Source of the DNA: Ferrovibrio sp.
GTDB lineage: Bacteria > Pseudomonadota > Alphaproteobacteria > Ferrovibrionales > Ferrovibrionaceae
Assembly (NCBI RefSeq): GCF_025869515.1
Contig: NZ_JAOZVR010000052.1
Span: 109,016-173,015 of the forward strand
Length of the DNA stretch: 64,000 nt
Direction of reading: 5' to 3'
Translations under genes and position numbers: made by a program
Shown: positions 1 through 64,000 of the stretch, piece after piece
How positions within the stretch are numbered: the stretch's first letter is position 1
Layout: each line of letters starts with the position of its first letter
Notes under the pieces: generated by a model
What the model saw: the letters and a program-made list of their open reading frames with translations, nothing else
Database searches by the model: none
What the model was told of the DNA's origin: nothing

Positions 1-1
1 C

Positions 2-88
2 AATCCGCCGCAGCGCGCCTGCATCGGCGCCACGCTGGAACATCCGCATATGGTGGAGATCGTCTGCGTCGCCGCGACGAAGGACTGA
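2..88 (+). CDS. RidA/YjgF-family protein, C-terminal fragment
   Basis: The window opens inside a gene. The frame starting at base 2 reads 28 codons to a TGA and gives a peptide ending in RACIGATLEHPHMVEIVCVA. This matches the C-terminal beta-strand and the Arg of the active-site pocket in RidA/YjgF proteins (P-x-R-x-x-x-G, then V-E-I). Family members deaminate reactive enamine/imine intermediates, often those released by PLP enzymes, which would suit the aminotransferase encoded nearby. Only the last fifth of the protein is present, so the subfamily cannot be assigned. The neighbouring regulator is convergent with it. Confidence 0.55.
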   Translation, partial: NPPQRACIGATLEHPHMVEIVCVAATKD

Positions 89-107
89 CCTTCGCCCTGC
101 GCGCCGC

Positions 108-671
108 TCAGAAGGTAGGCGGTGTGCAGGCGCTGATCAGCTCGCAGGGTTCGCGGCCGATATTGCGAAACCGGTGCGGCTGGTCGCTTTCGAAATAATA
201 GGCATCGCCCGGACCCAGCACGCGCACCTGGTCCGCCACCGTCACTTCCATGCGGCCGCGGATCACCACGCCGCCCTCCTCGCCTTCATGCTTCAGCATG
301 ACCCGGCCGGTATCGGCGCCGGGCGCATAGCGCTCCACCAGAATCTGCAGCGCGCGGCCGCGCAGATCGGCGCCGACCTGGCGATAGCTGATCTTGCCCT
401 TGCCGACCTCGGCCAGCTCGTCGGCTTTATAAAAGGCCTTGCGCGGCGCCGGCATGTCTTCCATGGCGAAAAATTCCGCCAGGCTCATCGGCAGGCCGTC
501 GAGTACGCGTTTCAGTGCGCCGACCGACGGGTTCATCTGGTTGGCCTCGATCAGCGAAATGGTGGCATTGGTGACGCCGGCTCGGCGCGCCAGCTCGCGC
601 TGCGACAGCTTGGCGGCCAGCCGCACCGCCTTCAGCCGGCTGCCGATATCGATGTCAGAGGCTTTTTCCAT
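108..671 (-). CDS. XRE-family regulator with C-terminal cupin domain (PuuR-like)
   Basis: A small-molecule-responsive DNA-binding protein. Residues about 10-65 form an XRE helix-turn-helix (LSQRELARRAGVTNATISLI). Residues about 110-187 form a single cupin barrel with the GDAYYFESDQPHRF signature that binds metal or ligand. Length and architecture match PuuR-type regulators of polyamine and amino-acid catabolism. I prefer the ATG at 671, which has GGGG upstream; a GTG three codons earlier (680) is also open. The gene is divergent from a class III omega-aminotransferase, so it probably controls that gene and itself. The ligand is unknown, and a polyamine or amino acid is only an inference from the family. 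Confidence 0.85.
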   Translation of the reverse strand: MEKASDIDIGSRLKAVRLAAKLSQRELARRAGVTNATISLIEANQMNPSVGALKRVLDGLPMSLAEFFAMEDMPAPRKAFYKADELAEVGKGKISYRQVGADLRGRALQILVERYAPGADTGRVMLKHEGEEGGVVIRGRMEVTVADQVRVLGPGDAYYFESDQPHRFRNIGREPCELISACTPPTF

Positions 672-691
672 GGGCAGCACCCCGTTTCGCT

Positions 692-707
692 GTTCACGAT
701 CCTGAAC
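692..707. promoter_or_regulatory. Candidate operator, inverted repeat GTTCA-N6-TGAAC
   Basis: A perfect 5-bp inverted repeat (GTTCACGATCCTGAAC) lies in the divergent region between the XRE-cupin regulator and the aminotransferase, about 20 bases upstream of the regulator start. Its size and symmetry fit a site for a dimeric XRE protein acting as autoregulator. Only one copy was seen and no binding consensus is known for this protein. Confidence 0.35.
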
Positions 708-830
708 ATTCTGCTTATCACTCCATAAAGATCAAGGGGTTAGCGGACAGCAGAAAAGCACTGTTTCGCCATCGCGAAAGCCCCGATGATGGCTCCAGCA
801 TCCCTCCCCTCAGCGCTGCCGGAGCCCGCC

Positions 831-2180
831 ATGTCCGCCAAACCCGCCCTTGTTTCCAACGAAAACACGGCCGTGCCGAACGACCTCGAATCCTGGTGGA
901 TGCCCTTCACCGCCAACCGCCAGTTCAAGGCCAATCCACGCCTGCTCGTCGGTGCCAAGGACATGCATTACACCACCCATGACGGCCGCCAGGTGATCGA
1001 TGGCAGCGCCGGCCTGTGGTGCGTCAATGCAGGCCACTGCCGCAAGCCGATCGTGGATGCGATCCAGAAGCAGGCCGCCGAAATGGATTTCGCGCCGACC
1101 TTCCAGATGGGCCACCCCAAGGCGTTTGAATTCGCCGCCCGCCTCGCCCATCTCGCACCGGGCGATCTCAATCACGTCTTCTTCGCCAATTCCGGCTCCG
1201 AAGCGGTCGATACCGCGCTGAAGATCGCCATCGCCTATCACCGCGCCCGCGGCGAAGGCGCCCGCACCCGCCTGATCGGTCGCGAGCGCGGCTATCACGG
1301 CGTCGGCTTCGGCGGCATCTCGGTCGGCGGCATCGTGTCGAACCGCAAGGTGTTCGGCCCGCTGCTGGCCGGCGTCGACCATCTGCCGCATACCCACAGC
1401 CTGAAGGACATGGCTTTCAGCAAGGGCCAGCCGGACTGGGGCACCCATCTGGCCGACGAGCTGGAGCGCATCGTCGCGCTGCACGATGCCAGCACGATTG
1501 CCGCCGTGATCGTCGAACCGGTGGCCGGCTCCACCGGCGTGCTGATTCCGCCGAAGGGCTATCTGCAGAAGCTGCGCCAGATCTGCGACAAGCACGGCAT
1601 CCTGCTGATCTTCGACGAGGTGATCTGTGGCTTCGGCCGCACCGGCGCGGCCTTCGGTGCCGACACCTTCGACGTGATCCCGGACATGATGACGGTGGCC
1701 AAGGGCCTGACCAATGCTGCCGTGCCCGCTGCCGCAGTCTTCACCCGCAAGCATGTGCATGACGCCTTCATGAGCGGCCCGGAGAACATGATCGAACTGT
1801 TCCACGGCTATACCTATTCGGCCCATGCACTGGCCTGCGCCGCCGGCATCGCCACGCTCGACCTCTATCGCGACGAGGGCATTTTCGAGAATGCCAAGGC
1901 GCTGGCGCCCTACTGGGAAGAGGCCGCCCACAGTCTCAAGGGCGTGAAGAACGTGATCGACATCCGCAATATCGGCATCATGGCCGGTATCGAACTGTCG
2001 GCCCGCGAAGACGGCGCCGGCAAGCGCGGCTACGATGTGTTCGTGAAAGCCTATGAGAAGGGCCTGATGTGCCGGCTCACCGGCGACACCATCGCGCTGT
2101 CGCCGCCGCTGATCCTCAACAAGGGCCATATCGACGACATCTTCGGCATTCTGAAGGACGCGATCCAGAGCGTGAACTGA
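831..2180 (+). CDS. Class III omega-amino acid--pyruvate aminotransferase
   Basis: A PLP enzyme of fold type I that moves an amino group from an omega-amino acid or amine (beta-alanine-type) to pyruvate or a related keto acid. The sequence has the early SWWMPFTANRQFK block typical of beta-alanine/omega-amino acid:pyruvate transaminases, the glycine-rich cofactor site FFANSGSEAVDTALK, the aspartate motif IFDEVICGFGRTG, and the Schiff-base lysine in TVAKGLTNAA (residue 291). At 449 aa it has the family's normal length. I chose the ATG at 831, preceded by GGAG, over the in-frame ATG at 786, which lacks a ribosome site and adds 15 residues of low relevance. It is divergent from the XRE-cupin regulator and ends at a strong terminator. 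Confidence 0.9.
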   Translation: MSAKPALVSNENTAVPNDLESWWMPFTANRQFKANPRLLVGAKDMHYTTHDGRQVIDGSAGLWCVNAGHCRKPIVDAIQKQAAEMDFAPTFQMGHPKAFEFAARLAHLAPGDLNHVFFANSGSEAVDTALKIAIAYHRARGEGARTRLIGRERGYHGVGFGGISVGGIVSNRKVFGPLLAGVDHLPHTHSLKDMAFSKGQPDWGTHLADELERIVALHDASTIAAVIVEPVAGSTGVLIPPKGYLQKLRQICDKHGILLIFDEVICGFGRTGAAFGADTFDVIPDMMTVAKGLTNAAVPAAAVFTRKHVHDAFMSGPENMIELFHGYTYSAHALACAAGIATLDLYRDEGIFENAKALAPYWEEAAHSLKGVKNVIDIRNIGIMAGIELSAREDGAGKRGYDVFVKAYEKGLMCRLTGDTIALSPPLILNKGHIDDIFGILKDAIQSVN

Positions 2181-2205
2181 CCCCGCAGCCAGATCCGCCT
2201 CCATG

Positions 2206-2237
2206 GAAAAGCCCGGCCGTGAGACCGGGCTTTTCTT
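2206..2237. terminator. Bidirectional rho-independent terminator
   Basis: Hairpin AAAAGCCCGG / CCGGGCTTTT with an 8-nt loop lies between the convergent aminotransferase and PcaC-like genes. It has an A-run on one side and a T-run on the other, so it can serve both strands. Confidence 0.85.
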
Positions 2238-2248
2238 ATTCCGGCCGC

Positions 2249-2656
2249 CTACGGCTTTGCCGGCACCGCGCCGGCCTCGACCAGCACCTCGTTGGCGGCC
2301 TTGAAGGCATCCAGGCCGGCCGGAATGCCGCAATAGATCGTGGCGTGCAAAAGCACTTCCTTGATCTCGTCGACGCTGACGCCGTTGTTGAGCGCGCCCC
2401 TCACATGCAGCTTGATTTCCGGCGCGCGGTTCAGCGCGGTCAGCATGGCGAGGTTGAGCATGCTGCGGGTCTTGCGATCGAGGCCCGGCCGGTCCCAGCC
2501 ATAGCCCCAGCACCATTCGGTGGTGATGTGCTGGAACGCCATCATGAAGTCGTTGGCCTTGGCAAGCGATGTGTCGACATAGTCCTTGCCCAGCACCTCG
2601 CGGCGCACTTTCAGGCCGGCTTCGAACAACGCCCTGGTTTCATCTTCCTTCGCCAT
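2249..2656 (-). CDS. 4-carboxymuconolactone decarboxylase-like protein (CMD family)
   Basis: A small all-helical protein of the carboxymuconolactone decarboxylase family. The core TTEWCWGYGWDRPGLDRKTR, the block SMLNLAMLTALNR, then LHVRGALNNGVSVDEIKEVLLH and IYCGIPAGLDAF follow PcaC from end to end. PcaC decarboxylates gamma-carboxymuconolactone in the protocatechuate branch of the beta-ketoadipate pathway. It lacks the CxxC of the AhpD peroxidase subgroup, so an antioxidant role is less likely. No other pca gene lies nearby, so the true substrate is uncertain. It is followed within 20 bases (in genomic order) by a minus-strand cell-wall hydrolase gene that would be transcribed first. Confidence 0.85.
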   Translation of the reverse strand: MAKEDETRALFEAGLKVRREVLGKDYVDTSLAKANDFMMAFQHITTEWCWGYGWDRPGLDRKTRSMLNLAMLTALNRAPEIKLHVRGALNNGVSVDEIKEVLLHATIYCGIPAGLDAFKAANEVLVEAGAVPAKP

Positions 2657-2674
2657 CGCATCGCTCCTTCGTGT

Positions 2675-3175
2675 TTATTTATAAAAGACGTGATTGCCGA
2701 TGCGGGCCAGCTTCTTGCGGCCAGCCGTCCATTTCGGCGGCTTGATCCTGGCGCTGTGGAAATACAGCGCACCGCGGGTAGGATCCTGCGCACCATCATG
2801 CAGGGCGGCGCGCGCGTTGCCCATAGCCTGCTCCCAGTCCGTGTCATTCATCGGTACATCGCGCTTGCCGTCGCACCACCAGGAGAACTGGCAGCGTTTT
2901 CGGCCATCCTCGGCTTTCTGCGATACGACGCCGCAGATCGTGTCGGGAAATTTCGCATGCTTCACGCGATTGAGCACCGTATGCGCCACCGCCAGCTGGC
3001 CGGCGCGCGTCTCGGTCTTGCCTTCCCAGTAGATGGCGAGCGCCAGGCATTTGGTTTCATCGTCCAGCGCCCTCGACGGGCTCGGCACCTGTGCCGCGCT
3101 GTCCTGCGCCATGACCGGGCGGGCAGCGATGAGCACCGCCAGCAGCACGAGACCGGTCAGCCGGCGCGCGATCAT
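2675..3175 (-). CDS. Secreted cell-wall hydrolase, SleB/CwlJ family
   Basis: A periplasmic hydrolase of the SleB/CwlJ (Hydrolase_2) family, which cuts the glycan strands of peptidoglycan. Residues 1-23 form a signal peptide ending in VMAQ. The mature part begins with the family block ALAIYWEGKTETRAGQLAV, whose glutamate is the expected catalytic residue, and continues with VLNRV, FPDTICGVV and CQFSWWCDG. At 166 aa it is the minimal single-domain form common in alphaproteobacteria, where spores are absent and the role is wall remodelling. The start overlaps the stop of the upstream isomerase gene by 4 bases (3172-3175), so the two are probably translationally coupled. Confidence 0.88.
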   Translation of the reverse strand: MIARRLTGLVLLAVLIAARPVMAQDSAAQVPSPSRALDDETKCLALAIYWEGKTETRAGQLAVAHTVLNRVKHAKFPDTICGVVSQKAEDGRKRCQFSWWCDGKRDVPMNDTDWEQAMGNARAALHDGAQDPTRGALYFHSARIKPPKWTAGRKKLARIGNHVFYK

Positions 3176-3780
3176 TTCGCCGCGGCCAGCTTCCGCTCAA
3201 CGAAATCGAGGCGATCCTGGCCCCAGAAGGGCTCGCCGTCCACCACATAGAACGGTGCGCCAAAGGCGCCTGCTGCGATCGCCTGCCGCGTGCCGCGCTC
3301 GTATTCCGCCTGCACCGTGTCGCTGTCGGCGGCGGCAAACAGCCTGGCCGGATCGAGACCAGCCTCGTTGAGGATCTCTTCCAGATTTTCCGGATCGGCG
3401 ATGTTGCGCTCTTCGGCCCAGAGCGCCTGCATCATGGCATGAGCCAACGCAATGGCAGCGTCATTACCGCCGTCATCACGGGCCGCGACCACCAGCTTGC
3501 CCGCCAGCGTCTCGTTCACCGGGAAACCGGCCGGACGCAGGTTCAGTTTGACGCCGAGATGGCTGCGCCAGCGTTCCAGCTCGACGAAGCGATAGTCCTG
3601 GCGCTGCTGCGACCGCTTGCCCAGCGGCAGCCCGCCGGTGGCCTCGAACACCATCAGCGGCGCCATGGGCGTGATCTTCACCCTGGCGCCATACTTCGCC
3701 GCCATGGCGGCGAAGCGCCTGGAACCGAGATAGGCCCAGGGCGAACTGATGAAGGTGTAGTAATCGATCTGGGCCGCCAT
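3172..3780 (-). CDS. 2-hydroxychromene-2-carboxylate isomerase-like, DsbA-fold (GST kappa) protein
   Basis: A thioredoxin-fold protein with an inserted helical domain, of the DsbA/GST-kappa superfamily. The N-terminal YYTFISSPWAYLG carries the serine that replaces the redox cysteine in 2-hydroxychromene-2-carboxylate isomerase (NahD), and the cis-proline loop is GAFGAPFYVV near residue 175. NahD uses glutathione to isomerise a naphthalene-catabolic intermediate, but this family is widespread outside such pathways and no catabolic genes are adjacent, so the physiological substrate is open. Full length (202 aa). It sits between the dGTPase gene and the wall hydrolase on the same strand. Confidence 0.85.
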   Translation of the reverse strand: MAAQIDYYTFISSPWAYLGSRRFAAMAAKYGARVKITPMAPLMVFEATGGLPLGKRSQQRQDYRFVELERWRSHLGVKLNLRPAGFPVNETLAGKLVVAARDDGGNDAAIALAHAMMQALWAEERNIADPENLEEILNEAGLDPARLFAAADSDTVQAEYERGTRQAIAAGAFGAPFYVVDGEPFWGQDRLDFVERKLAAAK

Positions 3781-3800
3781 CGTTTCCTCGTCGGGTTATC

Positions 3801-5138
3801 TTACTGCAGGCCGCGCAATCGCTGGAACTGCGACAGCGCGTAGGTATCGGTCATGCCGCTGATGAAATCGGTGACACTGAGCAGCCAGTCATACCGCGTT
3901 GCATCGCCGCGCGGCGGCAGCGGCATCAGGCGCAGCAGCGCCCGCTGGCGCGGCGCCAGCGAAACGGTGTCGCCGCCGGCCAGTTCCAGCGCATGATGCG
4001 CATCGCAGAAGGCGGCCAGCAGGCTGGTGAGAATTTCGCCGCCCATCACCTCAGTCTGGAAACGCTCGCGCGTCTCGAAAATGCGCTGGCGGGTAAAGCC
4101 GGCAATCGCGTCGAGCTGCGGCGCCATCGCGGTCTGCGACAGCAGATCGCCAGTGAAGCGGCCGCTCAGGATGTCGGTCTCATGGTCGAGGAAGACTTCC
4201 ACCGCCAGATCGATCAGGTCGCCGATCACCTTGGCGCGCAGATAGGCGATCTTCCAGGTTTCATCGGCGATTTCGACATAACGCGGCGGCAGGCGGCGCA
4301 ACAGGCCTTTCAACCGTTCTTCGGCCTCCGCGAAGGTGATGCGGCCGAGCTTGAAACCATCCTCGATGTCGACCACCGAATAGCAGATATCGTCGGCCGC
4401 CTCGACCAGGTAGGTGAGCGGATGGCGCGCATAGCGGTCCTCGCCCAGCGTCAGCAGACCGACATTGCCGGCCATTTCCTCGAACAGCATCGCCTCGGCG
4501 GCGAAATGGCCGAATTTCTTTTTCTGCGGATCGGCTGCAACGCTGCCGAAGGGATATTTCATGAAGGTGGCGAGCGTGGCGCAGGTGAGCCGCAGGCCGC
4601 CGGCATCGCGCCAGTTCTGCAGCCGTGTCATCACCCGGAAGCCCTGGGCATTGCCCTCGAAGAACAGGAAATCACGCTGTTCGACCGGGCCGAGTTCCCC
4701 GATCAGCGCGGCACCCGGGCCGGAGCGGAACCAGTGCTGGATCGTCGCCTCGCCGAAATGGCCGAACGGCGGATTGCCGATATCGTGGCCGAGGCAGGCC
4801 GCCGCGACGATATGACCGAATTCGGCGGCGCCGATGCCGTCAGCGGCTGCGGCGCCCAGTTTCTTCGTATCCGCCCGCTGCAGCACGGTCTGTCCGACCT
4901 GGGCGCCGAGCGAGCGGCCGACCGAGGAGACTTCCAGCGAGTGGGTCAGCCGGTTGCGCACATAGTCGCTCTCGGGAAGCGAGTGAACCTGTGTTTTGTC
5001 CTGCAACCTGCGGAAGGCCGAACAGAACACCACGCGATCCCAGTCCTTCTGGAACGGATTGCGCGCCGGGGTCACCGGTTCGGCGCCCTGGTGACCGAGA
5101 CGCTGGGCCGAAAGCAGCCGCGACCATTGCATTGTCAT
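3801..5138 (-). CDS. dgt: Deoxyguanosinetriphosphate triphosphohydrolase-like HD protein
   Basis: An HD-superfamily dNTPase that releases tripolyphosphate from dGTP or other dNTPs and so tunes nucleotide pools; related enzymes also limit phage. The sequence shows NPFQKDWDRVVFCSAFRRLQ, the first metal histidine in RLTHSLEVS, the HD pair in CLGHDIGNPPFGHFGE and the later aspartate in VEAADDICYSVVD. At 445 aa it fits the family. The frame stays open for another 159 codons upstream, but that part is low-complexity and reaches under the divergent histidine kinase. I therefore start at the ATG at 5138 (MTMQWSRLL), the first position where family similarity begins; an ATG two codons later is equally possible. 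Confidence 0.9.
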   Translation of the reverse strand: MTMQWSRLLSAQRLGHQGAEPVTPARNPFQKDWDRVVFCSAFRRLQDKTQVHSLPESDYVRNRLTHSLEVSSVGRSLGAQVGQTVLQRADTKKLGAAAADGIGAAEFGHIVAAACLGHDIGNPPFGHFGEATIQHWFRSGPGAALIGELGPVEQRDFLFFEGNAQGFRVMTRLQNWRDAGGLRLTCATLATFMKYPFGSVAADPQKKKFGHFAAEAMLFEEMAGNVGLLTLGEDRYARHPLTYLVEAADDICYSVVDIEDGFKLGRITFAEAEERLKGLLRRLPPRYVEIADETWKIAYLRAKVIGDLIDLAVEVFLDHETDILSGRFTGDLLSQTAMAPQLDAIAGFTRQRIFETRERFQTEVMGGEILTSLLAAFCDAHHALELAGGDTVSLAPRQRALLRLMPLPPRGDATRYDWLLSVTDFISGMTDTYALSQFQRLRGLQ

Positions 5139-5274
5139 GGCCGGCACTGTGGAGAGAATGATTCTGGCTTTCAAGCCCTGCCCCGGGGGCGGCAGAAACC
5201 GGGAGCCGGCTGCAGTTTTTGATTGAAACGGAATCGCCCTAAATCGGAGGATACGGGGAACAGACGGACGATTC

Positions 5275-6993
5275 ATGGCAATTCCGATTATCGCGATTGC
5301 GGCCACCCTGGCGCCCCTGCTGGTGGCCCTGGCCTGTCTGGTGGCCTGGCGCAAGCTCGATGGCGGACGGCACCTGCTGTTCTGGGCGCTGGGCCATGCC
5401 TGTCTGGCGCCGCCCTTTGCCATCGCCGGCTTCCTCGACTGGCAGGGCGGGCATCCCGTCTTCATGGTTGCCGCCGGGCTGGGCACCGCCGCCATCGTCT
5501 TCATTACCGCCGGCATGCGCAGCCTGACCGGTCGCCAGGACAGCATGCCCGCCGCGCTGCTGGCGGCGCTTGCGATCGGCGGCTTTACCCTGCTGCTGCA
5601 GCAGGTCAGCAGCACCGCCTATTACCCGACTGCGCTGGTGGTTTCAGCCGCCCTGCTGCTTTATGCCGGCATCCTGCTCCTGACGCATCGCCGTTCGGTT
5701 TTCTATATCGCTGCCGGCATCATTCTGCTGGTACGCAGCGGGCTGTCGATCTTCTATGCCACGCAGCTGATGGCGCAGACCGCATCGCTGAACGAATCCT
5801 TCGCATTGTCGATCCTGATCAACCTGACCACCGGCCTGTGCCTGATCATGATCGAGTTCGACAATGCGCGGCAGCGCGAGGTCGAAGCACGGCGCACCGA
5901 ACATGAAACGACGCAGTTCCTGGAAGCGCTGCTGAATGCCATGCCGGCCACCATGAGCTACAAGGATACCGACCTGCGCTACCAGATGATGAACCGGCGC
6001 ATGCACAGCCTGCGCCAGGCCTATGACCAGAATTACATGGGCCGCAGCTGGAGCGAGATCGTCGGCCCCGATGTTGCCGCCGTGATCGAGAATATCGACC
6101 GCCAGGTTCTGGCGACCGGCGAGACGGCGCATATGGAACAGGCCTGGACCGGGCCGGATGGCCGCCCCATCGTGATCTGGGCCCAGAAGGTGCCGCTGCG
6201 CGACACGGATGGCCGTATCCTCGGCATCATCACCTGCGGCATCGACATCACGCGCCTGAAAGAAACCGAGGCCCAGCTGATCGAGCAGCGCGAGGCGGCC
6301 GAAAGCGCCAGCCGGACCAAGACCACCTTCCTGTCCAACATGAGCCATGAATTGCGCACGCCGCTGAATGCCATCATCGGCTTCGCCGAAATGATGAAGG
6401 GCGGCTATGCCGGGCCGCTGAGCGACCGCGCCCAGGGGTATGCCGCCAATATCCAGGAATCGGGCGAACACCTGCTGCGACTGGTGAACGACATCCTCGA
6501 CCTGTCGCGGCTGGAAAGCGGCCGGCTCGACATGAATATCGAGGCCTGCAGCTTCGACCAGATCGCCAGCAGCGCGCTGGCCATGGTGCAGCCGCAGGCC
6601 CGCCAGGCCGAGGTGGCGCTGCAGTCCGGTCCGACCGGCCTGACGCTGAATGCCGACGCCCGCGCCCTGACGCAGATCCTGATCAACCTGCTGGGCAATG
6701 CGGTGAAGTTCAGCCGCCCGGGCGACCGCGTCACTCTGGAGGCCGGGCAGAGCAACGGCGTGGTGCGCATCCGCGTGATCGATACCGGCATCGGCATGAG
6801 CGCGGCGGAAAGCCGCGCCGTGATCCAGCCGCTGCACCTGCATCGCGCCGACGTCTACCGCACCCGCGCCAACAGTGGCGCCGGCCTGGGCCTGTCGATC
6901 TGCCGCAGCCTGGTGGAGCTGCATGGCGGCCGGCTCGACATCCGCAGCGAGCCCGGCCAGGGCACCACGGTGGAAGTGCTGCTGCCGGCCTGA
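5275..6993 (+). CDS. Membrane PAS-sensor histidine kinase (orphan)
   Basis: A sensor kinase of 572 aa. Residues 1-195 carry about six or seven hydrophobic helices with no large periplasmic loop. A PAS domain follows (about 225-335, ending in GIITCGIDITRLKETE), then a coiled linker and a HisKA dimerisation domain with the phosphoacceptor His at residue 358 (NMSHELRTPLNAIIGF). The HATPase domain has the N box (LINLLGNAVKFS), G1 (DTGIGM) and G2 (GAGLGLSICRSLVELHGG). The segment between G1 and G2 is divergent (AVIQPLHLHRADVYRT) with no clear F box. No response regulator is adjacent; the nearest downstream genes are tctCBA, which in other bacteria are paired with the TctDE two-component system. 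The link to tctCBA is only positional. Confidence 0.9.
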   Translation: MAIPIIAIAATLAPLLVALACLVAWRKLDGGRHLLFWALGHACLAPPFAIAGFLDWQGGHPVFMVAAGLGTAAIVFITAGMRSLTGRQDSMPAALLAALAIGGFTLLLQQVSSTAYYPTALVVSAALLLYAGILLLTHRRSVFYIAAGIILLVRSGLSIFYATQLMAQTASLNESFALSILINLTTGLCLIMIEFDNARQREVEARRTEHETTQFLEALLNAMPATMSYKDTDLRYQMMNRRMHSLRQAYDQNYMGRSWSEIVGPDVAAVIENIDRQVLATGETAHMEQAWTGPDGRPIVIWAQKVPLRDTDGRILGIITCGIDITRLKETEAQLIEQREAAESASRTKTTFLSNMSHELRTPLNAIIGFAEMMKGGYAGPLSDRAQGYAANIQESGEHLLRLVNDILDLSRLESGRLDMNIEACSFDQIASSALAMVQPQARQAEVALQSGPTGLTLNADARALTQILINLLGNAVKFSRPGDRVTLEAGQSNGVVRIRVIDTGIGMSAAESRAVIQPLHLHRADVYRTRANSGAGLGLSICRSLVELHGGRLDIRSEPGQGTTVEVLLPA

Positions 6994-6998
6994 GCCCC

Positions 6999-7120
6999 GT
7001 TTCGGTTCGTTTGAATCCGTTTCGGTTCGTTTGAATCCGTTTCGCTTCGTTCGGGTTCGTTTCGGTTCGTTTGGTTTCGTTTGCGCTCGTTCAGGTTCGC
7101 GGCGGTTCGCCACGTCCCGT
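6999..7120. repeat. 20-bp-period minisatellite between kinase and tctC
   Basis: About six consecutive units of 20 bases begin five bases after the kinase stop codon. The first two are identical (TTCGGTTCGTTTGAATCCGT) and the next ones diverge progressively while keeping the period. Each unit is itself roughly two 10-base halves ending in TTCGT or TCCGT, so the underlying period is one helical turn. All frames through it on the plus strand appear to be non-coding. The rest of the 327-base gap (7121-7320) holds no gene that I can support; it contains the tctC ribosome site GGGAGAG at about 7310. Confidence 0.85.
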
Positions 7121-7320
7121 TTTACTCAATAAAGGAACAAAAAGTGAATGTAAGGCGGTGCGGCGCGCATTCAACCCCCGGAAATAATCAGCCTGCGGCC
7201 AAACCTCCGCGGCCCAGGAACCATCCCGGGGAACGGCCGGTTTACAGGATATTTCCTTGTCTTCGGCCGACCGCCTGTTTCTACTGCCGAAACAACCAGA
7301 ATCGAGTCCGGGAGAGAAAC

Positions 7321-8313
7321 ATGATCAATCGCCGCAGCTTCCTGCAATCCACGGTCACGGCCGCCGCCGCCACTGCCCTGCTGCCGGCTTTTGGCAACGA
7401 CGCCCTGGCCCAGTCAAAGGCGGCAGCCATCGACAATCTGCTGCTGTTCGTGCCGGCCAATCCCGGTGGCGGCTGGGACCAGACCGCGCGCAGCATGGAG
7501 CAGGCGCTGAAGACCGCCGGCCTGATCAAGGGTGCGCAGGTGACCAATGTGGGCGGCGCCGGCGGCGCGGTCGGCCTGCCGCAGTTCGTCAACCAGTGGA
7601 AAGGCCGCGGCAATGCGCTGATGGTGGCCGGCATGGTGATGGTGGGCGCGCTGATCACCAACAAATCGCCGGTCAAGATCACGCAGACCGTGCCGATCGC
7701 CCGCCTGACCGGCGAATTCGAGGTCATCGTGGTGCCGCCCGATTCGCCACACAAGACGCTGAAGGACCTGGCGGCCGCCTTCAAGGCCGATCCGACCAAG
7801 GTGTCCTGGGCCGGCGGTTCGGCCGGCGGCACCGATCACATCCTGGCCGGCATGATCGCCAAGGCGGCCGGCGGCGAGGCGAAGAAGGTGGCCTATGTGG
7901 CCTATTCCGGCGGCGGCCCGGCCCAGGCCGCCCTGCTCGGCAACCAGGTGACCTGCGGCGTCTCCGGCTGGGGCGAGTTCAGCGAGCAGATCAAGGCTGG
8001 CAAACTGCGCGCGCTGGCGATCTCGGCCGACAAGCGCCAGCCCGGTATCGATGTTCCCACCATCAAGGAACAGGGACTGGATGTGGAGCTGTATAACTGG
8101 CGCGGCGTGTTCGCCCCGCCGGGCATCAAGGATACCGACAAGGCGGTGCTGATCGACCTGATGACCAGGATGCGCGGCTCGCCGGCCTGGACCGAGCAGT
8201 TGAAGACGCGCGAATGGACCGACGTTTTCCTGGCCGGTGACGCCTATGGCAAATACCTGACCGAGGAAAACACGCGCATCGAGGCGATCCTGAAAGATCT
8301 GGGCCTGGCCTGA
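7321..8313 (+). CDS. tctC: Tripartite tricarboxylate transporter substrate-binding protein TctC (Bug family)
   Basis: The periplasmic receptor of a TTT-family importer. The first 30 residues carry a Tat-type signal (NRRSFLQS, a hydrophobic stretch, then ALAQ). The mature domain shows Bug-family features: LLLFVPANPGGGWDQTAR at the ligand-binding loop, the repeat VTNVGGAGGAVG, and a late LYNWRGVFAPPG. These proteins bind citrate, other tri- and dicarboxylates or aromatic acids, so the substrate cannot be named. I start at the ATG at 7321 with GGGAGAGAAAC just upstream; the longer open frame lacks this. It heads a complete tctC-tctB-tctA operon. Confidence 0.93.
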   Translation: MINRRSFLQSTVTAAAATALLPAFGNDALAQSKAAAIDNLLLFVPANPGGGWDQTARSMEQALKTAGLIKGAQVTNVGGAGGAVGLPQFVNQWKGRGNALMVAGMVMVGALITNKSPVKITQTVPIARLTGEFEVIVVPPDSPHKTLKDLAAAFKADPTKVSWAGGSAGGTDHILAGMIAKAAGGEAKKVAYVAYSGGGPAQAALLGNQVTCGVSGWGEFSEQIKAGKLRALAISADKRQPGIDVPTIKEQGLDVELYNWRGVFAPPGIKDTDKAVLIDLMTRMRGSPAWTEQLKTREWTDVFLAGDAYGKYLTEENTRIEAILKDLGLA

Positions 8314-8341
8314 TCGCCACCCGGCGAACCGGTCATAGCGC

Positions 8342-8830
8342 ATGGACCGTCTCCGCAAACCCGAAGTGCTGCTGGCGCTCGGTGTCATCATGCTGGGCAT
8401 CGTCGCCCTCTACGAGACCGCCGAGATTCCGGTGTCGCCGATGTATGCCCAGGTCGGGCCGACACTGGTGGCCTATATCGCCAGCGGACTGCTGATCGCG
8501 CTCGGCCTCGCCCTGCTGGCGCAGGCCTGGCGCGGTATCTGGACCAGCCCGCCCGAGGAAACCGAAGCCGGCTTCGATCTCCGCGCTGTCGGCTGGCTGC
8601 TGCTCGGCCTGGTGCTGAATATCGGCCTGATCGGCCCGCTTGGCTTCATTCCGGCATCGGTGCTGCTGTTTGCCTGCACGGCACGCGCCTTCGGCAGCCG
8701 CCGGCCGGGCCGCGACGCGCTGATCGGTCTTGGCTTCGCTGCCGTGGCCTATTTCGGTTTCGCCCAGCTGCTCGGCATCAATATCGGTGAGGGCGATCTT
8801 GTCGTCAGCCTGCTGGAAGGCCTGATCTGA
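8342..8830 (+). CDS. tctB: Tripartite tricarboxylate transporter small membrane subunit TctB
   Basis: The small integral-membrane subunit of the TTT transporter. At 162 aa with four predicted helices (about residues 10-25, 42-62, 82-106 and 120-155) it has the usual TctB size and layout. The sequence conservation of this family is low, so the assignment rests on topology and on its position between TctC and TctA. Its stop codon shares one base with the start of tctA (TGATG at 8828-8832), which points to coupled translation and fixed stoichiometry. Confidence 0.9.
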
Positions 8831-10311
8831 TGGAAACCTTCAGTCTCCTGGCCGGCGGCTTCGCCGTCGCCCTGCAGCCGATCAACCTGATGTGGGCGCT
8901 GGTCGGCGTCACGCTCGGCACCGCCATCGGCGTGCTGCCCGGCCTCGGCCCGGCCCTGACCATCGCGCTGCTGCTGCCGATCACCTTCAGCGTGCCGCCC
9001 ACCGCCGCCTTCATCCTGTTTGCCGGCATCTATTACGGCGCCATGTATGGCGGCAGCACCACATCGATCCTGCTCAACACGCCGGGCGAAAGCGCCACCA
9101 TCATCACGGCGCTGGAAGGGCACAAGATGGCGAAGCAGGGCCGCGCCGCGGCGGCGCTGGCCACCGCCGCGATCGGCAGCTTCGTCGCCGGCACGATCGG
9201 CACCATCGGCCTGACCTTCCTCGCTCCGCCGCTGGTGGAATTCGCCCTGCGTTTCGGCCCGGCGGATTATTTCTCGCTGATGATCGTGGCCTTCGTCGCG
9301 GTCTCCGCCGTGCTGGGCACATCGGTGCTGCGCGGCCTGACCGCGCTGGCGTTCGGCATCCTGCTCGGCCTGGTGGGCATCGACCTGCAGACCGGCCAGG
9401 CGCGCTTCACCTTCGGCCTGCCGGAACTGCTGGACGGCATCAACGTGATCGTCGTCGCCGTCGGACTGTTTGCCGTCGGCGAGACGCTCTATCTCGCCGC
9501 ACGGCCGAAGGTGCAGGCCAGCGTGATGACGCTGCAGGGCCGCGCCGGCATGACGAAGGATGACTGGAAGCGGTCGTGGAAGCCGTGGCTGCGCGGTTCG
9601 GCGCTGGGCTTTCCCTTTGGCGCGCTGCCGGCCGGCGGCGCGGAAGTGCCGACCTTCATCAGCTATTTCCTGGAGAAAAAGCTGTCGAAGAAACCGGAAG
9701 AGTTCGGCCACGGCGCCATCGAAGGCGTGGCCGGGCCGGAAGCGGCCAACAATGCCTCGGCCGCCGGCGTGCTGGTGCCGATGCTGGCGCTCGGCCTGCC
9801 GACCTCGGCGACCGCCGCCATCATGCTGTCGGCATTTCAGTCCTATGGCATCAATCCCGGCCCGCTGCTGCTGCAGAACCAGCCGGAACTGGTATGGGGC
9901 CTGATCGCGTCGCTGTATGTCGGCAACGTGATGCTGCTGGTGCTCAACCTGCCGCTGGTCGGCCTGTGGGCGAAGATCCTCACCATCCCGGCGCCCTGGC
10001 TCTATGGCGGCATCCTGGTGTTCGCCACCATCGGCACCTATGGCATCAGCCAGTCATGGGTCGACCTGGTGCTGCTCTACCTGATCGGCGGCGTGGGCTA
10101 TCTGATGCGGCGCTTCGATTTTCCCACCGCGCCGGCGGTGATCGGCATGATCCTCGGCCCGCTCGCCGAACAGGAGTTCCGTCGCGCGATGACGATCTCG
10201 GCCGGCGACATGACCACCTTCGTCACCCGGCCGCTCAGCCTGACTTTGCTGGTCATCGCGGCGTTGCTGCTGCTGATCCCGCTGGCGGTGCGCCTGCGGA
10301 ACAGGCCCTGA
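8830..10311 (+). CDS. tctA: Tripartite tricarboxylate transporter large permease TctA
   Basis: The transport-carrying subunit, 493 aa with about eleven or twelve hydrophobic segments. Family hallmarks are visible: [20 protein letters not shown] near the N terminus, [20 protein letters not shown], and in the second half the matching repeat [20 protein letters not shown] followed by [15 protein letters not shown]. These two motifs lie in the duplicated halves that form the substrate path. The operon has no adjacent tctDE regulators. An inverted repeat GCCCTGAAA/TTTCAGGGC overlaps the stop codon (10305-10340), but with no T-run it is a weak terminator at best. Confidence 0.95.
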
Positions 10312-10386
10312 AACCTTCTGAAACATGACGATTTCAGGGCGGGGTGCAGAAAAGTGACCACCATCACTGCACGCTGGCGCAGGACA

Positions 10387-10504
10387 TCCTATATAGGAAC
10401 CATGAGACGGAGAGATTTTGCAGAGTCGCTTCGTTTCTTATTTCCTCCCCTATGAATACCCCCTTTGAGGGGCGACCTCCCCCCCGGTCGCCCCTCATTT
10501 TTTG
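10387..10504 (+). ncRNA. Candidate small RNA or operon-tail transcript ending at a strong terminator
   Basis: The 255-base gap between tctA and the thioesterase contains an AT-rich TATATAGG element (about 10390) and ends in a strong intrinsic terminator. The 110-120 bases between them could be a small RNA. They also contain a tiny open frame of 17 codons starting at 10401 (MRRRDFAESLRFLFPPL), for which I see no clear ribosome site. The simpler alternative is that the terminator just ends tctCBA readthrough. No known RNA family was recognised. Confidence 0.25.
10467..10504 (+). terminator. Strong rho-independent terminator downstream of tctCBA
   Basis: A perfect 11-bp stem (GAGGGGCGACC / GGTCGCCCCTC) with a C-rich loop is followed by six T residues. 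It lies about 155 bases past the tctA stop. It precedes the ATG chosen for the thioesterase gene and so argues against the longer open frame that starts inside it. Confidence 0.9.
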
Positions 10505-10566
10505 TATGCAGCATGCATCGCCTGCATGACTTGCCTTCCGCCGCTGCATGGGCCATTCACCTGTCC

Positions 10567-11016
10567 ATGAAACAGCGCCGCACGAATCATGGCTACAGAG
10601 CGGCGCCGGTGCCGCCCGGTTTTACCGTGCTGCCGCCGGTGTCGAAATTCTTCGGAAGCCTGGGCAAGGTTTACGTTCGTGATGACCGCAGCGGTGCGCC
10701 GCCGGTCTTCGGCCTGCATGTGCGGCCCAAACACGGCAACCGCCACGGCACCGGCCATGGCGGCTTCCTCGCCACGCTGGCCGATACCTTCATGGCCGCC
10801 TTCATCCTGCACCAGCGGCCGGAGATCGGCAAAATGTGGACAACGCAGCTGACCCTGGATTACCGGCGGCCGGTGCCGATGGGCGCCTGGCTGGAATGCC
10901 AGCTGGCCGACCTGAAATTCGAAGGCGATATCCTGACGGTCGCCTGCGAACTGCGAGTCGGCAGCCTGGTCACCAACCGCGCCACCGCCACCTTCAAGGT
11001 CGTCGCGCGCATCTAG
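10567..11016 (+). CDS. PaaI-family hotdog thioesterase
   Basis: A single hotdog-fold domain of 149 aa. The central helix region has HGTGHGGFLATLADTFMAA, the PaaI-type H-G-x-x-x-x-L-x-D signature. The aspartate acts as general base in acyl-CoA hydrolysis, and LTLDYRRPVPMG forms the substrate strand. Such proteins clear acyl-CoA or aryl-CoA thioesters; the substrate is not determinable. I start at the ATG at 10567 because the longer frame runs back into the terminator. Its TAG stop overlaps the stop of the convergent gene in a shared CTAG (11013-11016). Confidence 0.85.
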   Translation: MKQRRTNHGYRAAPVPPGFTVLPPVSKFFGSLGKVYVRDDRSGAPPVFGLHVRPKHGNRHGTGHGGFLATLADTFMAAFILHQRPEIGKMWTTQLTLDYRRPVPMGAWLECQLADLKFEGDILTVACELRVGSLVTNRATATFKVVARI

Positions 11017-12029
11017 CGTGCGGGCGGGATGGTGACGGTGGGCAGCGGCTCACCCGCGCCGACAGGCTGCGACGGTGCCGGCGCTGCGGAAGACGGCGCC
11101 GATGAAGGCGGTGTCGGTGCAGACGGGGGCAGTGAAGAGGGCGGTGCCGCCGCCGAAACGATGCGGCAGAGCATGGCGCGACCGCTGGCTTCCTCGAGAC
11201 GGAGTTCCTCGCCGCGGCGCTGGGCGCCCCAGCCGGCGCCGAAATAGTCATACCGCTGCCCCGCCGTCTGGCGCTGCAGGGTCACCGGATCGCGGCCCTG
11301 GGTTTCGACCACCAGGCGATCCTGCGCCGCGCCCAGCACGGCGAAAAGCGTATCGCTGCAGCGGAACACGATTTCGCCGCCGGCACCGGCGAGGCGGCGC
11401 GCTTCGGCACTCGGCCCACCCGGCTGCGGGATCGAGGCGATCGAGAAACCGGTGATCTGGCGACTTTCCTGCCAGGCCGGCTTGGCCACCGCCAGCCGCT
11501 CCAGCGCCGCCAGCGCCTGCACATTGGCACCACGGATTTCCGCATCGGTCGGTTCGGTTTCGATTCCGTCGACCGTCTTGCGGCCGCCGGTATAGCGGCC
11601 ATTGGAAAACGAGAGATTCAGTTCGACGCGGCGCAGACCGTCCATCGATCCGGCCTGGCCGCCACGGCGCCGGCCATGCTCGGCATAATGCATCAGATCG
11701 CCGTTGTGAAAACTGAACACCACATTGGCGTTGCCGTTGCCGCCATAGTCGCGCCACTCGGCAATCCGCTCCGGCTTGCCGTTGCGCAGGGCGGCCTCCC
11801 AGTCGACCGTCGTGTCGCCGGCGCTGTGTTTGCCCCGCACGATGACGGCCCCCTCGGTGACATCCTCGGTATCGGCCGGCTCGGACGCTTCCGATGGCTG
11901 CGCCGGCGCCGGCTGGGTCTGCGCCACGGCCGGCCGGGCAACCGGCAGCAGAAGGCCGGCCAGCAGGAACCCGGCCGCCAGCAGGCTGGCAGGGCGGACC
12001 GGACCGGGACATGGGCGTTGCATCGGCAT
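11013..12029 (-). CDS. Secreted protein with C-terminal MliC-like domain and Pro/Ser-rich tail
   Basis: Residues 1-36 form a signal peptide ending in PAVAQ. A region of about 150 residues of unknown fold follows, containing VVFSFHNGDLMHYAEHG. Residues about 218-290 resemble MliC, the C-type lysozyme inhibitor domain: it opens with FRCSDTLFAVLG, contains YDYFGAGWGAQRRGEELRL and closes with AMLCR, placing two cysteines as in the MliC disulfide. The last 45 residues are a low-complexity Pro/Ser/Ala tail. If MliC-like it would sit in the periplasm and block lysozyme, but the loop that plugs the lysozyme site is not obvious. The function of the first domain is unknown. It is divergent from the substrate-binding protein gene at 12250. 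Confidence 0.7.
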   Translation of the reverse strand: MPMQRPCPGPVRPASLLAAGFLLAGLLLPVARPAVAQTQPAPAQPSEASEPADTEDVTEGAVIVRGKHSAGDTTVDWEAALRNGKPERIAEWRDYGGNGNANVVFSFHNGDLMHYAEHGRRRGGQAGSMDGLRRVELNLSFSNGRYTGGRKTVDGIETEPTDAEIRGANVQALAALERLAVAKPAWQESRQITGFSIASIPQPGGPSAEARRLAGAGGEIVFRCSDTLFAVLGAAQDRLVVETQGRDPVTLQRQTAGQRYDYFGAGWGAQRRGEELRLEEASGRAMLCRIVSAAAPPSSLPPSAPTPPSSAPSSAAPAPSQPVGAGEPLPTVTIPPAR

Positions 12030-12249
12030 TTTTTGACTCCACGCAGACTCGGCTATCGCAACCTAAACGCTAAAAAACGGCAAGAATCAGGCCGGCCCGG
12101 GATGGTCCGGCGGCAGCGCCGGGACGGACCGGCGATCATCCCTGGCGCGAATCGCGGTTCTTCCTGCTTTCGCTCTGTATATGACCGGAAAATAACCGGT
12201 TTCTTACCAGCCATACGCTAATCTGGGCAGGCCGGGGAGGATTGCGATC

Positions 12250-13059
12250 TTGTATTTTCCGCGGGCAGCGATTGCCGTTCTCATGATCGGACTGACCGGC
12301 GCCCTGGCCGGTGTCGCGGTCACGTCGGCGCGCGCCCAATCTCCGGCTGTGCCGGCTCCGTCTGTGCAGGCCCCGGCCGCGCAAGCCGCCCTGCAGATCG
12401 TGGGCGCCAGCCGGCCGCCCTATGTGATCGAACGGGACGGCATCGGCAGCGGCCCGGCAGTGGAGCTGGTGCAGCCGCTGGCCCGCGCCATCGGCATCGA
12501 TCCGACCGTACGTATCCTGCCCTTCCAGCGGGCGGTGATGGCGCTCGACCAGGGCGGCACGCTCTACCCGGCCCTGCTGCGCACGCCGCAGCGGGAGAGC
12601 CGCTATATCTGGATCGGCGAGGTCTATGCGGATCGCGCCGTCTTTTTCACCCGACGCAGCGCCGGAACCGTCGGCAACCTGGAGGCCGCGCGCCAGCTGC
12701 CGCGCATCAGCGTCATGCGCGGCTCGGAACTGCAGGGCATGCTGAAATCCTTCGGGCTGGAAAATTTCGAAACCGCCAACAGCGAGACCGACAACGCACG
12801 CCTGCTGCAGGCCAGCCGGATCGACGGCTGGTTCGCGTTGCGCGCGGTGGGCCGCGCCACCTGGGCCGAGCTGAATTTCATCCAGAGCGAATTGCGCGCC
12901 AGCGAGTCCTTCGCCACCCTGCCGTTCTGGATCGCCGCCTCGCCCAATCTGCCGAAAGACACCGTCAACACCCTGCGCGCCGCCTATCGCGCGATGCGCG
13001 CCGATGGACGTTACCGCCGCATCGTCGCGCCGCTGGTGGCGCTGGAAAATCCGTCCTGA
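12250..13059 (+). CDS. Periplasmic solute-binding protein, SBP_bac_3-type
   Basis: A secreted protein with a signal peptide (residues 1-30, ending in ARAQS) and a compact bilobal binding domain of the amino-acid-binding family 3 type: LQIVGASRPPYVIERDGIGSGPAVELV at the start of lobe 1, FQRAVMALDQGG, and AYRAMRADGRYRRIV at the end. Start codon TTG at 12250 is preceded by GGGGAGG at about 9 bases, the best ribosome site in the area; the first ATG (12283) would cut the signal peptide. No permease or ATPase gene is adjacent, so it may serve another transporter or a sensor. It belongs to the divergent group of stand-alone family 3 proteins. Confidence 0.82.
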   Translation: MYFPRAAIAVLMIGLTGALAGVAVTSARAQSPAVPAPSVQAPAAQAALQIVGASRPPYVIERDGIGSGPAVELVQPLARAIGIDPTVRILPFQRAVMALDQGGTLYPALLRTPQRESRYIWIGEVYADRAVFFTRRSAGTVGNLEAARQLPRISVMRGSELQGMLKSFGLENFETANSETDNARLLQASRIDGWFALRAVGRATWAELNFIQSELRASESFATLPFWIAASPNLPKDTVNTLRAAYRAMRADGRYRRIVAPLVALENPS

Positions 13060-13066
13060 GCCCGGC

Positions 13067-13879
13067 TCAGGCGAGCGGCAGGTCAAGCGCCTGCATCAGG
13101 AAACCACAGTGGCGCAGCACCAGCTCCACCTGCGGCCCGGTCAGGGTCTTGCTGTAATTGCCGATCGAATCGGCATTCAGCGGCTTGCCGTATTGTTCGG
13201 TCTGCCATTCCGACTTGCCGGTATTGATATCGGTCAGTTCCGATTGCCACACTTTATCCTTGCGGCAGGTGACGCCGACGAATGCCTCCACCGACGACAG
13301 GTCGCCCGTGCGCGCCAGACCTTCATAGGGCACCAGAAGGGCGCGTCCGGCGAAAGTGCCGGGCATCTTGGTCAGGGCCATGTAGGACGAATTGAAATCG
13401 TTGCAGAAACGCGCGATGTCGTGGTCGCTGACCTGCACATCCGGCTTGGCTTTCCGGTGCACCACGACGCGCGAGGCCACCACATCGCGCGGATCGCGGA
13501 TCGAGATGACGAATTTCGTCTCCGGCACCAGCTGCGCCAGGATATGCATATGCAGGCTGAGGATCGGGTCCTTGAGCACCAGCTTCTTCGGCTGACCCAG
13601 CTGCACCCAGATATCGTGCAGCACCGCGCGCATCAGATGGCCGTGGTAGTCGATATAGCGCTGGCGATCGACGAAGAATTCCTTGGTCTTGGACTCGAAC
13701 TGCGCCCAGCCCGACAGGAAGGGCGTCAGCAGCTCGGTGTAGTAATTACTCTCGGCAATGAAGTCGTTGGTCGCATCATCCGTGCAGATCAGGGCATGCA
13801 GCACGGTCGTGCCGGTGCGCTGGGCACCCACCACGAAATAGGGCTCGAAAGGCAGATCGGTTTTACCGTGGAACCGCAA
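13067..13879 (-). CDS. Sulfotransferase-family protein
   Basis: A PAPS-dependent sulfotransferase-like protein of about 270 aa. The 5-prime phosphosulfate loop is YFVVGAQRTGTTVLHALI near the N terminus, and the 3-prime phosphate-binding motif is KFVISIRDPRDVVASRVV near residue 150. The acceptor (lipid, glycan or protein) is unknown. No ATG lies near the natural beginning. I use TTG at 13879, which has GAGG 7 bases upstream; an in-frame ATG at 13987 would add an unlikely Cys/Arg-rich leader. It lies downstream of pnp but behind a terminator. Confidence 0.8.
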   Translation of the reverse strand: MRFHGKTDLPFEPYFVVGAQRTGTTVLHALICTDDATNDFIAESNYYTELLTPFLSGWAQFESKTKEFFVDRQRYIDYHGHLMRAVLHDIWVQLGQPKKLVLKDPILSLHMHILAQLVPETKFVISIRDPRDVVASRVVVHRKAKPDVQVSDHDIARFCNDFNSSYMALTKMPGTFAGRALLVPYEGLARTGDLSSVEAFVGVTCRKDKVWQSELTDINTGKSEWQTEQYGKPLNADSIGNYSKTLTGPQVELVLRHCGFLMQALDLPLA

Positions 13880-14017
13880 GACGCACCTCGTCGGGACTGT
13901 CAGGGATCGGCCCGGACAGGAAATGGCACATTGCCGCCAGCATCGCCGCCGGCGCTTAACATTCCCTAAACCCGGACAGCACCGCACGCTCTGCAGTCGC
14001 GGCCAGCCCTGAAATGA

Positions 14018-14044
14018 AAAAGGCCGGGATCACTCCCGGCCTTT
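14018..14044 (-). terminator. Terminator of the rpsO-pnp region
   Basis: On the minus strand GGCCGGGA / TCCCGGCC with a 4-base loop is followed by TTTTT. It lies just beyond the pnp stop codon. Confidence 0.88.
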
Positions 14045-14066
14045 CCGCATTCGATTGCCCTGAGGC

Positions 14067-16205
14067 TTACTCGGCTTCGACAGCCTCGTCGCTGCGCGGC
14101 TTGTTCGACAGGTCCTCGCCGGTGGCCTGGTCGACCACCTTCATCGAGAGGCGGACCTTGCCGCGCTCATCGATGCCGAGCACCTTGACGCGCACTTCCT
14201 GGCCTTCCGACACCACGTCGCTCGGCTTGTTGATGCGCTTGGGTGCCATTTCCGAGACATGCACGAGGCCGTCGCGGCTGCCGAAGAAGTTCACGAAGGC
14301 GCCGAAATCGACCAGCTTGACGACCTTGCCCTTGTAGATCATGCCGACCTCGGGTTCCGAGACGATCGACTTGATCCACTGCACGGCGGCATCGGCGGCG
14401 GCCGGATCGCTGGAAGCGATCTTGATCGTGCCATCGTCCTCGATGTCGATCTTGGTGCCGGTCTTCTCGACGATCTCGCGGATCACCTTGCCGCCCGACC
14501 CGATCACTTCGCGGATCTTGTCCTTCGGCACGCTCATCGTGGTGATGCGCGGAGCGTTTTCCTTCACGCCGCTGCGGTTCTGCGACATCGCCTTGGCCAT
14601 CTCGCTCAGGATATGGACGCGGCCGTGCTTGGCCTGCTCCAGCGCCACCTTCATGATCTCTTCGGTGATGCCGGCGATCTTGATGTCCATCTGCAGGGCG
14701 GTGACACCCTCGTCGGTACCGGCCACCTTGAAGTCCATGTCGCCGAGATGATCCTCGTCGCCCAGGATGTCGGACAGCACGGCGAAGCGGCTGCCTTCCA
14801 GGATCAGGCCCATGGCAATGCCGGCGACCGGAGCGGTCAGCGGCACGCCGGCATCCATCAGCGCCAGCGAGGTGCCGCAGACGGTGGCCATCGAGGAGGA
14901 ACCGTTCGACTCGGTGATCTCCGAGACGACGCGGATGGTGTAGGGGAAGGCTTCCTTCGCCGGCAGCAGCGGGCGCACGGCGCGCCAGGCCAGCTTGCCG
15001 TGGCCGATTTCGCGGCGGCCCGGCGAACCCATGCGGCCGGCTTCACCGACCGAGTAGGGAGGGAAGTTGTAATGCAGCATGAAGGCTTCGCGGTATTCGC
15101 CGTCCAGCGCATCGATGATCTGCTCGTCGGTGCCGGTGCCCAGCGTGGTGACCACCAGCGCCTGGGTCTCGCCACGGGTGAACAGCGCGGCGCCATGGGC
15201 ACGCGGCAGCACGCCGACTTCCGACACGATCGGACGCACGGTCTTGGTGTCGCGGCCGTCGATGCGCAGGCCGGTGTCGAGGATGTTGAAGCGCACGACC
15301 TGGGCTTCCAGATGCTTGAAGGCATCGGAAACGTCGACCGGGTTGGCTTCGCCATCGGCGAACAGCGCCTTGGCCTTGGCCTTTACTTCGCCGACCTTGG
15401 CGTAGCGGGCCTGCTTGACCTTCTCTTCATAGGCGACGCGCAGTTCGGCTTCGATACCCGAATCCTGCAGCTTCTTGAAGGCGGTCTCGTAGCCGGTGCG
15501 GGCCTGCAGCGGCATCGCATCCTTGGCGGCGCGTTCGGCCAGGCCGATGATGGCTTCGATCACCGGCTGGAAGCCCTTGTGACCGAACATCACGGCGCCG
15601 AGCATGACGTCTTCCGGCAGCTGCTGGGCTTCGGATTCGACCATCAGCACGGCGTCGGCGGTGCCGGCGACGACGAGGTCGAGCTTGCTGTCGCCCAGCT
15701 GGGACTTCAGCGGGTTGAGCACGTATTCGCCGTTGATATAGCCAACGCGGGCGGCGCCGATCGGGCCCATGAAGGGAATGCCCGAGATGGTGAGCGCGGC
15801 CGAGGCGCCGACCAGAGCGACGATATCGGGATCGTTCTCCATGTCATGCGACAGCACGGTGGCGACCACCTGGGTCTCGTTGCGGAAACCGTCGGCGAAC
15901 AGCGGGCGGATCGGACGATCGATCAGACGCGAGGTCAGCGTCTCCTTCTCGCTCGGACGGCCTTCGCGCTTGAAGAAGCCACCGGGAATCTTGCCGGCGG
16001 CAAAGGTCTTTTCCTGGTAGTTCACGGTGAGCGGGAAAAAGTCGACGCCCGGCTTCGGGTTTTTCGCGGCCACGGCCGTGCACAGCACGATGGTGTCGCC
16101 ATAGGTCACCATCACGGCGCCGTCGGCCTGGCGGGCGATCTTGCCGGTCTCGATGGTGAGCTTGCGGCCGCCCCACATCAGTTCGGTCTTGTGGATATTG
16201 AACAT
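14067..16205 (-). CDS. pnp: Polyribonucleotide nucleotidyltransferase (PNPase)
   Basis: The phosphorolytic 3-to-5 exoribonuclease of the degradosome. At 712 aa it has the full layout: first RNase PH-like core (residues 1-220, with [12 protein letters not shown]), an alpha-helical domain, the second core (about 300-545) with GRRE and the late [14 protein letters not shown] catalytic segment, a KH domain (about 553-615, [15 protein letters not shown]) and an S1 domain (about 620-690, [26 protein letters not shown]). Start ATG 16205 is preceded by GGAAGGAAG. It lies downstream of rpsO, separated by 273 bases with a terminator, as in many proteobacteria where this leader is cleaved by RNase III and bound by PNPase. 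Confidence 0.98.
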
Positions 16206-16379
16206 AGTCTTTCTTCCTTCCTCGGCACCCTTCGGTCCTTCGGACTGTCCCTGACCTAGGCACCCGGCGGGACGGCGCCCATCGCCTCCCGCCCGGCCGG
16301 CACGACTGGAATCAGTCGCACGCGGCAAACCGGCGCATCGAGTCCATCCCGATGCCGCCGGCCAAAACTCCGGCCTACG

Positions 16380-16418
16380 AAAAAACGACGCCCGCCCCGG
16401 CGGTCCGGGAGCGGGCGT
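16380..16418 (-). terminator. rpsO terminator / pnp leader hairpin
   Basis: On the minus strand a long GC-rich stem (ACGCCCGC-CCCGG against CCGGG-GCGGGCGT, in plus-strand letters) is followed by six T residues. It stands 60 bases past rpsO. The remaining space before pnp (16206-16379) must hold any pnp promoter; I see no convincing -35/-10 pair. Confidence 0.85.
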
Positions 16419-16478
16419 GGTTCATCGTATCCGGAATACGGCTGCTGGCGATTGCATTCGCGGCAGCGGCCATAATCG

Positions 16479-16748
16479 TTACTTGCGCAGACCCAGTCGC
16501 TGAATCAGCGAATCATAGCGCGCGGTGTCGATGTTCTTGAGATAGTCGAGCAGGCTGCGGCGCTTGCTCACCATCATCAGCAGGCCGCGGCGCGAATGCA
16601 CGTCCTTCTTGTGGGTCTTGAAATGGTCGGTGAGGTTGTTGATGCGCTCGGTGAGCACGGCCACCTGGACTTCCGGCGAACCGGTGTCGCCCTTCTTGGT
16701 GGCATATTCGGAAACCAGCGCGGTCTTGCGCTCGGCGGTAATGGTCAT
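16479..16748 (-). CDS. rpsO: 30S ribosomal protein S15
   Basis: The primary 16S rRNA-binding protein of the platform, which recognises the three-way junction of helices 20-22. The 89-aa protein shows [20 protein letters not shown], the segment [19 protein letters not shown] and [11 protein letters not shown], all rRNA-contacting and invariant in S15. It starts 17 bases after the truB stop, so it is probably at the end of the rimP-truB transcription unit as well as having its own signals. Confidence 0.98.
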
Positions 16749-16765
16749 GGTCTAACTCCGCGACA

Positions 16766-17671
16766 TCAAAGGTTGAACAAACGCAGTGGCCGGACTTCGT
16801 CAGCGAGACGCTCGGCGATTCCGACGGGCTTGCCGTCGGCGGTCACCAGCAATTCTCCTTCCGGCGGGAGCCCGGGGGCCGTGAGCGCGATCTTTATAGG
16901 CTGCCCGTGTTTGAGGCGGTCAGCCTGCGGGCCGGTCAGAACCAGGGCCGGGATGTCGTCCAGCGCGGTTTCAATCGGCAGCAGATACGCGTGCGCGGCG
17001 TCGTTTTGGCACAGTTCCTCCAGTGAATCCAGCGAAAAGGCCGCCTTTTCTCCATAGCGCCCGACCCGGGTGCGCCGCAGGGCCGTGATATGGCCGTAAG
17101 TCCCTAAATATAAAGCAAAATCCCGGCCCAGCGCGCGCACATAGGCGCCCTTGCCGCAATCCACCTCGAAGATGGCGTGGTCCGGGTCCGGACAGTCGAT
17201 CAGACGCAGCGCATCGATGCGGATCGGCCGGGCGGCCAGGTCCTGGGCCTCGCCCTTCCTGGCCAGGTCATAGGACCGCCGACCGTCGACCTTGATGGCG
17301 GAATAGGCCGGCGGGCGCTGCATGATTTCGCCGGTGAAGACCGGCAGCATGGCTTCGATGGCGAGGCGGTCGGGGCGGATATCGGAGCGCTGCGTGACCG
17401 GGCCCTCGGCATCGTCGGTTTCGGTGCCCTCGCCCCAGCGCACGGTGAAGCGGTATGTCTTGCCCGCGCCCATCACCCAGTTGACCGTCTTGGTGGCTTC
17501 GCCGAGCGCAATCGGCAGGATGCCGGTGGCGAGCGGATCGAGCGTGCCGCCATGGCCGGCCTTGGCCGCATCGGTGAGCCGGCGCACTTTCGCCAGGCAC
17601 TGCGTCGAGGTGAGGCCGAGCGGCTTGTCGACGATCACCCAGCCGTGGACCGGCCGGCCACGCTTCTTCAT
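16766..17671 (-). CDS. truB: tRNA pseudouridine(55) synthase
   Basis: Makes pseudouridine at position 55 in the T-loop of tRNAs. The catalytic aspartate is D45 in GHGGTLDPLATGILP, and the KPLGLTS start and RPPAYSAIKVDGRRSYDLAR motif are family-typical. The C-terminal part (about 240-301) is the short PUA-like domain. 301 aa is normal. It follows rbfA by 13 bases in the nusA-infB operon order common to proteobacteria. Confidence 0.97.
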   Translation of the reverse strand: MKKRGRPVHGWVIVDKPLGLTSTQCLAKVRRLTDAAKAGHGGTLDPLATGILPIALGEATKTVNWVMGAGKTYRFTVRWGEGTETDDAEGPVTQRSDIRPDRLAIEAMLPVFTGEIMQRPPAYSAIKVDGRRSYDLARKGEAQDLAARPIRIDALRLIDCPDPDHAIFEVDCGKGAYVRALGRDFALYLGTYGHITALRRTRVGRYGEKAAFSLDSLEELCQNDAAHAYLLPIETALDDIPALVLTGPQADRLKHGQPIKIALTAPGLPPEGELLVTADGKPVGIAERLADEVRPLRLFNL

Positions 17672-17684
17672 CGCAGGCCGCGCT

Positions 17685-18146
17685 TCATTCCTCGGACTCG
17701 GGCGTTTTTTCGAGATCGGCCTGCACGGCCGGCTGCTGCAGCAGCTTGGTCACCCGTGCCGCCTCGTCGAAGCTGTGATCCAGCTTGAAGGAGAATTGCG
17801 GCGCCACGCGCAGGTCGATCTGCTTCACGGCCTCCATGCGGATATAGGAGGTGGCGCGGTTGAGCCCGGCGATGATCTTGGGAGCATCCTTGCCGGCCAG
17901 CGGCATGACGAAGGCGGTGGCCGCCTTCAGATCGGGACTGACGCGCACCTCGGTGACGGTGACGACCAGATCGGCCAGGTCGGGATCGCGGAAATGGCCA
18001 TTGCGCAGCACATCGGACAGGATGTGGCGCAGTTCCTCGCCGACGCGCAGCTGACGCTGGCTGCGGCCGCCGGGCAGTTCATCGCGGCTGCCGCTTTTGG
18101 CACCCTTGCCGCCAACGGTGCCACTGCTGCGCTTGCGCTGCGCCAT
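17685..18146 (-). CDS. rbfA: Ribosome-binding factor A
   Basis: A KH-fold assembly factor that binds helix 1 of 16S rRNA during late 30S maturation, important in the cold. Residues about 25-130 show the RbfA core, including GEELRHILSDVLRNGHFRDP, the VTVTEVRVSPDLKAATAFV strand-helix and LNRATSYIRMEAVKQIDLR. The N terminus has a basic Ser/Gly-rich extension, and the C terminus ends in an acidic tail, both common in alphaproteobacteria. It follows infB by 34 bases. Confidence 0.96.
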   Translation of the reverse strand: MAQRKRSSGTVGGKGAKSGSRDELPGGRSQRQLRVGEELRHILSDVLRNGHFRDPDLADLVVTVTEVRVSPDLKAATAFVMPLAGKDAPKIIAGLNRATSYIRMEAVKQIDLRVAPQFSFKLDHSFDEAARVTKLLQQPAVQADLEKTPESEE

Positions 18147-18180
18147 GACAGTCTCCCTGAAGCGAAGAGGACGCGCGGGC

Positions 18181-21099
18181 TTACAGCTCGCGCGCCACGC
18201 TCTCGAGTTCGAAACACTCGATCATGTCGCCGACCTGGATGTCGTTGTAATTCTCGAACGACATACCGCAATCCATGCCCTGCTTGACCTCGCGCGCCTC
18301 GTCCTTGAAGCGCTTGAGGGTCGACAGCGCGCCTTCGTGGATGACCACGTTGTCGCGCAACAGGCGCACCTTGGCGCCACGCTTGACCAGGCCTTCGGTG
18401 ACCATGCAACCCGCGACCTTGCCGACCTTGGTGATGTTGAACACCTCGCGGATCTCGGCATAGCCGAGGAAGTTCTCGCGGATCGACGGTGCCAGCATGC
18501 CCGAGAGCAGCGCCTTCAGGTCATCGATCAGGTTGTAGATGATCGAGTAGTAGCGGATATCGACGCCTTCGCGTTCGGCCAGCTCACGCGCCTGCTTGGA
18601 GGCACGCACGTTGAAGCCGATGATGGCGCCCTTCGAGGCCGCCGCCAGCGAGACGTCGGATTCGTTGATACCGCCGATGGCGCCATGCAGGAAGCGGACG
18701 ACCACTTCCTCGGTGCCCAGCTTGTTGACGGCGGCCTGGATCGCTTCCAGCGAGCCCTGCACGTCGGTCTTGATGACGATCGGCAGTTCCTTAGCTTCGC
18801 CGGCCTGGATCTTGGAGAACATCTGCTCGAGCGAGCCGCGCGCCGAAATGGCCGAGCGGGCTTCGCGCTGCTTGCGTTCGCGGAATTCGGCGACTTCGCG
18901 GGCACGGGCTTCGTTCTCGACGACGACGAATTCGTCGCCGGCTTCCGGATTGCCCTGCAGGCCGAGCACCTCGACCGGCACGGACGGGCCGGCCGAAACG
19001 ACATTCTTGCCGTGATCGTCGATCAGGGCGCGCACGCGGCCCCAGGCGCTGCCGGCCACGAAGACATCGCCGACATGCAGCGTGCCGCGAGCCACCAGCA
19101 CGGTGGCGACCGAACCACGGCCGCGCTCCAGCTTGGCTTCGACCACCACGCCTTCGGCACGGCGATCCGGGTTGGCCTTGAGGTCGAGGATTTCAGCCTG
19201 CAGCAGGATGGCTTCTTCCAGTGCATCGAGGCCGGCCTTGGTCTTGGCCGACACTTCGATGGACTGCACTTCGCCGCCCATCTGTTCCACGACGATCTCG
19301 TGCTGCAGCAGTTCCTGCCGCACCTTCTGCGGATTGGCAGCCGGCTTGTCGCATTTGTTGATGGCAATGACGATCGGCACGCCGGCCGCCTTGGCATGAT
19401 GGATCGCTTCCACGGTCTGCGGCATCACGCTGTCGTCGGCGGCAACCACCAGCACGACGATGTCGGTGACCTTGGCGCCGCGGGCGCGCATTTGCGTGAA
19501 GGCCTCATGGCCCGGAGTATCGAGGAAGGTGATCGCCTTGCCCGACTTCATATGCACCTGGTAGGCGCCGATATGCTGGGTGATGCCGCCGGCTTCGCCG
19601 CTGACCACATCGGTCTGGCGCAGCGCATCGAGCAGCGAGGTCTTGCCGTGGTCGACGTGGCCCATGACGGTGACGACGGGCGAGCGCGGCACCAGCACCG
19701 CATCCTCGTCCTTCTCGCCGGCGAGACCCACTTCGATATCGGATTCCGCCACGCGCTGCACGCGGTGGCCGAATTCGCTGACGATCAGCTCGGCGGTATC
19801 GGCATCGATGGTCTGGTTGATGGTGGCCATCACGCCCATTTTCATCAGCGCCTTGACCACATCCACGCCGCGCTCGGCCATACGGTTGGCCAGTTCCTGC
19901 ACGGTGATGGTTTCAGGCACAACCACGTCGCGCAGAACCTTCTGCTGCTCGGCGGAATCCTGATGATGCGAGCGCTTCTCGCGTTCGATGCGGCGGCGGA
20001 AGGAGGCCACCGAGCGCACGCGCTCGTTGTCGTCCAGCGCCTTGGTCACGCTCAGCTTGCCGGTACGGCGTTCGCCGGTATCGCGGCTGGGGCGCAGCGT
20101 GGTCGGCTTGGCCGGCGTTACCTTGGCACCCGGACCGCCGCGCCGCTTGGCGCCGCCGTCATCCTCGTCATCCATCGCCGCGGGGCGCACGCCGGTCGGC
20201 GCCGCTGCACCCGGCGCTGCCGCCGTGCCGGGGGTCTCCGGCGTATTCAGGCGGCGTGCCGCTTCGGCCTCGGCCTTCTTGCGGGTCTCTTCCTCGGCCT
20301 TCTTGCGGGCATCCTCGTCGGCCTGGCGGCGCAACGCGGCTTCGCGTTCGGCGTGAATCTTGGACTGGTCGTCCATACGGCGACGCATGCCCTCTTCGGC
20401 GACGCGGCGCATCTCGGCGTATTTGCGGCGTTCGTCCTCGTTGACGCGGGTGCGGGCCTGCCGCTCCTCCTCCGACATCGGTTTGAGCACCATGCCGCTG
20501 GTGCGCTGCGACGTCCGGGGCGGGGCGGGCGTGCGGTCGCGGCCAGAAGCGGTGCCCGGGCGAACATCGCCGGTCGGCTGCGCCGTCATGCGCGGGCCGG
20601 TGCGCTGCGGATCGACAATGCGGGCGGTCGGCGCCGCAGTCGCGGCGGCTTTGGGCTCGGCCGGAGCGGCAGTCTGGGCCACGGCCGGTGCAGCGGCGGC
20701 GGGAGCCGCCGCGGCCTTCGCCGCTTCCGCTGCCACGCGGGCGGCGGCCTCTTCGGCAACCCTGGCGGCCTGGGCCGCATCATGTTCGGCAATGATCTCG
20801 GCGCGCGAGGGCACATGCACGCTGGGTGCAGCTGCCTTGGCAGCGGCAGCCGAGGTGGCGCCCTGAGCGGCGCTTTGGGCGGCGCCCTGGGCGGCAGCCG
20901 GCGCGGCGGCGGTTTCCGCAGCAGCCTTCGAACCCGGCGGGACAATGGTGCGCTTCTTGCGCACCTCGACCGTCACCGCCTTGGTACGGCCATGGCTGAA
21001 GCTCTGGCGCACCTGTCCGGTCTCAACGGTCTTTTTCAGCTCCAGCCGCTTGGGCTTCGCTGCCGCCTTGTCCTTGTCCTGCTCGTTCACGTCGCTCAT
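18181..21099 (-). CDS. infB: Translation initiation factor IF-2
   Basis: The GTPase that brings fMet-tRNA to the ribosome. At 972 aa it has a long, low-complexity Ala/Pro/Lys- and Glu/Arg-rich N-terminal part (about 1-400) with the IF-2-associated block near the start and charged coiled-coil stretches (about 215-275), then an IF2_N domain (about 395-450). The G domain begins with G1 GHVDHGKT at residues 480-487, followed by DTPGHEAF and NKCDKP. Domains II, C1 and C2 follow. The long Ala-rich N terminus is usual for the class. It follows ylxR by 126 bases. Confidence 0.98.
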
Positions 21100-21225
21100 A
21101 CAGTCCGCTTCCGCCTACCGCCTAAAACCACATTCCACTGATACCGACTGGTGCCAGTGGCCTTAACCTATGGCGGGCCCAGCCTCATGGCACCCCCCAC
21201 CCGGTCCGTCAACGTCCCGCCGCCG

Positions 21226-21684
21226 TCACGGCAGCGGGCGCAGCCGGGCGAGCAGCGCCAGATCGGCTACCGCGCGCCGTGTCAGCGGCGTGCGTTTCAG
21301 CGCCAGCCGCCCCAGACCGAGCACCGCCGCATCGCAGGACAGCGCCCCGTCTGTTTCCGGGTCGCCTTCCGCCGCGGCCGCCTCGGCCAGTACCAGCCCG
21401 GCTTGCCGGGCTTTCTTCACCTGGCCGGCCACATGGGCCATCCAGGCATCCACGCTGCGGGCCGGCAGATCGGCCGGCACCAGCAGCTTGCGTTTCGCAG
21501 CCCGGGCGAACATGCCCCTGGCCACCGCCGTCGCCACCGCATCGGGGCCGGGCACGAGCCAGAGCCCGCGACCTGGCAGCCGATGAGCCGGATCCGGCTC
21601 CACACTGCCCGCCACCACGCCGAAGCGCAGCAGGGTTTCGGCCTCCGCGCGCTGGCCGGTCAGCAGGCAACGCCGCTGCGGCAT
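21226..21684 (-). CDS. ylxR: YlxR-family (DUF448) RNA-binding protein
   Basis: A small basic protein encoded between nusA and infB in most bacteria. The N-terminal YlxR domain has QRRCLLTGQRAEAETLLRF, then HRLPGRGLWLVPGPDAV and MFARAAKRKL, the charged surface thought to contact nucleic acid. The last 60 residues are weakly conserved and resemble the ribosomal L7Ae-like extension seen in alphaproteobacterial members. In some bacteria it affects nucleoid or RNase P function; its role here is not known. I start at ATG 21684, 26 bases after the nusA stop; a TTG at 21744 inside nusA would also be in frame. Confidence 0.9.
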   Translation of the reverse strand: MPQRRCLLTGQRAEAETLLRFGVVAGSVEPDPAHRLPGRGLWLVPGPDAVATAVARGMFARAAKRKLLVPADLPARSVDAWMAHVAGQVKKARQAGLVLAEAAAAEGDPETDGALSCDAAVLGLGRLALKRTPLTRRAVADLALLARLRPLP

Positions 21685-21710
21685 GACGCGGGAACGCCTG
21701 GCCGCCGGGC

Positions 21711-23231
21711 TTACGCCTGGCCGCCTTCCTCGCCGTCGAACCAATGCTGACGCGCCGCCATAATGATGGCGTTCGCATCTTCATTGGAAAGGCCCTCGCC
21801 GACGATCTCCTGCAGTTCGTCGCCGGCCAGATCACCGAGGTCGTCGAGCGTCTTCACGCCCTTCTCGCCCAGCGCGACCAGCATGGCCGGCGTGATGCCC
21901 TCGATGCCGGCGATTTCGTCGCTGACGCCGAGCGCCTGGCGCTTCTCTTCGAATTCGGAGTTACGCTTCTCGATGTATTCGACCGCGCGCTCATGCAGCT
22001 CGTTGGCGATATCGCCGTCGAAACCCTCGATCTCGGCCAGTTCCTCGACCGGCAGATAGGCGAGTTCCTCGACCTTGGTGAAACCTTCGGTGACCAGCAG
22101 CTGGGCCAGGGTCTCATCCACATCCAGCGAATCGATGAAGAGCTGGCTGCGCTCGCGGAATTCCTTCTGGCGGCGCTCGCTCTCTTCTTCCTCGGTAAGG
22201 ATGTCGATGTCGTAGCCGGTCAGCTGCGAGGCCAGACGCACATTCTGGCCGCGGCGGCCGATGGCCAGCGACAGCTGGTCGGTCGGCACCACCACTTCGA
22301 CGGCATTGGCCTCTTCGTCCAGCACCACCTTGGCCACTTCGGCCGGGGCCAGCGCATTGACGATGAAGGTGGCCGGATCGGGCGACCACTTGATGATGTC
22401 GATCTTCTCGCCCTGCAGTTCGTTCACCACGGCCTGCACGCGGCTGCCCCGCATGCCGACGCAGGCGCCGACCGGATCGATCGAATTGTCATTGGAGAGC
22501 ACGGCGATCTTGGCGCGGCTGCCCGGATCGCGCGCCACGGCGCGGATCTCGATGATGCCGTCGTAGACTTCCGGCACTTCCTGGGCGAACAGCTTGGACA
22601 TGAACTGCGGGTGCGAGCGCGACAGGAAAATCTGCGGCCCGCGCGGCTCGCGGCGCACGTCGTAGATATAGGCGCGCGCCCGGTCGCCCTGGCGGAAGGT
22701 CTCGCGCGGCAGCAGTTCGTCGCGGCGCAGGATCGCCTCGGCGCGGCCGAGATCGATGGTGACATTGCCGTATTCGACGCGCTTGACCAGACCGTTCACG
22801 ATCTCGCCGATGCGGTCCTTGTATTCCATATACTGGCGCTCGCGCTCGGCTTCCCGCACCTTCTGCACGATCACCTGCTTGGCGGTCTGGGCGGCGATGC
22901 GGCCGAAATCGATCGGCGGCAGCGGCTCGGCGATCACGTCGCCCACCTGGGCATCGGGATTGCGGCGCTGCGCCTCGATGATACCGATCTCGATCGCGTC
23001 GTTCTCGATCTTGTCGACGACCTGCAGATGACGCTCCAGACGAATCTCGCCCGACTTGCGATCGATCTCGGCATGGATGTCGTTTTCCAGGCCGTAGCGC
23101 GAACGCGCCGCCTTCTGGATCGCATCTTCCATCGCCATCAGCACGACATCGCGCTCGATGGCTTTCTCACGGGCCACGGCATCGGCCACCTGCAGCAGCT
23201 CAAGCCGGTTGAAACTGGTTACCGTTTCCAT
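21711..23231 (-). CDS. nusA: Transcription termination/antitermination protein NusA
   Basis: Binds RNA polymerase and nascent RNA to govern pausing, termination and rRNA antitermination. The 506-aa protein shows the N-terminal domain (1-125, with [20 protein letters not shown]), S1 (about 135-200), KH1 and KH2 (about 230-345, with [20 protein letters not shown] and [13 protein letters not shown]), and two acidic helical repeats of the AR1/AR2 type toward the C terminus (about 365-500). The terminal repeats are typical of proteobacteria. It follows rimP by 36 bases. Confidence 0.98.
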
Positions 23232-23267
23232 TGTTCCTGTTCCTCGAAACTCGTTACCGGTAAAGAC

Positions 23268-23789
23268 TCAATTCGCCGGCGCACTGCGTCCCGCCAGGCT
23301 GGCGGTGATCAGGTCGTCGGTAACAATCAGTTTGGCGCTGGCGATCTCGGCAACCGGCAGGCGCGCCTCGGCGCCCTTCTCCTCGTCGCGCAACACCACC
23401 GCATCGCCAGCCAGGCCGCCGATGCGGCCCTGGAAACGCTTGCGGCCCTCGAGCGGACGACCGAGCTCGACCTTGGCGGCGAAGCCCTTGAATCGCTCGA
23501 AATCGGCCGCCTTGGTCAGCGGGCGATCCAGGCCGGGCGAGGAGACCTCGAGCCGGTAGGCACCGCTGATCGGATCTTCCACATCCAGCACGGCGCTGAC
23601 GGCACGGCTGGCCTCGGCACAGTCATCCACCGTGATGCCGCCGTCATGCGGGGCGCCACCGGTGTCGCGCTCGAACATGATCTGCAGCACCGGACGTTCG
23701 GTGCCCATCAGCTTGACGCGCACGAGCTGGAAGCCCATCGCGTCCAGCGTGGGGGCAATCAGGTCCGCAATCCGCTTCGCCGCATCCAT
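23268..23789 (-). CDS. rimP: Ribosome maturation factor RimP
   Basis: A 30S assembly factor needed for correct central pseudoknot formation. The 173-aa protein shows GFQLVRVKLMG, the VDDCAEASRAVSAVLDVEDP helix and the highly conserved YRLEVSSPGLDRPL. It starts at ATG 23789, where family similarity begins; the open frame upstream runs into a terminator. It heads the rimP-nusA-ylxR-infB-rbfA-truB-rpsO unit. Confidence 0.96.
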   Translation of the reverse strand: MDAAKRIADLIAPTLDAMGFQLVRVKLMGTERPVLQIMFERDTGGAPHDGGITVDDCAEASRAVSAVLDVEDPISGAYRLEVSSPGLDRPLTKAADFERFKGFAAKVELGRPLEGRKRFQGRIGGLAGDAVVLRDEEKGAEARLPVAEIASAKLIVTDDLITASLAGRSAPAN

Positions 23790-23880
23790 GCGTGCGCTTC
23801 GATCCTTAAAAAACACTCTTGCCGTTATCTGTGGACAGGCCGGCCCGGGACCCTGCCGGACGGTTCTGCCCGGCAGAAAC

Positions 23881-23902
23881 AAAAAATGGGCCAGCCGGCC
23901 CA
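23881..23902 (-). terminator. Terminator upstream of rimP
   Basis: On the minus strand the hairpin TGGGCC-GGCT-GGCCCA is followed by six T residues. It separates the metK-trmB-cbtA run from the rimP operon, so a rimP promoter is expected between here and 23790; I could not pick one out. Confidence 0.82.
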
Positions 23903-24008
23903 TGTCCTCTTCCCGATCCGACCATGGACCAGGCCAGCAATGTCGGACGCTGTTATAGCGGCAAATTCAGCTAATGCAAGGGGTTTAACCCCGTTTTGGC
24001 GGCCTGGA

Positions 24009-24644
24009 TCAGCCGTGATCGGGACCGGTTTTGGGATCCGGATCCGGACCCGGGCGCTGCACCACCCGGCGGGCCGCCAGGACCGAAAACAGCCCCAGCA
24101 GCAGCCAGAACAGCAGGTTGAGGCCCAAGCCGCGCCAAACCCCCAGCTCTGGGTCGTCATCCGCCATCGGTTCGGCCCGGGGCAGCCCGTCTTCAAAGCC
24201 GCCACCCGAGACCCCGGCCAGCAGCAGCAGGGCCAGGCCGCCCAGGCGGCGGACCGGCGACGGTTTCCCGCTGTCGCCGGGCCACCACAGCAGCCACAGC
24301 CCGCCGGCACTGGCCGCCATCACGCTGAGCCAGAGCAGCGGCTGCTCCGGCGAAACCCGGCCGGGCATGCTGCCGGGCAGCGCCAGCCAGGGCATCAGGG
24401 TCAGGGCGAGGAACCCGGCACCGCCCCAGGCGAGACCGCGATAGATACCGGGCGGTTTGTGCAGGAACACGACCTGCAGGGTCAGGCCGCCGCACAGGCC
24501 CAGCGCCAGATGGCGCAGCAGCAGGAAATCGCCTTCGGCGATGTCGAGCTGGCCCGCAGGGGTGGTCGCCACCCGAAGGAACATCAGCCCGAGCGTGGCA
24601 AGCAAAGCCGCCATGAAGGCAGCGGCCAACAGGCGGAAAGGCAT
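24009..24644 (-). CDS. CbtA-like membrane protein (putative cobalt transporter subunit)
   Basis: A 211-aa protein with five predicted membrane helices (about residues 3-22, 43-65, 77-95, 108-125 and 178-198). The third segment (IYRGLAWGGAGFLALTLMPW followed by LALPGSMPG) and the final FWLLLGLFSVLAARR match the CbtA family, a B12-linked candidate cobalt transporter. CbtA usually follows CbtB, a roughly 60-aa protein with a metal-binding His motif, under a cobalamin riboswitch; neither is present here. Start ATG 24644 has AGAGG upstream; the longer frame overlaps trmB. It follows trmB by 22 bases. The metal is inferred from the family only. Confidence 0.7.
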   Translation of the reverse strand: MPFRLLAAAFMAALLATLGLMFLRVATTPAGQLDIAEGDFLLLRHLALGLCGGLTLQVVFLHKPPGIYRGLAWGGAGFLALTLMPWLALPGSMPGRVSPEQPLLWLSVMAASAGGLWLLWWPGDSGKPSPVRRLGGLALLLLAGVSGGGFEDGLPRAEPMADDDPELGVWRGLGLNLLFWLLLGLFSVLAARRVVQRPGPDPDPKTGPDHG

Positions 24645-24666
24645 CTGGCGCCTCTTCTGCAGCAGG

Positions 24667-25386
24667 TCAGACCCGGCGCAGACGATAGTAATGCGGCGTG
24701 CGGCCGGCGGCGATGGCCTTTTGCTCGTATTTGCTGGGCGGCCAGTCGGCCGGGCGCTGCAGCCAGTCGCGGCTGGTCTCGGCCAGCCAGGCGAAACGCG
24801 GTTCGGCCAGGATATGGCGCAGCATCCAGCGCTGGTAATCCGGCACATCGGTGGCCAGCCGCAGCTCGCCGCCCGGCGGGATCAGTCGGGCCCACTCGGC
24901 CAAAGTCTCAGCGTTGACGATGCGGCGCCACTGGTGCCGCTTCTTCGGCCAGGGATCGGGAAACAGCGTGAAACCGCGCTGGATGCTGCGATCCGGCAGG
25001 GCCTTCAGCAGCAGGCGCGCATCGTCCGTCAGGATACGGATGTTATCCGCGCCACCCGCCTCCAGCTTCGCGGCGAGGCGCATCACCAGTTTGGCGACGC
25101 CATGCTCGAAGGGCTCCACGCCGAGAAAGCCGATCTCGGGATGCTGCTCAGCCAGGGCAAACAGATGCCCGCCATCGCCGAAACCGACCTCGACCCAGTA
25201 GGCCTGTTTCGGCTGCGGGAACAGCGAAGCGGGATCAAGCACGCCACCGGGCGCCGGCAGCGGAATGCTGAGACGCGGCAGCCAGTCGGCGAAGGTCTGT
25301 TCGCGATGGGGGGAAAGCTTGCGGCCGCGCCGGCGCCCGAAGATCAGGCGTCGCGGCGCAGCCGCATCATGGGACTCGTCAGACAC
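24667..25386 (-). CDS. trmB: tRNA (guanine-N7-)-methyltransferase
   Basis: Methylates G46 in the variable loop of tRNAs using S-adenosylmethionine. The Rossmann core shows VEVGFGDGGHLFALAEQHPE, with the family's second signature in FTLFPDPWPKKRHQWRRIV near residue 145. It is 239 aa. It follows metK, the enzyme that makes its cofactor, by only 18 bases, so the two are cotranscribed. Confidence 0.96.
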   Translation of the reverse strand: MSDESHDAAAPRRLIFGRRRGRKLSPHREQTFADWLPRLSIPLPAPGGVLDPASLFPQPKQAYWVEVGFGDGGHLFALAEQHPEIGFLGVEPFEHGVAKLVMRLAAKLEAGGADNIRILTDDARLLLKALPDRSIQRGFTLFPDPWPKKRHQWRRIVNAETLAEWARLIPPGGELRLATDVPDYQRWMLRHILAEPRFAWLAETSRDWLQRPADWPPSKYEQKAIAAGRTPHYYRLRRV

Positions 25387-25404
25387 GAAACCTCGTGAAC
25401 GCCC

Positions 25405-26619
<1,215 letters not shown>

Positions 26620-26746
26620 GTTTTTATCTCCTCAAGCGGCCGCGCCAACCGGCCCGAAGCTACGTATCCCCGCACCGGTCGCTTGGCGCACGCCGGGATT
26701 GGGAAAACGCGAAAGTCCGGTTATTTCGCAGAGCTGGACGCGGGGG
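26620..26746 (-). promoter_or_regulatory. metK leader with two mutually exclusive pairings
   Basis: In the minus-strand RNA, GCGCCAA (plus coordinates 26689-26683) can pair with TTGGCGC (26648-26642). The overlapping CAAGCG (26685-26680) can instead pair with CGCTTG (26638-26633), which directly abuts the GAGGAG ribosome site of metK. A CTTGAC element near 26750 could be the -35 of a promoter. The layout is that of a translational switch, but the leader does not match the SAM-II or SAM/SAH motifs that I know. Confidence 0.35.
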
Positions 26747-27274
26747 TCAAGCGGAATGGCGTGACCGAATTGAGCCCGGAGGGCGATCCGGGCCGTGATC
26801 CTGGGCGGTTCGGGGCGACGGCGCCGCAGCGTCATCCGCGGTTGCAGCCGCGCCGGCAGGCCCATTATGACCGGCTTCGGCGCTGTTATTCATCGCCCAG
26901 ACCAGGTCGATGATGCGCCGGCGCAGGCCCTGCTGCTGCAGGCCGTGGAAGGCCCGCAGCAGTTCCACATCCTCCCGCGTGAAAGATGCGGTCGGGCTGT
27001 CGGCCGGCACGGCGGCTTCGAGCTGGCGTCCATCCCGGCTGGTCACCGGCTGGCCCTCCAGGCCCTGGAAGAAATAGGCCGGCGGCACATCGAGCAGCGT
27101 GGCGAACTGATAGAGCCGGCTGGCGCCGATGCGGTTGGCGCCCTTCTCGTATTTCTGGATCTGCTGGAAGGTCAGCCCGACCATCTGACCAAGGCGGTCC
27201 TGACTCATGCCCACCATGGTGCGACGCAGTTTCAACCGGTTACCCACATGCACATCAACCGAATTCTTCGGCAC
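26747..27274 (-). CDS. XRE-family regulator, PraR/PhrR type
   Basis: A one-component DNA-binding protein. Residues about 10-70 form the helix-turn-helix: VGNRLKLRRTMVGMSQDRLG, then LTFQQIQKYEKGANRIGASR, a very strong match to the alphaproteobacterial family that includes PhrR (acid-induced in Sinorhizobium) and PraR. The rest is a helical segment (LLRAFHGLQQQGLRRRIIDLV) followed by a disordered Ala/Pro-rich tail. Its place between lnt and metK is the same as that of phrR beside actA/lnt in Sinorhizobium. The regulon is unknown here; in relatives it includes stress, quorum-sensing and biofilm genes. Confidence 0.9.
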   Translation of the reverse strand: MPKNSVDVHVGNRLKLRRTMVGMSQDRLGQMVGLTFQQIQKYEKGANRIGASRLYQFATLLDVPPAYFFQGLEGQPVTSRDGRQLEAAVPADSPTASFTREDVELLRAFHGLQQQGLRRRIIDLVWAMNNSAEAGHNGPAGAAATADDAAAPSPRTAQDHGPDRPPGSIRSRHSA

Positions 27275-27343
27275 TGAACTGTCCTTTACGCTGTACGGAA
27301 ATCACAACACGAAGATGGACTAAACCTGCCATGAGCGGCGGGG

Positions 27344-28954
27344 TCAATGCCTTCTGGTCTTGCGATTGAATACAAAGCCCGCGACGAGACTCAGCAGCGC
27401 AAAAACGAGCAGAGGTGCGTCGCCGATACGCGCATAAAGCGGGGGCTTCGTCATTGCAGCAGGCAACGGGCCATCGACCACGCCGATGGCGTCAAGGCCA
27501 AGGCTCGCAACAACACGGCCATAGGGATCGACGATGGCGCTGATGCCGTTATTGGCGGCGCGCACCAGCGGCAGGCCCTGTTCGACCGCGCGGAAACGCG
27601 CGGCGGCGAAATGCTGATACGGACCGGACGAGCGGCCGAACCAGGCATCGTTGGTGAGATTGAGCAGCAGCCCCGCCGCCGGCACGCGACCATCGAAGAC
27701 CTGCATCGATTCATCGGCGAAGATCGCCTCGTAGCAGATCAGCACGCGGGCAAACGGCAGGCCGGGAATGGCGATCGGCATCATGTCGCGGCCGGGCGAG
27801 AAATCGACCGCGCCGGCCGCCAGCGCATCGAGCCCGAGCGGTTTAAGCAGGCTGCGGAACGGCAGATATTCGCCGAACGGCACCAGATGCACCTTGTCGT
27901 AACGCGCGGCGATTTCGGCATCACTGTCCATGACAAAGACGCTGTTGTAAATCACCACGTCGCGCGGATTGCCGGCGGCCGCTTCTCGTCTTGGTGCGCC
28001 GGTGATCAGCACCGTGCCCGGCGCCAGCCGCCGCGCCAGCGCATCGCGCAGACCGGCTTCCTCGTCCAGCAGATAGGGAATGGCGGTTTCCGGCCAGATC
28101 ACATGGGTGAGCGGCTTCTCCGTGATGTCTTTTGGCGGCTGCAGGCTGAGGGCGACATGCTGCTGCAGATGCTGCTGGCGCAGGTCGTCGCGCCATTTCA
28201 GGGTCTGCACGATGCTGGGCTGCACCAGGCGCAGATAGACATCGGGCAGCATAGCCGTGGTGGCCGGCATGCGCAGGGCGGACAGGGCGGCGGCCGCGAC
28301 AAACAACAACGGCAGGACCAGGCCGAACCGGCTGCGCCGGCCGGGCCGCAGCGCGATGGCGAAACCGCTGGCCGCCAGCATGGTGAGCAGGCCGAGGCCC
28401 TGCGCGCCGACAGAGGCGGCCAGTTGCATCGCCGCCGGCCAGTCGCCCCAGACATAGCCGACCAGATTCCATGGGAAGCCGGTGGCGACGCGACCGCGCA
28501 GCCATTCGCCGACCAGCCAGCCGAAGGGCATCAGCAGGAAATAGAGACTGTGGCGATTGCCGGCGACAAGCCAGGCCAGCCAGGCGCCGGTAGCGGGAAA
28601 AGCCGCCAGCACGATGGGCAGGCCGAGTACCGGCAGCGGCAGCAGCAGCGCGTATTTCTCGGCATCGACGAAAAACGAGATGCCGATCCAGTAATGGCCG
28701 ACGACGAAATAACCGTAGGCGAAGGCAAACAGCGTGAAGAAGCTGCGCAGCCTGGCGGACGCATGGCCCGCCGCGATATCGCTGCCGCCATCATCCAGAT
28801 GCAGCAGTCCGATGAAAGCGACGAAGGCGAGCGGCCAGAGCGACAGCGGCGCCTGGGCGACTGCGAGCAGCATGCCGAGCAGCAGCGCGGCACCATAGCG
28901 GCGCCAGCCGCGCAGGCCCTGCCACGCGGCCAGACCGGCGTGCAGGCGAATCAT
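27344..28954 (-). CDS. lnt: Apolipoprotein N-acyltransferase
   Basis: An inner-membrane enzyme that adds the third acyl chain to the N-terminal cysteine of lipoproteins, required for Lol sorting. The first 215 residues hold about six to eight membrane helices. The nitrilase-like periplasmic domain follows, with the catalytic triad Glu289 ([11 protein letters not shown]), Lys354 ([14 protein letters not shown]) and Cys407 ([11 protein letters not shown]). A final helix ends at residue 530. 536 aa is normal. The gene is 7 bases after corC, and its homologue in Sinorhizobium (actA) is needed for acid tolerance. Confidence 0.96.
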
Positions 28955-28961
28955 CTAGAGC

Positions 28962-29846
28962 TTACGCCGCATCGGCGCTGGATTGCGGCACGAGCGTGCG
29001 GATGCGCACGCGCTTGACGCGGCGGGGATCGGCCTCCAGCACTTCGAAAACCAGTCCTGCCGGATGGTCGATCTGCTCGCCACGCAGCGGTACACGGCCG
29101 AGATGCGACACGATCAGGCCGCCCACGGTATCGACATCGCCATCGTCTTCCGGATCGAGCAGGGTATGGCCGAGCTTTTCTTCCAGATCCTCGATCGGGC
29201 AGCGCCCGAGCGCCTCCAGCACGCCATCGGCGCGCTGGATCAGCATGCCGCCGGCGGCCACATCATGCTCGTCGTCGATTTCGCCGACGATCTGCTCGAC
29301 CAGATCCTCGATGGTGACGAGACCGTCCAGCCCGCCGTATTCATCGACCACGATGGCCATATGGACGCGGGTATCGCGCATCTCGCGCAACAGTTCGAGC
29401 ACCGATTTCGACGGCGGCACCACCAGCAGCTTGCGCAACACCTTCTCGAGCGAGAAGCCGGCGCGGCCGGCCAGATAAGGCAGCACGTCCTTCACATGGA
29501 TCATGCCGACCACATCATCGAGCGTGCCACGATAGACCGGCAGGCGCGAATGTTCGGCATCGACCAGCGTCTTCACCAGTTTTTCGAATTCGATCTCAGC
29601 CGGCACGGCGATGATATCGGTGCGCGGCACGCGGATTTCACCGACGCGCAGCTCGCCCACTTCCAGCACGTTGCGCAGCAGCGCGCGTTCGGCATTCTCC
29701 TCCGGCGTCGCGCTGTCATCGGCATGCTCTTCGAGCAGTTCCTCTATGCTGTCGCGCAAGGATTCGTCGCCGCGGCCGCGCAGCAGCGACAACAGGCGCC
29801 GCCAGAAGGTACCGCCACCACCGCCGTTTTCCCGGGTCTCGCTCAT
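28962..29846 (-). CDS. ybeX: CorC/HlyC-type CBS-domain protein (YbeX)
   Basis: A soluble 294-aa protein of the hemolysin/CorC group with no membrane domain. It contains paired CBS domains (about 75-195, including [19 protein letters not shown] and [20 protein letters not shown]) and a C-terminal CorC_HlyC/transporter-associated domain (about 210-285). CBS pairs bind adenine nucleotides. E. coli YbeX has been linked to magnesium efflux and recently to ribosome metabolism, the latter consistent with its ybeZYX-lnt neighbourhood. The start overlaps the ybeY stop by 4 bases. Confidence 0.93.
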
Positions 29847-30469
29847 TTCACGTTTTTCCGCTTCGCTGCGGCTGCTTTCTTCCGCCTGACCGGCGCGGCC
29901 TTCCTGGCCACCGGCTTTTTCACAGCGGTTTTCTTCACAGTGGTTTTCTTCACGGCGGTTTTCGGCTTCGGCTTCGCGGGGACCGCCCTGTAGGGATCGG
30001 CGATACCCATTGCGGCGAGGGTCGCGGTTTCCAGCGGCTCCATCGCCTCGGCCTGCTCGTCATCCATATGGTCGTAACCGAGCAGATGCAGCACGCCATG
30101 CACCGTCAGATGCGTCACATGGTCGGCGAGGGTTTTCTTTTGCTCTTTCGCCTCGCGCCTGCAGGTGGCGAGCGCCAGCGCGATATCGCCCAGATAGGCG
30201 GGCGGCCGCGCCGGATCGATGGCGGATTCGGCAGGAAAGGACAGCACGTTGGTCGGCTTGTCCTTGGCACGCCAGCCGGCATTCAGCTTGCGCATCTCGG
30301 CATCGTCGGTGAGCAGGACGCTCAGGCCGGTCTTCGCTTTGGCGGGCAGTTCGGCCTTCAGCGCCGCCAGCACCGCCCGGCGGATCGCCGCTTTCGGATT
30401 GGGCAGGGCCGCACGCCAGGCGCTGCTGGCAATGCGGATATCGATGTCGATACTGGAACCGTCGGGCAT
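29843..30469 (-). CDS. ybeY: rRNA maturation endonuclease YbeY with lysine-rich C-terminal tail
   Basis: A zinc-dependent endoribonuclease involved in 16S 3-prime end maturation and 70S quality control. The metal site is H124, H128 and H134 in HLTVHGVLHLLGYDHMD, with the family's RxLNxxWRxxDKPTNVLSFP region at about 61-79. The core ends near residue 164. About 44 extra residues follow, built of Lys-Lys-Thr/Ala-Val repeats (KTAVKKTTVKKTAVKK), histone-H1-like and absent from standard YbeY of about 155-170 aa. The tail may bind rRNA; that is an inference. ybeY overlaps ybeX by 4 bases. Confidence 0.94.
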   Translation of the reverse strand: MPDGSSIDIDIRIASSAWRAALPNPKAAIRRAVLAALKAELPAKAKTGLSVLLTDDAEMRKLNAGWRAKDKPTNVLSFPAESAIDPARPPAYLGDIALALATCRREAKEQKKTLADHVTHLTVHGVLHLLGYDHMDDEQAEAMEPLETATLAAMGIADPYRAVPAKPKPKTAVKKTTVKKTAVKKPVARKAAPVRRKKAAAAKRKNVK

Positions 30470-30536
30470 GATGCAGGGCTTTGTGGCAAATTCGGCGGCT
30501 CAATTCAATCAGCAGAGCGGATCAGCAGCGAACCGG

Positions 30537-31652
30537 TCATCGTTTTGGCCGGCCGGCGGCATCCGGACGGGCCAGACCGAGCTCCTGTTCGTGCTGCGAA
30601 TAGGCCCGCACGATCTTGGTGACCAGCGGGTGACGCACCACATCGGCCTCGCCGAAGCGCACGAAAGCGATGCCTTCGACCCCCTCCAGGATATCCAGCG
30701 CATGGCGCAGGCCGGACGGCACCCCGATCGGCAGATCGATCTGCGACAGATCGCCGGTGACCACAAGACGCGAATTTTCGCCCAGCCGGGTGAGCAGCAT
30801 CTTCATCTGCACCGGCGAGGTGTTCTGCGCCTCGTCGAGGATGACGAAGGCATTGGCCAGCGTACGGCCGCGCATGAAGGCGAGCGGCGCCACTTCAACC
30901 TCGCCGCTTTCCAGGCCCTTGGCGACGCGCTCGGCGGGCAACATGTCGTAGAGCGCGTCATAGAGCGGGCGCAGATAGGGATCGATCTTGTCGCGCATGT
31001 CGCCGGGCAGGAAGCCGAGGCGTTCGCCGGCTTCCACGGCAGGCCGCGAGAGGATGATGCGGTCGACGCGGCCTTCCAGCAGGAAGTTCACCGCCATGGC
31101 GACCGCAAGATAGGTCTTGCCGGTGCCGGCCGGGCCGAGGCCGAAGACCAGCTCGTGCTTCTGCAACGCATCGAAATAGACTTTCTGCGTATGCGAGCGC
31201 GGCAGGATGATGCGCTTCTTGGTGCGCACCGCGCCTTCGGGGATGGGCCGGTCGTCACGGATCAACTCGGCCTTGTCACGCAACTTCGCCGTCACCGGAG
31301 CATTCATCGGACCTCCCTGGGTCATTCGGATCGCACCATCGACATCGCCCATTTCGATCTCGGTGCCGGTTTCGAGCCGGCGGTAGAGATCGGTCAACAC
31401 TTTCCTTGCCTGCGCCTGCGCATCCGCCGGCCCGCTGATCATCAGCCGGTTGCCGCGCGAGGCGACCGCCACGCCGATGCGTTCTTCGATACGCGCCAGA
31501 TGACGATCATGCTCGCCGAACAGCAGGGCCAGCAGGCGGTTGTCGTCGAAATCGAGAATGATCGGTTGACCGGAATTATCCGCACCGCGTGCATCGCTCA
31601 CAGGCTTCAGCCTCGTTGCTTCCAAAAGATCCTTGTGCCGCGCCCGCGTCAC
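30537..31652 (-). CDS. ybeZ: PhoH-family ATPase (YbeZ)
   Basis: A cytoplasmic P-loop ATPase of the PhoH family that partners YbeY in RNA maturation. The N-terminal 110 residues form a KH-like region ([18 protein letters not shown]). The ATPase core has Walker A in [16 protein letters not shown] and Walker B in [20 protein letters not shown], followed by [20 protein letters not shown]. It starts at GTG 31652, whose GTGA overlaps the miaB stop by 4 bases, so translation is coupled. 67 bases separate it from ybeY. Confidence 0.94.
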
Positions 31653-33043
31653 GCGGCCTCGCGCCGGGCGATCTCGCCGGCAAGCGAATTGGCATAGCCG
31701 CCGGCGATCGTCACCGGCAGGAAATCGCCGATCCGCAAGCCCGGATCGGAAACGTAGACGGCCTGCATATACTGCGAACGGCCGATCAGCTGGCCGGGCT
31801 GGCGGCCCGGACGCTCGAACAGCACATCCAGCACGCGACCCTCGCAGGCGCGATTGAAGGCTTCCGACTGCTGCTGCAGCAGGGCCTGCAGCGCATGGAG
31901 CCGCTCGGTGCTGACCGCATCGGGCACCTGCTTCGGCAGCAGGCTGCCCGGCGTGCCGGGGCGGGCGGAATATTTGAAGGAATAGGCCGCCGCATAGCGC
32001 GCCTCGCGCACGAGTTGCAGCGTCTGTTCGAAATCGGCATCGGTTTCGCCGGGGAAGCCGGTGATGAAATCGCCGCTCAACGCAAGATCGGGGCGGGCGG
32101 CGCGCAGCTTCTCGACGATGCGCAGATAGTCTTCTGCGCGATGGCCGCGATTCATCGCTTTCAGCACGGCATCGGATCCCGCCTGGATCGGCAGATGCAG
32201 GAAGGGCATCAGCCCGGCCACTTCGCCATGGGCGGCGATCAGGTCGTCATCCATTTCGCGCGGATGCGAGGTGGTGTAGCGCCAGCGCAGGCGCGGATGC
32301 GATTGGGCAAAACGGTCGTTGAGCACGCGCAGCAGGCGGCCGAGCGACCATGCACTGCCATCCGGTCCTTCGCCATGCCAGGCATTCACATTCTGGCCAA
32401 GCAGGGCGATCTCCTGCACGCCGGTCGCCATCAGGCGCTCGGCCTCGCGGATGATCGCCTCGGCCGGACGCGAATACTCGGCGCCGCGCGTATAGGGCAC
32501 GACGCAGAAGGTGCAGAACTTGTCGCAGCCTTCCTGGATGGCGAGATACCCTACCGGTCCCGGTGCGGTGCTGATTTCATCGGGCAGGTGATCGAATTTC
32601 GATTCGGCCGGAAATTCCGTGGCCAGGATGCCCTGCCCCGCAGCATGGGGCCCGCCGCTGCCCTTGACCCGGGCCCGCTCGGCCCGCGCCAGCAGTTCGG
32701 GCAGCCGGTGATAGGCCTGGCTGCCGATCACCAGATCGACGAAGGGCGCGCGATTGACCAGTTCCTCGCCCTCGGCCTGGGCGACGCAGCCGGCCACCGC
32801 GATGGTAACGTCACCGCCCCGGGCCTGGGCAGTCTGCTTGCGGATGCGCCAGTGGCCGAGCTCGGAGAAGACCTTTTCGGCGGCTTTTTCGCGGATGTGG
32901 CAGGTATTGATGATCACCATGTCGGCGTCATCGGGCGTCTCGGTCTTGGCGTATCCCAGCGGGGCCAGCACGTCCGCCATGCGGGCGGAGTCGTAGACGT
33001 TCATCTGGCAGCCATGGGTCTTGATGAACAGCTTTTTGGCCAA
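31649..33043 (-). CDS. miaB: tRNA-2-methylthio-N6-dimethylallyladenosine synthase
   Basis: A radical-SAM methylthiotransferase that converts i6A37 to ms2i6A37 in tRNA. The N-terminal MTTase domain binds one 4Fe-4S cluster starting with Cys12 ([12 protein letters not shown]) and including NTCHIREKA. The radical-SAM cluster motif is [15 protein letters not shown] (CxxxCxxC). A C-terminal TRAM domain spans about residues 375-440. The only start in frame after an upstream stop is TTG at 33043, with no clear ribosome site. It leads the miaB-ybeZ-ybeY-ybeX-lnt run. Confidence 0.97.
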
Positions 33044-33397
33044 ATCCGGGTTTCAGCGGGGCGGGTGCCGAAAGAGAGGTGCGGCGGGCGCCCCAGACGC
33101 TCCTTGTTAACGAGTGACAACCGAATCGAAGGTAGCACCCGAATCGTCGCAAGGAAAGCGAAACGACGCTGGCCACGGCCCGGCGTCACAGATTCTTCAC
33201 AGTAAAATCAATAGGTTAATAATCTTGGGCAAGACGGATAATTCCGGGACCGGACGGCGGCTGGCTGGCTTGTCGCAAGGGATGCGACTGGCGGGCGGGC
33301 TGGTCGAAACCGGGTTTGCGCCCGGTCCCTCTTATTATGACGAATGAGGCGGGCGAATCTTGCGTAGGGGCGGAGAAAATTTTCTGCTCCCGTCCCG
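33044..33397. other. Intergenic region between miaB and the TonB receptor gene
   Basis: This 354-base gap holds no gene I can support. It contains a 6-bp inverted repeat ACCGGG/CCCGGT (33309-33326) with only a short T-run on the minus strand, a weak terminator candidate for the receptor gene, and an AT-rich stretch (about 33200-33225) where a miaB promoter could sit. It is also the left junction of the block that separates miaB from plsC-fur. Confidence 0.6.
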
Positions 33398-35773
33398 TCA
33401 CCAGCGATACCGCAGGCTGCCCATCACGATTCGTCCGGCCAGCCAACTGCATGTACTGCCATTGCAAAACGCGACATCGCGATCGAACAGATTGCTGGCA
33501 TTCAGCCCGGCTTCGACGCCTTGCAGATCGGGGGACAGAACCGAAAGATCGTAGCGCAGCATGGCATCGGTCAGGACATGCGCTGCATTTTCCCGAGTAT
33601 TGGTGTCATTGGCATATGTGGAGCCTACATAGCGCAGACCGCCGCCGATGCGCAGGCCACGCGCATAGCCGGTAGCAAAACCATAATCGGCCCAAAGCCC
33701 CGCCATATGCGACGGCACTGCCGTCGGTGACTTGCCGAGCGTGTTCGTAGTGCTACTGGTCACCTCGGCATCGGTGTAGGTGTAAGAGCCGATCAGATTC
33801 AAACTTTCGCTCAGCGACACCTTCGCTTCGAATTCCAGGCCGCGCGACGTCACCTCGCCGGTCTGGATGCTGAAATTGCTGTTGACCGGATCAGTGGTCA
33901 GCACATTTTCCTGCACCAGGTCAAAGGCCGCGAGACTCACGAAACTGCCGTGACCCGGCGGCTGATATTTCACACCCAATTCTGTCTGGGTGCCGGCTTG
34001 CGGTTTGAATGCCGCACCAAGCCGGCTTGTGCCAGAGGTCGGCAGGAACGATTCCGCGTAGCTGACATAGGGAGCGAGCCCGTTATCAAACAGGTAGACT
34101 GCGCCAACCTTGCCGGTGAATTGCATGTCGTCCTGATGGCTGTAGGCACCGGAATTCAGTGTTTTTGTCTCGGCCTGTGCGCGATCCCAGCGACCACCCA
34201 AGGTTAGCGCTACTCGGCCGATCCGGGCTTGCTCTTGGAGATAGGCCCCAAGTTGTTCCTGGGTCTGACGCGAACGGTCGCTAACGGCTGGCGCCGTGAC
34301 CGACTGACCATAAACCGGGGAATTCAGATTGAGTGACGGGGCCGCGCCCTCGCCACCACGATAATCGTAGTACATACGGTCATAGCCAACGCCGAACAGT
34401 GTCGTGTGCTTGACCAATCCCGTCTCGAAATCGGCCTGCAGCTGGTTGTCGATCGCGTAATTGGTCAGATCCTGGTTTGCTATACCGGCATAGCGGCTGA
34501 CGACACTGCCGGACAGACTGAGATAATCGACATATTGCGTATCGAGTTCGACGCGGCCATAGCGGAAATTCTGCCGTACTTTCCAGGTATCGTTGAAACT
34601 GTGCTCGAACAGATAACCGACGTGATATTGCACAAGGTTGAAATTGTTGAAATTGGGATCGCCGAGCCAGACACGGCTGACATCGCCATTTGCGTTATAA
34701 TAGTAAGGCCAGTTGCCGGTTTTGAATTCCTGATATTGCGACAACAGCGTCAATGAGGTGCTGTCGTTTCGCAGCGTGAGCGCTGGCGCAACGAAGCGGC
34801 GGTCATTCGGCGCATCCAGCTCGGTTTCCGCATCACGCAACAGGCCAGTCAGGCGATATAATACGCGCCCAGACTCGTCGACCGGACCACCAAAATCGAA
34901 CTGACCCTGCATATGGCTATTGGTCCCGCCCTGCAGGACAACTTCATGCAACGGTTCCGCCGTTGGGCGTTTACTGATGCTTTCGACCAGGCCGCCCGGC
35001 GCGATCTGGCCGTAGAGCACGGAGGCCGGACCGCGGATCACCCCGACCTTTTCCAGGCCATATGGCTCATTCTGCGGAAAGGCAAAGAATGCGCCCCACT
35101 GGCGCAGGCCATCGAGATAATTGGCATTGGTCGTACCGGTGAAGCCTCGCAGATTGAACTGGTCATACCGCGTATCGTCGCCAAACGGCCCCGCCATCAC
35201 GCCTGGTGTGTAAGCGAGGGCCTGCTCCAACGACTGTACGCCCTGCGCAGCCATCTGCTCGCGGGTGATCACCGACACCGATTGCGGCATTTCCAGCAAC
35301 GGCGTGTCGGTCTTGCTGCCCGTGGCGCTACGCGTGGCGACATAGCCATCGACAGGGCCATAGGCGGTTTCGACAGGCTGCCCCCTGCCTTCCACCATCA
35401 CTGGCGGCAGCACCGTAGCGCTGCTGTTCTGCGGCATTTCTACCAGCGTCACCGTATTGTGGCCGGTGACGCGATAGGTCAGGCCGGTGCCGGCCAGGAG
35501 ACGGGCCAGAGCCTCTGGCGGCGCGAATCGGCCCTGCACGACAGCCGACGTTTTGCCCTGGGCCAGCACGGCTGGATAACCGACCTGCCAGCCGGAATTG
35601 CGGGCGAAGGTGTCAAGGGCGGCACTTAACGGCTGGGTTGGAATATCGAAGTGTTGCTGCGCCGGCGCGGCCTGCTGCACCGGTTGGCCCTGTGCATGGA
35701 CCTCAGACACAAGCCCTGTAACTCCAATCGCGGTCCCCAGAAGCAACGCGCCACGCCATGACATCCCACACAT
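33398..35773 (-). CDS. TonB-dependent siderophore receptor with signalling (STN) domain
   Basis: An outer-membrane receptor of the ferrichrome/ferric-siderophore type. After a signal peptide (ending in VHAQG) comes an STN domain (about 40-110, FDIPTQPLSAALDTFARNSG), which touches a FecR protein. The plug follows (VISREQM-like VITREQMAAQGVQSLEQAL, then VGVIRGPASVLYGQIAPGG), and then the 22-strand barrel ending in the terminal aromatic RYRW. Two cysteines near the end (FCNGSTCSW) are consistent with a barrel-loop disulfide. I start at ATG 35773, with GGGGG upstream; an ATG 13 codons earlier is in frame. Base composition is visibly more AT-rich than in neighbours. It is transcribed after fecR- and fecI-like genes. 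Confidence 0.93.
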   Translation of the reverse strand: MCGMSWRGALLLGTAIGVTGLVSEVHAQGQPVQQAAPAQQHFDIPTQPLSAALDTFARNSGWQVGYPAVLAQGKTSAVVQGRFAPPEALARLLAGTGLTYRVTGHNTVTLVEMPQNSSATVLPPVMVEGRGQPVETAYGPVDGYVATRSATGSKTDTPLLEMPQSVSVITREQMAAQGVQSLEQALAYTPGVMAGPFGDDTRYDQFNLRGFTGTTNANYLDGLRQWGAFFAFPQNEPYGLEKVGVIRGPASVLYGQIAPGGLVESISKRPTAEPLHEVVLQGGTNSHMQGQFDFGGPVDESGRVLYRLTGLLRDAETELDAPNDRRFVAPALTLRNDSTSLTLLSQYQEFKTGNWPYYYNANGDVSRVWLGDPNFNNFNLVQYHVGYLFEHSFNDTWKVRQNFRYGRVELDTQYVDYLSLSGSVVSRYAGIANQDLTNYAIDNQLQADFETGLVKHTTLFGVGYDRMYYDYRGGEGAAPSLNLNSPVYGQSVTAPAVSDRSRQTQEQLGAYLQEQARIGRVALTLGGRWDRAQAETKTLNSGAYSHQDDMQFTGKVGAVYLFDNGLAPYVSYAESFLPTSGTSRLGAAFKPQAGTQTELGVKYQPPGHGSFVSLAAFDLVQENVLTTDPVNSNFSIQTGEVTSRGLEFEAKVSLSESLNLIGSYTYTDAEVTSSTTNTLGKSPTAVPSHMAGLWADYGFATGYARGLRIGGGLRYVGSTYANDTNTRENAAHVLTDAMLRYDLSVLSPDLQGVEAGLNASNLFDRDVAFCNGSTCSWLAGRIVMGSLRYRW

Positions 35774-35873
35774 CTTGAACCCCCAGTGCCAATTTACGCA
35801 AATGCGTCGCATTTACATATCTTAGCCCTGACGTGCAGGTGTTCCGAAACCAGAAGCAAATTTCTGAAAAAAG

Positions 35874-36812
35874 CTAACGCGACAGGACCAGGAGGCGTCC
35901 GCCATAAGCGGAGACTTGCGCACCGGTCGCACTAGCCAGCGCGGCCACAACCGCCGGCGGATCGTCCAGACGATAGCTACCTGAAACCGGCAGCGCTGCG
36001 AGATCGTCGCCACGCACCCAGATCAGGCCGGGCCAGTAGCGGTCGAGATCGGCAAGCACTGCATTCAGCGGACGGTCGGTAAAAACCAGACGGCCCTCGG
36101 CCCAGGCAAAATCCTCCGCGGGCGCCGCCCGCGGCTGCCCATCCACCACTGTCATGCCCTGACCGGCCTGGAGAACGGTTCCGGGATCGGCGCCAACTTT
36201 CGGGATCACCAGCACCTCGCCCTCGCGTACCGCAACAGATGTCCCGTCCGCGCGCTGCGCAACGCTGTATACCGTTCCGAGCGCCTGCGCCGCCGCACTG
36301 GCGGTGGTGATGGTGAAAGGCCGTCTTGTATCGGGTCGCACATCGGCCAGCACGCGTCCCCTCCGCAATACAATGCGCCGGCCGCCATCCCGGTAATCGA
36401 CGTCGATGGCCGTGCCGGCATCAAGCAGCAATAGTGACCCATCGGGGAGGTTCACACGCTGTGGCAAGCCGCTCGGCGCCACATGATCGGCGAGAAGATC
36501 GGAGTCCAGACCGCTGAAGTGCAGCACGGCACCAGCACCCAACAGCAGCACGATCACCGCCGCGGCACGGCGCAGCAGGTCAAGACCGCGAGTTCGGGAT
36601 TTTGTGCCAGCTTCGGCAAACAGCGCTGTCGCAAGATCTGCATCGGTCCACAGCGCCTCGACACGGGCATAGGCCGCGGCATGGGCGGGATCGGCAGCAA
36701 CCCAGCGCGCGAACGACTCCTGCACTGTTGCGTCGGCATCGCCGCGCAGGCGGGCGAACCAGTCGGCGGCCTGCTGCTGTATTTCCGGGGGCGGATGACG
36801 GGGCATATCCAT
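35874..36812 (-). CDS. FecR-family anti-sigma/signal transducer
   Basis: An inner-membrane regulator that relays receptor occupancy to its ECF sigma factor. The cytoplasmic N terminus has the DUF4880-type AADWFARLRGD, the W-x-x-A-DPAHAAAYARVEALW block, one membrane helix (about 85-107) and a periplasmic FecR domain with VNLPDGSLLLLDAGTAI and RGRVLADV. It ends with an STN-like module (FTDRPLNAVLADLDRYWPG). The start is uncertain: ATG at 36812 or 36806, or TTG at 36833. It lies 29 bases after the sigma gene and is followed by the receptor gene. Confidence 0.9.
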   Translation of the reverse strand: MDMPRHPPPEIQQQAADWFARLRGDADATVQESFARWVAADPAHAAAYARVEALWTDADLATALFAEAGTKSRTRGLDLLRRAAAVIVLLLGAGAVLHFSGLDSDLLADHVAPSGLPQRVNLPDGSLLLLDAGTAIDVDYRDGGRRIVLRRGRVLADVRPDTRRPFTITTASAAAQALGTVYSVAQRADGTSVAVREGEVLVIPKVGADPGTVLQAGQGMTVVDGQPRAAPAEDFAWAEGRLVFTDRPLNAVLADLDRYWPGLIWVRGDDLAALPVSGSYRLDDPPAVVAALASATGAQVSAYGGRLLVLSR

Positions 36813-36841
36813 AAGACGTGTGGGGCTGGTCAAACCTGAAG

Positions 36842-37381
36842 TCAGTCAGAATCGTCGGCGGCAAGGCAATGCGCGAGCGCCCGCGCCAGATCCTTGGCGA
36901 TCGTGCGCTCGCTGACGCCGAAACGGCGCGCTATCTCGGTCTGGCTGAGGCCATGCAGCCGGTGCAGCAGCAAAACCTGCCGCGCCCGTTCGGGCAAATC
37001 CGCCAATGCAACCTGGAAACGCCGTACCCGGTCGCGATCTAGCATGCGAGCTTCCGGGGAAGGTTCTGCTGCGGGTACGGCCGCAATCACGGCATCCGAC
37101 GCGGCGCCCGGCAATGGATGTACCACCGCGCGCACCTTCTGTTTGCGTAGATGATCAAAAGCCAGATTGCGTGCGGTTTGATAAAGGAAGGGCTGCAGAT
37201 GTTCGACCTTGCCCGTCTCGGCCGCGGCCGCCACCTTCAGATAGGCGTCCTGCGCCAAATCTTCCGCCGTATGACGATCGCCGATCAAACGAGCCAGCGA
37301 CCGGACCAGCGTGCCGCGCTGTGCGGCAAAAAGCACGGCAAACTGCGCTCGCAGGCCAGATGATGCAACGTCGTCCGCCAC
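36842..37381 (-). CDS. FecI-like ECF sigma factor
   Basis: An extracytoplasmic-function sigma factor of the iron-starvation group. Region 2 is seen in DRHTAEDLAQDAYLKVAA and LYQTARNLAFDHLRKQK; region 4 in LADLPERARQVLLLHRLHG and SQTEIARRFGVSERTIAKDL. 179 aa. I chose GTG at 37381 because AGGAGG lies 4 bases upstream; an ATG at 37402 is in frame but has the operator-like palindrome where its ribosome site should be. It forms a cell-surface signalling cassette with the FecR- and TonB-receptor genes that follow. Confidence 0.92.
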   Translation of the reverse strand: MADDVASSGLRAQFAVLFAAQRGTLVRSLARLIGDRHTAEDLAQDAYLKVAAAAETGKVEHLQPFLYQTARNLAFDHLRKQKVRAVVHPLPGAASDAVIAAVPAAEPSPEARMLDRDRVRRFQVALADLPERARQVLLLHRLHGLSQTEIARRFGVSERTIAKDLARALAHCLAADDSD

Positions 37382-37407
37382 GCCCCCTCCTAATGAAGGC
37401 ATGAAGC

Positions 37408-37424
37408 TATTCTAATTAAGAATA
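37408..37424. promoter_or_regulatory. AT-rich palindrome TATTCT-N5-AGAATA upstream of the FecI-like gene
   Basis: A perfect 6-bp inverted repeat with 5-bp spacer lies 27 bases upstream of the sigma-factor start and between it and the divergent OGT gene. Its AT-rich symmetry and position are those of an iron-responsive operator. It does not follow the classic Fur box closely, and its half-sites are in the reverse order from the Irr box. Confidence 0.4.
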
Positions 37425-37484
37425 ATTCGCAAGTTACACACTTAAAGCTGCCCTTAACCCCCGCCCCATAGCCTGCCTGCAGCC

Positions 37485-39296
37485 ATGACCGCGCCTCCCA
37501 CGACCGCTCCCGATCTTCTGCAGGACGCCATCCGGCTGCATACCGGCAAGCGGCCGGACGAGGCGATTGCCGCCTATACCGACTTTTTGCAGCAGCAGCC
37601 CGATCACGGCGGCGCGCTGCGGCTGCTCGGCCTGCTGCTGAGCCAGCAGCGGCGCCATGCGGAGGCCCTGCGCTGCTACGAACGGGCACTGGCATTCGAC
37701 AGCCATGACGCCAAGCTGCATCTGTCGCATGCGCTGTGCCTGCGCGCACTCGGACGGCAGGACGATGCCGTGGCCGCCTTCGATGCCGCCCTGGCTCTGG
37801 CGCCGGACCACGCGGAAACACTGGCCGAGCGCGCCACGCTGCTGTTCGATCTCGGCCGCCATGCCGAGGCGCTGCCTGGCCTCGATATCGCGGCCCGCGC
37901 CCAGCCCGGCCGTGTCGATATCGCGGTGGCGCGACATTTCTCCGCCGGCATGCTGTGCCGCTGGGATGCCGCCGAAGCCGCGACCGTGCAGGGGTTACTG
38001 ACCGATGCGACCGGCAGCACCGGCACGGTCAATCCGTTTCCGCTGGTGTTCTTCACCGAGGATCCGGCGCTACAGCGGCGCTGGGCCGAGCGCCGCGCCG
38101 CGCAGATCGCCGCCGGCCACACCGTCGTACTGCCGCCACCGGTGTGGCCGGCGGCGCGGCAGGACCGCCGCATCCGCATCGGCTATCTGAGCCAGGATCT
38201 GCGCAACCACGCGGTCGGGCATATCATGCCGGAACTGTTCGAGCTGCACGACCGCGGCCGCTTCGATATCGCCCTGCTCTCCACCGGCCGCGATGATGGC
38301 AGCGAGATTCACCGGCGCTATCGCGCCATTCCCGGCTTCCGCGATCTTGCCGGCCGCGACCTGGCCGCGCTGGGCCGCAGCATCCGCGAGATGCAGCTCG
38401 ACATCCTGATCGATCTTCAGGGCTACACGGTCGGCAGCTTCGCACCGCTGCTGACGCAGCGGCTGGCACCGCTGCAGATCGACTGGATCGGGTTTCCCGG
38501 CACGATGGGCACCGGCCTGAATGTCGACTACATCATGGCCGACGCAACCGTGATTCCGCCCGGTGCGGAACCTTATTACAGCGAGCAGGTGATCCGCCTG
38601 CCGCACTGCTACCAGCCGAACAACCGGCAACGCATGGTGGCCGAGGCAGCACCCCGCGCCGACTACGGCCTGCCCGACGATGGCGTGGTATTCGCCTGCT
38701 TCAACCGGCCGGTGAAAATCCGCCCGGCGATGTTTGCCGCCTGGATGCGGATTTTGCAGGCCGTGCCAGGCAGCGTGCTGCTGCTCTACGCGCCTGCGCG
38801 CGAGGCCGCCGACAATCTGCGGCGCGCGGCGGAACAGCATGGCGTCGAGGCAACACGGCTGGTCTTTGCCGGCACCCTGCCGCAGCCGCAGTATCTCGCG
38901 CGCTACCGCGCCGTCGACCTGGTGCTGGATACGTTTCCCTATGGCTCGCATTCGACCGCCAGCGACTGCCTCTGGGCCGGCTGCCCGCTGCTCGGCTTAA
39001 GCGGCGAAACCTTCGCCTCGCGCGTGGCCGGCAGCATCCTGCGGGCGGCCGGCCTGCCCGAACTGGCGATGACGACACTGGAAGACTATGTCGCCACCGC
39101 GATCCGGCTCGGACGCGACCGCGCGGCTCTTGCGGCCCTGCGCGGCAAACTGCAGGCGAACCTGCCCGGCGCCGCATTGTTCGACACGCCGCAGCTGACG
39201 CGCGATGTGGAAGCGGCCTATGCCGCGATCTGGAACCTGCATTGCCGTGGCGAGGCGCCGCGCGGCATTGCGCTGCCGGTTACCGACCAGGTCTAG
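37485..39296 (+). CDS. TPR protein with O-GlcNAc transferase (SPINDLY-like) domain
   Basis: A predicted cytosolic glycosyltransferase of family GT41. Residues about 10-145 hold four tetratricopeptide repeats (for example PDEAIAAYTDFLQQQPDHGG and HAEALRCYERALAFDSHDAK). The catalytic region (about 225-590) has RIGYLSQDLRNHAVGHIMPE, IDLQGYTVG, QIDWIGFPGTMG with YIMADATVIPP, the nucleotide-sugar block FACFNRPVKIRPAMFAAWMR, and LDTFPYGSHSTASDCLWAG. Homologues add GlcNAc or fucose to Ser/Thr. The donor and target proteins are unknown. It is divergent from the FecI-like gene and convergent with plsC, sharing a CTAG stop. Confidence 0.92.
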   Translation: MTAPPTTAPDLLQDAIRLHTGKRPDEAIAAYTDFLQQQPDHGGALRLLGLLLSQQRRHAEALRCYERALAFDSHDAKLHLSHALCLRALGRQDDAVAAFDAALALAPDHAETLAERATLLFDLGRHAEALPGLDIAARAQPGRVDIAVARHFSAGMLCRWDAAEAATVQGLLTDATGSTGTVNPFPLVFFTEDPALQRRWAERRAAQIAAGHTVVLPPPVWPAARQDRRIRIGYLSQDLRNHAVGHIMPELFELHDRGRFDIALLSTGRDDGSEIHRRYRAIPGFRDLAGRDLAALGRSIREMQLDILIDLQGYTVGSFAPLLTQRLAPLQIDWIGFPGTMGTGLNVDYIMADATVIPPGAEPYYSEQVIRLPHCYQPNNRQRMVAEAAPRADYGLPDDGVVFACFNRPVKIRPAMFAAWMRILQAVPGSVLLLYAPAREAADNLRRAAEQHGVEATRLVFAGTLPQPQYLARYRAVDLVLDTFPYGSHSTASDCLWAGCPLLGLSGETFASRVAGSILRAAGLPELAMTTLEDYVATAIRLGRDRAALAALRGKLQANLPGAALFDTPQLTRDVEAAYAAIWNLHCRGEAPRGIALPVTDQV

Positions 39297-40141
39297 TCCG
39301 CGGCGGAGGCCGCATGCTGCGGCGGCGTCTTGTGCAGCGGCTTGGGCAGGCTGCGCTGGCCCGGCTCGCGGCCGGCATTGATGTCGCTCAGGCCTTCGAG
39401 CACACGCTGATGGCACCAGGCCGCCAGGCCCTTGCGCGAGTTGAACTGGTCGATCGTGACCGGCTGATGGAATTCGACCACCGCCTCGCAGGGGCCTGCC
39501 TTGAGGAAGCGCCACAGATGCGGCAGCAGATCCTCGTCGCCGACCCAGGCAAACAGCCGCATCCAGCGCCGGCCGACCGGCATATGGTTGAGCCGGGCAT
39601 AGCCGATCGAGACCGGCTGCACGGTCAGGCGCCGGCTGCCGACCGGCCGTTCGGCGGCGGCGAAGAAGGCCGACTTGAAATTGTGGATGCGCAGACCGTC
39701 CGACGAGGTACCCTCGGGGAACAGGATCAGGCTGTCGCCATTGGCGAGCCGTTCAACCATTTCGTCGCGATGCTCGGCGGTGCGATGCCGTTTTTCGCGT
39801 TCGACGAAAACCGTGCGCTGCAGCCGCGCCAGCGTGCCGAAAAAGGGCCAGGTCGCCACTTCCTGCTTGGCGATGAAGCTGACATTGCTCATCGCCGCCG
39901 ACAGCACCACGATATCGAGCCAGGAGATGTGGTTGCTGACGAATAATGTGGGTGCGGCCGCCGAAGGCTCGCCGACCTTGCGCACCTTCACGCGCAGCAG
40001 CCAGGCCACGGTGCGATGGTAGAAATACGGCAGGCTGCGCATCAGCGGCGATTTGAGCTGGACCAGCAGCATCTGCACGGGGATCAGCAGCACCGTCCAG
40101 ATCAGGAAAACGGTGAGCGTGAAAATGGCGCGCGCGGTCAT
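39293..40141 (-). CDS. 1-acyl-sn-glycerol-3-phosphate acyltransferase-like (PlsC family)
   Basis: A membrane-bound acyltransferase of phospholipid synthesis. One or two N-terminal helices (about 4-24) precede the catalytic NHISWLD (HX4D) near residue 71. Later motifs are LILFPEGTSSDG (the EGT block) and VQPVSIGY. 282 aa with a C-terminal extension of about 40 residues. In relatives this gene sits between fur and miaB; here 6 kb of other genes separate it from miaB. It follows fur by 56 bases on the same strand. Confidence 0.92.
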   Translation of the reverse strand: MTARAIFTLTVFLIWTVLLIPVQMLLVQLKSPLMRSLPYFYHRTVAWLLRVKVRKVGEPSAAAPTLFVSNHISWLDIVVLSAAMSNVSFIAKQEVATWPFFGTLARLQRTVFVEREKRHRTAEHRDEMVERLANGDSLILFPEGTSSDGLRIHNFKSAFFAAAERPVGSRRLTVQPVSIGYARLNHMPVGRRWMRLFAWVGDEDLLPHLWRFLKAGPCEAVVEFHQPVTIDQFNSRKGLAAWCHQRVLEGLSDINAGREPGQRSLPKPLHKTPPQHAASAAD

Positions 40142-40197
40142 CAGGTTCGGGCTGTCATGCAGGGCGGGCCGCCATGGGAAAAGGAGAAGGACAAGGC

Positions 40198-40632
40198 TCA
40201 GGCCTTACCCTTCTTACCATCCTTGTCGTCGAGCGGAACGCCGAAGAGTTCGAGGCGGTGGTCGACCAGCCGGTAGCCGAGGCGGGCGGCGATCTTCTCC
40301 TGCAGGGCTTCGAGTTCGGGGTCGTTGAACTCGATGATCTTGCCCGAGCGGGTGTCGATCAGGTGGTCATGGTGCGATTCCGGCATCTCTTCGTAGCGCG
40401 CGCGGCCATCGCCGAGATCGAGCCGGCTGAGAATGCCGTTTTCCTCAAACATGCGCACGGTGCGATACACCGTGGCGATCGAGATGCGCGGATCGACCGC
40501 GACGGAGCGGCGATGCAGCTCTTCCACATCGGGGTGATCATGCGACGCACTGAGGACCCGGGCGATCACACGCCGCTGGTCGGTCATCCGCATACCAAGC
40601 TGTTCGCAGAGTTGTTCGAGGCGGCTGCTCAT
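40198..40632 (-). CDS. fur: Fur-family metalloregulator
   Basis: A metal-responsive repressor, 144 aa. The winged helix has MRMTDQRRVIARVLSASHDH and ISIATVYRTVRMFEENGILS. The dimerisation domain carries the metal ligands in ESHHDHLIDTRSGKIIEFND. It lacks the C-terminal CxxC zinc site of E. coli Fur, as many alphaproteobacterial Fur/Mur proteins do, and it does not show the N-terminal heme motif of Irr. It may sense manganese (Mur) or iron. The fecI-fecR-receptor cassette 3 kb away is an obvious candidate target. Confidence 0.93.
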   Translation of the reverse strand: MSSRLEQLCEQLGMRMTDQRRVIARVLSASHDHPDVEELHRRSVAVDPRISIATVYRTVRMFEENGILSRLDLGDGRARYEEMPESHHDHLIDTRSGKIIEFNDPELEALQEKIAARLGYRLVDHRLELFGVPLDDKDGKKGKA

Positions 40633-40769
40633 GCGCCGAACGCCTTCTTTTGTGAATGAGAATCCCTGTCAGACCGACCCCGATGGGTCAACTGGCAGTT
40701 TAGCATGGCCCGCAGCACGATGAAACGCATTGGCGAGGCGCTACGACAAAGCCCCGGCGTTCCAAAGGC

Positions 40770-41204
40770 CTACCGGCGACGGCGGCCCCGGCCCAGACCG
40801 ATCTTCTTGGCTAGAACCTGCCGCTGGATGGCATAGTTCGGCGCCACCATCGGATAATCGGCCGGCAGGTCCCAGCGCTCGCGATACTGTTCCGGCGTCA
40901 GCTTGTAGTGGCTCATCAGATGCCGCTTGAGCATCTTGAGTTTCTTGCCGTCTTCCAGGCAGACGATGAAATCCGGCGTCACCGATTTTTTCACCGGCAC
41001 CGCCGGAGCCGGGCGTTCGCCGCTGCCGCCACGGATCATCCCGCCGGCCGGCGCGGGCTGTGCATCGATGCCGGCCAGGGTGCCGTAAATCTGCCGGATC
41101 AGCCCGGGCAGTTCGCCGGCCTCAAGCTTGTTGTTGGAGACATGGGCGGCCACGATTTCTGCGGTCAATGCCAGCAGTTCGGATCGATCGGCGGAATGGG
41201 CCAT
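40770..41204 (-). CDS. MucR/Ros-family transcriptional regulator
   Basis: A heterochromatin-like zinc-finger regulator typical of alphaproteobacteria. The 144-aa protein begins with LLALTAEIVAAHVSNNKL, the oligomerisation region, and has the zinc-binding core VCLEDGKKLKMLKRHLMSHY, where the second cysteine of Ros is replaced by Asp as in many MucR proteins. The conserved YRERWDLPADYPMVAPNY follows, then a basic tail (GRGRRRR). MucR proteins bind AT-rich sites and silence exopolysaccharide, motility and virulence genes and usually their own promoter; the AT-rich 146 bases upstream (41205-41350) are suitable. Confidence 0.93.
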   Translation of the reverse strand: MAHSADRSELLALTAEIVAAHVSNNKLEAGELPGLIRQIYGTLAGIDAQPAPAGGMIRGGSGERPAPAVPVKKSVTPDFIVCLEDGKKLKMLKRHLMSHYKLTPEQYRERWDLPADYPMVAPNYAIQRQVLAKKIGLGRGRRRR

Positions 41205-41350
41205 GATCTCGCTCCTGAATACTTAAGTAAAACGCTTGAGGATGGCCGAATATATAAGGAGCGAGTTCAATAAATCCAGCGCAGCGGGACTGTATTTTAA
41301 CGTGTCATGCCGGTCTTGCTTCAACTTATACTTTATTTAACACAGCGGCT

Positions 41351-42493
41351 TCACGTCCGCATCACGATGGCGTCGTGCTGGCGGCCGGCGGGGTCGCGGT
41401 AATAGCCGGGCCGGCGGCCGATCTCGGTGAAGCCCGCGGTCGCATAGAGCGCCCGGGCGGCGACATTGTCCTCGGCCACCTCCAGAAAACAATGCGGCGC
41501 CCCGCGTCCGGCCAGCTTGTCCAGCCCCACCAGCAGCAGCCGGCGCGCCACGCCCAGGCGGCGCAGGCGCGGCCGCACGGCAAGCGTGATGATTTCGGCC
41601 TCGTCGGCGGCCTGGCGCAGCAGGATGAAGCCCGCCGGCTGATCGCCGTCGTCCAGGGCCAGCAGCGCCAATGCGCCCGGCATGGCCAGCAGATCGCGCA
41701 GGCTTGCCGCCGTCCAGACTTCGCCATGCCCGGCGAAACCATCGGCATGCAGGGCGGCCAGCACGGCAGCGCTTTCCACACCACAGGCCCGGATATTCAG
41801 GGTCAGCCGGGCCGCGGGCTGCGTCACGGCCGGCGAGGCGGTCGGCAGTTTGGCATCCGGCGGCCGGATATAGAGCGGCGCCGGCGCCATCAATGGGCGT
41901 GGCCGTGCCGCGGCGAGCCGTGCCACCAGGGCCGGATCGGGATCAGGCGATTGCAGCGACAGATGCAGGTCATCGCGCCGTGCCGCGTCTTGCAGCAATG
42001 CGCTGCCGCTGCCGACCAGCACGGCCGGGCCCTGCGGCAGGATGGCGACGGCAGCGGCGATGCCGAGTAGTTGCGGTTCGGTCAGGGCAGCGCCAGGTCC
42101 GGATGCCGCAGCGGCAAAGCACTGGATATAGACTTCATCGCGCCGCGCATCGATCACCGCCACCGTGGGCAGGCCGGGCTGCGCGGCAGCTGTCGCCAGA
42201 ACCTCGGTCGTGGTGATGCCCCAGACCGGTTTCCCGAGCGCCAGGCCGAGCGCGCGCGCCGTCGCCAGCGCCGTGCGAATGCCGGTGAAGGACCCCGGGC
42301 CGATGGTGGCGGCAATGCCATCCAGATCGGCCAGCTGAATGCCGGCCTGCTGCCGCGCCTGTTCCAGCGCCGGCAGCAGCCGTTCGGCATTACCCTTGCC
42401 GCCGGCGGAAACGACCGTCGCCAATGTCGCATCGCCGTCGATGATGGCGACCGAGCAGGCATTCAGGGCAGTGTCGATGCCGAGCAGCTTCAC
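41351..42493 (-). CDS. tsaB: TsaB-RimI fusion: tRNA t6A37 complex subunit fused to ribosomal-protein acetyltransferase
   Basis: A single 380-aa frame joins two normally separate neighbours. Residues 1-220 are TsaB, the partner of TsaD in the t6A37 complex: LLGIDTALNACSVAII, TIGPGSFTGIRTALATARAL, and the end PLYIRPPDAKLPT. After a linker (about 220-230) residues 230-380 form a GNAT acetyltransferase of the RimI type with the acetyl-CoA loop RPRLRRLGVARRLL and LEVAEDNVAARALYATAGF. RimI acetylates the N terminus of S18. No frameshift or internal start is needed. The genes are adjacent in most alphaproteobacteria, so the fusion is a simple loss of the stop. Confidence 0.92.
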   Translation of the reverse strand: MKLLGIDTALNACSVAIIDGDATLATVVSAGGKGNAERLLPALEQARQQAGIQLADLDGIAATIGPGSFTGIRTALATARALGLALGKPVWGITTTEVLATAAAQPGLPTVAVIDARRDEVYIQCFAAAASGPGAALTEPQLLGIAAAVAILPQGPAVLVGSGSALLQDAARRDDLHLSLQSPDPDPALVARLAAARPRPLMAPAPLYIRPPDAKLPTASPAVTQPAARLTLNIRACGVESAAVLAALHADGFAGHGEVWTAASLRDLLAMPGALALLALDDGDQPAGFILLRQAADEAEIITLAVRPRLRRLGVARRLLLVGLDKLAGRGAPHCFLEVAEDNVAARALYATAGFTEIGRRPGYYRDPAGRQHDAIVMRT

Positions 42494-42546
42494 GGCGCCA
42501 TGCTCCGATGGTAGGAGAACGGAACCGTCATCCCGGAGTCCGCCGC

Positions 42547-43098
42547 ATGCCGCTCGTCGAAATCAGGCCGCCCGCCTTTCCGGTGCTGCTCGACCTGCGC
42601 TATGCCACCGCCGACAACCTGACCGGCGCGCCGATCTATCGCCGTCCGGCCTGCTATCTCAACGCCGAAGCCGCCGGACTGCTGCACAAGGCCATCGCGC
42701 TGGCCGCACAGATGCAGCTGCGCCTGAAGGTGTTCGATGCCTTCCGCCCCACCGAAGCGGCCTGGGCATTGTGGAACCATACGCCCGATCCGACCTTCCT
42801 GGCCGATCCGCGCAAAGGCTCGCCGCATTCGCGCGGCGCGGCGGTGGATGTCACGCTGGTGGATGCCGATGGCGAGGAGCTGGACATGGGCACCGGTTTC
42901 GATGCCTTCACGCCGCTCGCCTTCCACGGCGTGCTGGAGATCACGCCGGAGCAGCAGGCCAATCGCGCCCTGCTGCTCGGCATCATGACCTCTGCCGGCT
43001 GGGATTTCTATCGCAATGAATGGTGGCACTATCAGCTGTTCCAGCCGCGGCGCTATCCGCTGCTCTCCGATGCAGCGGCGGGCACCGATATGATGTGA
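42547..43098 (+). CDS. D-alanyl-D-alanine dipeptidase (VanX/DdpX, peptidase M15D)
   Basis: A zinc peptidase that hydrolyses D-Ala-D-Ala. The metal motif SPHSRGAAVDVTLV (SxHxxGxAxD) lies near residue 100, and the catalytic glutamate and third ligand are in RNEWWHYQLF near residue 160; KVFDAFRPTEA carries the conserved arginine. 183 aa from ATG 42547, with CGGAG 9 bases upstream. There is no vanHA partner, so a role in recycling wall peptides is more likely than antibiotic resistance. Its 3-prime end overlaps the convergent FAD oxidase gene by 46 bases. Confidence 0.9.
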   Translation: MPLVEIRPPAFPVLLDLRYATADNLTGAPIYRRPACYLNAEAAGLLHKAIALAAQMQLRLKVFDAFRPTEAAWALWNHTPDPTFLADPRKGSPHSRGAAVDVTLVDADGEELDMGTGFDAFTPLAFHGVLEITPEQQANRALLLGIMTSAGWDFYRNEWWHYQLFQPRRYPLLSDAAAGTDMM

Positions 43099-44234
43099 TC
43101 AGCGTCGGCCTCGCCGGCGAGCCAGCGCGCGGTTTCCTCGACGCTCGCCTTGCCGGCCAGCGCATCGGCGATCACTTCGCCAACAACAGGGCCGAATTTG
43201 AAGCCATGGCCCGATGTGCCGCAGAAGGCGTAACCGCGCGGCCCGATCTGGCGGAACTGGAATTTCTCGTCGGCCTCGACATCGTAGAAGCAGGTCTTGG
43301 CCTGGCTGACACGATACTGGTCCAGGTCGGCAATGCGGTGGCGCGCCTTGGCGAGGATGGCATCGATCTCGTCCTGCGTCGCATCGCGGTCGATGCCCGG
43401 ATCGGCGGTGGGCCCGAAGGTATGGTCGCCGATCTTCAGTCCGGTACGCATGCCGTCGCGGGTGATGCGCGGCGGCACCAGATAGAAACCCTGGCCTGAA
43501 TTCTGGCCCTGCCCGATCTCCAGCAGCATCGGCGCGGCGTACCAGGACGCACCGAGATCGGCCGGCGGCTGCAGATACACCACCACCTGACGCGAGGAAC
43601 GCGAAACCGGCGCCAGACCGGGCAGCAGCTGCGCCGTCCATGGCCCGGCGGTGACCAGCACATGATCGGCCTGCAGCACGGTTTTGTCGGCCAGCGTGAC
43701 GCGGCCCATCTCGGGATCGACGGCGACGACTTTCTTCTGCGTCAGCAGCGTGACGCCGCGCTCGCGCAGATGCGAGCTCAAAGCAGCGACAATCGCCTCG
43801 GCGAACAGCACGCCGCCGGAGGGGCAGTAAAAGGCATCCTGCAACCCCTCGCCGCTCAGCATCGGCCAGCGCCCGAGCACGGTGGCGGCATCGAAGGGCA
43901 GATGCTCGATCTCTTCTTCGGTCAGAATGGCAGCACAGGCTTTCGCCCAGTCATCACCCGCGCCGCTCAGTACCAGCGTGCCGGTCTCGGCATAGAGCGT
44001 CATCTTCAGGTCGTGCCACAGCCGCTTCCAGGCGTGATAGGCGTGGCGCACCATGCGGGTGTAACCGCGCTGCGCGCCATAGGGGTAGCGGATCAGGCGA
44101 TGCTGGTCGACCGAGGTGCCGAGCGGATTGGGCAGCGCGCCCTGTTCGATCAGCACCACCTCATGGCCGAGTTTCTTCAGCGCCCGCGCCGTGCTCAGCC
44201 CCATGATGCCGCCGCCGACGATGATCGTCTTCAT
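43053..44234 (-). CDS. FAD-dependent amino-acid oxidase, sarcosine oxidase/SolA type
   Basis: A monomeric flavin oxidase of the DAO/MSOX family, 393 aa. The dinucleotide fold is at the start (IIVGGGIMGLSTARALKKLG). SSVDQHRLIRYPYG-like TSVDQHRLIRYPYGAQ and the cysteine in AKTCFYDVEADEKFQF correspond to the MSOX Arg and the covalent-FAD Cys sites. GTSGHGFKFGPVVGE closes the flavin site. Substrates in the family are N-methyl amino acids, including sarcosine and N-methyltryptophan, or pipecolate. It starts at ATG 44234, overlapping the stop of the OCD gene by 4 bases (ATGA). That pairing suggests a shared imino-acid pathway. Confidence 0.85.
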   Translation of the reverse strand: MKTIIVGGGIMGLSTARALKKLGHEVVLIEQGALPNPLGTSVDQHRLIRYPYGAQRGYTRMVRHAYHAWKRLWHDLKMTLYAETGTLVLSGAGDDWAKACAAILTEEEIEHLPFDAATVLGRWPMLSGEGLQDAFYCPSGGVLFAEAIVAALSSHLRERGVTLLTQKKVVAVDPEMGRVTLADKTVLQADHVLVTAGPWTAQLLPGLAPVSRSSRQVVVYLQPPADLGASWYAAPMLLEIGQGQNSGQGFYLVPPRITRDGMRTGLKIGDHTFGPTADPGIDRDATQDEIDAILAKARHRIADLDQYRVSQAKTCFYDVEADEKFQFRQIGPRGYAFCGTSGHGFKFGPVVGEVIADALAGKASVEETARWLAGEADADHIISVPAAASESSG

Positions 44235-45190
44235 GTGGACAGCCCCTGCACGACCAGCTCGGCCGCGGCCAGATCTTCCAGCGCCAGGCCGACCGACTTG
44301 AACACCGTGATCTCCGTGTCGTCGCGGCGCGCCGGTGCATCGCTGCGACACAGATCGAACAGATCGCCACGCACATCTTCGGCACGCAGCAAACCTTGCT
44401 TGAGCGGCAGCACCAGGTCGCCGGCTTCCTTCAGGGCGCCGGCGCGGCTGTCGACCCAGACGCTGCCGCGCGTCAGCGTGGCATCATCGGCTTCGCGCAT
44501 GTCCGGCGTGAAACCGCCGACCAGATCGACATGCGTGCCGGGCTTCAGCCATTCGCCGCGCACCAGCGGCTCGCGCGACAGCGTGGCACAGGAAATCGTA
44601 TCGGCGACGCGGATCGCCGATTCCAGATCGTCGATCACCGCGATCGCGGCATTCAGATCGCCCAGCCTTTCGGCGATATCTTCGGCGCGGGCGCGATTGC
44701 GGTTCCACACTTCGATCCGTGTATAGGGCCGTACCGCACAATGGGCGCGGATGAGATGAGGCGCCAGCGAGCCGGCACCGATCATCAGCAGATGCCGCGC
44801 ATCCCTGCGCGCCAGGGAATCGGCCGCCAGCGCCGAAGCGCATCCGGTACGGCGCAGCGTGAGTGCGACACCGTCGATCACCGCCTTGGGCAGACCGGTG
44901 CGGGCATCAAGCAACAGGTAGGCGCCGGTCACCGAAGGCAATCCGAGCTTAGCGTTATCCGGATAGACGCTGACCGCCTTGATGCCGATATGCCGACCGG
45001 GTTGCCAGGCCGGCATCAGCAGCAGGGTACCGCCGGCGCCACCTGCTCCAATGCCTTCTTGGGGAGCGTCGATATGATAATGGCTGCGCACCGGCACTTC
45101 GCCACCGGCCCGAAAGGCCGCACGCAAATGTGGAATCAGTTTGGCATAGGGCAGGGCCGCATGAACGGTGGCCGCATCGATCGAACGCAT
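44231..45190 (-). CDS. Ornithine cyclodeaminase/mu-crystallin family protein
   Basis: An NAD(P)-dependent enzyme of 319 aa. The conserved substrate lysine is in HIGIKAVSVYPDN, the LTLRRTGCASALAA segment is the family's T-x-x-R-T block, and the Rossmann motif is LMIGAGSLAPHLIRAH. The family includes ornithine cyclodeaminase, alanine dehydrogenase, and delta1-pyrroline- and delta1-piperideine-2-carboxylate reductases. Overlap with an FAD oxidase gene makes an imine reductase of proline or pipecolate metabolism a reasonable guess. It is downstream of lapA on the same strand. Confidence 0.88.
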   Translation of the reverse strand: MRSIDAATVHAALPYAKLIPHLRAAFRAGGEVPVRSHYHIDAPQEGIGAGGAGGTLLLMPAWQPGRHIGIKAVSVYPDNAKLGLPSVTGAYLLLDARTGLPKAVIDGVALTLRRTGCASALAADSLARRDARHLLMIGAGSLAPHLIRAHCAVRPYTRIEVWNRNRARAEDIAERLGDLNAAIAVIDDLESAIRVADTISCATLSREPLVRGEWLKPGTHVDLVGGFTPDMREADDATLTRGSVWVDSRAGALKEAGDLVLPLKQGLLRAEDVRGDLFDLCRSDAPARRDDTEITVFKSVGLALEDLAAAELVVQGLST

Positions 45191-45240
45191 ATCCCAATAC
45201 TGTCCTTAAAAAAGGCGACCTGTCATCAAACGAAGGGCCA

Positions 45241-45546
45241 TCAGGCGATCGGAGCAGGCGGCAACGGCGGCTGGGTCCCGCCGGAGACCTGGACCGCCTG
45301 CCGGGCCTGACGCTGCTTTTCGGCCTGTGCCCTGTGGCGTGACGCCGACCAGGCATTCAGCCGGCCGATCACCACACCGAGCACAAGGCCGCCGAAAAAC
45401 ACAGCGAAGACCAAGAGATAGAGCGGCAATTCGATCTCGAAGGGCAGCGGATCGACACTGACCGTCACCGCATTTTTATTGGCGACGGCGAAAACGATCA
45501 GGATCAGGAGAATCAGGGCGCCGATGAGAACGCGCAGAAAGCGCAT
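45241..45546 (-). CDS. lapA: LapA-domain (DUF1049) inner-membrane protein
   Basis: A 101-aa protein with two membrane helices (about 5-24 and 40-62) and a basic, coiled cytoplasmic segment, ending in a Pro-rich tail. VANKNAVTVSVDPLPFEIELP between the helices is the DUF1049 hallmark. In E. coli LapA is linked to lipopolysaccharide assembly together with LapB. The position directly after ihfB (20 bases) is conserved in proteobacteria. No lapB is in the window. Confidence 0.9.
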   Translation of the reverse strand: MRFLRVLIGALILLILIVFAVANKNAVTVSVDPLPFEIELPLYLLVFAVFFGGLVLGVVIGRLNAWSASRHRAQAEKQRQARQAVQVSGGTQPPLPPAPIA

Positions 45547-45566
45547 GCGGCACCTCCATGAAAAAA

Positions 45567-45872
45567 CTATTCAGCGTCGGCGGTCTGCTTGGCCGACAGA
45601 TTCAGCTTCTGGCGCAGTTCCTTACCCGTCTTGAAGAAGGGTACGAATTTCTCCTGCACTTCCACGGCAGTACCGGTGCGCGGATTGCGTCCGGTGCGCG
45701 CCGGGCGACGCTTTACCGAAAACGCTCCGAAACCGCGCAATTCAACACGATCACCGCGCGACAAAGCGTTTGCGATCTCGTCGAAGATCGTACCGACAAT
45801 GCGCTCGATGTCGCGCTGAGTCAGATGTTGATTGCGTTCGGCCAGACGGTTGATGAGTTCGGACTTGATCAT
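45567..45872 (-). CDS. ihfB: Integration host factor subunit beta
   Basis: A DNA-bending protein that works as a heterodimer with IhfA in replication, recombination and sigma-54-dependent transcription. The 101-aa protein carries the HU/IHF fold with [20 protein letters not shown] and the beta-arm tip GRNPRTG, and starts with [14 protein letters not shown] as IhfB does. It may assist the sigma-54 promoter found at 57.7 kb. It lies 39 bases after sppA. Confidence 0.96.
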
Positions 45873-45911
45873 CGGTTTTCCCTGCGCAGCGGCGGCGGGC
45901 CCCCTCGTTCT

Positions 45912-46841
45912 CTACTCAGGGTGCCAAAGGGAGACCAGCCCGTCAAGCCTAAGCCGTTCGGAGAAAAGGCTTTTTCCAAACAGGGCGGCAAAGGCGCGGC
46001 TGCCCAGGCCATCCAGCATCCCGACCGGCGGGTCCGGCGGGATGTCCCGCAGGGGCAGGTCCGGGGCTATGCCGCGCTGCTGGGTCAGCCAACTCCGGGC
46101 CTCGGCCAGGCCGCCCAGGCCGTCGATCAGCCGGCTTTGCAGGGCCGCCCGGCCGGAATAGACCCGGCCGTCGGCGAGTTTTGCCACCTCGTCGCGCGGC
46201 AGGTCGCGGCGGCTGGCCACCAGGTCGACGAACCAGGCATGGGTCTCATCGACCATGCCCTGGATCTGGGCCCGGCCGGCCGGGCTCATCGGCCGGGTCG
46301 GATTGGGTTCGGCCTTGAGCGGGCCGGAAGTAATGGTCTCGGCGCTGACGCCGACCTTTTCCATCAGTTTGGAGAATTCCGCAGTCTGGAACAGCACGCC
46401 GATCGAGCCGGTCAGCGAGGTTTCCCGGGCCAGCACATGATCGCCGGCGATGGCGACCATATAGCCGGCGGAGGCCCCCAGCGTGCCGATCACGGAGACC
46501 ACGGGCTTGTGTTCGGCCAGCTTGCGGATCGCCTGGAACAGCGCCTCGCCGCCATAGGTGCTGCCACCCGGGCTGTTGATATGCAGGATCACCGCCTCGA
46601 CGCGATCATCCTCGGCGGCCTCTTCCAGCTTTTCCAGCCACCAGTCGTTTTCGGCAATCACGCCGCTGATTTCCAGCCTGGCCACATGGGCCTGGCGCTG
46701 GGCCAGCAGGTTGCCGGGATCGAGGCGGTAAAGCCCGATCAGGACAAGGGCGAGGACCGCCAGCACGGCCACCACCCGCCAGCGGGTGGCACGGCGGGCG
46801 AGCGCGCGGCGTTCGAGCCAGGCATCGGTATCTGTGGACAT
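45912..46841 (-). CDS. sppA: Signal peptide peptidase SppA (S49 family)
   Basis: A membrane-anchored serine/lysine protease that degrades cleaved signal peptides. It is the short, single-domain form, 309 aa, with one helix (about 22-40). The nucleophile is Ser124 in TLGASAGYMVAIAG and the general-base lysine is Lys176 in TSGPLKAEPNPTRP. ILHINSPGGSTYGGE forms the oxyanion region. It is the first gene of the sppA-ihfB-lapA-OCD-oxidase run and is divergent from the secreted protein gene at 46923. Confidence 0.95.
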   Translation of the reverse strand: MSTDTDAWLERRALARRATRWRVVAVLAVLALVLIGLYRLDPGNLLAQRQAHVARLEISGVIAENDWWLEKLEEAAEDDRVEAVILHINSPGGSTYGGEALFQAIRKLAEHKPVVSVIGTLGASAGYMVAIAGDHVLARETSLTGSIGVLFQTAEFSKLMEKVGVSAETITSGPLKAEPNPTRPMSPAGRAQIQGMVDETHAWFVDLVASRRDLPRDEVAKLADGRVYSGRAALQSRLIDGLGGLAEARSWLTQQRGIAPDLPLRDIPPDPPVGMLDGLGSRAFAALFGKSLFSERLRLDGLVSLWHPE

Positions 46842-46922
46842 GGGTTAAACTTAAGTAGCCATGAGGTTTTTGCCAAGCGGCATAGGCGACAAAACCGGCC
46901 GGCCGGCGCTATGGTTCCCGTC

Positions 46923-47876
46923 ATGCACCGCCGGTTTCTTGCCACCCTGGCCATGTCCTGGACCCTTGCCGTGCCGGCCTGGGCCCAGTCATCCCCCGGC
47001 GTGGCACCCCCCGGCGGGGCCATTGGCGGCGAACGCCCCACCTATACCGAGCGGGCGCTGACATCCACGCCGATGGACGGGGCGATCCGGCAGCGTCACT
47101 GGGCGCCGGGCCTGAACCAGGGCTATGTGCCGCAGGGCCTGACCTTCGTGCGCGGGACGCTGTTCGTGGGCACCTATCGCAGCACCGAGGCACAGACCAA
47201 TCGCGGCCCGGCGCGCATTTTCGCCGTCGATCCGAACAGCGGCGCGGTGATCGGCGGCTTCGACCTGCCGGCCGCCATCGGTCATGCCGACGGGCTGGCG
47301 GCGACACCCGATGGCGGCCTGCTGTTTCTCGCCGACAACAGCCGTACCCTCCACGCCTTCGATCTGCCGCGTTCCCTGCAGGCCGGCATGGCCGTCGCCG
47401 TGGGCGACCCGCGCTCGCTGGAAAAAGATCCGGCGCTGGGCAGCAACTTCCTCGCCTTCGATGGCCGCCTGCTGTGGTTCGGCCGCTACAGCCGCGACGA
47501 CAGCGCGGCCCGGCTGATCGCCGCCGATCCGGCGGTGCTGTTCGGTGGCAGCAGCAATAACAACGCCCGGCCCTTCCGCACGGCCGAAGCGGTGCGCAGC
47601 CTGCCGCTGCCGTTCCATGCCCAGGGCGCGACTTTCGATGCGGCGGGTGCGCTGTGGATCAGCACCAGCAACGGCCGCATGGGCAAACTCCATCGCATCG
47701 ATACGCGGACGGGCGCGGTGCTGGCGCAGCATGACGCGATGGCCGGACTGGAAGACCTGGCGCGCGGCAGCGACGGCTTGCTATGGGCTGTGGGCGAGGC
47801 CGGATCGCAGCGCTGGAACAGCTGGGCGACCTTCTTCCCGCTGCTGTTTTCCTTTGATCCGGCGCTGCTGAAGTAA
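46923..47876 (+). CDS. Secreted beta-propeller-like protein of unknown function
   Basis: A 317-aa exported protein with a signal peptide (residues 1-22, ending in AWAQS). The rest is built of short repeats with aromatic and Gly-Asp turns (GYVPQGLTFVRGTLFVGTY, ADGLAATPDGGLLFLAD, AQGATFDAAGALWISTSNG, GLEDLARGSDGLLWAVGE). These are typical of NHL/SMP-30-type six-bladed propellers. No catalytic residues can be assigned. An ATG at 46911 is an alternative start. The stop codon lies in a 15-base tandem duplication. It is divergent from sppA and not in an operon. Confidence 0.75.
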   Translation: MHRRFLATLAMSWTLAVPAWAQSSPGVAPPGGAIGGERPTYTERALTSTPMDGAIRQRHWAPGLNQGYVPQGLTFVRGTLFVGTYRSTEAQTNRGPARIFAVDPNSGAVIGGFDLPAAIGHADGLAATPDGGLLFLADNSRTLHAFDLPRSLQAGMAVAVGDPRSLEKDPALGSNFLAFDGRLLWFGRYSRDDSAARLIAADPAVLFGGSSNNNARPFRTAEAVRSLPLPFHAQGATFDAAGALWISTSNGRMGKLHRIDTRTGAVLAQHDAMAGLEDLARGSDGLLWAVGEAGSQRWNSWATFFPLLFSFDPALLK

Positions 47877-47897
47877 GGGCGCCTGAAGTAAGGGCGC
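47868..47897. repeat. 15-bp tandem duplication across a stop codon
   Basis: CTGAAGTAAGGGCGC is repeated twice with no mismatch. The first copy contains the TAA stop of the propeller-like gene. It looks like a recent slippage event with no coding effect. Confidence 0.9.
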
Positions 47898-47903
47898 CGC
47901 GGC

Positions 47904-48497
47904 TTACGGCGGATCGAGCAGACCGCGCAGGGTGGCCTGCAGCACGCCTTTTTCCAGCGCCTCGACGGCGATCTGACGCTGCCTCGATGGCGGCGGCTGA
48001 TGGCCGTCGGTATCCTGCGCCGCGCTCCAGCTGATCGTGCTGAGCACGAAGCCGACGCGCTCGCTGCCGGCTTCGGCCGCGACCGGCAGCAGCAGGCGGC
48101 GCACGCGACCGCTGCCCTCTTCCATGAAGCGTCGCGTGTTGTCGATATAGAGCGGCTGGGCGCGTTCGATCACGCTGGAATAGATCTGCTCGACATACCG
48201 GCGGTATTCGCCGTCGGCGTAAAGATCCGCGCTGGTCTTGCCCGTGGCATCGCGACCGAAACGCTGCACCAGTTCGGTGCCAACCAGACGGAAACGGATT
48301 TCGCCGTCCTGCCCGGTGGGTTCAACCAGCGCCAGATGCGGCAGCAGGCGCCGCGGCATATCGAGCGGATCGATGGCGGCGCGCGGCGGAAGCGGATGGG
48401 CACCCCGCTTGGCGGACCAATAGGCAGCCAAGTTGAGCAGGATACGGTCGTCGGCAAAAGGCAGAGAGAGGCCTGACACGGGAACGCGAAATCTCAA
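47904..48497 (-). CDS. PAS-domain protein (PAS_5-type), stand-alone
   Basis: A 197-aa protein whose residues about 18-165 match the PAS_5 family found in many copies in Rhodospirillales: NLAAYWSAKRGAHPLPPRAA, DIPRRLLPHLALVE-like DMPRRLLPHLALVEP, FRLVGTELVQRFGRDATG and VRRLLLPVAAEAGSERVGFV. It has no output domain, so it probably acts with a partner or binds a ligand. No ATG lies near the start; TTG 48497 or GTG 48479 are the options. It is downstream of the ECF sigma gene on the same strand after 120 bases, which makes a regulatory link possible. Confidence 0.8.
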   Translation of the reverse strand: MRFRVPVSGLSLPFADDRILLNLAAYWSAKRGAHPLPPRAAIDPLDMPRRLLPHLALVEPTGQDGEIRFRLVGTELVQRFGRDATGKTSADLYADGEYRRYVEQIYSSVIERAQPLYIDNTRRFMEEGSGRVRRLLLPVAAEAGSERVGFVLSTISWSAAQDTDGHQPPPSRQRQIAVEALEKGVLQATLRGLLDPP

Positions 48498-48617
48498 AAC
48501 CGACGGGACGAATCGGGCTGCGGTAACATGATCCGACTGTCAGATAATTTTCATTCCGATTCAATGACTTACAACTGTGCCGGGAATCGTTTGAGTCTAA
48601 AATATCGTACAGGGGTG

Positions 48618-49175
48618 TTAATCCGTGTTTTCGCCATCGCCCAGTTGCGCCTTCAGCCTGGCCAGGGCCAGCCGGATGCGTGATTTCACGGTCCCCAGCG
48701 GCAGCCGTTCTTTTTCGGCGATATCGCGGTGCGACAGATCCGAGAAAAACGCCAGCCGCAGCAGACGGGTCTGCTCTTCCGGCAGGGTCAGCAGGGCGGC
48801 CCGCAGGCGGGCTTCATCGCGCGCCACATCCAGACCCTGATCCGGCAGCGGTGGCGCTTCGGGCACCAGGGCCGGATCATTAGGGTCAAATTCCGGCCGT
48901 TTTTCCCGCCGCAGCCGGTCGATCCGCTTGTTGCGCGCGATGGTAAACAGCCACGTGGCCACCGAGGCCTGCACGGGGTCGAAACCGGCGGCGCGGCGCC
49001 AGGCGACGATCAGGCTTTCCTGCGCCAGTTCCTCGGCCACGTCTTCAGCCGCCCCGAGCCGCATCAGATAGGCTTTCAGCCGGGGCGCGAAATGGTCGTA
49101 GAGCGTGCCGAAAGCGGCGCGGTCGCCGGCTTCGGCCACCGCCTGCATCAAGCTGGCCTGGCGCCCCCTGTCCAT
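48618..49175 (-). CDS. RpoE/SigK-like ECF sigma factor
   Basis: A 185-aa sigma factor. Region 2 shows DVAEELAQESLIVAWRRA and ASVATWLFTIARNKRIDRLR. Region 4 shows LLTLPEEQTRLLRLAFFSD and SHRDIAEKERLPLGTVKSRI. It resembles the group controlled by ChrR-type zinc anti-sigma factors, but no anti-sigma gene follows; the next gene on the strand is a PAS_5 protein. The target genes are unknown. The 141 bases upstream are shared with the divergent IalB-like gene. Confidence 0.9.
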   Translation of the reverse strand: MDRGRQASLMQAVAEAGDRAAFGTLYDHFAPRLKAYLMRLGAAEDVAEELAQESLIVAWRRAAGFDPVQASVATWLFTIARNKRIDRLRREKRPEFDPNDPALVPEAPPLPDQGLDVARDEARLRAALLTLPEEQTRLLRLAFFSDLSHRDIAEKERLPLGTVKSRIRLALARLKAQLGDGENTD

Positions 49176-49316
49176 GGGGTGATGGTGCTGAAAACGGCAG
49201 GATAAGGCAAGGGCACCAAAGGTTTATGCAACAATCCGTGATCGGGGCCACAGCCCGTGGCAAGACTGCCATGATGTCGCCATGAAATCGGGTGGAAATC
49301 ACTCACCTCCACAGCT

Positions 49317-49988
49317 ATGTTCGCCGCCATGATCGACAACAAGGCCCTCCGACCGGCAGTCTCGCTGCCCGCCTCGCTCCTTCTGTTGCCAAAGCTTCCG
49401 ATGCTGGGGTTCATCCTGCTGGGGCTTGCTCTCGCAACCTGCTTGGCCCTGCCCGATGCCCAGGCGCAGACCCAGACGCAGACCTTGGCTCAGGCGAAGA
49501 AAGCCGAGCCGAAAGCCGCTGTCGCCGCCAGGCCCGAGACCAAGCGGATCGGCAGCTTCACCGGCTGGGATGCCTATGAGCATACCGACAAGGGCGCCAA
49601 GCTCTGCTACCTGCATGCCCTGCCGCAGAAGAAGGAACCTGCCGCTGCCAAGCGCGGCGAGATCTACATCCTGGTGACGCACAAGCCGAAGGAAAAGATC
49701 CGCAACGAGGTCAGCATCTATTTCGGCTATCCGCTGAAGGAAACCGGCCCGGCACAGGCGGTGATCGGCCCGACCACCATCGAGATGTTCACCCACCAGG
49801 AAGCCGCCTGGGCTGCCGATTCCGCCACCGACCAGAAACTGGTCGAGGCCCTGCGCAGGGGCAAGACGCTGGTGGTGAAGGGCGAGTCAGCCCGCGGTAC
49901 CAAGACCACCGATACCTACGATCTGGGCGGCTTCGGCCAAGCCCTGCAGGCGATCGACAAGGCCTGCGGCATGGGGGCGACCTCGTGA
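49317..49988 (+). CDS. Invasion-associated locus B (IalB) family protein
   Basis: A secreted 223-aa protein. A hydrophobic stretch (about 29-46) ends in ADAQAQ-like DAQAQTQ, the likely signal cleavage region. The IalB domain follows: [45 protein letters not shown] and [19 protein letters not shown], ending with ACGMG. The two cysteines are placed as in the family. IalB of Bartonella affects erythrocyte invasion, but homologues are widespread in free-living alphaproteobacteria with unknown function. Its stop overlaps the rlmN GTG start by 4 bases. Confidence 0.88.
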
Positions 49989-51178
49989 CTGCAATTGTTG
50001 CAGATATCGGGGTGCGCGACCGCGCGCCGCGTCCGGCCGCCGCGCCGGATGACCGCGCCGAGCTGCTCGGCCTGACGCGCGCTGAAATTGCTGCTGCCCT
50101 GGTTGCCGCCGGCGAGGCCGAGAAACCGGCGAAGATGCGCGCCAGTCAGCTCTGGCACTGGATTTATTACCGCGGCAGCCGCGATTTCGCCGAGATGACG
50201 ACCCTGTCGAAAGAGCTGCGCGAGCGGCTGGCGACCCGGTTCAGCATTGGCCGGCCGGTGACCAGCAAGGACCTGAAGAGCACCGACGGCACCCGCAAAT
50301 GGCTGCTCAAATTCGCCGATGGCGAAGAAGCCGAATGCGTGCATATCCCGGAAGACGACCGCGGCGCGCTCTGCGTTTCCAGCCAGGTCGGCTGCACGCT
50401 GACCTGCCGCTTCTGCCATACCGGCACGATGAAGCTGGTGCGCAACCTGGATGCCGCCGAAATCGTCGGCCAGGTGATGCTGGCCCGCGACCACCTGGAT
50501 GAATGGCCCTCGCCGCCGGACGGCCGCATGCTGTCCAACATCGTGATGATGGGCATGGGCGAGCCGCTGTACAATTTCGACAGCGTCGCCAAGGCGCTGA
50601 AGATCGTGATGGACAACGAGGGCATCGCGATTTCCAAGCGCCGCATCACGCTCTCCACGGCGGGTGTGGTGCCGATGATTCCGCGTTGCGGCGCCGAGCT
50701 GGGCGTCAATCTTGCGATCAGCCTGCATGCTGTGCGCGACGACATCCGCGACGTGATCGTGCCGATCAACAAAAAGTATCCGATCAAGGAACTGATGGCC
50801 GCCTGTGCTGCCTATCCGGGCCTGAGCAATGCACGCCGCATCACCTTCGAATACGTGATGCTGAAGGGTGTCAACGACAGCCCGGCGGATGCCAGGGAAC
50901 TGGTGCGGCTGCTGAAGGGCGTGCCGGCCAAGGTCAACCTGATCCCGTTCAATCCCTGGCCCGGCGCGCCCTATGAATGCTCAAGCGACGAAGCGATCCG
51001 CAAATTCAGCGACATCGTGTTCAACGCCGGCTATTCCTCGCCGGTGCGCACGCCGCGCGGCCGCGACATCATGGCCGCCTGCGGCCAGCTCAAATCCGCC
51101 AGCGTAAAACGCAGCAAGGCCGATATCCTGCGCGAGCAGGCCGCGAAAGACGCCGCGGCCGTCGCCCTGCCGGCCTGA
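49985..51178 (+). CDS. rlmN: Dual-specificity 23S rRNA/tRNA adenine-C2 methyltransferase RlmN
   Basis: A radical-SAM enzyme that methylates C2 of A2503 in 23S rRNA and A37 in some tRNAs. The cluster motif is [11 protein letters not shown] (CxxxCxxC), the N-terminal helical domain has [20 protein letters not shown], and the C-terminal cysteine of the methyl relay is in [27 protein letters not shown] is the family's GEP motif. 397 aa. It starts at GTG 49985, overlapping the IalB-like stop as GTGA. Confidence 0.97.
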
Positions 51179-51183
51179 CGCCG

Positions 51184-51660
51184 ATGCAATATCGCGCCGC
51201 CATTTCCGCCGGCCTCGCCATCGCCCTGCTGGCCACCGCCGCGCAGGCCCAGTTGCGCGGCCCCAGCCTGGCGCCGACACCGATCGCACCCACTCAGACA
51301 CCGGAGAATACGGTCACGACACCCTTGCGCGCACCGGTCGATGATCGCGTCGCGTTCAACATCGCCGAGAGCTGGATCATTCCGCAGTTTTTCGCCCTGG
51401 TGCGCGAGAAGCAGAAGCGCGCCTCACGCAGCAAAGAATATCCGCGCGCCCTGCCCGAGGGGATCGCCGCCGCGCCGGCGAAAGGCGACCTGCTGCCACA
51501 GGACATCCTCGCCCGGTTGGACCGCCTGCCCGGGCCGCTGCTGCGCGAATTGCCGCCGCGCCGTCCCGATACCGACCGCGTCGTGGTCGGCCAGAATGTG
51601 CTGATGGTGCGCGTGTCGACCGGCGAAGTTCTCGATATACTGCCCAAGATTCTCTATTAG
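51184..51660 (+). CDS. Small secreted protein of unknown function
   Basis: A 158-aa exported protein: signal peptide to about residue 22 (ATAAQAQ), a Pro/Thr-rich spacer, and a C-terminal region ending VVVGQNVLMVRVSTGEVLDI. The last part weakly recalls the RcnB/CigR type (variable protein ending in G-N-D-x-x-L-I-x-x-x-T-G). No enzyme motif is visible. It starts 5 bases after rlmN stops, probably in the same transcript, and is convergent with the chemoreceptor gene. Confidence 0.65.
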   Translation: MQYRAAISAGLAIALLATAAQAQLRGPSLAPTPIAPTQTPENTVTTPLRAPVDDRVAFNIAESWIIPQFFALVREKQKRASRSKEYPRALPEGIAAAPAKGDLLPQDILARLDRLPGPLLRELPPRRPDTDRVVVGQNVLMVRVSTGEVLDILPKILY

Positions 51661-51673
51661 CGTCGCCGCATTT

Positions 51674-53848
51674 TCAGCGCCGGAAGAAACCGACCAGCTC
51701 GGCCAGTTCGGTCGACTGATGCGCCAGTGCCTGCGCCGACGCCGTGGTTTCCTCCACCAGAGCCGCATTGCGCTGGGTCGCCTCATCCATCTGCGTCACT
51801 GCCGTGCTGACCTGCTCCAGTCCGGTGGCCTGCTCGCGGCTGGCGGCGGCGATCTCGGCAATGATATCCGAGACGCTGCGGATCGCCGCATTCACCTCCG
51901 TCAGCGCGCCGCCGGCCTGCTCCACCAGTCCGGCACCGTTGCGCACATGGCCATTGGATGTTTCGATCAGGCCCTTGATCTCCTTGGCTGCATTGGCCGA
52001 ACGCTGGGCCAGCGCGCGCACCTCATGCGCCACCACCGCAAAGCCCTTGCCGGCCTCGCCGGCGCGCGCCGCCTCGACGCTGGCATTCAGCGCCAGCAGG
52101 TTGGTCTGGAAGGCGATCTCGTTCATCACCGCGATGATGTCGCCGATCCTGCCGGCACTGGCCTCGATCTGCCGCATCGCCGCGATCACGCCCTGCACCA
52201 CCTCGCCGCTGGCCACCGCCTTGTCGCGCGCGCCGTGGCTCAGGCCATCGGCACGCGTCGCATTCCCGGCATTCTGCTTCACCGTGGCGGTGATCTGCTG
52301 CATGGTTGCCGCGGTCTGTTCCAGCGCCGCCGCCTGGCTTTCGCTGCGCTGCGCCAGATCGAGGCTGCCCGATGAGATTTCCGCCGATGCGGTTTTCACC
52401 GCTGCCGCACTCTCGGCCAGGCGGGCCGAGAAATCGCCGAGCAGACCGGCCATCGCATTGGTGCTGTTTTTCAACTGACCGAACAGGCCGGCATAGTCGC
52501 CGGTGATCTGGCGGCTGAGATCGCCGGTCCCGAGTGCCGCGGTGACCAGTGCCATCTCGTCCATCATATGCTGCAGGATTTCGGCGAAGCGGTTGAGCTG
52601 CTTGCTGAGATCGAGGAAAAAGCCGCTCTTGCCTTCCTGCGACAGGCGACTGGACAGATCGCCCGCCAGCAGGCGGTTGACCAGATCGGTGACTTCGGCG
52701 GCCGAAACCCGTTCCCTCGCCTCGGCTTCGGCACGCTTGAGCTGTTCGCCGTCGCGCACCACCTGGCGGTCGCGCGAGGCCTTGCGGCGCGCCATCATGC
52801 CATGCTGCCAGTCGCGCCAGGATTGCCGCAGTTGCTGCAGCCGGACACCACCGCCGGCCAGAATGCCGAAGCTGGCGATCACCGGCAGGCCGAGCATCAG
52901 GCAGAAACCGAACACGGCGGCGAGCCGGTCTGATTTCTGTTCAAGCAGGGTCCTGCAAGTGGCGGACAGGTCTTCGGCGACGCGGTCGCGCACGCGGCAG
53001 ATCTGGTCGATACGCTGGGTGGTGACCTGGAACCAGTGCGGTGCGGCGATGCCGCCCGTGGAATTTCCATGCGCATAGCCGTCGTAGATGGCCGCACGCA
53101 ACTGCACCACTTCGGCAAAGGCAGGGCCGGCGCAGACCTCATCGAAAAACACGACCTGCTGTTTGCTGGCATGCGATTTAAAGACGGCGAAATCGGCATC
53201 CTGCAAGAAGCCGAGACTCATCAGACGCTGGAACACTGTCAGCTCGAACTTGCCCGCCGCCAGCGCGCCGGAGCCGGTGGCGCGCTCCTGCGCCGATTTC
53301 TCCAGACCTTCGAGCAGGGCGAGGAAGGCATCCAGCCCGCGTGCAATCGCCATGTTCTGCAGCATGTAGCCGAGGCTGCGCACGCTCTCCAGCGCCTGCC
53401 GGATCGGCGTTGTCCAGTTGGCAAACGACTGCTGCGTGGTGAAGCCGAGCCGGTCGATGCTGTCGCGCGCATTGCGGGCCGTGTCGAGCGTCGCGCTCAG
53501 GATTGCGCCGGCAGCCGCCAGATCCTGCAGTACCGCAAAATCGCTGCAGTCCTCCAGCGCGGCGCGGAGCGCCAGCACTTTCTGGTCGACGCTGCTGCGC
53601 GCCGCCTTCAGCTGCTCGCGGAATTCCCTGCCGCCGCTGCCGAGATACAATGCGCTGGAGCCGCGTTCGCGCTGCAGGTCATGGCACAGTCCGCCGGCGG
53701 CAATCGCATAGGCGATGGCCATGGCCGCGGCCGGTGCTTCCGCCGTCAGCTGGCGGGATTCGAACATCTGTGAGGCGGCATATCCGATGAAACCGAGTAC
53801 GGAAAGACTGCGCGACCTGTTGCGGCCAGCGCCAAGACGATCGGACAT
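51674..53848 (-). CDS. Methyl-accepting chemotaxis protein with NIT sensor domain
   Basis: A chemoreceptor of 724 aa. A membrane helix (about 14-30) is followed by a large periplasmic NIT domain (about 40-310), recognised by [20 protein letters not shown] and later [20 protein letters not shown]-like repeats. A second helix (about 325-350) leads to HAMP-like repeats and the signalling tip [20 protein letters not shown] with [20 protein letters not shown]. No NWETF-type CheR tether is present. NIT domains are found in nitrate- and nitrite-responsive proteins. The start ATG 53848 has AGAGG upstream. It lies beyond the terminator of the cyanase operon. Confidence 0.92.
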
Positions 53849-53985
53849 GCACGCACCTCTATCGCTTTTTGCGATGCTGCAATCGAATGATTGCCGACTG
53901 AAAACGAAGCATGATCCGTGCCAAGAGCACGCTTGCGGGGATGGCGGAACGACTTCTGCGCGGATCACGTGTGCCCGCGAGCAAC

Positions 53986-54018
53986 AAAAAAGCGGGATGC
54001 CGCATCACGACATCCCGC
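53986..54018 (-). terminator. Terminator of the cyanate operon
   Basis: On the minus strand the perfect stem GCGGGATG / CATCCCGC (11-base loop) is followed by six T residues. It is located 84 bases past the cynS stop and separates it from the chemoreceptor gene. Confidence 0.88.
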
Positions 54019-54101
54019 CATCGCCTGTTGATCCAGACTGCCGTCTACCCCCGAAGGGTTAACCCTGCGGCAGCCGTGCGCTCATCGCACCGAAGCGACG
54101 A

Positions 54102-54551
54102 TCAGTACCGCTTGTATTCGAGATATTTACCTGTCATCACGATTTTGACGCGGTCGCCCTTCGGATCGGGCAGGCGTTCCATCGTCATGTTGAAATCGAT
54201 CGCCGACATGATGCCGTCGCCGAATTCCTCGTGAATCAGCTCCTTCCAGGTGGTGCCGTAAACCTGCACCAGTTCGTAGAAACGATAGATGGTCGGATCG
54301 GTCGGCGGGCCCGGCGGCAGTGAACCGCGATAGGGAATCTCGCAGAGCAGTTTCTCTTCCATCTTGCTGAGGCCGAGCAGCTTGGCGGCCTTGGCGGCCT
54401 GCGCCGGCTCCAGCTTCATCTGGCCCAGCAGGGCCGCGGTGATCAGGATATGTGATTCCCTGGCATCGATCTTCTTGGCGATGGCCTTCCAGGTCAGGCC
54501 TTTCGCACGTTTCACGTCGCAGATCTTTTCGGTAACGGCTTCGCGCTTCAC
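54102..54551 (-). CDS. cynS: Cyanate hydratase (cyanase)
   Basis: Converts cyanate and bicarbonate to carbamate, which yields ammonia and CO2. The 149-aa protein has the N-terminal helical, HTH-like region (LTWKAIAKKIDARESHILIT) and the C-terminal catalytic part with Arg and Glu in TIYRFYELVQVYGTTWK and Ser in GDGIMSAIDFNM, the three residues of the decameric active site. It starts at GTG 54551, with AGGAGAGA upstream, 32 bases after the ATPase gene. It is the last gene of the operon headed by the substrate-binding protein. Confidence 0.97.
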   Translation of the reverse strand: MKREAVTEKICDVKRAKGLTWKAIAKKIDARESHILITAALLGQMKLEPAQAAKAAKLLGLSKMEEKLLCEIPYRGSLPPGPPTDPTIYRFYELVQVYGTTWKELIHEEFGDGIMSAIDFNMTMERLPDPKGDRVKIVMTGKYLEYKRY

Positions 54552-54583
54552 GGGTCTCTCTCCTGTGCTTTCTTCGGGTCGTG

Positions 54584-55435
54584 TTATTCGGCGGCCGCAT
54601 TCACGCCGGCGGCGCGAACATGCGGCGGTTTCCTGGCATCCCAGCCCGGCGGCGGGATGAAGTTCTTCGAGCGCCGCACCAGGAAATCGAGCAGGTGGTT
54701 GCGCATCGGATAATAGTCGGCGAGCTGGTGCAGGGTTTCGCGCGTGCGGGTCTTGGGCAGGGTGTTGACCAGAATTTCGGCAATGCGGGCACCCGGCCCG
54801 TTGGTCATCAGCACAATGCGGTCGGCCAGCAGGATCGCCTCATCGACATCATGAGTGATCATGAAGACGGTCAGGCTGGTCGTGGCGCGGATGCGCAGCA
54901 CCTCATCCTGCAATGTTCCGCGCGTGAGGGCATCGAGAGCCGAAAATGGTTCGTCCATCAGCAGGGTTTTCGGCTCGATGCTGAGCGCGCGGGCAATGCC
55001 GACACGCTGCTTCATGCCGCCCGAAAGCTGTGAGGGCTTTTTGTCCTCGGCGCCGGTCAGGTTGACCATGGCGATATATTTGCGCGCCTGTTCGGCCGCC
55101 TTGGCCTTGCTCCATTTCGGCCAGCGCGACTGCACCGCGAACATCACGTTGTCGAGCACGCTCATCCACGGCATCAGGGCATGACCCTGGAACACCACGG
55201 CACGGTCCAGGCTGGGACCTTCGATCGCCGTGCCGTCAAAAATGATACCGCCCGCGCTGGCATGATCCAGCCCGGCCATGATGTTGAGCACGGTGGTCTT
55301 GCCGCAGCCGGAATGACCGATGACGCAGACGAACTCGCCCTTGTCCATGCTGAACCACAGGTCGTCGAACACCGCCGTATCGTTGCCGGGGAACTGGCGT
55401 TTGAGCGCTTCGACAGAAATGAAATGCTGGCTCAT
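54584..55435 (-). CDS. ABC transporter ATP-binding protein, nitrate/cyanate type
   Basis: The ATPase of a nitrate/sulfonate/cyanate-type importer (NrtD/CynD group), 283 aa. Walker A is [14 protein letters not shown], the signature [16 protein letters not shown], Walker [15 protein letters not shown] and the switch histidine is in [38 protein letters not shown] fits the subfamily. A C-terminal segment of about 60 residues is added past the core. It lies 4 bases after the permease gene. Linkage to cynS points to cyanate as substrate. Confidence 0.93.
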
Positions 55436-55439
55436 GCAA

Positions 55440-56279
55440 CTACTCGGTAAAGGTGACGAGGCGCGTGAGGAAACCGAGCAGCTGGTCGAGCAGCATGCCG
55501 ATCACGCCGATGAACAGGATGGCGTTGATCACATTGGCGATCGACAGGTTGTTCCACTCGTTCCAGACGAAGTAGCCGATGCCGGTGCCGCCGACGAGCA
55601 TCTCGGCCGCCACGATCACCAGCCAGGCAATCGAGATCGAGATGCGCATGCCGGTGAGGATGGTGGGAGCCGCCGCCGGCAGGATGACCCGGAAAATCTT
55701 GCGGAAGGTGCCGACCTCCAGTGTGCGCGCCACGTTAAGCCACTCTTTCCGCACATTCGCTACGGCAAAGGCCGTGTTGGTCAGCATCGGCCAGACCGAG
55801 CAGATGAAGATGACGAAGATCGATGAGATCGCGCTGTCCTTGATCGTGTAGAGCGCCAGCGGCATCCACGCCAATGGAGAAACCGGCCGCATCACCTGAA
55901 TGAACGGATCGAGCGCCTGGCGGAACAGCGGCGACAGGCCGATCAGGAAACCGAGCGGCACCGCGACGATCACCGCCAGGCCGAAGCCGAGCGCGACGCG
56001 GCCGATGGAGTAGCCGAGCTGGATGCCGATGCCCTGATCGTTCGGCCCCTTGATATAGAAGGGATCGGCGAGATGGCCCCAGAGAATCTTCGCCACATCG
56101 AGCGGGCCGGGCATTGCCGATTTGCCCTGCGTCGCCGTCAGGCCCATCAGCTTGGCGTATTCCGGATCCATCGCCTGGGTCTGGCCGACGCCCGAAGTGG
56201 CGATCTGCCAGATCGCCAGCAGGGCCACCAGCAGCGCCGCCGAAACCACGGCGGCGCGCAGGCGGAATGACATCTTCAT
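55440..56279 (-). CDS. ABC transporter permease, nitrate/cyanate type
   Basis: A membrane subunit of the NrtB/CynB group, 279 aa with six predicted helices. The first (about 10-28) is followed by a periplasmic loop containing [19 protein letters not shown]. The cytoplasmic EAA-like loop that docks to the ATPase is around [20 protein letters not shown], with [20 protein letters not shown] following. It lies 21 bases after the substrate-binding protein gene. Confidence 0.93.
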
Positions 56280-56300
56280 TCCCGATACTCCAGCTGGCCT

Positions 56301-57692
56301 TTAGACGCGCTTGATCTTGAACGAGTTGATGTACTCGGCCGGCTTGCTGGGATCGAACGGCTTGCCCATCACCGAGAAGGTCTTGTACGGGCTGCTCGGC
56401 GGGGTGAGGCCGACATCCTGCATCAGCTTCGCGGTATCGGTGGCGAGGAAGACCTGCTCTGCCACCTTCTGATAGTCGATATCGCCCTTGAGCTGGCCCC
56501 AGCGCTTCATCTGCGTGAGGATCCAGATGCCGAAGCTCTGCCAGGGGAAGGGCGCGAAATCGATGCGGTCGGGCACCTTCTTCACATTGCCCAGGCCGTC
56601 GGCGTAAGTGCCGGTCAAAACCTGTTCAACCACCGTCACCGGCTGGTTCAGATAGGCGGCCGGCGCGATGGCTTCGGCGATCTGCTTGCGGTTCTCGGCC
56701 TTGGTGGCATAGGCCGTCGCCTCGATGATGGCGCGCAGCAGCGCACGATAGGTATTCGGCGCCGTGGTGACAAATTCCTGGCTGGCGGCGAAGGCGCAGC
56801 AGGGATGGCCGTCCCAGATTTCCTTGGTCAGCAGGTGGATGAACCCGACGCCGTCATAGACCGCGCGCTGGTTGACCGGATCGGGCGCCAGGAAGCCGTC
56901 GATATTGTCGGCACGCAGGTTGGCCACCATTTCCGGCGGCGGCACGGCACGGATCTGCACATCGGTATCCGGATCGATACCGTGTTCGGCCAGGTAATAG
57001 CGCAGCAGGTAGTTGTGCATGGAATAGTCGAAGGGCACCGCGAGCTTGAAGCCCTTCCACGACTTCGGGTCGCGCTTGTCCTTGTGTTTCATCGCCAGCG
57101 TGATGGCCTGGCCGTTGATGTTTTCCACCGCCGGCATGGTGTAGGGAATCGGGTTCGAACCGGTGCCGGTGGTGATCGCCAGCGGCATCGGCGACAGCAT
57201 ATGGGCAGCGTCGTATTCCTTGTTGATGGTCTTGTCGCGGATCACCGCCCAGCCGGCGGTCTTGATCACATCGACATTCAGGCCGTGCTTGGAATAGAAG
57301 CCCATCGGATGCGCCATGATGATCGGCGTGGCGCAGGTGATGGCGATGAAGCCGACCTTGAGGTCTTTCTTTTCCAGCGGGCCCTTGTCCTGCGCGAAAA
57401 CCTCGCGCGCGGTCGCCAGCGGGAAGAACTGCTCGATGGCGGCCAGCAGGGTGCCGGCGCCGATGCTGTGCAGCACGCGTCGACGCGTCATGTCATCGGG
57501 GATCAGGGCGCGCACCACGGCCTGGTCGACCGCATTGGTCAGGCGCTTTTCCTCGTCGCCGGCGACCTGCAGCTGCTGGTCACGCTGCAGCAGCGCCAGC
57601 TCGGCATTGTGATGGGCGAGAGACTGATGGGCGCCGCAGGGACAGGCGGACAGATCGGTTTTGGAATCGAACGGATTCTTGAACAACGACAT
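56301..57692 (-). CDS. ABC transporter substrate-binding protein, nitrate/cyanate type, with long pre-Tat leader
   Basis: A 463-aa receptor of the NrtA/CynA group. The Tat motif TRRRVLHSIGAG comes only at residue 69, followed by a hydrophobic stretch and REVFAQ near residue 100. The first 68 residues are cytoplasmic-type sequence with SACPCGAHQSLAHHN, two Cys and three His that could bind metal. The mature domain shows KVGFIAITCATPIIMAHPMG, EYDAAHMLSPMPLAITTGTG, then PVNQRAVYDGVGFIHLLTKE. It is the first gene of the operon, transcribed from the sigma-54 promoter. Confidence 0.92.
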   Translation of the reverse strand: MSLFKNPFDSKTDLSACPCGAHQSLAHHNAELALLQRDQQLQVAGDEEKRLTNAVDQAVVRALIPDDMTRRRVLHSIGAGTLLAAIEQFFPLATAREVFAQDKGPLEKKDLKVGFIAITCATPIIMAHPMGFYSKHGLNVDVIKTAGWAVIRDKTINKEYDAAHMLSPMPLAITTGTGSNPIPYTMPAVENINGQAITLAMKHKDKRDPKSWKGFKLAVPFDYSMHNYLLRYYLAEHGIDPDTDVQIRAVPPPEMVANLRADNIDGFLAPDPVNQRAVYDGVGFIHLLTKEIWDGHPCCAFAASQEFVTTAPNTYRALLRAIIEATAYATKAENRKQIAEAIAPAAYLNQPVTVVEQVLTGTYADGLGNVKKVPDRIDFAPFPWQSFGIWILTQMKRWGQLKGDIDYQKVAEQVFLATDTAKLMQDVGLTPPSSPYKTFSVMGKPFDPSKPAEYINSFKIKRV

Positions 57693-57732
57693 CGTCGGTA
57701 TCTCCCCTGAATGGCTGCCTGGGATTCAGGGG

Positions 57733-57748
57733 AGCAAGGAGTATGCCA
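57733..57748 (-). promoter_or_regulatory. Sigma-54 (-24/-12) promoter of the cyanate operon
   Basis: On the minus strand TGGCATACTCCTTGCT fits the -24/-12 consensus: GG and GC dinucleotides separated by 10 bases. The expected transcription start is near 57722, about 30 bases ahead of the substrate-binding protein ATG. The divergent gene encodes a sigma-54 activator. Confidence 0.88.
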
Positions 57749-57828
57749 GCCCCCGCCGATTTCCCGATGGCGGCGCAGCCCCTCGTAAATCCGGCATAAA
57801 TGGCTGGCGGTGACGTCAAGGCCGATAT

Positions 57829-57881
57829 TACGAAAATTCGTAGTATACGAGACTTCGTAGTATGAATTACAATTCTTCGTA
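57829..57881. promoter_or_regulatory. Three activator-binding repeats, TACGA-type/TTCGTA
   Basis: Three 14-base elements: 57829-57842 (TACGAAAATTCGTA, a perfect inverted repeat), 57846-57859 (TACGAGACTTCGTA) and 57868-57881 (TACAATTCTTCGTA, left half degenerate). Starts are 17 and 22 bases apart. They stand about 80-135 bases upstream of the sigma-54 -12 element, the usual place of an enhancer. The third abuts the activator's ATG, so binding there should also repress its own gene. Confidence 0.8.
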
Positions 57882-59795
<1,914 letters not shown>

Positions 59796-59956
59796 AATAG
59801 CGGCAGGCCGCCCGGATTCTGGGCAGGCGGTGGCGAACCGGGAACGACGATCTGGCACTCCTGGCCCCTTGCCTGCCAGCCGCTTCGGCGCTTCACTGGC
59901 CCCTCTTCATTGGCTGCAGCCTTCCCCGACGCATTCCCATTCCCTGCGAGGCGACC

Positions 59957-60202
59957 ATGGCGACCCATCTGAAGCTCGACAAAAAAGGCAGGCTCGACCT
60001 GCCGCAGGACATGCGGGACAGCCACCATTGGCGGGCCGGCATGGAATTCAGCATCGAGGACCGGCCCGAAGGCCTGCTGCTGCGACCGCTCGGAAATCCG
60101 GCAAAAACCGTGAAAGGCCAGGCGCTCACGCATGGGAACAGCGGCTGCGACCGCGCCCTGGCTTCGGCCATGCGCGACCGCTACGCCAAGCTGGGCCACT
60201 AA
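59957..60202 (+). CDS. AbrB/SpoVT-like DNA-binding protein, orphan
   Basis: An 81-aa protein whose first 50 residues match the swapped-hairpin AbrB/MazE fold: HLKLDKKGRLDLPQDMRD, then WRAGMEFSIEDRPEGLLLRP. The short tail has RALASAMRDRYAKLGH. VapB-type antitoxins share this layout, with a PIN toxin gene following; here the next 159 bases (60203-60361) hold no toxin, so it is either an orphan antitoxin or a small transcription regulator. GAGG lies 5 bases before the ATG. Confidence 0.75.
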   Translation: MATHLKLDKKGRLDLPQDMRDSHHWRAGMEFSIEDRPEGLLLRPLGNPAKTVKGQALTHGNSGCDRALASAMRDRYAKLGH

Positions 60203-60361
60203 CCCCTTCTACAGATTGAAAGATCCGGATGCCCCCGGCGTGACCGCGGTCACGGCGGTGCCGGCGGCATGCTGCCAAGATACGGCCGCAATTCATCGCC
60301 ATGAATGCTCTGGATACGGTTGCCGTTCCCGGACGTTTGAATCCCGAGGTTTTCCCTGCCG

Positions 60362-61192
60362 ATGCGCCGTCCCGTCGTCCTTGCCATTCTGCTCGCCTGC
60401 GCCGCCCTCGCGGCGCTGCCGGCGGCGCATGCGCAGACGGTGTCCGACAGCAACAAGACCCCTGACGGCAGCAAGACTGTGGTGCAGGGCAAGGATGCGC
60501 AACCCTGGCATCTGACCATCGGCGGCGGCGCGATCTATGCACCGAGCTATCTCGGCTCCGATCATTACGAGGTCGATCCGCTGCCGCTGTTCGACCTGCG
60601 CTATGCCGACCGGGCCTTCCTGTCCACCCGCGACGGCCTCGGCCTCAATCTGCTGAACGCGACGAACTGGCGCGCCGGCCCGGTGGTGAAATACCGCTTC
60701 GCCCGCGACCAGGATGACGACGATGCCTTGCGCGGCATGGGCGATGTCGATGCCGCCGGCGAGGCCGGCGGTTATGTGCATTACGACCTGCGCCCGTTCA
60801 CGATGGGCGCCGAAATGCGCCAGGGCTTCGGCGGCCATGACGGCGTGATCGGCGATGCCTTTATCAACTGGAGCACCAAACTGAGCGACAGTCTGATGCT
60901 CACCGTCGGCCCGAAGGCGACGATCGCAAGCAGCGATTTCACCCAGACTTATTTCGGCGTCAGTCAGAGTCAGTCGGCACGCAGCGGCTACCGCGTCTAC
61001 AATCCCGATGGCGCCTTCATGAGCTACGGCCTGGGCGCCAGCCTGCGCTACCAGATCACCGACCAGCTTTCGCTCGGCGGCTTTGCCGGCATCGACCGTA
61101 TTGTCGGCGATGCCGCCGACAGCCCGCTGGTCGACCAGGCCGGCTCGGCGACGCAGGGCCGCCTCGGCCTGACGCTCGGCTTCGGCTGGTAA
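60362..61192 (+). CDS. MipA/OmpV-family outer-membrane protein
   Basis: A 276-aa outer-membrane barrel. Signal peptide to about residue 25 (AAHAQT). The barrel has family motifs: LTIGGGAIYAPSYLGSDHYE, PLPLFDLRYADRAFLSTRDG, GLGLNLLNATNWRAGPVVKY and a C-terminal strand ending LGLTLGFGW with the final aromatic residue used by the BAM complex. MipA was described as a scaffold linking murein hydrolase and synthase; many homologues are just barrels of unknown role. It is followed by the palindrome cluster. Confidence 0.92.
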   Translation: MRRPVVLAILLACAALAALPAAHAQTVSDSNKTPDGSKTVVQGKDAQPWHLTIGGGAIYAPSYLGSDHYEVDPLPLFDLRYADRAFLSTRDGLGLNLLNATNWRAGPVVKYRFARDQDDDDALRGMGDVDAAGEAGGYVHYDLRPFTMGAEMRQGFGGHDGVIGDAFINWSTKLSDSLMLTVGPKATIASSDFTQTYFGVSQSQSARSGYRVYNPDGAFMSYGLGASLRYQITDQLSLGGFAGIDRIVGDAADSPLVDQAGSATQGRLGLTLGFGW

Positions 61193-61208
61193 ACGCAAAA
61201 AAGCCGGC

Positions 61209-61333
61209 ACCCTCGGATTTATTCCGAGGGTCCATCTGTGCGTTCCGATACACGGATGGTTGGGATGGACCCTCGGCCATCGCGCTTTGCGCGAATGCTG
61301 ATGTATGGCGGCAAAGCCGCCGGGCCCGAGGGT
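61209..61333. repeat. Cluster of nested palindromes between convergent genes
   Basis: Five stems in 125 bases: ACCCTCGGA/TCCGAGGGT (61209-61231); CCATCTGTG/CACGGATGG (61232-61259, one G-T pair); ACCCTCGG/CCGAGGGT (61269-61333) enclosing CGCGC-TTT-GCGCG (61281-61293) and GGCGGC-AAA-GCCGCC (61307-61321). The ACCCTCGG core occurs twice and its complement twice. It could act as a bidirectional terminator region for mipA and the M20 gene, or be a dispersed REP-like element. Confidence 0.8.
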
Positions 61334-61372
61334 GACGATCTATGAGAGAGCAGCTTTACGCTTGCGCAAGCC

Positions 61373-62569
61373 TTACCGTGCGTCGCCCAGTTCCACATCC
61401 ACCAGATTAACCCAGTAGGCCGCGCCGGTCAGAATGATCTGGTCGTTGAAGTCGTAATGCGGCGTATGCACGTAGTGGCAGGAGCCGTCGCTGATGCTGC
61501 CGCCGTTGCCGATCAGGATATAGGCGCCGGGCTTCTTCTCCAGCATGAAGGCGAAATCCTCGGCACCGGTCAGCGGCTCGACATCGCCATCGGTGCGCGT
61601 CTCGCCCACGGTGAGCGCGGCGGCCTTCAGCGCCAGCGCGGTCTGCTCCACCGCGTTGCGCAGCGGCGGATAGCGGCGCAGATAATGATACTCGACGCTG
61701 GCGCCATGCGCAGAGGCGATGCCCTGGGCGATCTCGCCTAAGCGCCGCGCCAGCAGGTCACGGTCTTCCGGCGTGTAGCTGCGCGCCGTGCCGCGGATGG
61801 TGACCTCGGACGGAATCACATTGGGCGAACCGTACGCACCGCCGGCGATATGCCCGACGCTGACCACGGCCGCGTGCTGCGGATTGATGTTGCGGCCGAT
61901 GATGCTCTGCGTCGCGGTGATGAAGGCCGCCGCCGGCATCGTCGGGTCGGTGCCCATATAGGGCATCGCGCCATGGCCGCCGGTGCCGCGGAACACGGCG
62001 GTCCAGGTGTCGGAGGCTGCCATCATCGGACCGGACCGGATGGCGAAATCGCCGGTGTTCAGACCCGGCATGTTGTGCATGCCATAGACGGCATCGCAGG
62101 GAAATTTCTCGAACAGCCCGTCCTCGATCATCACCCGCGCGCCGGCCTCGCCTTCCTCGGCCGGCTGGAAGATGAAATGCAGCGTGCCGGCGAAATCCGG
62201 ATTCTGCGCCAGATGTCTGGCGGCGCCGAGCAGCATGGTGGTATGGCCGTCATGACCGCAGGCATGCATCTTGCCGTCATGCACCGAGCGGTGATCGAAG
62301 GTGTTCTTTTCCTGCAGGTTCAGCGCATCCATGTCGGCGCGCAGCGCAATGGCGCGCTGGCCCGGCCTTTTCCCCTTCAGGGTGCCGACCACACCGGTTT
62401 TCCCTAAGCCGCGATGGATCGGGATACCCCATTCGGTCAGCCGCGCCGCCACCACATCTGCGGTGCGGTTTTCCTCGAAGGCGGTTTCGGGATGGGCATG
62501 GATGTCGTGGCGGATCGCGGTTAGTTCGTCGCGATACTTTTCCATATCCTTCAGGATAGTCTTGCTCAT
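61373..62569 (-). CDS. M20-family amidohydrolase (hippurate hydrolase/N-acyl amino acid hydrolase type)
   Basis: A zinc aminoacylase of 398 aa. Motifs are IRHDIHAHPETAFEE at the start, ADMDALNLQE, MHACGHDGHTTMLLGAA with the metal cysteine/histidines of the M20D group, FIFQPAEEGEAGARVMIEDG with the catalytic glutamate, and TGAEDFAFMLEKKPGAYILIG. The lid domain carries GTGGHGAMPYMGTDPTMPAA. It is predicted to release amino acids from N-acyl or N-aroyl forms. The 150 bases before it are shared with a divergent MFS gene that may import its substrate or export its product. Confidence 0.94.
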   Translation of the reverse strand: MSKTILKDMEKYRDELTAIRHDIHAHPETAFEENRTADVVAARLTEWGIPIHRGLGKTGVVGTLKGKRPGQRAIALRADMDALNLQEKNTFDHRSVHDGKMHACGHDGHTTMLLGAARHLAQNPDFAGTLHFIFQPAEEGEAGARVMIEDGLFEKFPCDAVYGMHNMPGLNTGDFAIRSGPMMAASDTWTAVFRGTGGHGAMPYMGTDPTMPAAAFITATQSIIGRNINPQHAAVVSVGHIAGGAYGSPNVIPSEVTIRGTARSYTPEDRDLLARRLGEIAQGIASAHGASVEYHYLRRYPPLRNAVEQTALALKAAALTVGETRTDGDVEPLTGAEDFAFMLEKKPGAYILIGNGGSISDGSCHYVHTPHYDFNDQIILTGAAYWVNLVDVELGDAR

Positions 62570-62719
62570 GCGAGTCTCTTCTGTGTCAGGGGTTTGCCGT
62601 TAACACAGCATCCCGGCGCCGGACTGGCAAGATGTAGGGATACATTTCCCCCTCTGGACTTGTGCGAATCCATCCCTATCATCCCCCGCACCCGAGACAA
62701 GAACGAACAGAGCCCCGTC

Positions 62720-64000
62720 ATGGCCACCGATACCGCCTCCACCAGTTCCGCTTCGCGCCGCCCCTCCTTCCATCACCCTTCGCTCAGCCAGTGGCAGAGC
62801 GTCTCGATCCTCGCCGGCGCCGCCATCATGCTGTCGCTCGCCATGGGCATGCGGCAGAGCCTCGGCCTGTTCATGCAGCCGGTGACCAAGGATATCGGCA
62901 TCTCGGCTGCCGACTTCGCCTTCGCGCTGGCCATCCAGAATATCGTCTGGGGTATCTCGCAGCCCTTTGCCGGCGCGCTGGTCGATAAATTCGGTACCCG
63001 CCTGATCGCGCTGTTCGGCGGCCTGCTCTATGCCGGCGCGCTGATCGTGACCGCCTATGCGCACAGCACCTGGATGGTGACGCTGGGATCGGGCCTGATG
63101 ATCGGCGTGGCGCTGGCCTGCACCACATCCGGCATCGCCGCCAAGATCGCCGCGAAAGTCGTGCGACCCGAGCGCCGCAGCCTGGCCTTCGGCCTGGTCT
63201 CCGCCGCCGGCTCGATCGGCACCTTCTTCTGCGCGCCGCTGGCCCAGAGCGTGATCCAGGCGAGCGGCTGGCAGATGGCGATGTTTGTGTTCGTCGCGCT
63301 GGCTGCCGCCATGCTGCCCGCCGCGCTGATCGGCGGTAAGGCCGACAAGGTACCGGTGGACAGCATGCCCGGCGCCGTCGAGACCATGCGCAGCACGCTC
63401 GGCGAGGCGGCCAACCATGGCGGCTACATCGTGATGGCGGCGGCCTTCTTCGTCTGCGGCCTGCAACTGGTTTTCCTCACCACGCATCTGCCCACCTTCC
63501 TGGCCGATTGCGGGGCCGACCCGATGCTGAGCGCGCAGGCGCTGGCCGTCATCGGTGCCTTCAACGTCTTCGGCAGCTGGCTGTTCGGCTGGCTCGGCGA
63601 CCGCTATCACAAGCCGATGCTGCTCGGCCTGATCTACCTGCTGCGCTCGGCGGCCATCGCGGTCTATTTCATGTCGCCGGTCAGCCAGGCTTCCACGCTG
63701 GTCTTCGCCGCCATCATGGGCACGCTGTGGCTCGGCGTGATTCCGCTGGTCAACGGCCTGGTGGCGCAGATTTTCGGCATCCGCTATCTCGCCACGCTGA
63801 CCGGCATCGCCTTCTTCAGCCACCAGGTCGGCAGCTTCCTCGGTGCCTGGGCCGGCGGCGTGATCTATGACGTGCTCGGTTCCTACACGCTGGCCTGGCA
63901 GCTCGCCGCCGGCATCGGTGCCGCCGCCGGCGTGATGCAGCTGTTCATGAACACGCGGCCGACCGAACGCGTGCTGGCCAGCCAGCGCGCCGTGGTAGGG
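62720..64000 (+). CDS. MFS transporter, 3-prime end beyond the window
   Basis: A major-facilitator permease, 427 codons seen with no stop before the window ends. About twelve helices are visible starting at residue 27 (SVSILAGAAIMLSLAMGMRQ), with the loop 2-3 motif GALVDKFGTRLIALFGG and its second-half counterpart GWLGDRYHKPMLLGL. The N-terminal SMAMGMRQSLGLFMQP-like segment is typical of the oxalate/formate antiporter-related MFS group of monocarboxylate carriers. The substrate is unknown. It is divergent from the M20 amidohydrolase. Confidence 0.92.
   Translation, partial: MATDTASTSSASRRPSFHHPSLSQWQSVSILAGAAIMLSLAMGMRQSLGLFMQPVTKDIGISAADFAFALAIQNIVWGISQPFAGALVDKFGTRLIALFGGLLYAGALIVTAYAHSTWMVTLGSGLMIGVALACTTSGIAAKIAAKVVRPERRSLAFGLVSAAGSIGTFFCAPLAQSVIQASGWQMAMFVFVALAAAMLPAALIGGKADKVPVDSMPGAVETMRSTLGEAANHGGYIVMAAAFFVCGLQLVFLTTHLPTFLADCGADPMLSAQALAVIGAFNVFGSWLFGWLGDRYHKPMLLGLIYLLRSAAIAVYFMSPVSQASTLVFAAIMGTLWLGVIPLVNGLVAQIFGIRYLATLTGIAFFSHQVGSFLGAWAGGVIYDVLGSYTLAWQLAAGIGAAAGVMQLFMNTRPTERVLASQRAVVG

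Follow-up and report, generated by a model that had tools for sequence, protein, structure and literature searches.

The cyn locus described here most probably works as a CynF-type switch, in which the divergently encoded activator CynF would act through three dyad-symmetric sites on the sigma-54 promoter of the cynABDS genes, a reading to which we give a probability of about 85%. We are less sure of two of its extensions, namely that the three sites scaffold a hexamer of the activator and that the activator limits its own expression. The locus lies in a stretch of 64,000 nucleotides from Ferrovibrio sp., which we call the window, in a genome of 4.9 Mb. Predicted control by sigma-54 and by enhancer sites of the neighbouring PAS activator is strongly supported by the comparison of related loci. 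A switch of this type is already known from Pseudomonas, and the addition made here is the conserved three-site layout, with which a regulator characterised in one Pseudomonas strain becomes a family whose operator can be read in Alpha- and Gammaproteobacteria alike.

The cyn locus and its divergent region

The cynABDS genes and the activator gene are read away from each other (Table 1). The start of cynA is at 57692 on the minus strand and that of the activator gene at 57882 on the plus strand, the latter being the first ATG, GTG or TTG past the in-frame stop, and the gap between them (57693-57881) is 189 bases long. Within the genus, CynA and CynF of the window are 91% and 75% identical to those of another Ferrovibrio locus (L035), and 91% and 76% identical to those of the genome G295. 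A small open reading frame downstream of cynF (59957-60202) gave no Pfam or NCBIfam match, and by eye its start is AbrB-like.

Table 1. Features of the cyn locus, with nucleotide positions in the window and residue numbers for the protein domains
Feature	Position	Strand	Reading and basis
cynS	54102-54551	minus	cyanase; PF02560, and NF002773 and TIGR00673, each above its cut-off
cynD	54584-55435	minus	ATPase; Pfam; slightly below the TIGR01184 nitrate ATPase cut-off (288.6 vs 291.8)
cynB	55440-56279	minus	permease; Pfam; above the cut-off of TIGR01183, nitrate permease, a related transporter family
cynA	56301-57692	minus	NMT1_2 substrate-binding protein (Pfam)
-24/-12 element TGGCATACTCCTTGCT	57733-57748	minus	predicted sigma-54 promoter reading into cynABDS; exact match
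dyad 1 TACGAAAATTCGTA	57829-57842		putative CynF operator; centred some 113 bp before the nominal start site of cynA
dyad 2 TACGAGACTTCGTA	57846-57859		putative CynF operator; start 17 bp from that of dyad 1
dyad 3 TACAATTCTTCGTA	57868-57881		putative CynF operator; 22 bp from dyad 2; its last base directly precedes the cynF ATG
cynF-like activator gene	57882-59795	plus	Pfam, structure model and alignment of 37 sequences
activator domains	PAS1 11-118; helix; PAS2 164-270; coiled coil; AAA+ with GAFTGA 311-553; helical C-terminal domain read as HTH 579-624		Pfam and model

A 189-base divergent region with a -24/-12 promoter reading into the cyn operon had been predicted from the letters of the window, and this is borne out, as TGGCATACTCCTTGCT matches TGGCAYRN4TTGCW with 0 mismatches and is the sole exact match within the window. 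Taken alone, a single element of this kind is weak evidence, since with 1 mismatch allowed the window holds 2 matches, against 2.38 in shuffles. The window's own genome carries one copy of rpoN. The TACGA and TTCGTA elements that the same prediction had placed at enhancer distance are likewise present, and they are better read as three 14-bp dyads of the form TACGA-N4-TCGTA than as half sites; these putative sites do stand at enhancer distance from the -24/-12 promoter (about 113 bp for the centre of dyad 1).

A perfect 11-bp inverted repeat (CTCCCCTGAAT / ATTCAGGGGAG) at 57702-57734 surrounds the nominal cynA start site, and one of its arms contains a likely ribosome-binding sequence. It was seen in 0 of 2000 mononucleotide shuffles. 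We considered it as a conserved leader and set this idea aside: it is partly kept in the closest relative (L125) and, by eye, not evident in 18 other relatives. The repeat is perhaps without a role.

The putative three-dyad operator is kept in two bacterial classes

Relatives of the locus were collected by a scan of genome contigs with the activator only, and the best 80 of at least 579 were used. The comparison set, which we call the best-80 set, comprises 97 loci: 78 of these 80 (L043 and L065, which have no divergent gap, were left out), 18 from an unselected set of cynS loci, and the window. Removal of relatives with a CynF at least 80% identical left 50 dereplicated loci. The triplet was scored by comparing three dyads with TACGAN4TCGTA over 30 points, keeping the best of start spacings of 16-18 and 20-23 bp, with a threshold of 23.

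The window's triplet scores 29/30. In the best-80 set the threshold is reached at 85 of the 97 loci and in 39 of the 50 dereplicated ones, in both Alpha- and Gammaproteobacteria, and by none of 2000 dinucleotide shuffles of the 50 dereplicated gaps; 11 of the 50 fall under it. The first dyad spacing is 17 in the best-scoring triplet of 44 of these 50, low scorers included. With the window left out, a strict 17/21-22 triplet stands in the gap of 79 of the 96 loci of the best-80 set, and none was found outside the gap in 1.21 Mb of the same 96 loci, on both strands. A consensus, TACGAAATTTCGTA, is common to all the dyads, which carry 15.9, 12.9 and 13.6 bits (dyads 1, 2 and 3; n=40), values that lean towards the consensus because the 40 were picked by a score of at least 22.

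The promoter element is kept along with the dyads. An element scoring at least 10/12 was found on the divergent-gene side of the triplet at 94 of the 97 loci of the best-80 set and in 48 of the 50 dereplicated ones, window included, and one scoring at least 11/12 at 86 of 97 and 41 of 50, a score that was reached in 10 of 2000 dinucleotide shuffles of the 50 dereplicated gaps. The original prediction had staked itself on the conservation of the repeats and of the GG-N10-GC element in alignments of relatives' intergenic regions, and conservation is what these alignments gave.

Distance and helical phase

The distance between operator and promoter was followed in the 39 of the 50 dereplicated loci of the best-80 set that have a triplet of at least 22 and a -24/-12 element of at least 10, the other 11 being left out by these score limits. 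From the centre of dyad 1 to the nominal start site it is 88.5-92.5 bp in 13 loci, 99.5-104.5 bp in 24, 113.5 bp in one and 78.5 bp in one. The distances thus gather round two values, 91 and 102 bp, which differ by roughly a helical turn. At a period of 11 bp, R is 0.80 (n=39), and none of 5000 sets with a jitter of at most 5.5 bp reached the best R, a null that does not remove relatedness. The best-fitting period, 11.8 bp, exceeds the 10.5 bp of B-DNA; its value is therefore only loosely determined, and it depends on two main clusters. Off-cluster values also occur among the 11 representatives left out, such as 110.5 in L089, whose triplet scores 20.

A quick tree of 49 CynF proteins, from a short search that left 16 of its 46 forks open, requires at least 8 changes of spacing class. 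On this tree the second dyad gap has altered at least 10 times, and the gene divergent from cynF has switched between cynA and cynS at least 4 times. Four genomes of the window's genus, its own among them, divide evenly, with a distance of 101.5-103.5 in two and of 113.5-114.5 in the others. The distance classes fit a DNA loop that must keep its face, and these natural changes of spacing could readily serve to test looping phase and, outside NorR, the templating of hexamer assembly by the operator.

The triplet follows CynF and marks cyn loci

The relatives were found by the activator alone, and cyn genes are present in the fetched stretch of 79 of the best 80 of at least 579; the 80th, L043, starts within the gene, at the edge of its contig. 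In 78 of these 80 the activator gene has cynA or cynS as its divergent neighbour. A cynS gene was found in 69 of them, 8 of which have no cynA match and carry cynS divergent from cynF (L068, L071, L073, L074, L076, L086, L105 and L110). The short contig of L065 has cynA tail to tail with cynF and downstream of it, which is a rearrangement or an assembly error.

The unselected set starts from cyanase. A cynS gene is present in 44 of the 385 genomes searched in the window's class, and the 43 neighbourhoods other than the window were compared with it. In the search of alphaproteobacterial genomes that the original prediction had proposed, for the same activator beside cynS, CynF was present at 19 of the 44 cynS loci, window included; its absence elsewhere is perhaps overstated, because several neighbourhoods are cut by contig ends. 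The triplet (17/21-23, score at least 23) was found at 14 of the 19 cynS loci with CynF and at 0 of the 25 without it (Fisher p = 1e-7, uncorrected for kinship). The five CynF loci below the threshold are L129, L132, L133, L150 and L161; L150 (genome G162) matches the looser genome-wide triplet pattern with 2 mismatches, and the CynF match of L161 starts only at residue 112. This genome-wide pattern, with up to 3 mismatches, was found in 11 of the 385 genomes (10 at 17/22 and 1 at 17/21), each time 3.5-3.9 kb from that genome's cynS match, and the reversed-pattern control gave 0 matches in the 385. The triplet marks CynF rather than cyanase as such. It marked cyn loci only in the genomes searched, so that CynF targets can be annotated from DNA alone, and this points to a one-locus regulon.

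A wider CynF regulon was considered and rejected, the only other exact TACGAN3TTCGTA in the window's genome (C102:39552) lying inside an open reading frame without evident cyanate link. With up to 2 mismatches, the paired dyad occurs in this genome at the cyn gap and at C42:70393 (two mismatches), a number of matches equal to that of the reversed control. CynF probably governs one locus, because beyond the cyn gap the paired dyad is no commoner than in the control. The genome of P. chengduensis has the paired dyad at the cyn gap only, and its reversed control gave 4 matches. A cynF mutation is reported to affect nitrate reductase in Pseudomonas strain CECT5344 (PMC6627978); within the limit of 2 mismatches, no second paired operator in P. 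chengduensis accompanies this effect, since the pair occurs only at its cyn gap.

Relation to known regulators

The original prediction, which took cyanase operons to be controlled by CynR, NtcA or NtrC, had seen a different logic in a dedicated PAS-type activator of such an operon. This did not hold up, as a CynF divergent from cynABDS has already been published for P. pseudoalcaligenes (oleovorans) CECT5344 (PMC6627978). In the accessible text of that paper, cynF is 268 bp from cynA and a putative sigma-54 site precedes cynA; cynABDS forms one transcript, present with cyanate and absent with ammonium; in a cynF mutant, cyanase activity was not detected with any of the nitrogen sources tried; and CynF is essential for the cyanate-induced, ammonium-repressed expression of cynABDS. 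The window resembles this locus in its divergent sigma-54 activator, in the putative sigma-54 promoter before cynA and in its gene order, and differs in its gap, which has 189 bp against 268. The need for CynF, the induction by cyanate and the repression by ammonium come from this Pseudomonas relative rather than from the window's organism, to which they may apply by analogy.

We took P. chengduensis as a near relative of CECT5344, the gap being 268 bp in both according to the accessible text. At its locus (L107), cynA starts at an ATG at 5741 (read from the sequence; the gene call has a GTG at 5750) and cynF at an ATG at 6010, with 268 bp between them. Its triplet scores 24/30 (17/23), against 29/30 (17/22) in the window. 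The 58% identity of the window's CynF to that of L107, together with a gap as in CECT5344, is indirect evidence that it is homologous to the characterised Pseudomonas protein. No published CynF operator was found in the literature searched, which lay mostly outside subscription journals and Figure S1 of PMC6627978. In a survey of sigma-54 regulons, cyanate lyase is enriched in alpha- and gammaproteobacteria (PMC12316311, accessible text).

By analogy, NorR is the nearest mechanistic parallel to the three-site CynF operator. In E. coli, NorR depends on three enhancer sites between norR and norVW, and these act as the scaffold for an oligomer in the shape of a ring (PMC2941729). NorR shares with the window's CynF an AAA+ activator module, three enhancer sites (predicted in the window) and an N-terminal sensing domain of its own. 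It differs in perceiving nitric oxide through a GAF iron centre, where CynF has PAS domains; as to the sites, the comparison covers their number. The window's activator gave no Pfam match to GAF and scores 370.4 bits against a NorR cut-off of 476. CynR of E. coli is, like CynF, a dedicated local activator of cyanase genes, but it is of LysR type and its system has the major facilitator transporter CynX and the carbonic anhydrase CynT (PMC6627978).

Other readings of the divergent region

The AAA+ activator NtrC serves nitrogen genes at -24/-12 promoters. General nitrogen control, under which NtrC would drive the sigma-54 promoter and the neighbouring PAS protein would be secondary, is a reading to be weighed, and we regard it as improbable. 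Four places in the window's genome match the AAA+ part of the activator, itself included, and one of them is an NtrC above its curated cut-off; ammonium does repress the Pseudomonas operon (PMC6627978). The cynABDS genes are also found at 13 of the 25 cynS loci without CynF (L128, L136, L137, L138, L141, L142, L145, L149, L151, L157, L159, L160 and L165), and within 300 bp upstream of cynA all 13 have a -24/-12-like element that scores 10/12 or more, a limit set without shuffle control. Since all of them keep this element, another activator, plausibly NtrC, may serve these loci, and sigma-54 seems to be general for cynABDS in the window's class while the activator changes. However, NtrC control of the 13 is a guess, because L149 alone has an NtrC-like site reached by no more than 1% of its own shuffles.

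For the window itself, NtrC sites were tried as an alternative enhancer and rejected, the best match in the gap being no better than shuffles: the best site in the 300 bp upstream of cynA scores 7/10, which 68% of shuffles reach. The gap holds instead the triplet specific to CynF. This activator is distinct from NtrC, as it has no receiver domain and scores 326 bits against an ntrC cut-off of 558.6, with a separate NtrC above the cut-off in the genome. The loss of detectable cyanase activity in the Pseudomonas mutant (PMC6627978) also argues against a secondary role for CynF.

A still less probable reading takes the dyads as operators of another DNA-binding protein, or as sites that only repress cynF, rather than as a cynABDS enhancer. 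Indeed, the binding of CynF to the dyads is itself deduced from the sequence, and the dyads abut the cynF start in the window. In 26 of the 40 dereplicated loci of the best-80 set with a triplet of at least 22, a possible in-frame start (ATG or GTG) falls within dyad 3 or no more than 21 nt past its end. Against this, the triplet follows CynF rather than cynS in the unselected set, it is also present where cynS is the divergent gene (L073, L074 and L110, for example), and its distances to the -24/-12 element stay clustered, for which a site that only represses cynF would have no need. A chance origin of the repeats in a short, AT-richer gap can be practically dismissed: at 2 mismatches single dyads do reach 3.43 matches in shuffles of the window, against 9 in the window itself, of which the three dyads, each counted on both strands, make up 6, but the alignments of the relatives' gaps refute this reading, with a fixed-spacing triplet kept across two classes, reached by no shuffle and found nowhere else in the same loci.

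The activator and the proposed mechanism

The reading that we prefer, in which CynF would act through the dyads on the sigma-54 promoter, depends on what kind of protein CynF is. The activator has 637 aa, and Pfam finds in it two PAS stretches, Sigma54_activat and AAA_lid_14, with no receiver domain among the matches. Its translation contains KGAFTGA, as befits an AAA+ sigma-54 interaction domain, and the divergent PAS-PAS sigma-54 activator without receiver domain that had been predicted is confirmed by these matches. No HTH exceeded the Pfam threshold. The C-terminal end matches the FhlA profile and the ZraR structure and is helical in the model, which suggests a Fis-like HTH. The placement of the domains is uncertain, because the structure model has a mean pLDDT of 79.1 and a pTM of 0.42.

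In PAS2, His200, His204 and Cys218 are invariant in an alignment of 37 sequences. PAS1 is more variable, and Asn39 and Leu61 alone are invariant among 23 sequences. PAS2 as the sensor domain is our guess. Its His/Cys motif is no proof of cyanate sensing, because it also occurs, as a strict pattern, in a PAS protein other than CynF at L179, one of 26 other loci. Compared with solved structures, PAS2 matches the PAS domains of many sensors at weak E-values, with no ligand indicated, and a Foldseek search with the activator gave only AAA+ activators among the top 50 matches listed, with no clue to a ligand.

The observed anatomy, conservation, cyn-locus specificity and distance clustering suggest the following mechanism. 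Dimers of CynF would occupy the three TACGA-N4-TCGTA dyads through the Fis-like HTH, and three dimers held at the fixed spacings of 17 and 21-23 bp may seed one AAA+ hexamer, a step that we infer because the three-site plan resembles that of NorR. One of the PAS domains, most likely PAS2, would register cyanate or a linked signal. The hexamer would then contact the sigma-54 polymerase at the -24/-12 element by a DNA loop of conserved helical phase, and open the cynABDS promoter.

Since dyad 3 reaches up to the start codon of cynF, bound CynF probably also limits the transcription of this gene. The original prediction had proposed self-silencing through the third site, which fits the geometry and is plausible. 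In several relatives too, dyad 3 stops immediately before the ATG, and the cynF promoter is likely to be covered by the triplet, because the start codon lies inside dyad 3 or close after it. How far dyad 3 stands from the start codon differs from lineage to lineage, and in several gammaproteobacteria the start is far beyond dyad 3. A consensus scan of 57650-57950 gave no sigma-70 promoter for cynF.

We would advance only tentatively, and as rather unlikely in its entirety, the fullest form of this scheme, in which CynF would be a DNA-templated machine: an operator of three dyads in a fixed layout, whose helical phase to the promoter is kept through at least 8 changes of spacing class, would assemble the hexamer, PAS2 would sense cyanate directly with His200, His204 and Cys218, and the same complex would shut off cynF. 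If this were true, a single 53-bp element would govern the response as well as the dose of activator.

A TGGCA...TTG element that points toward cynF was observed to begin 2-4 bases past dyad 3 at five gammaproteobacterial CynF loci (L097, L103, L107, L108 and L110); a -35 box and a degenerate sigma-54 site are two possible readings of it.
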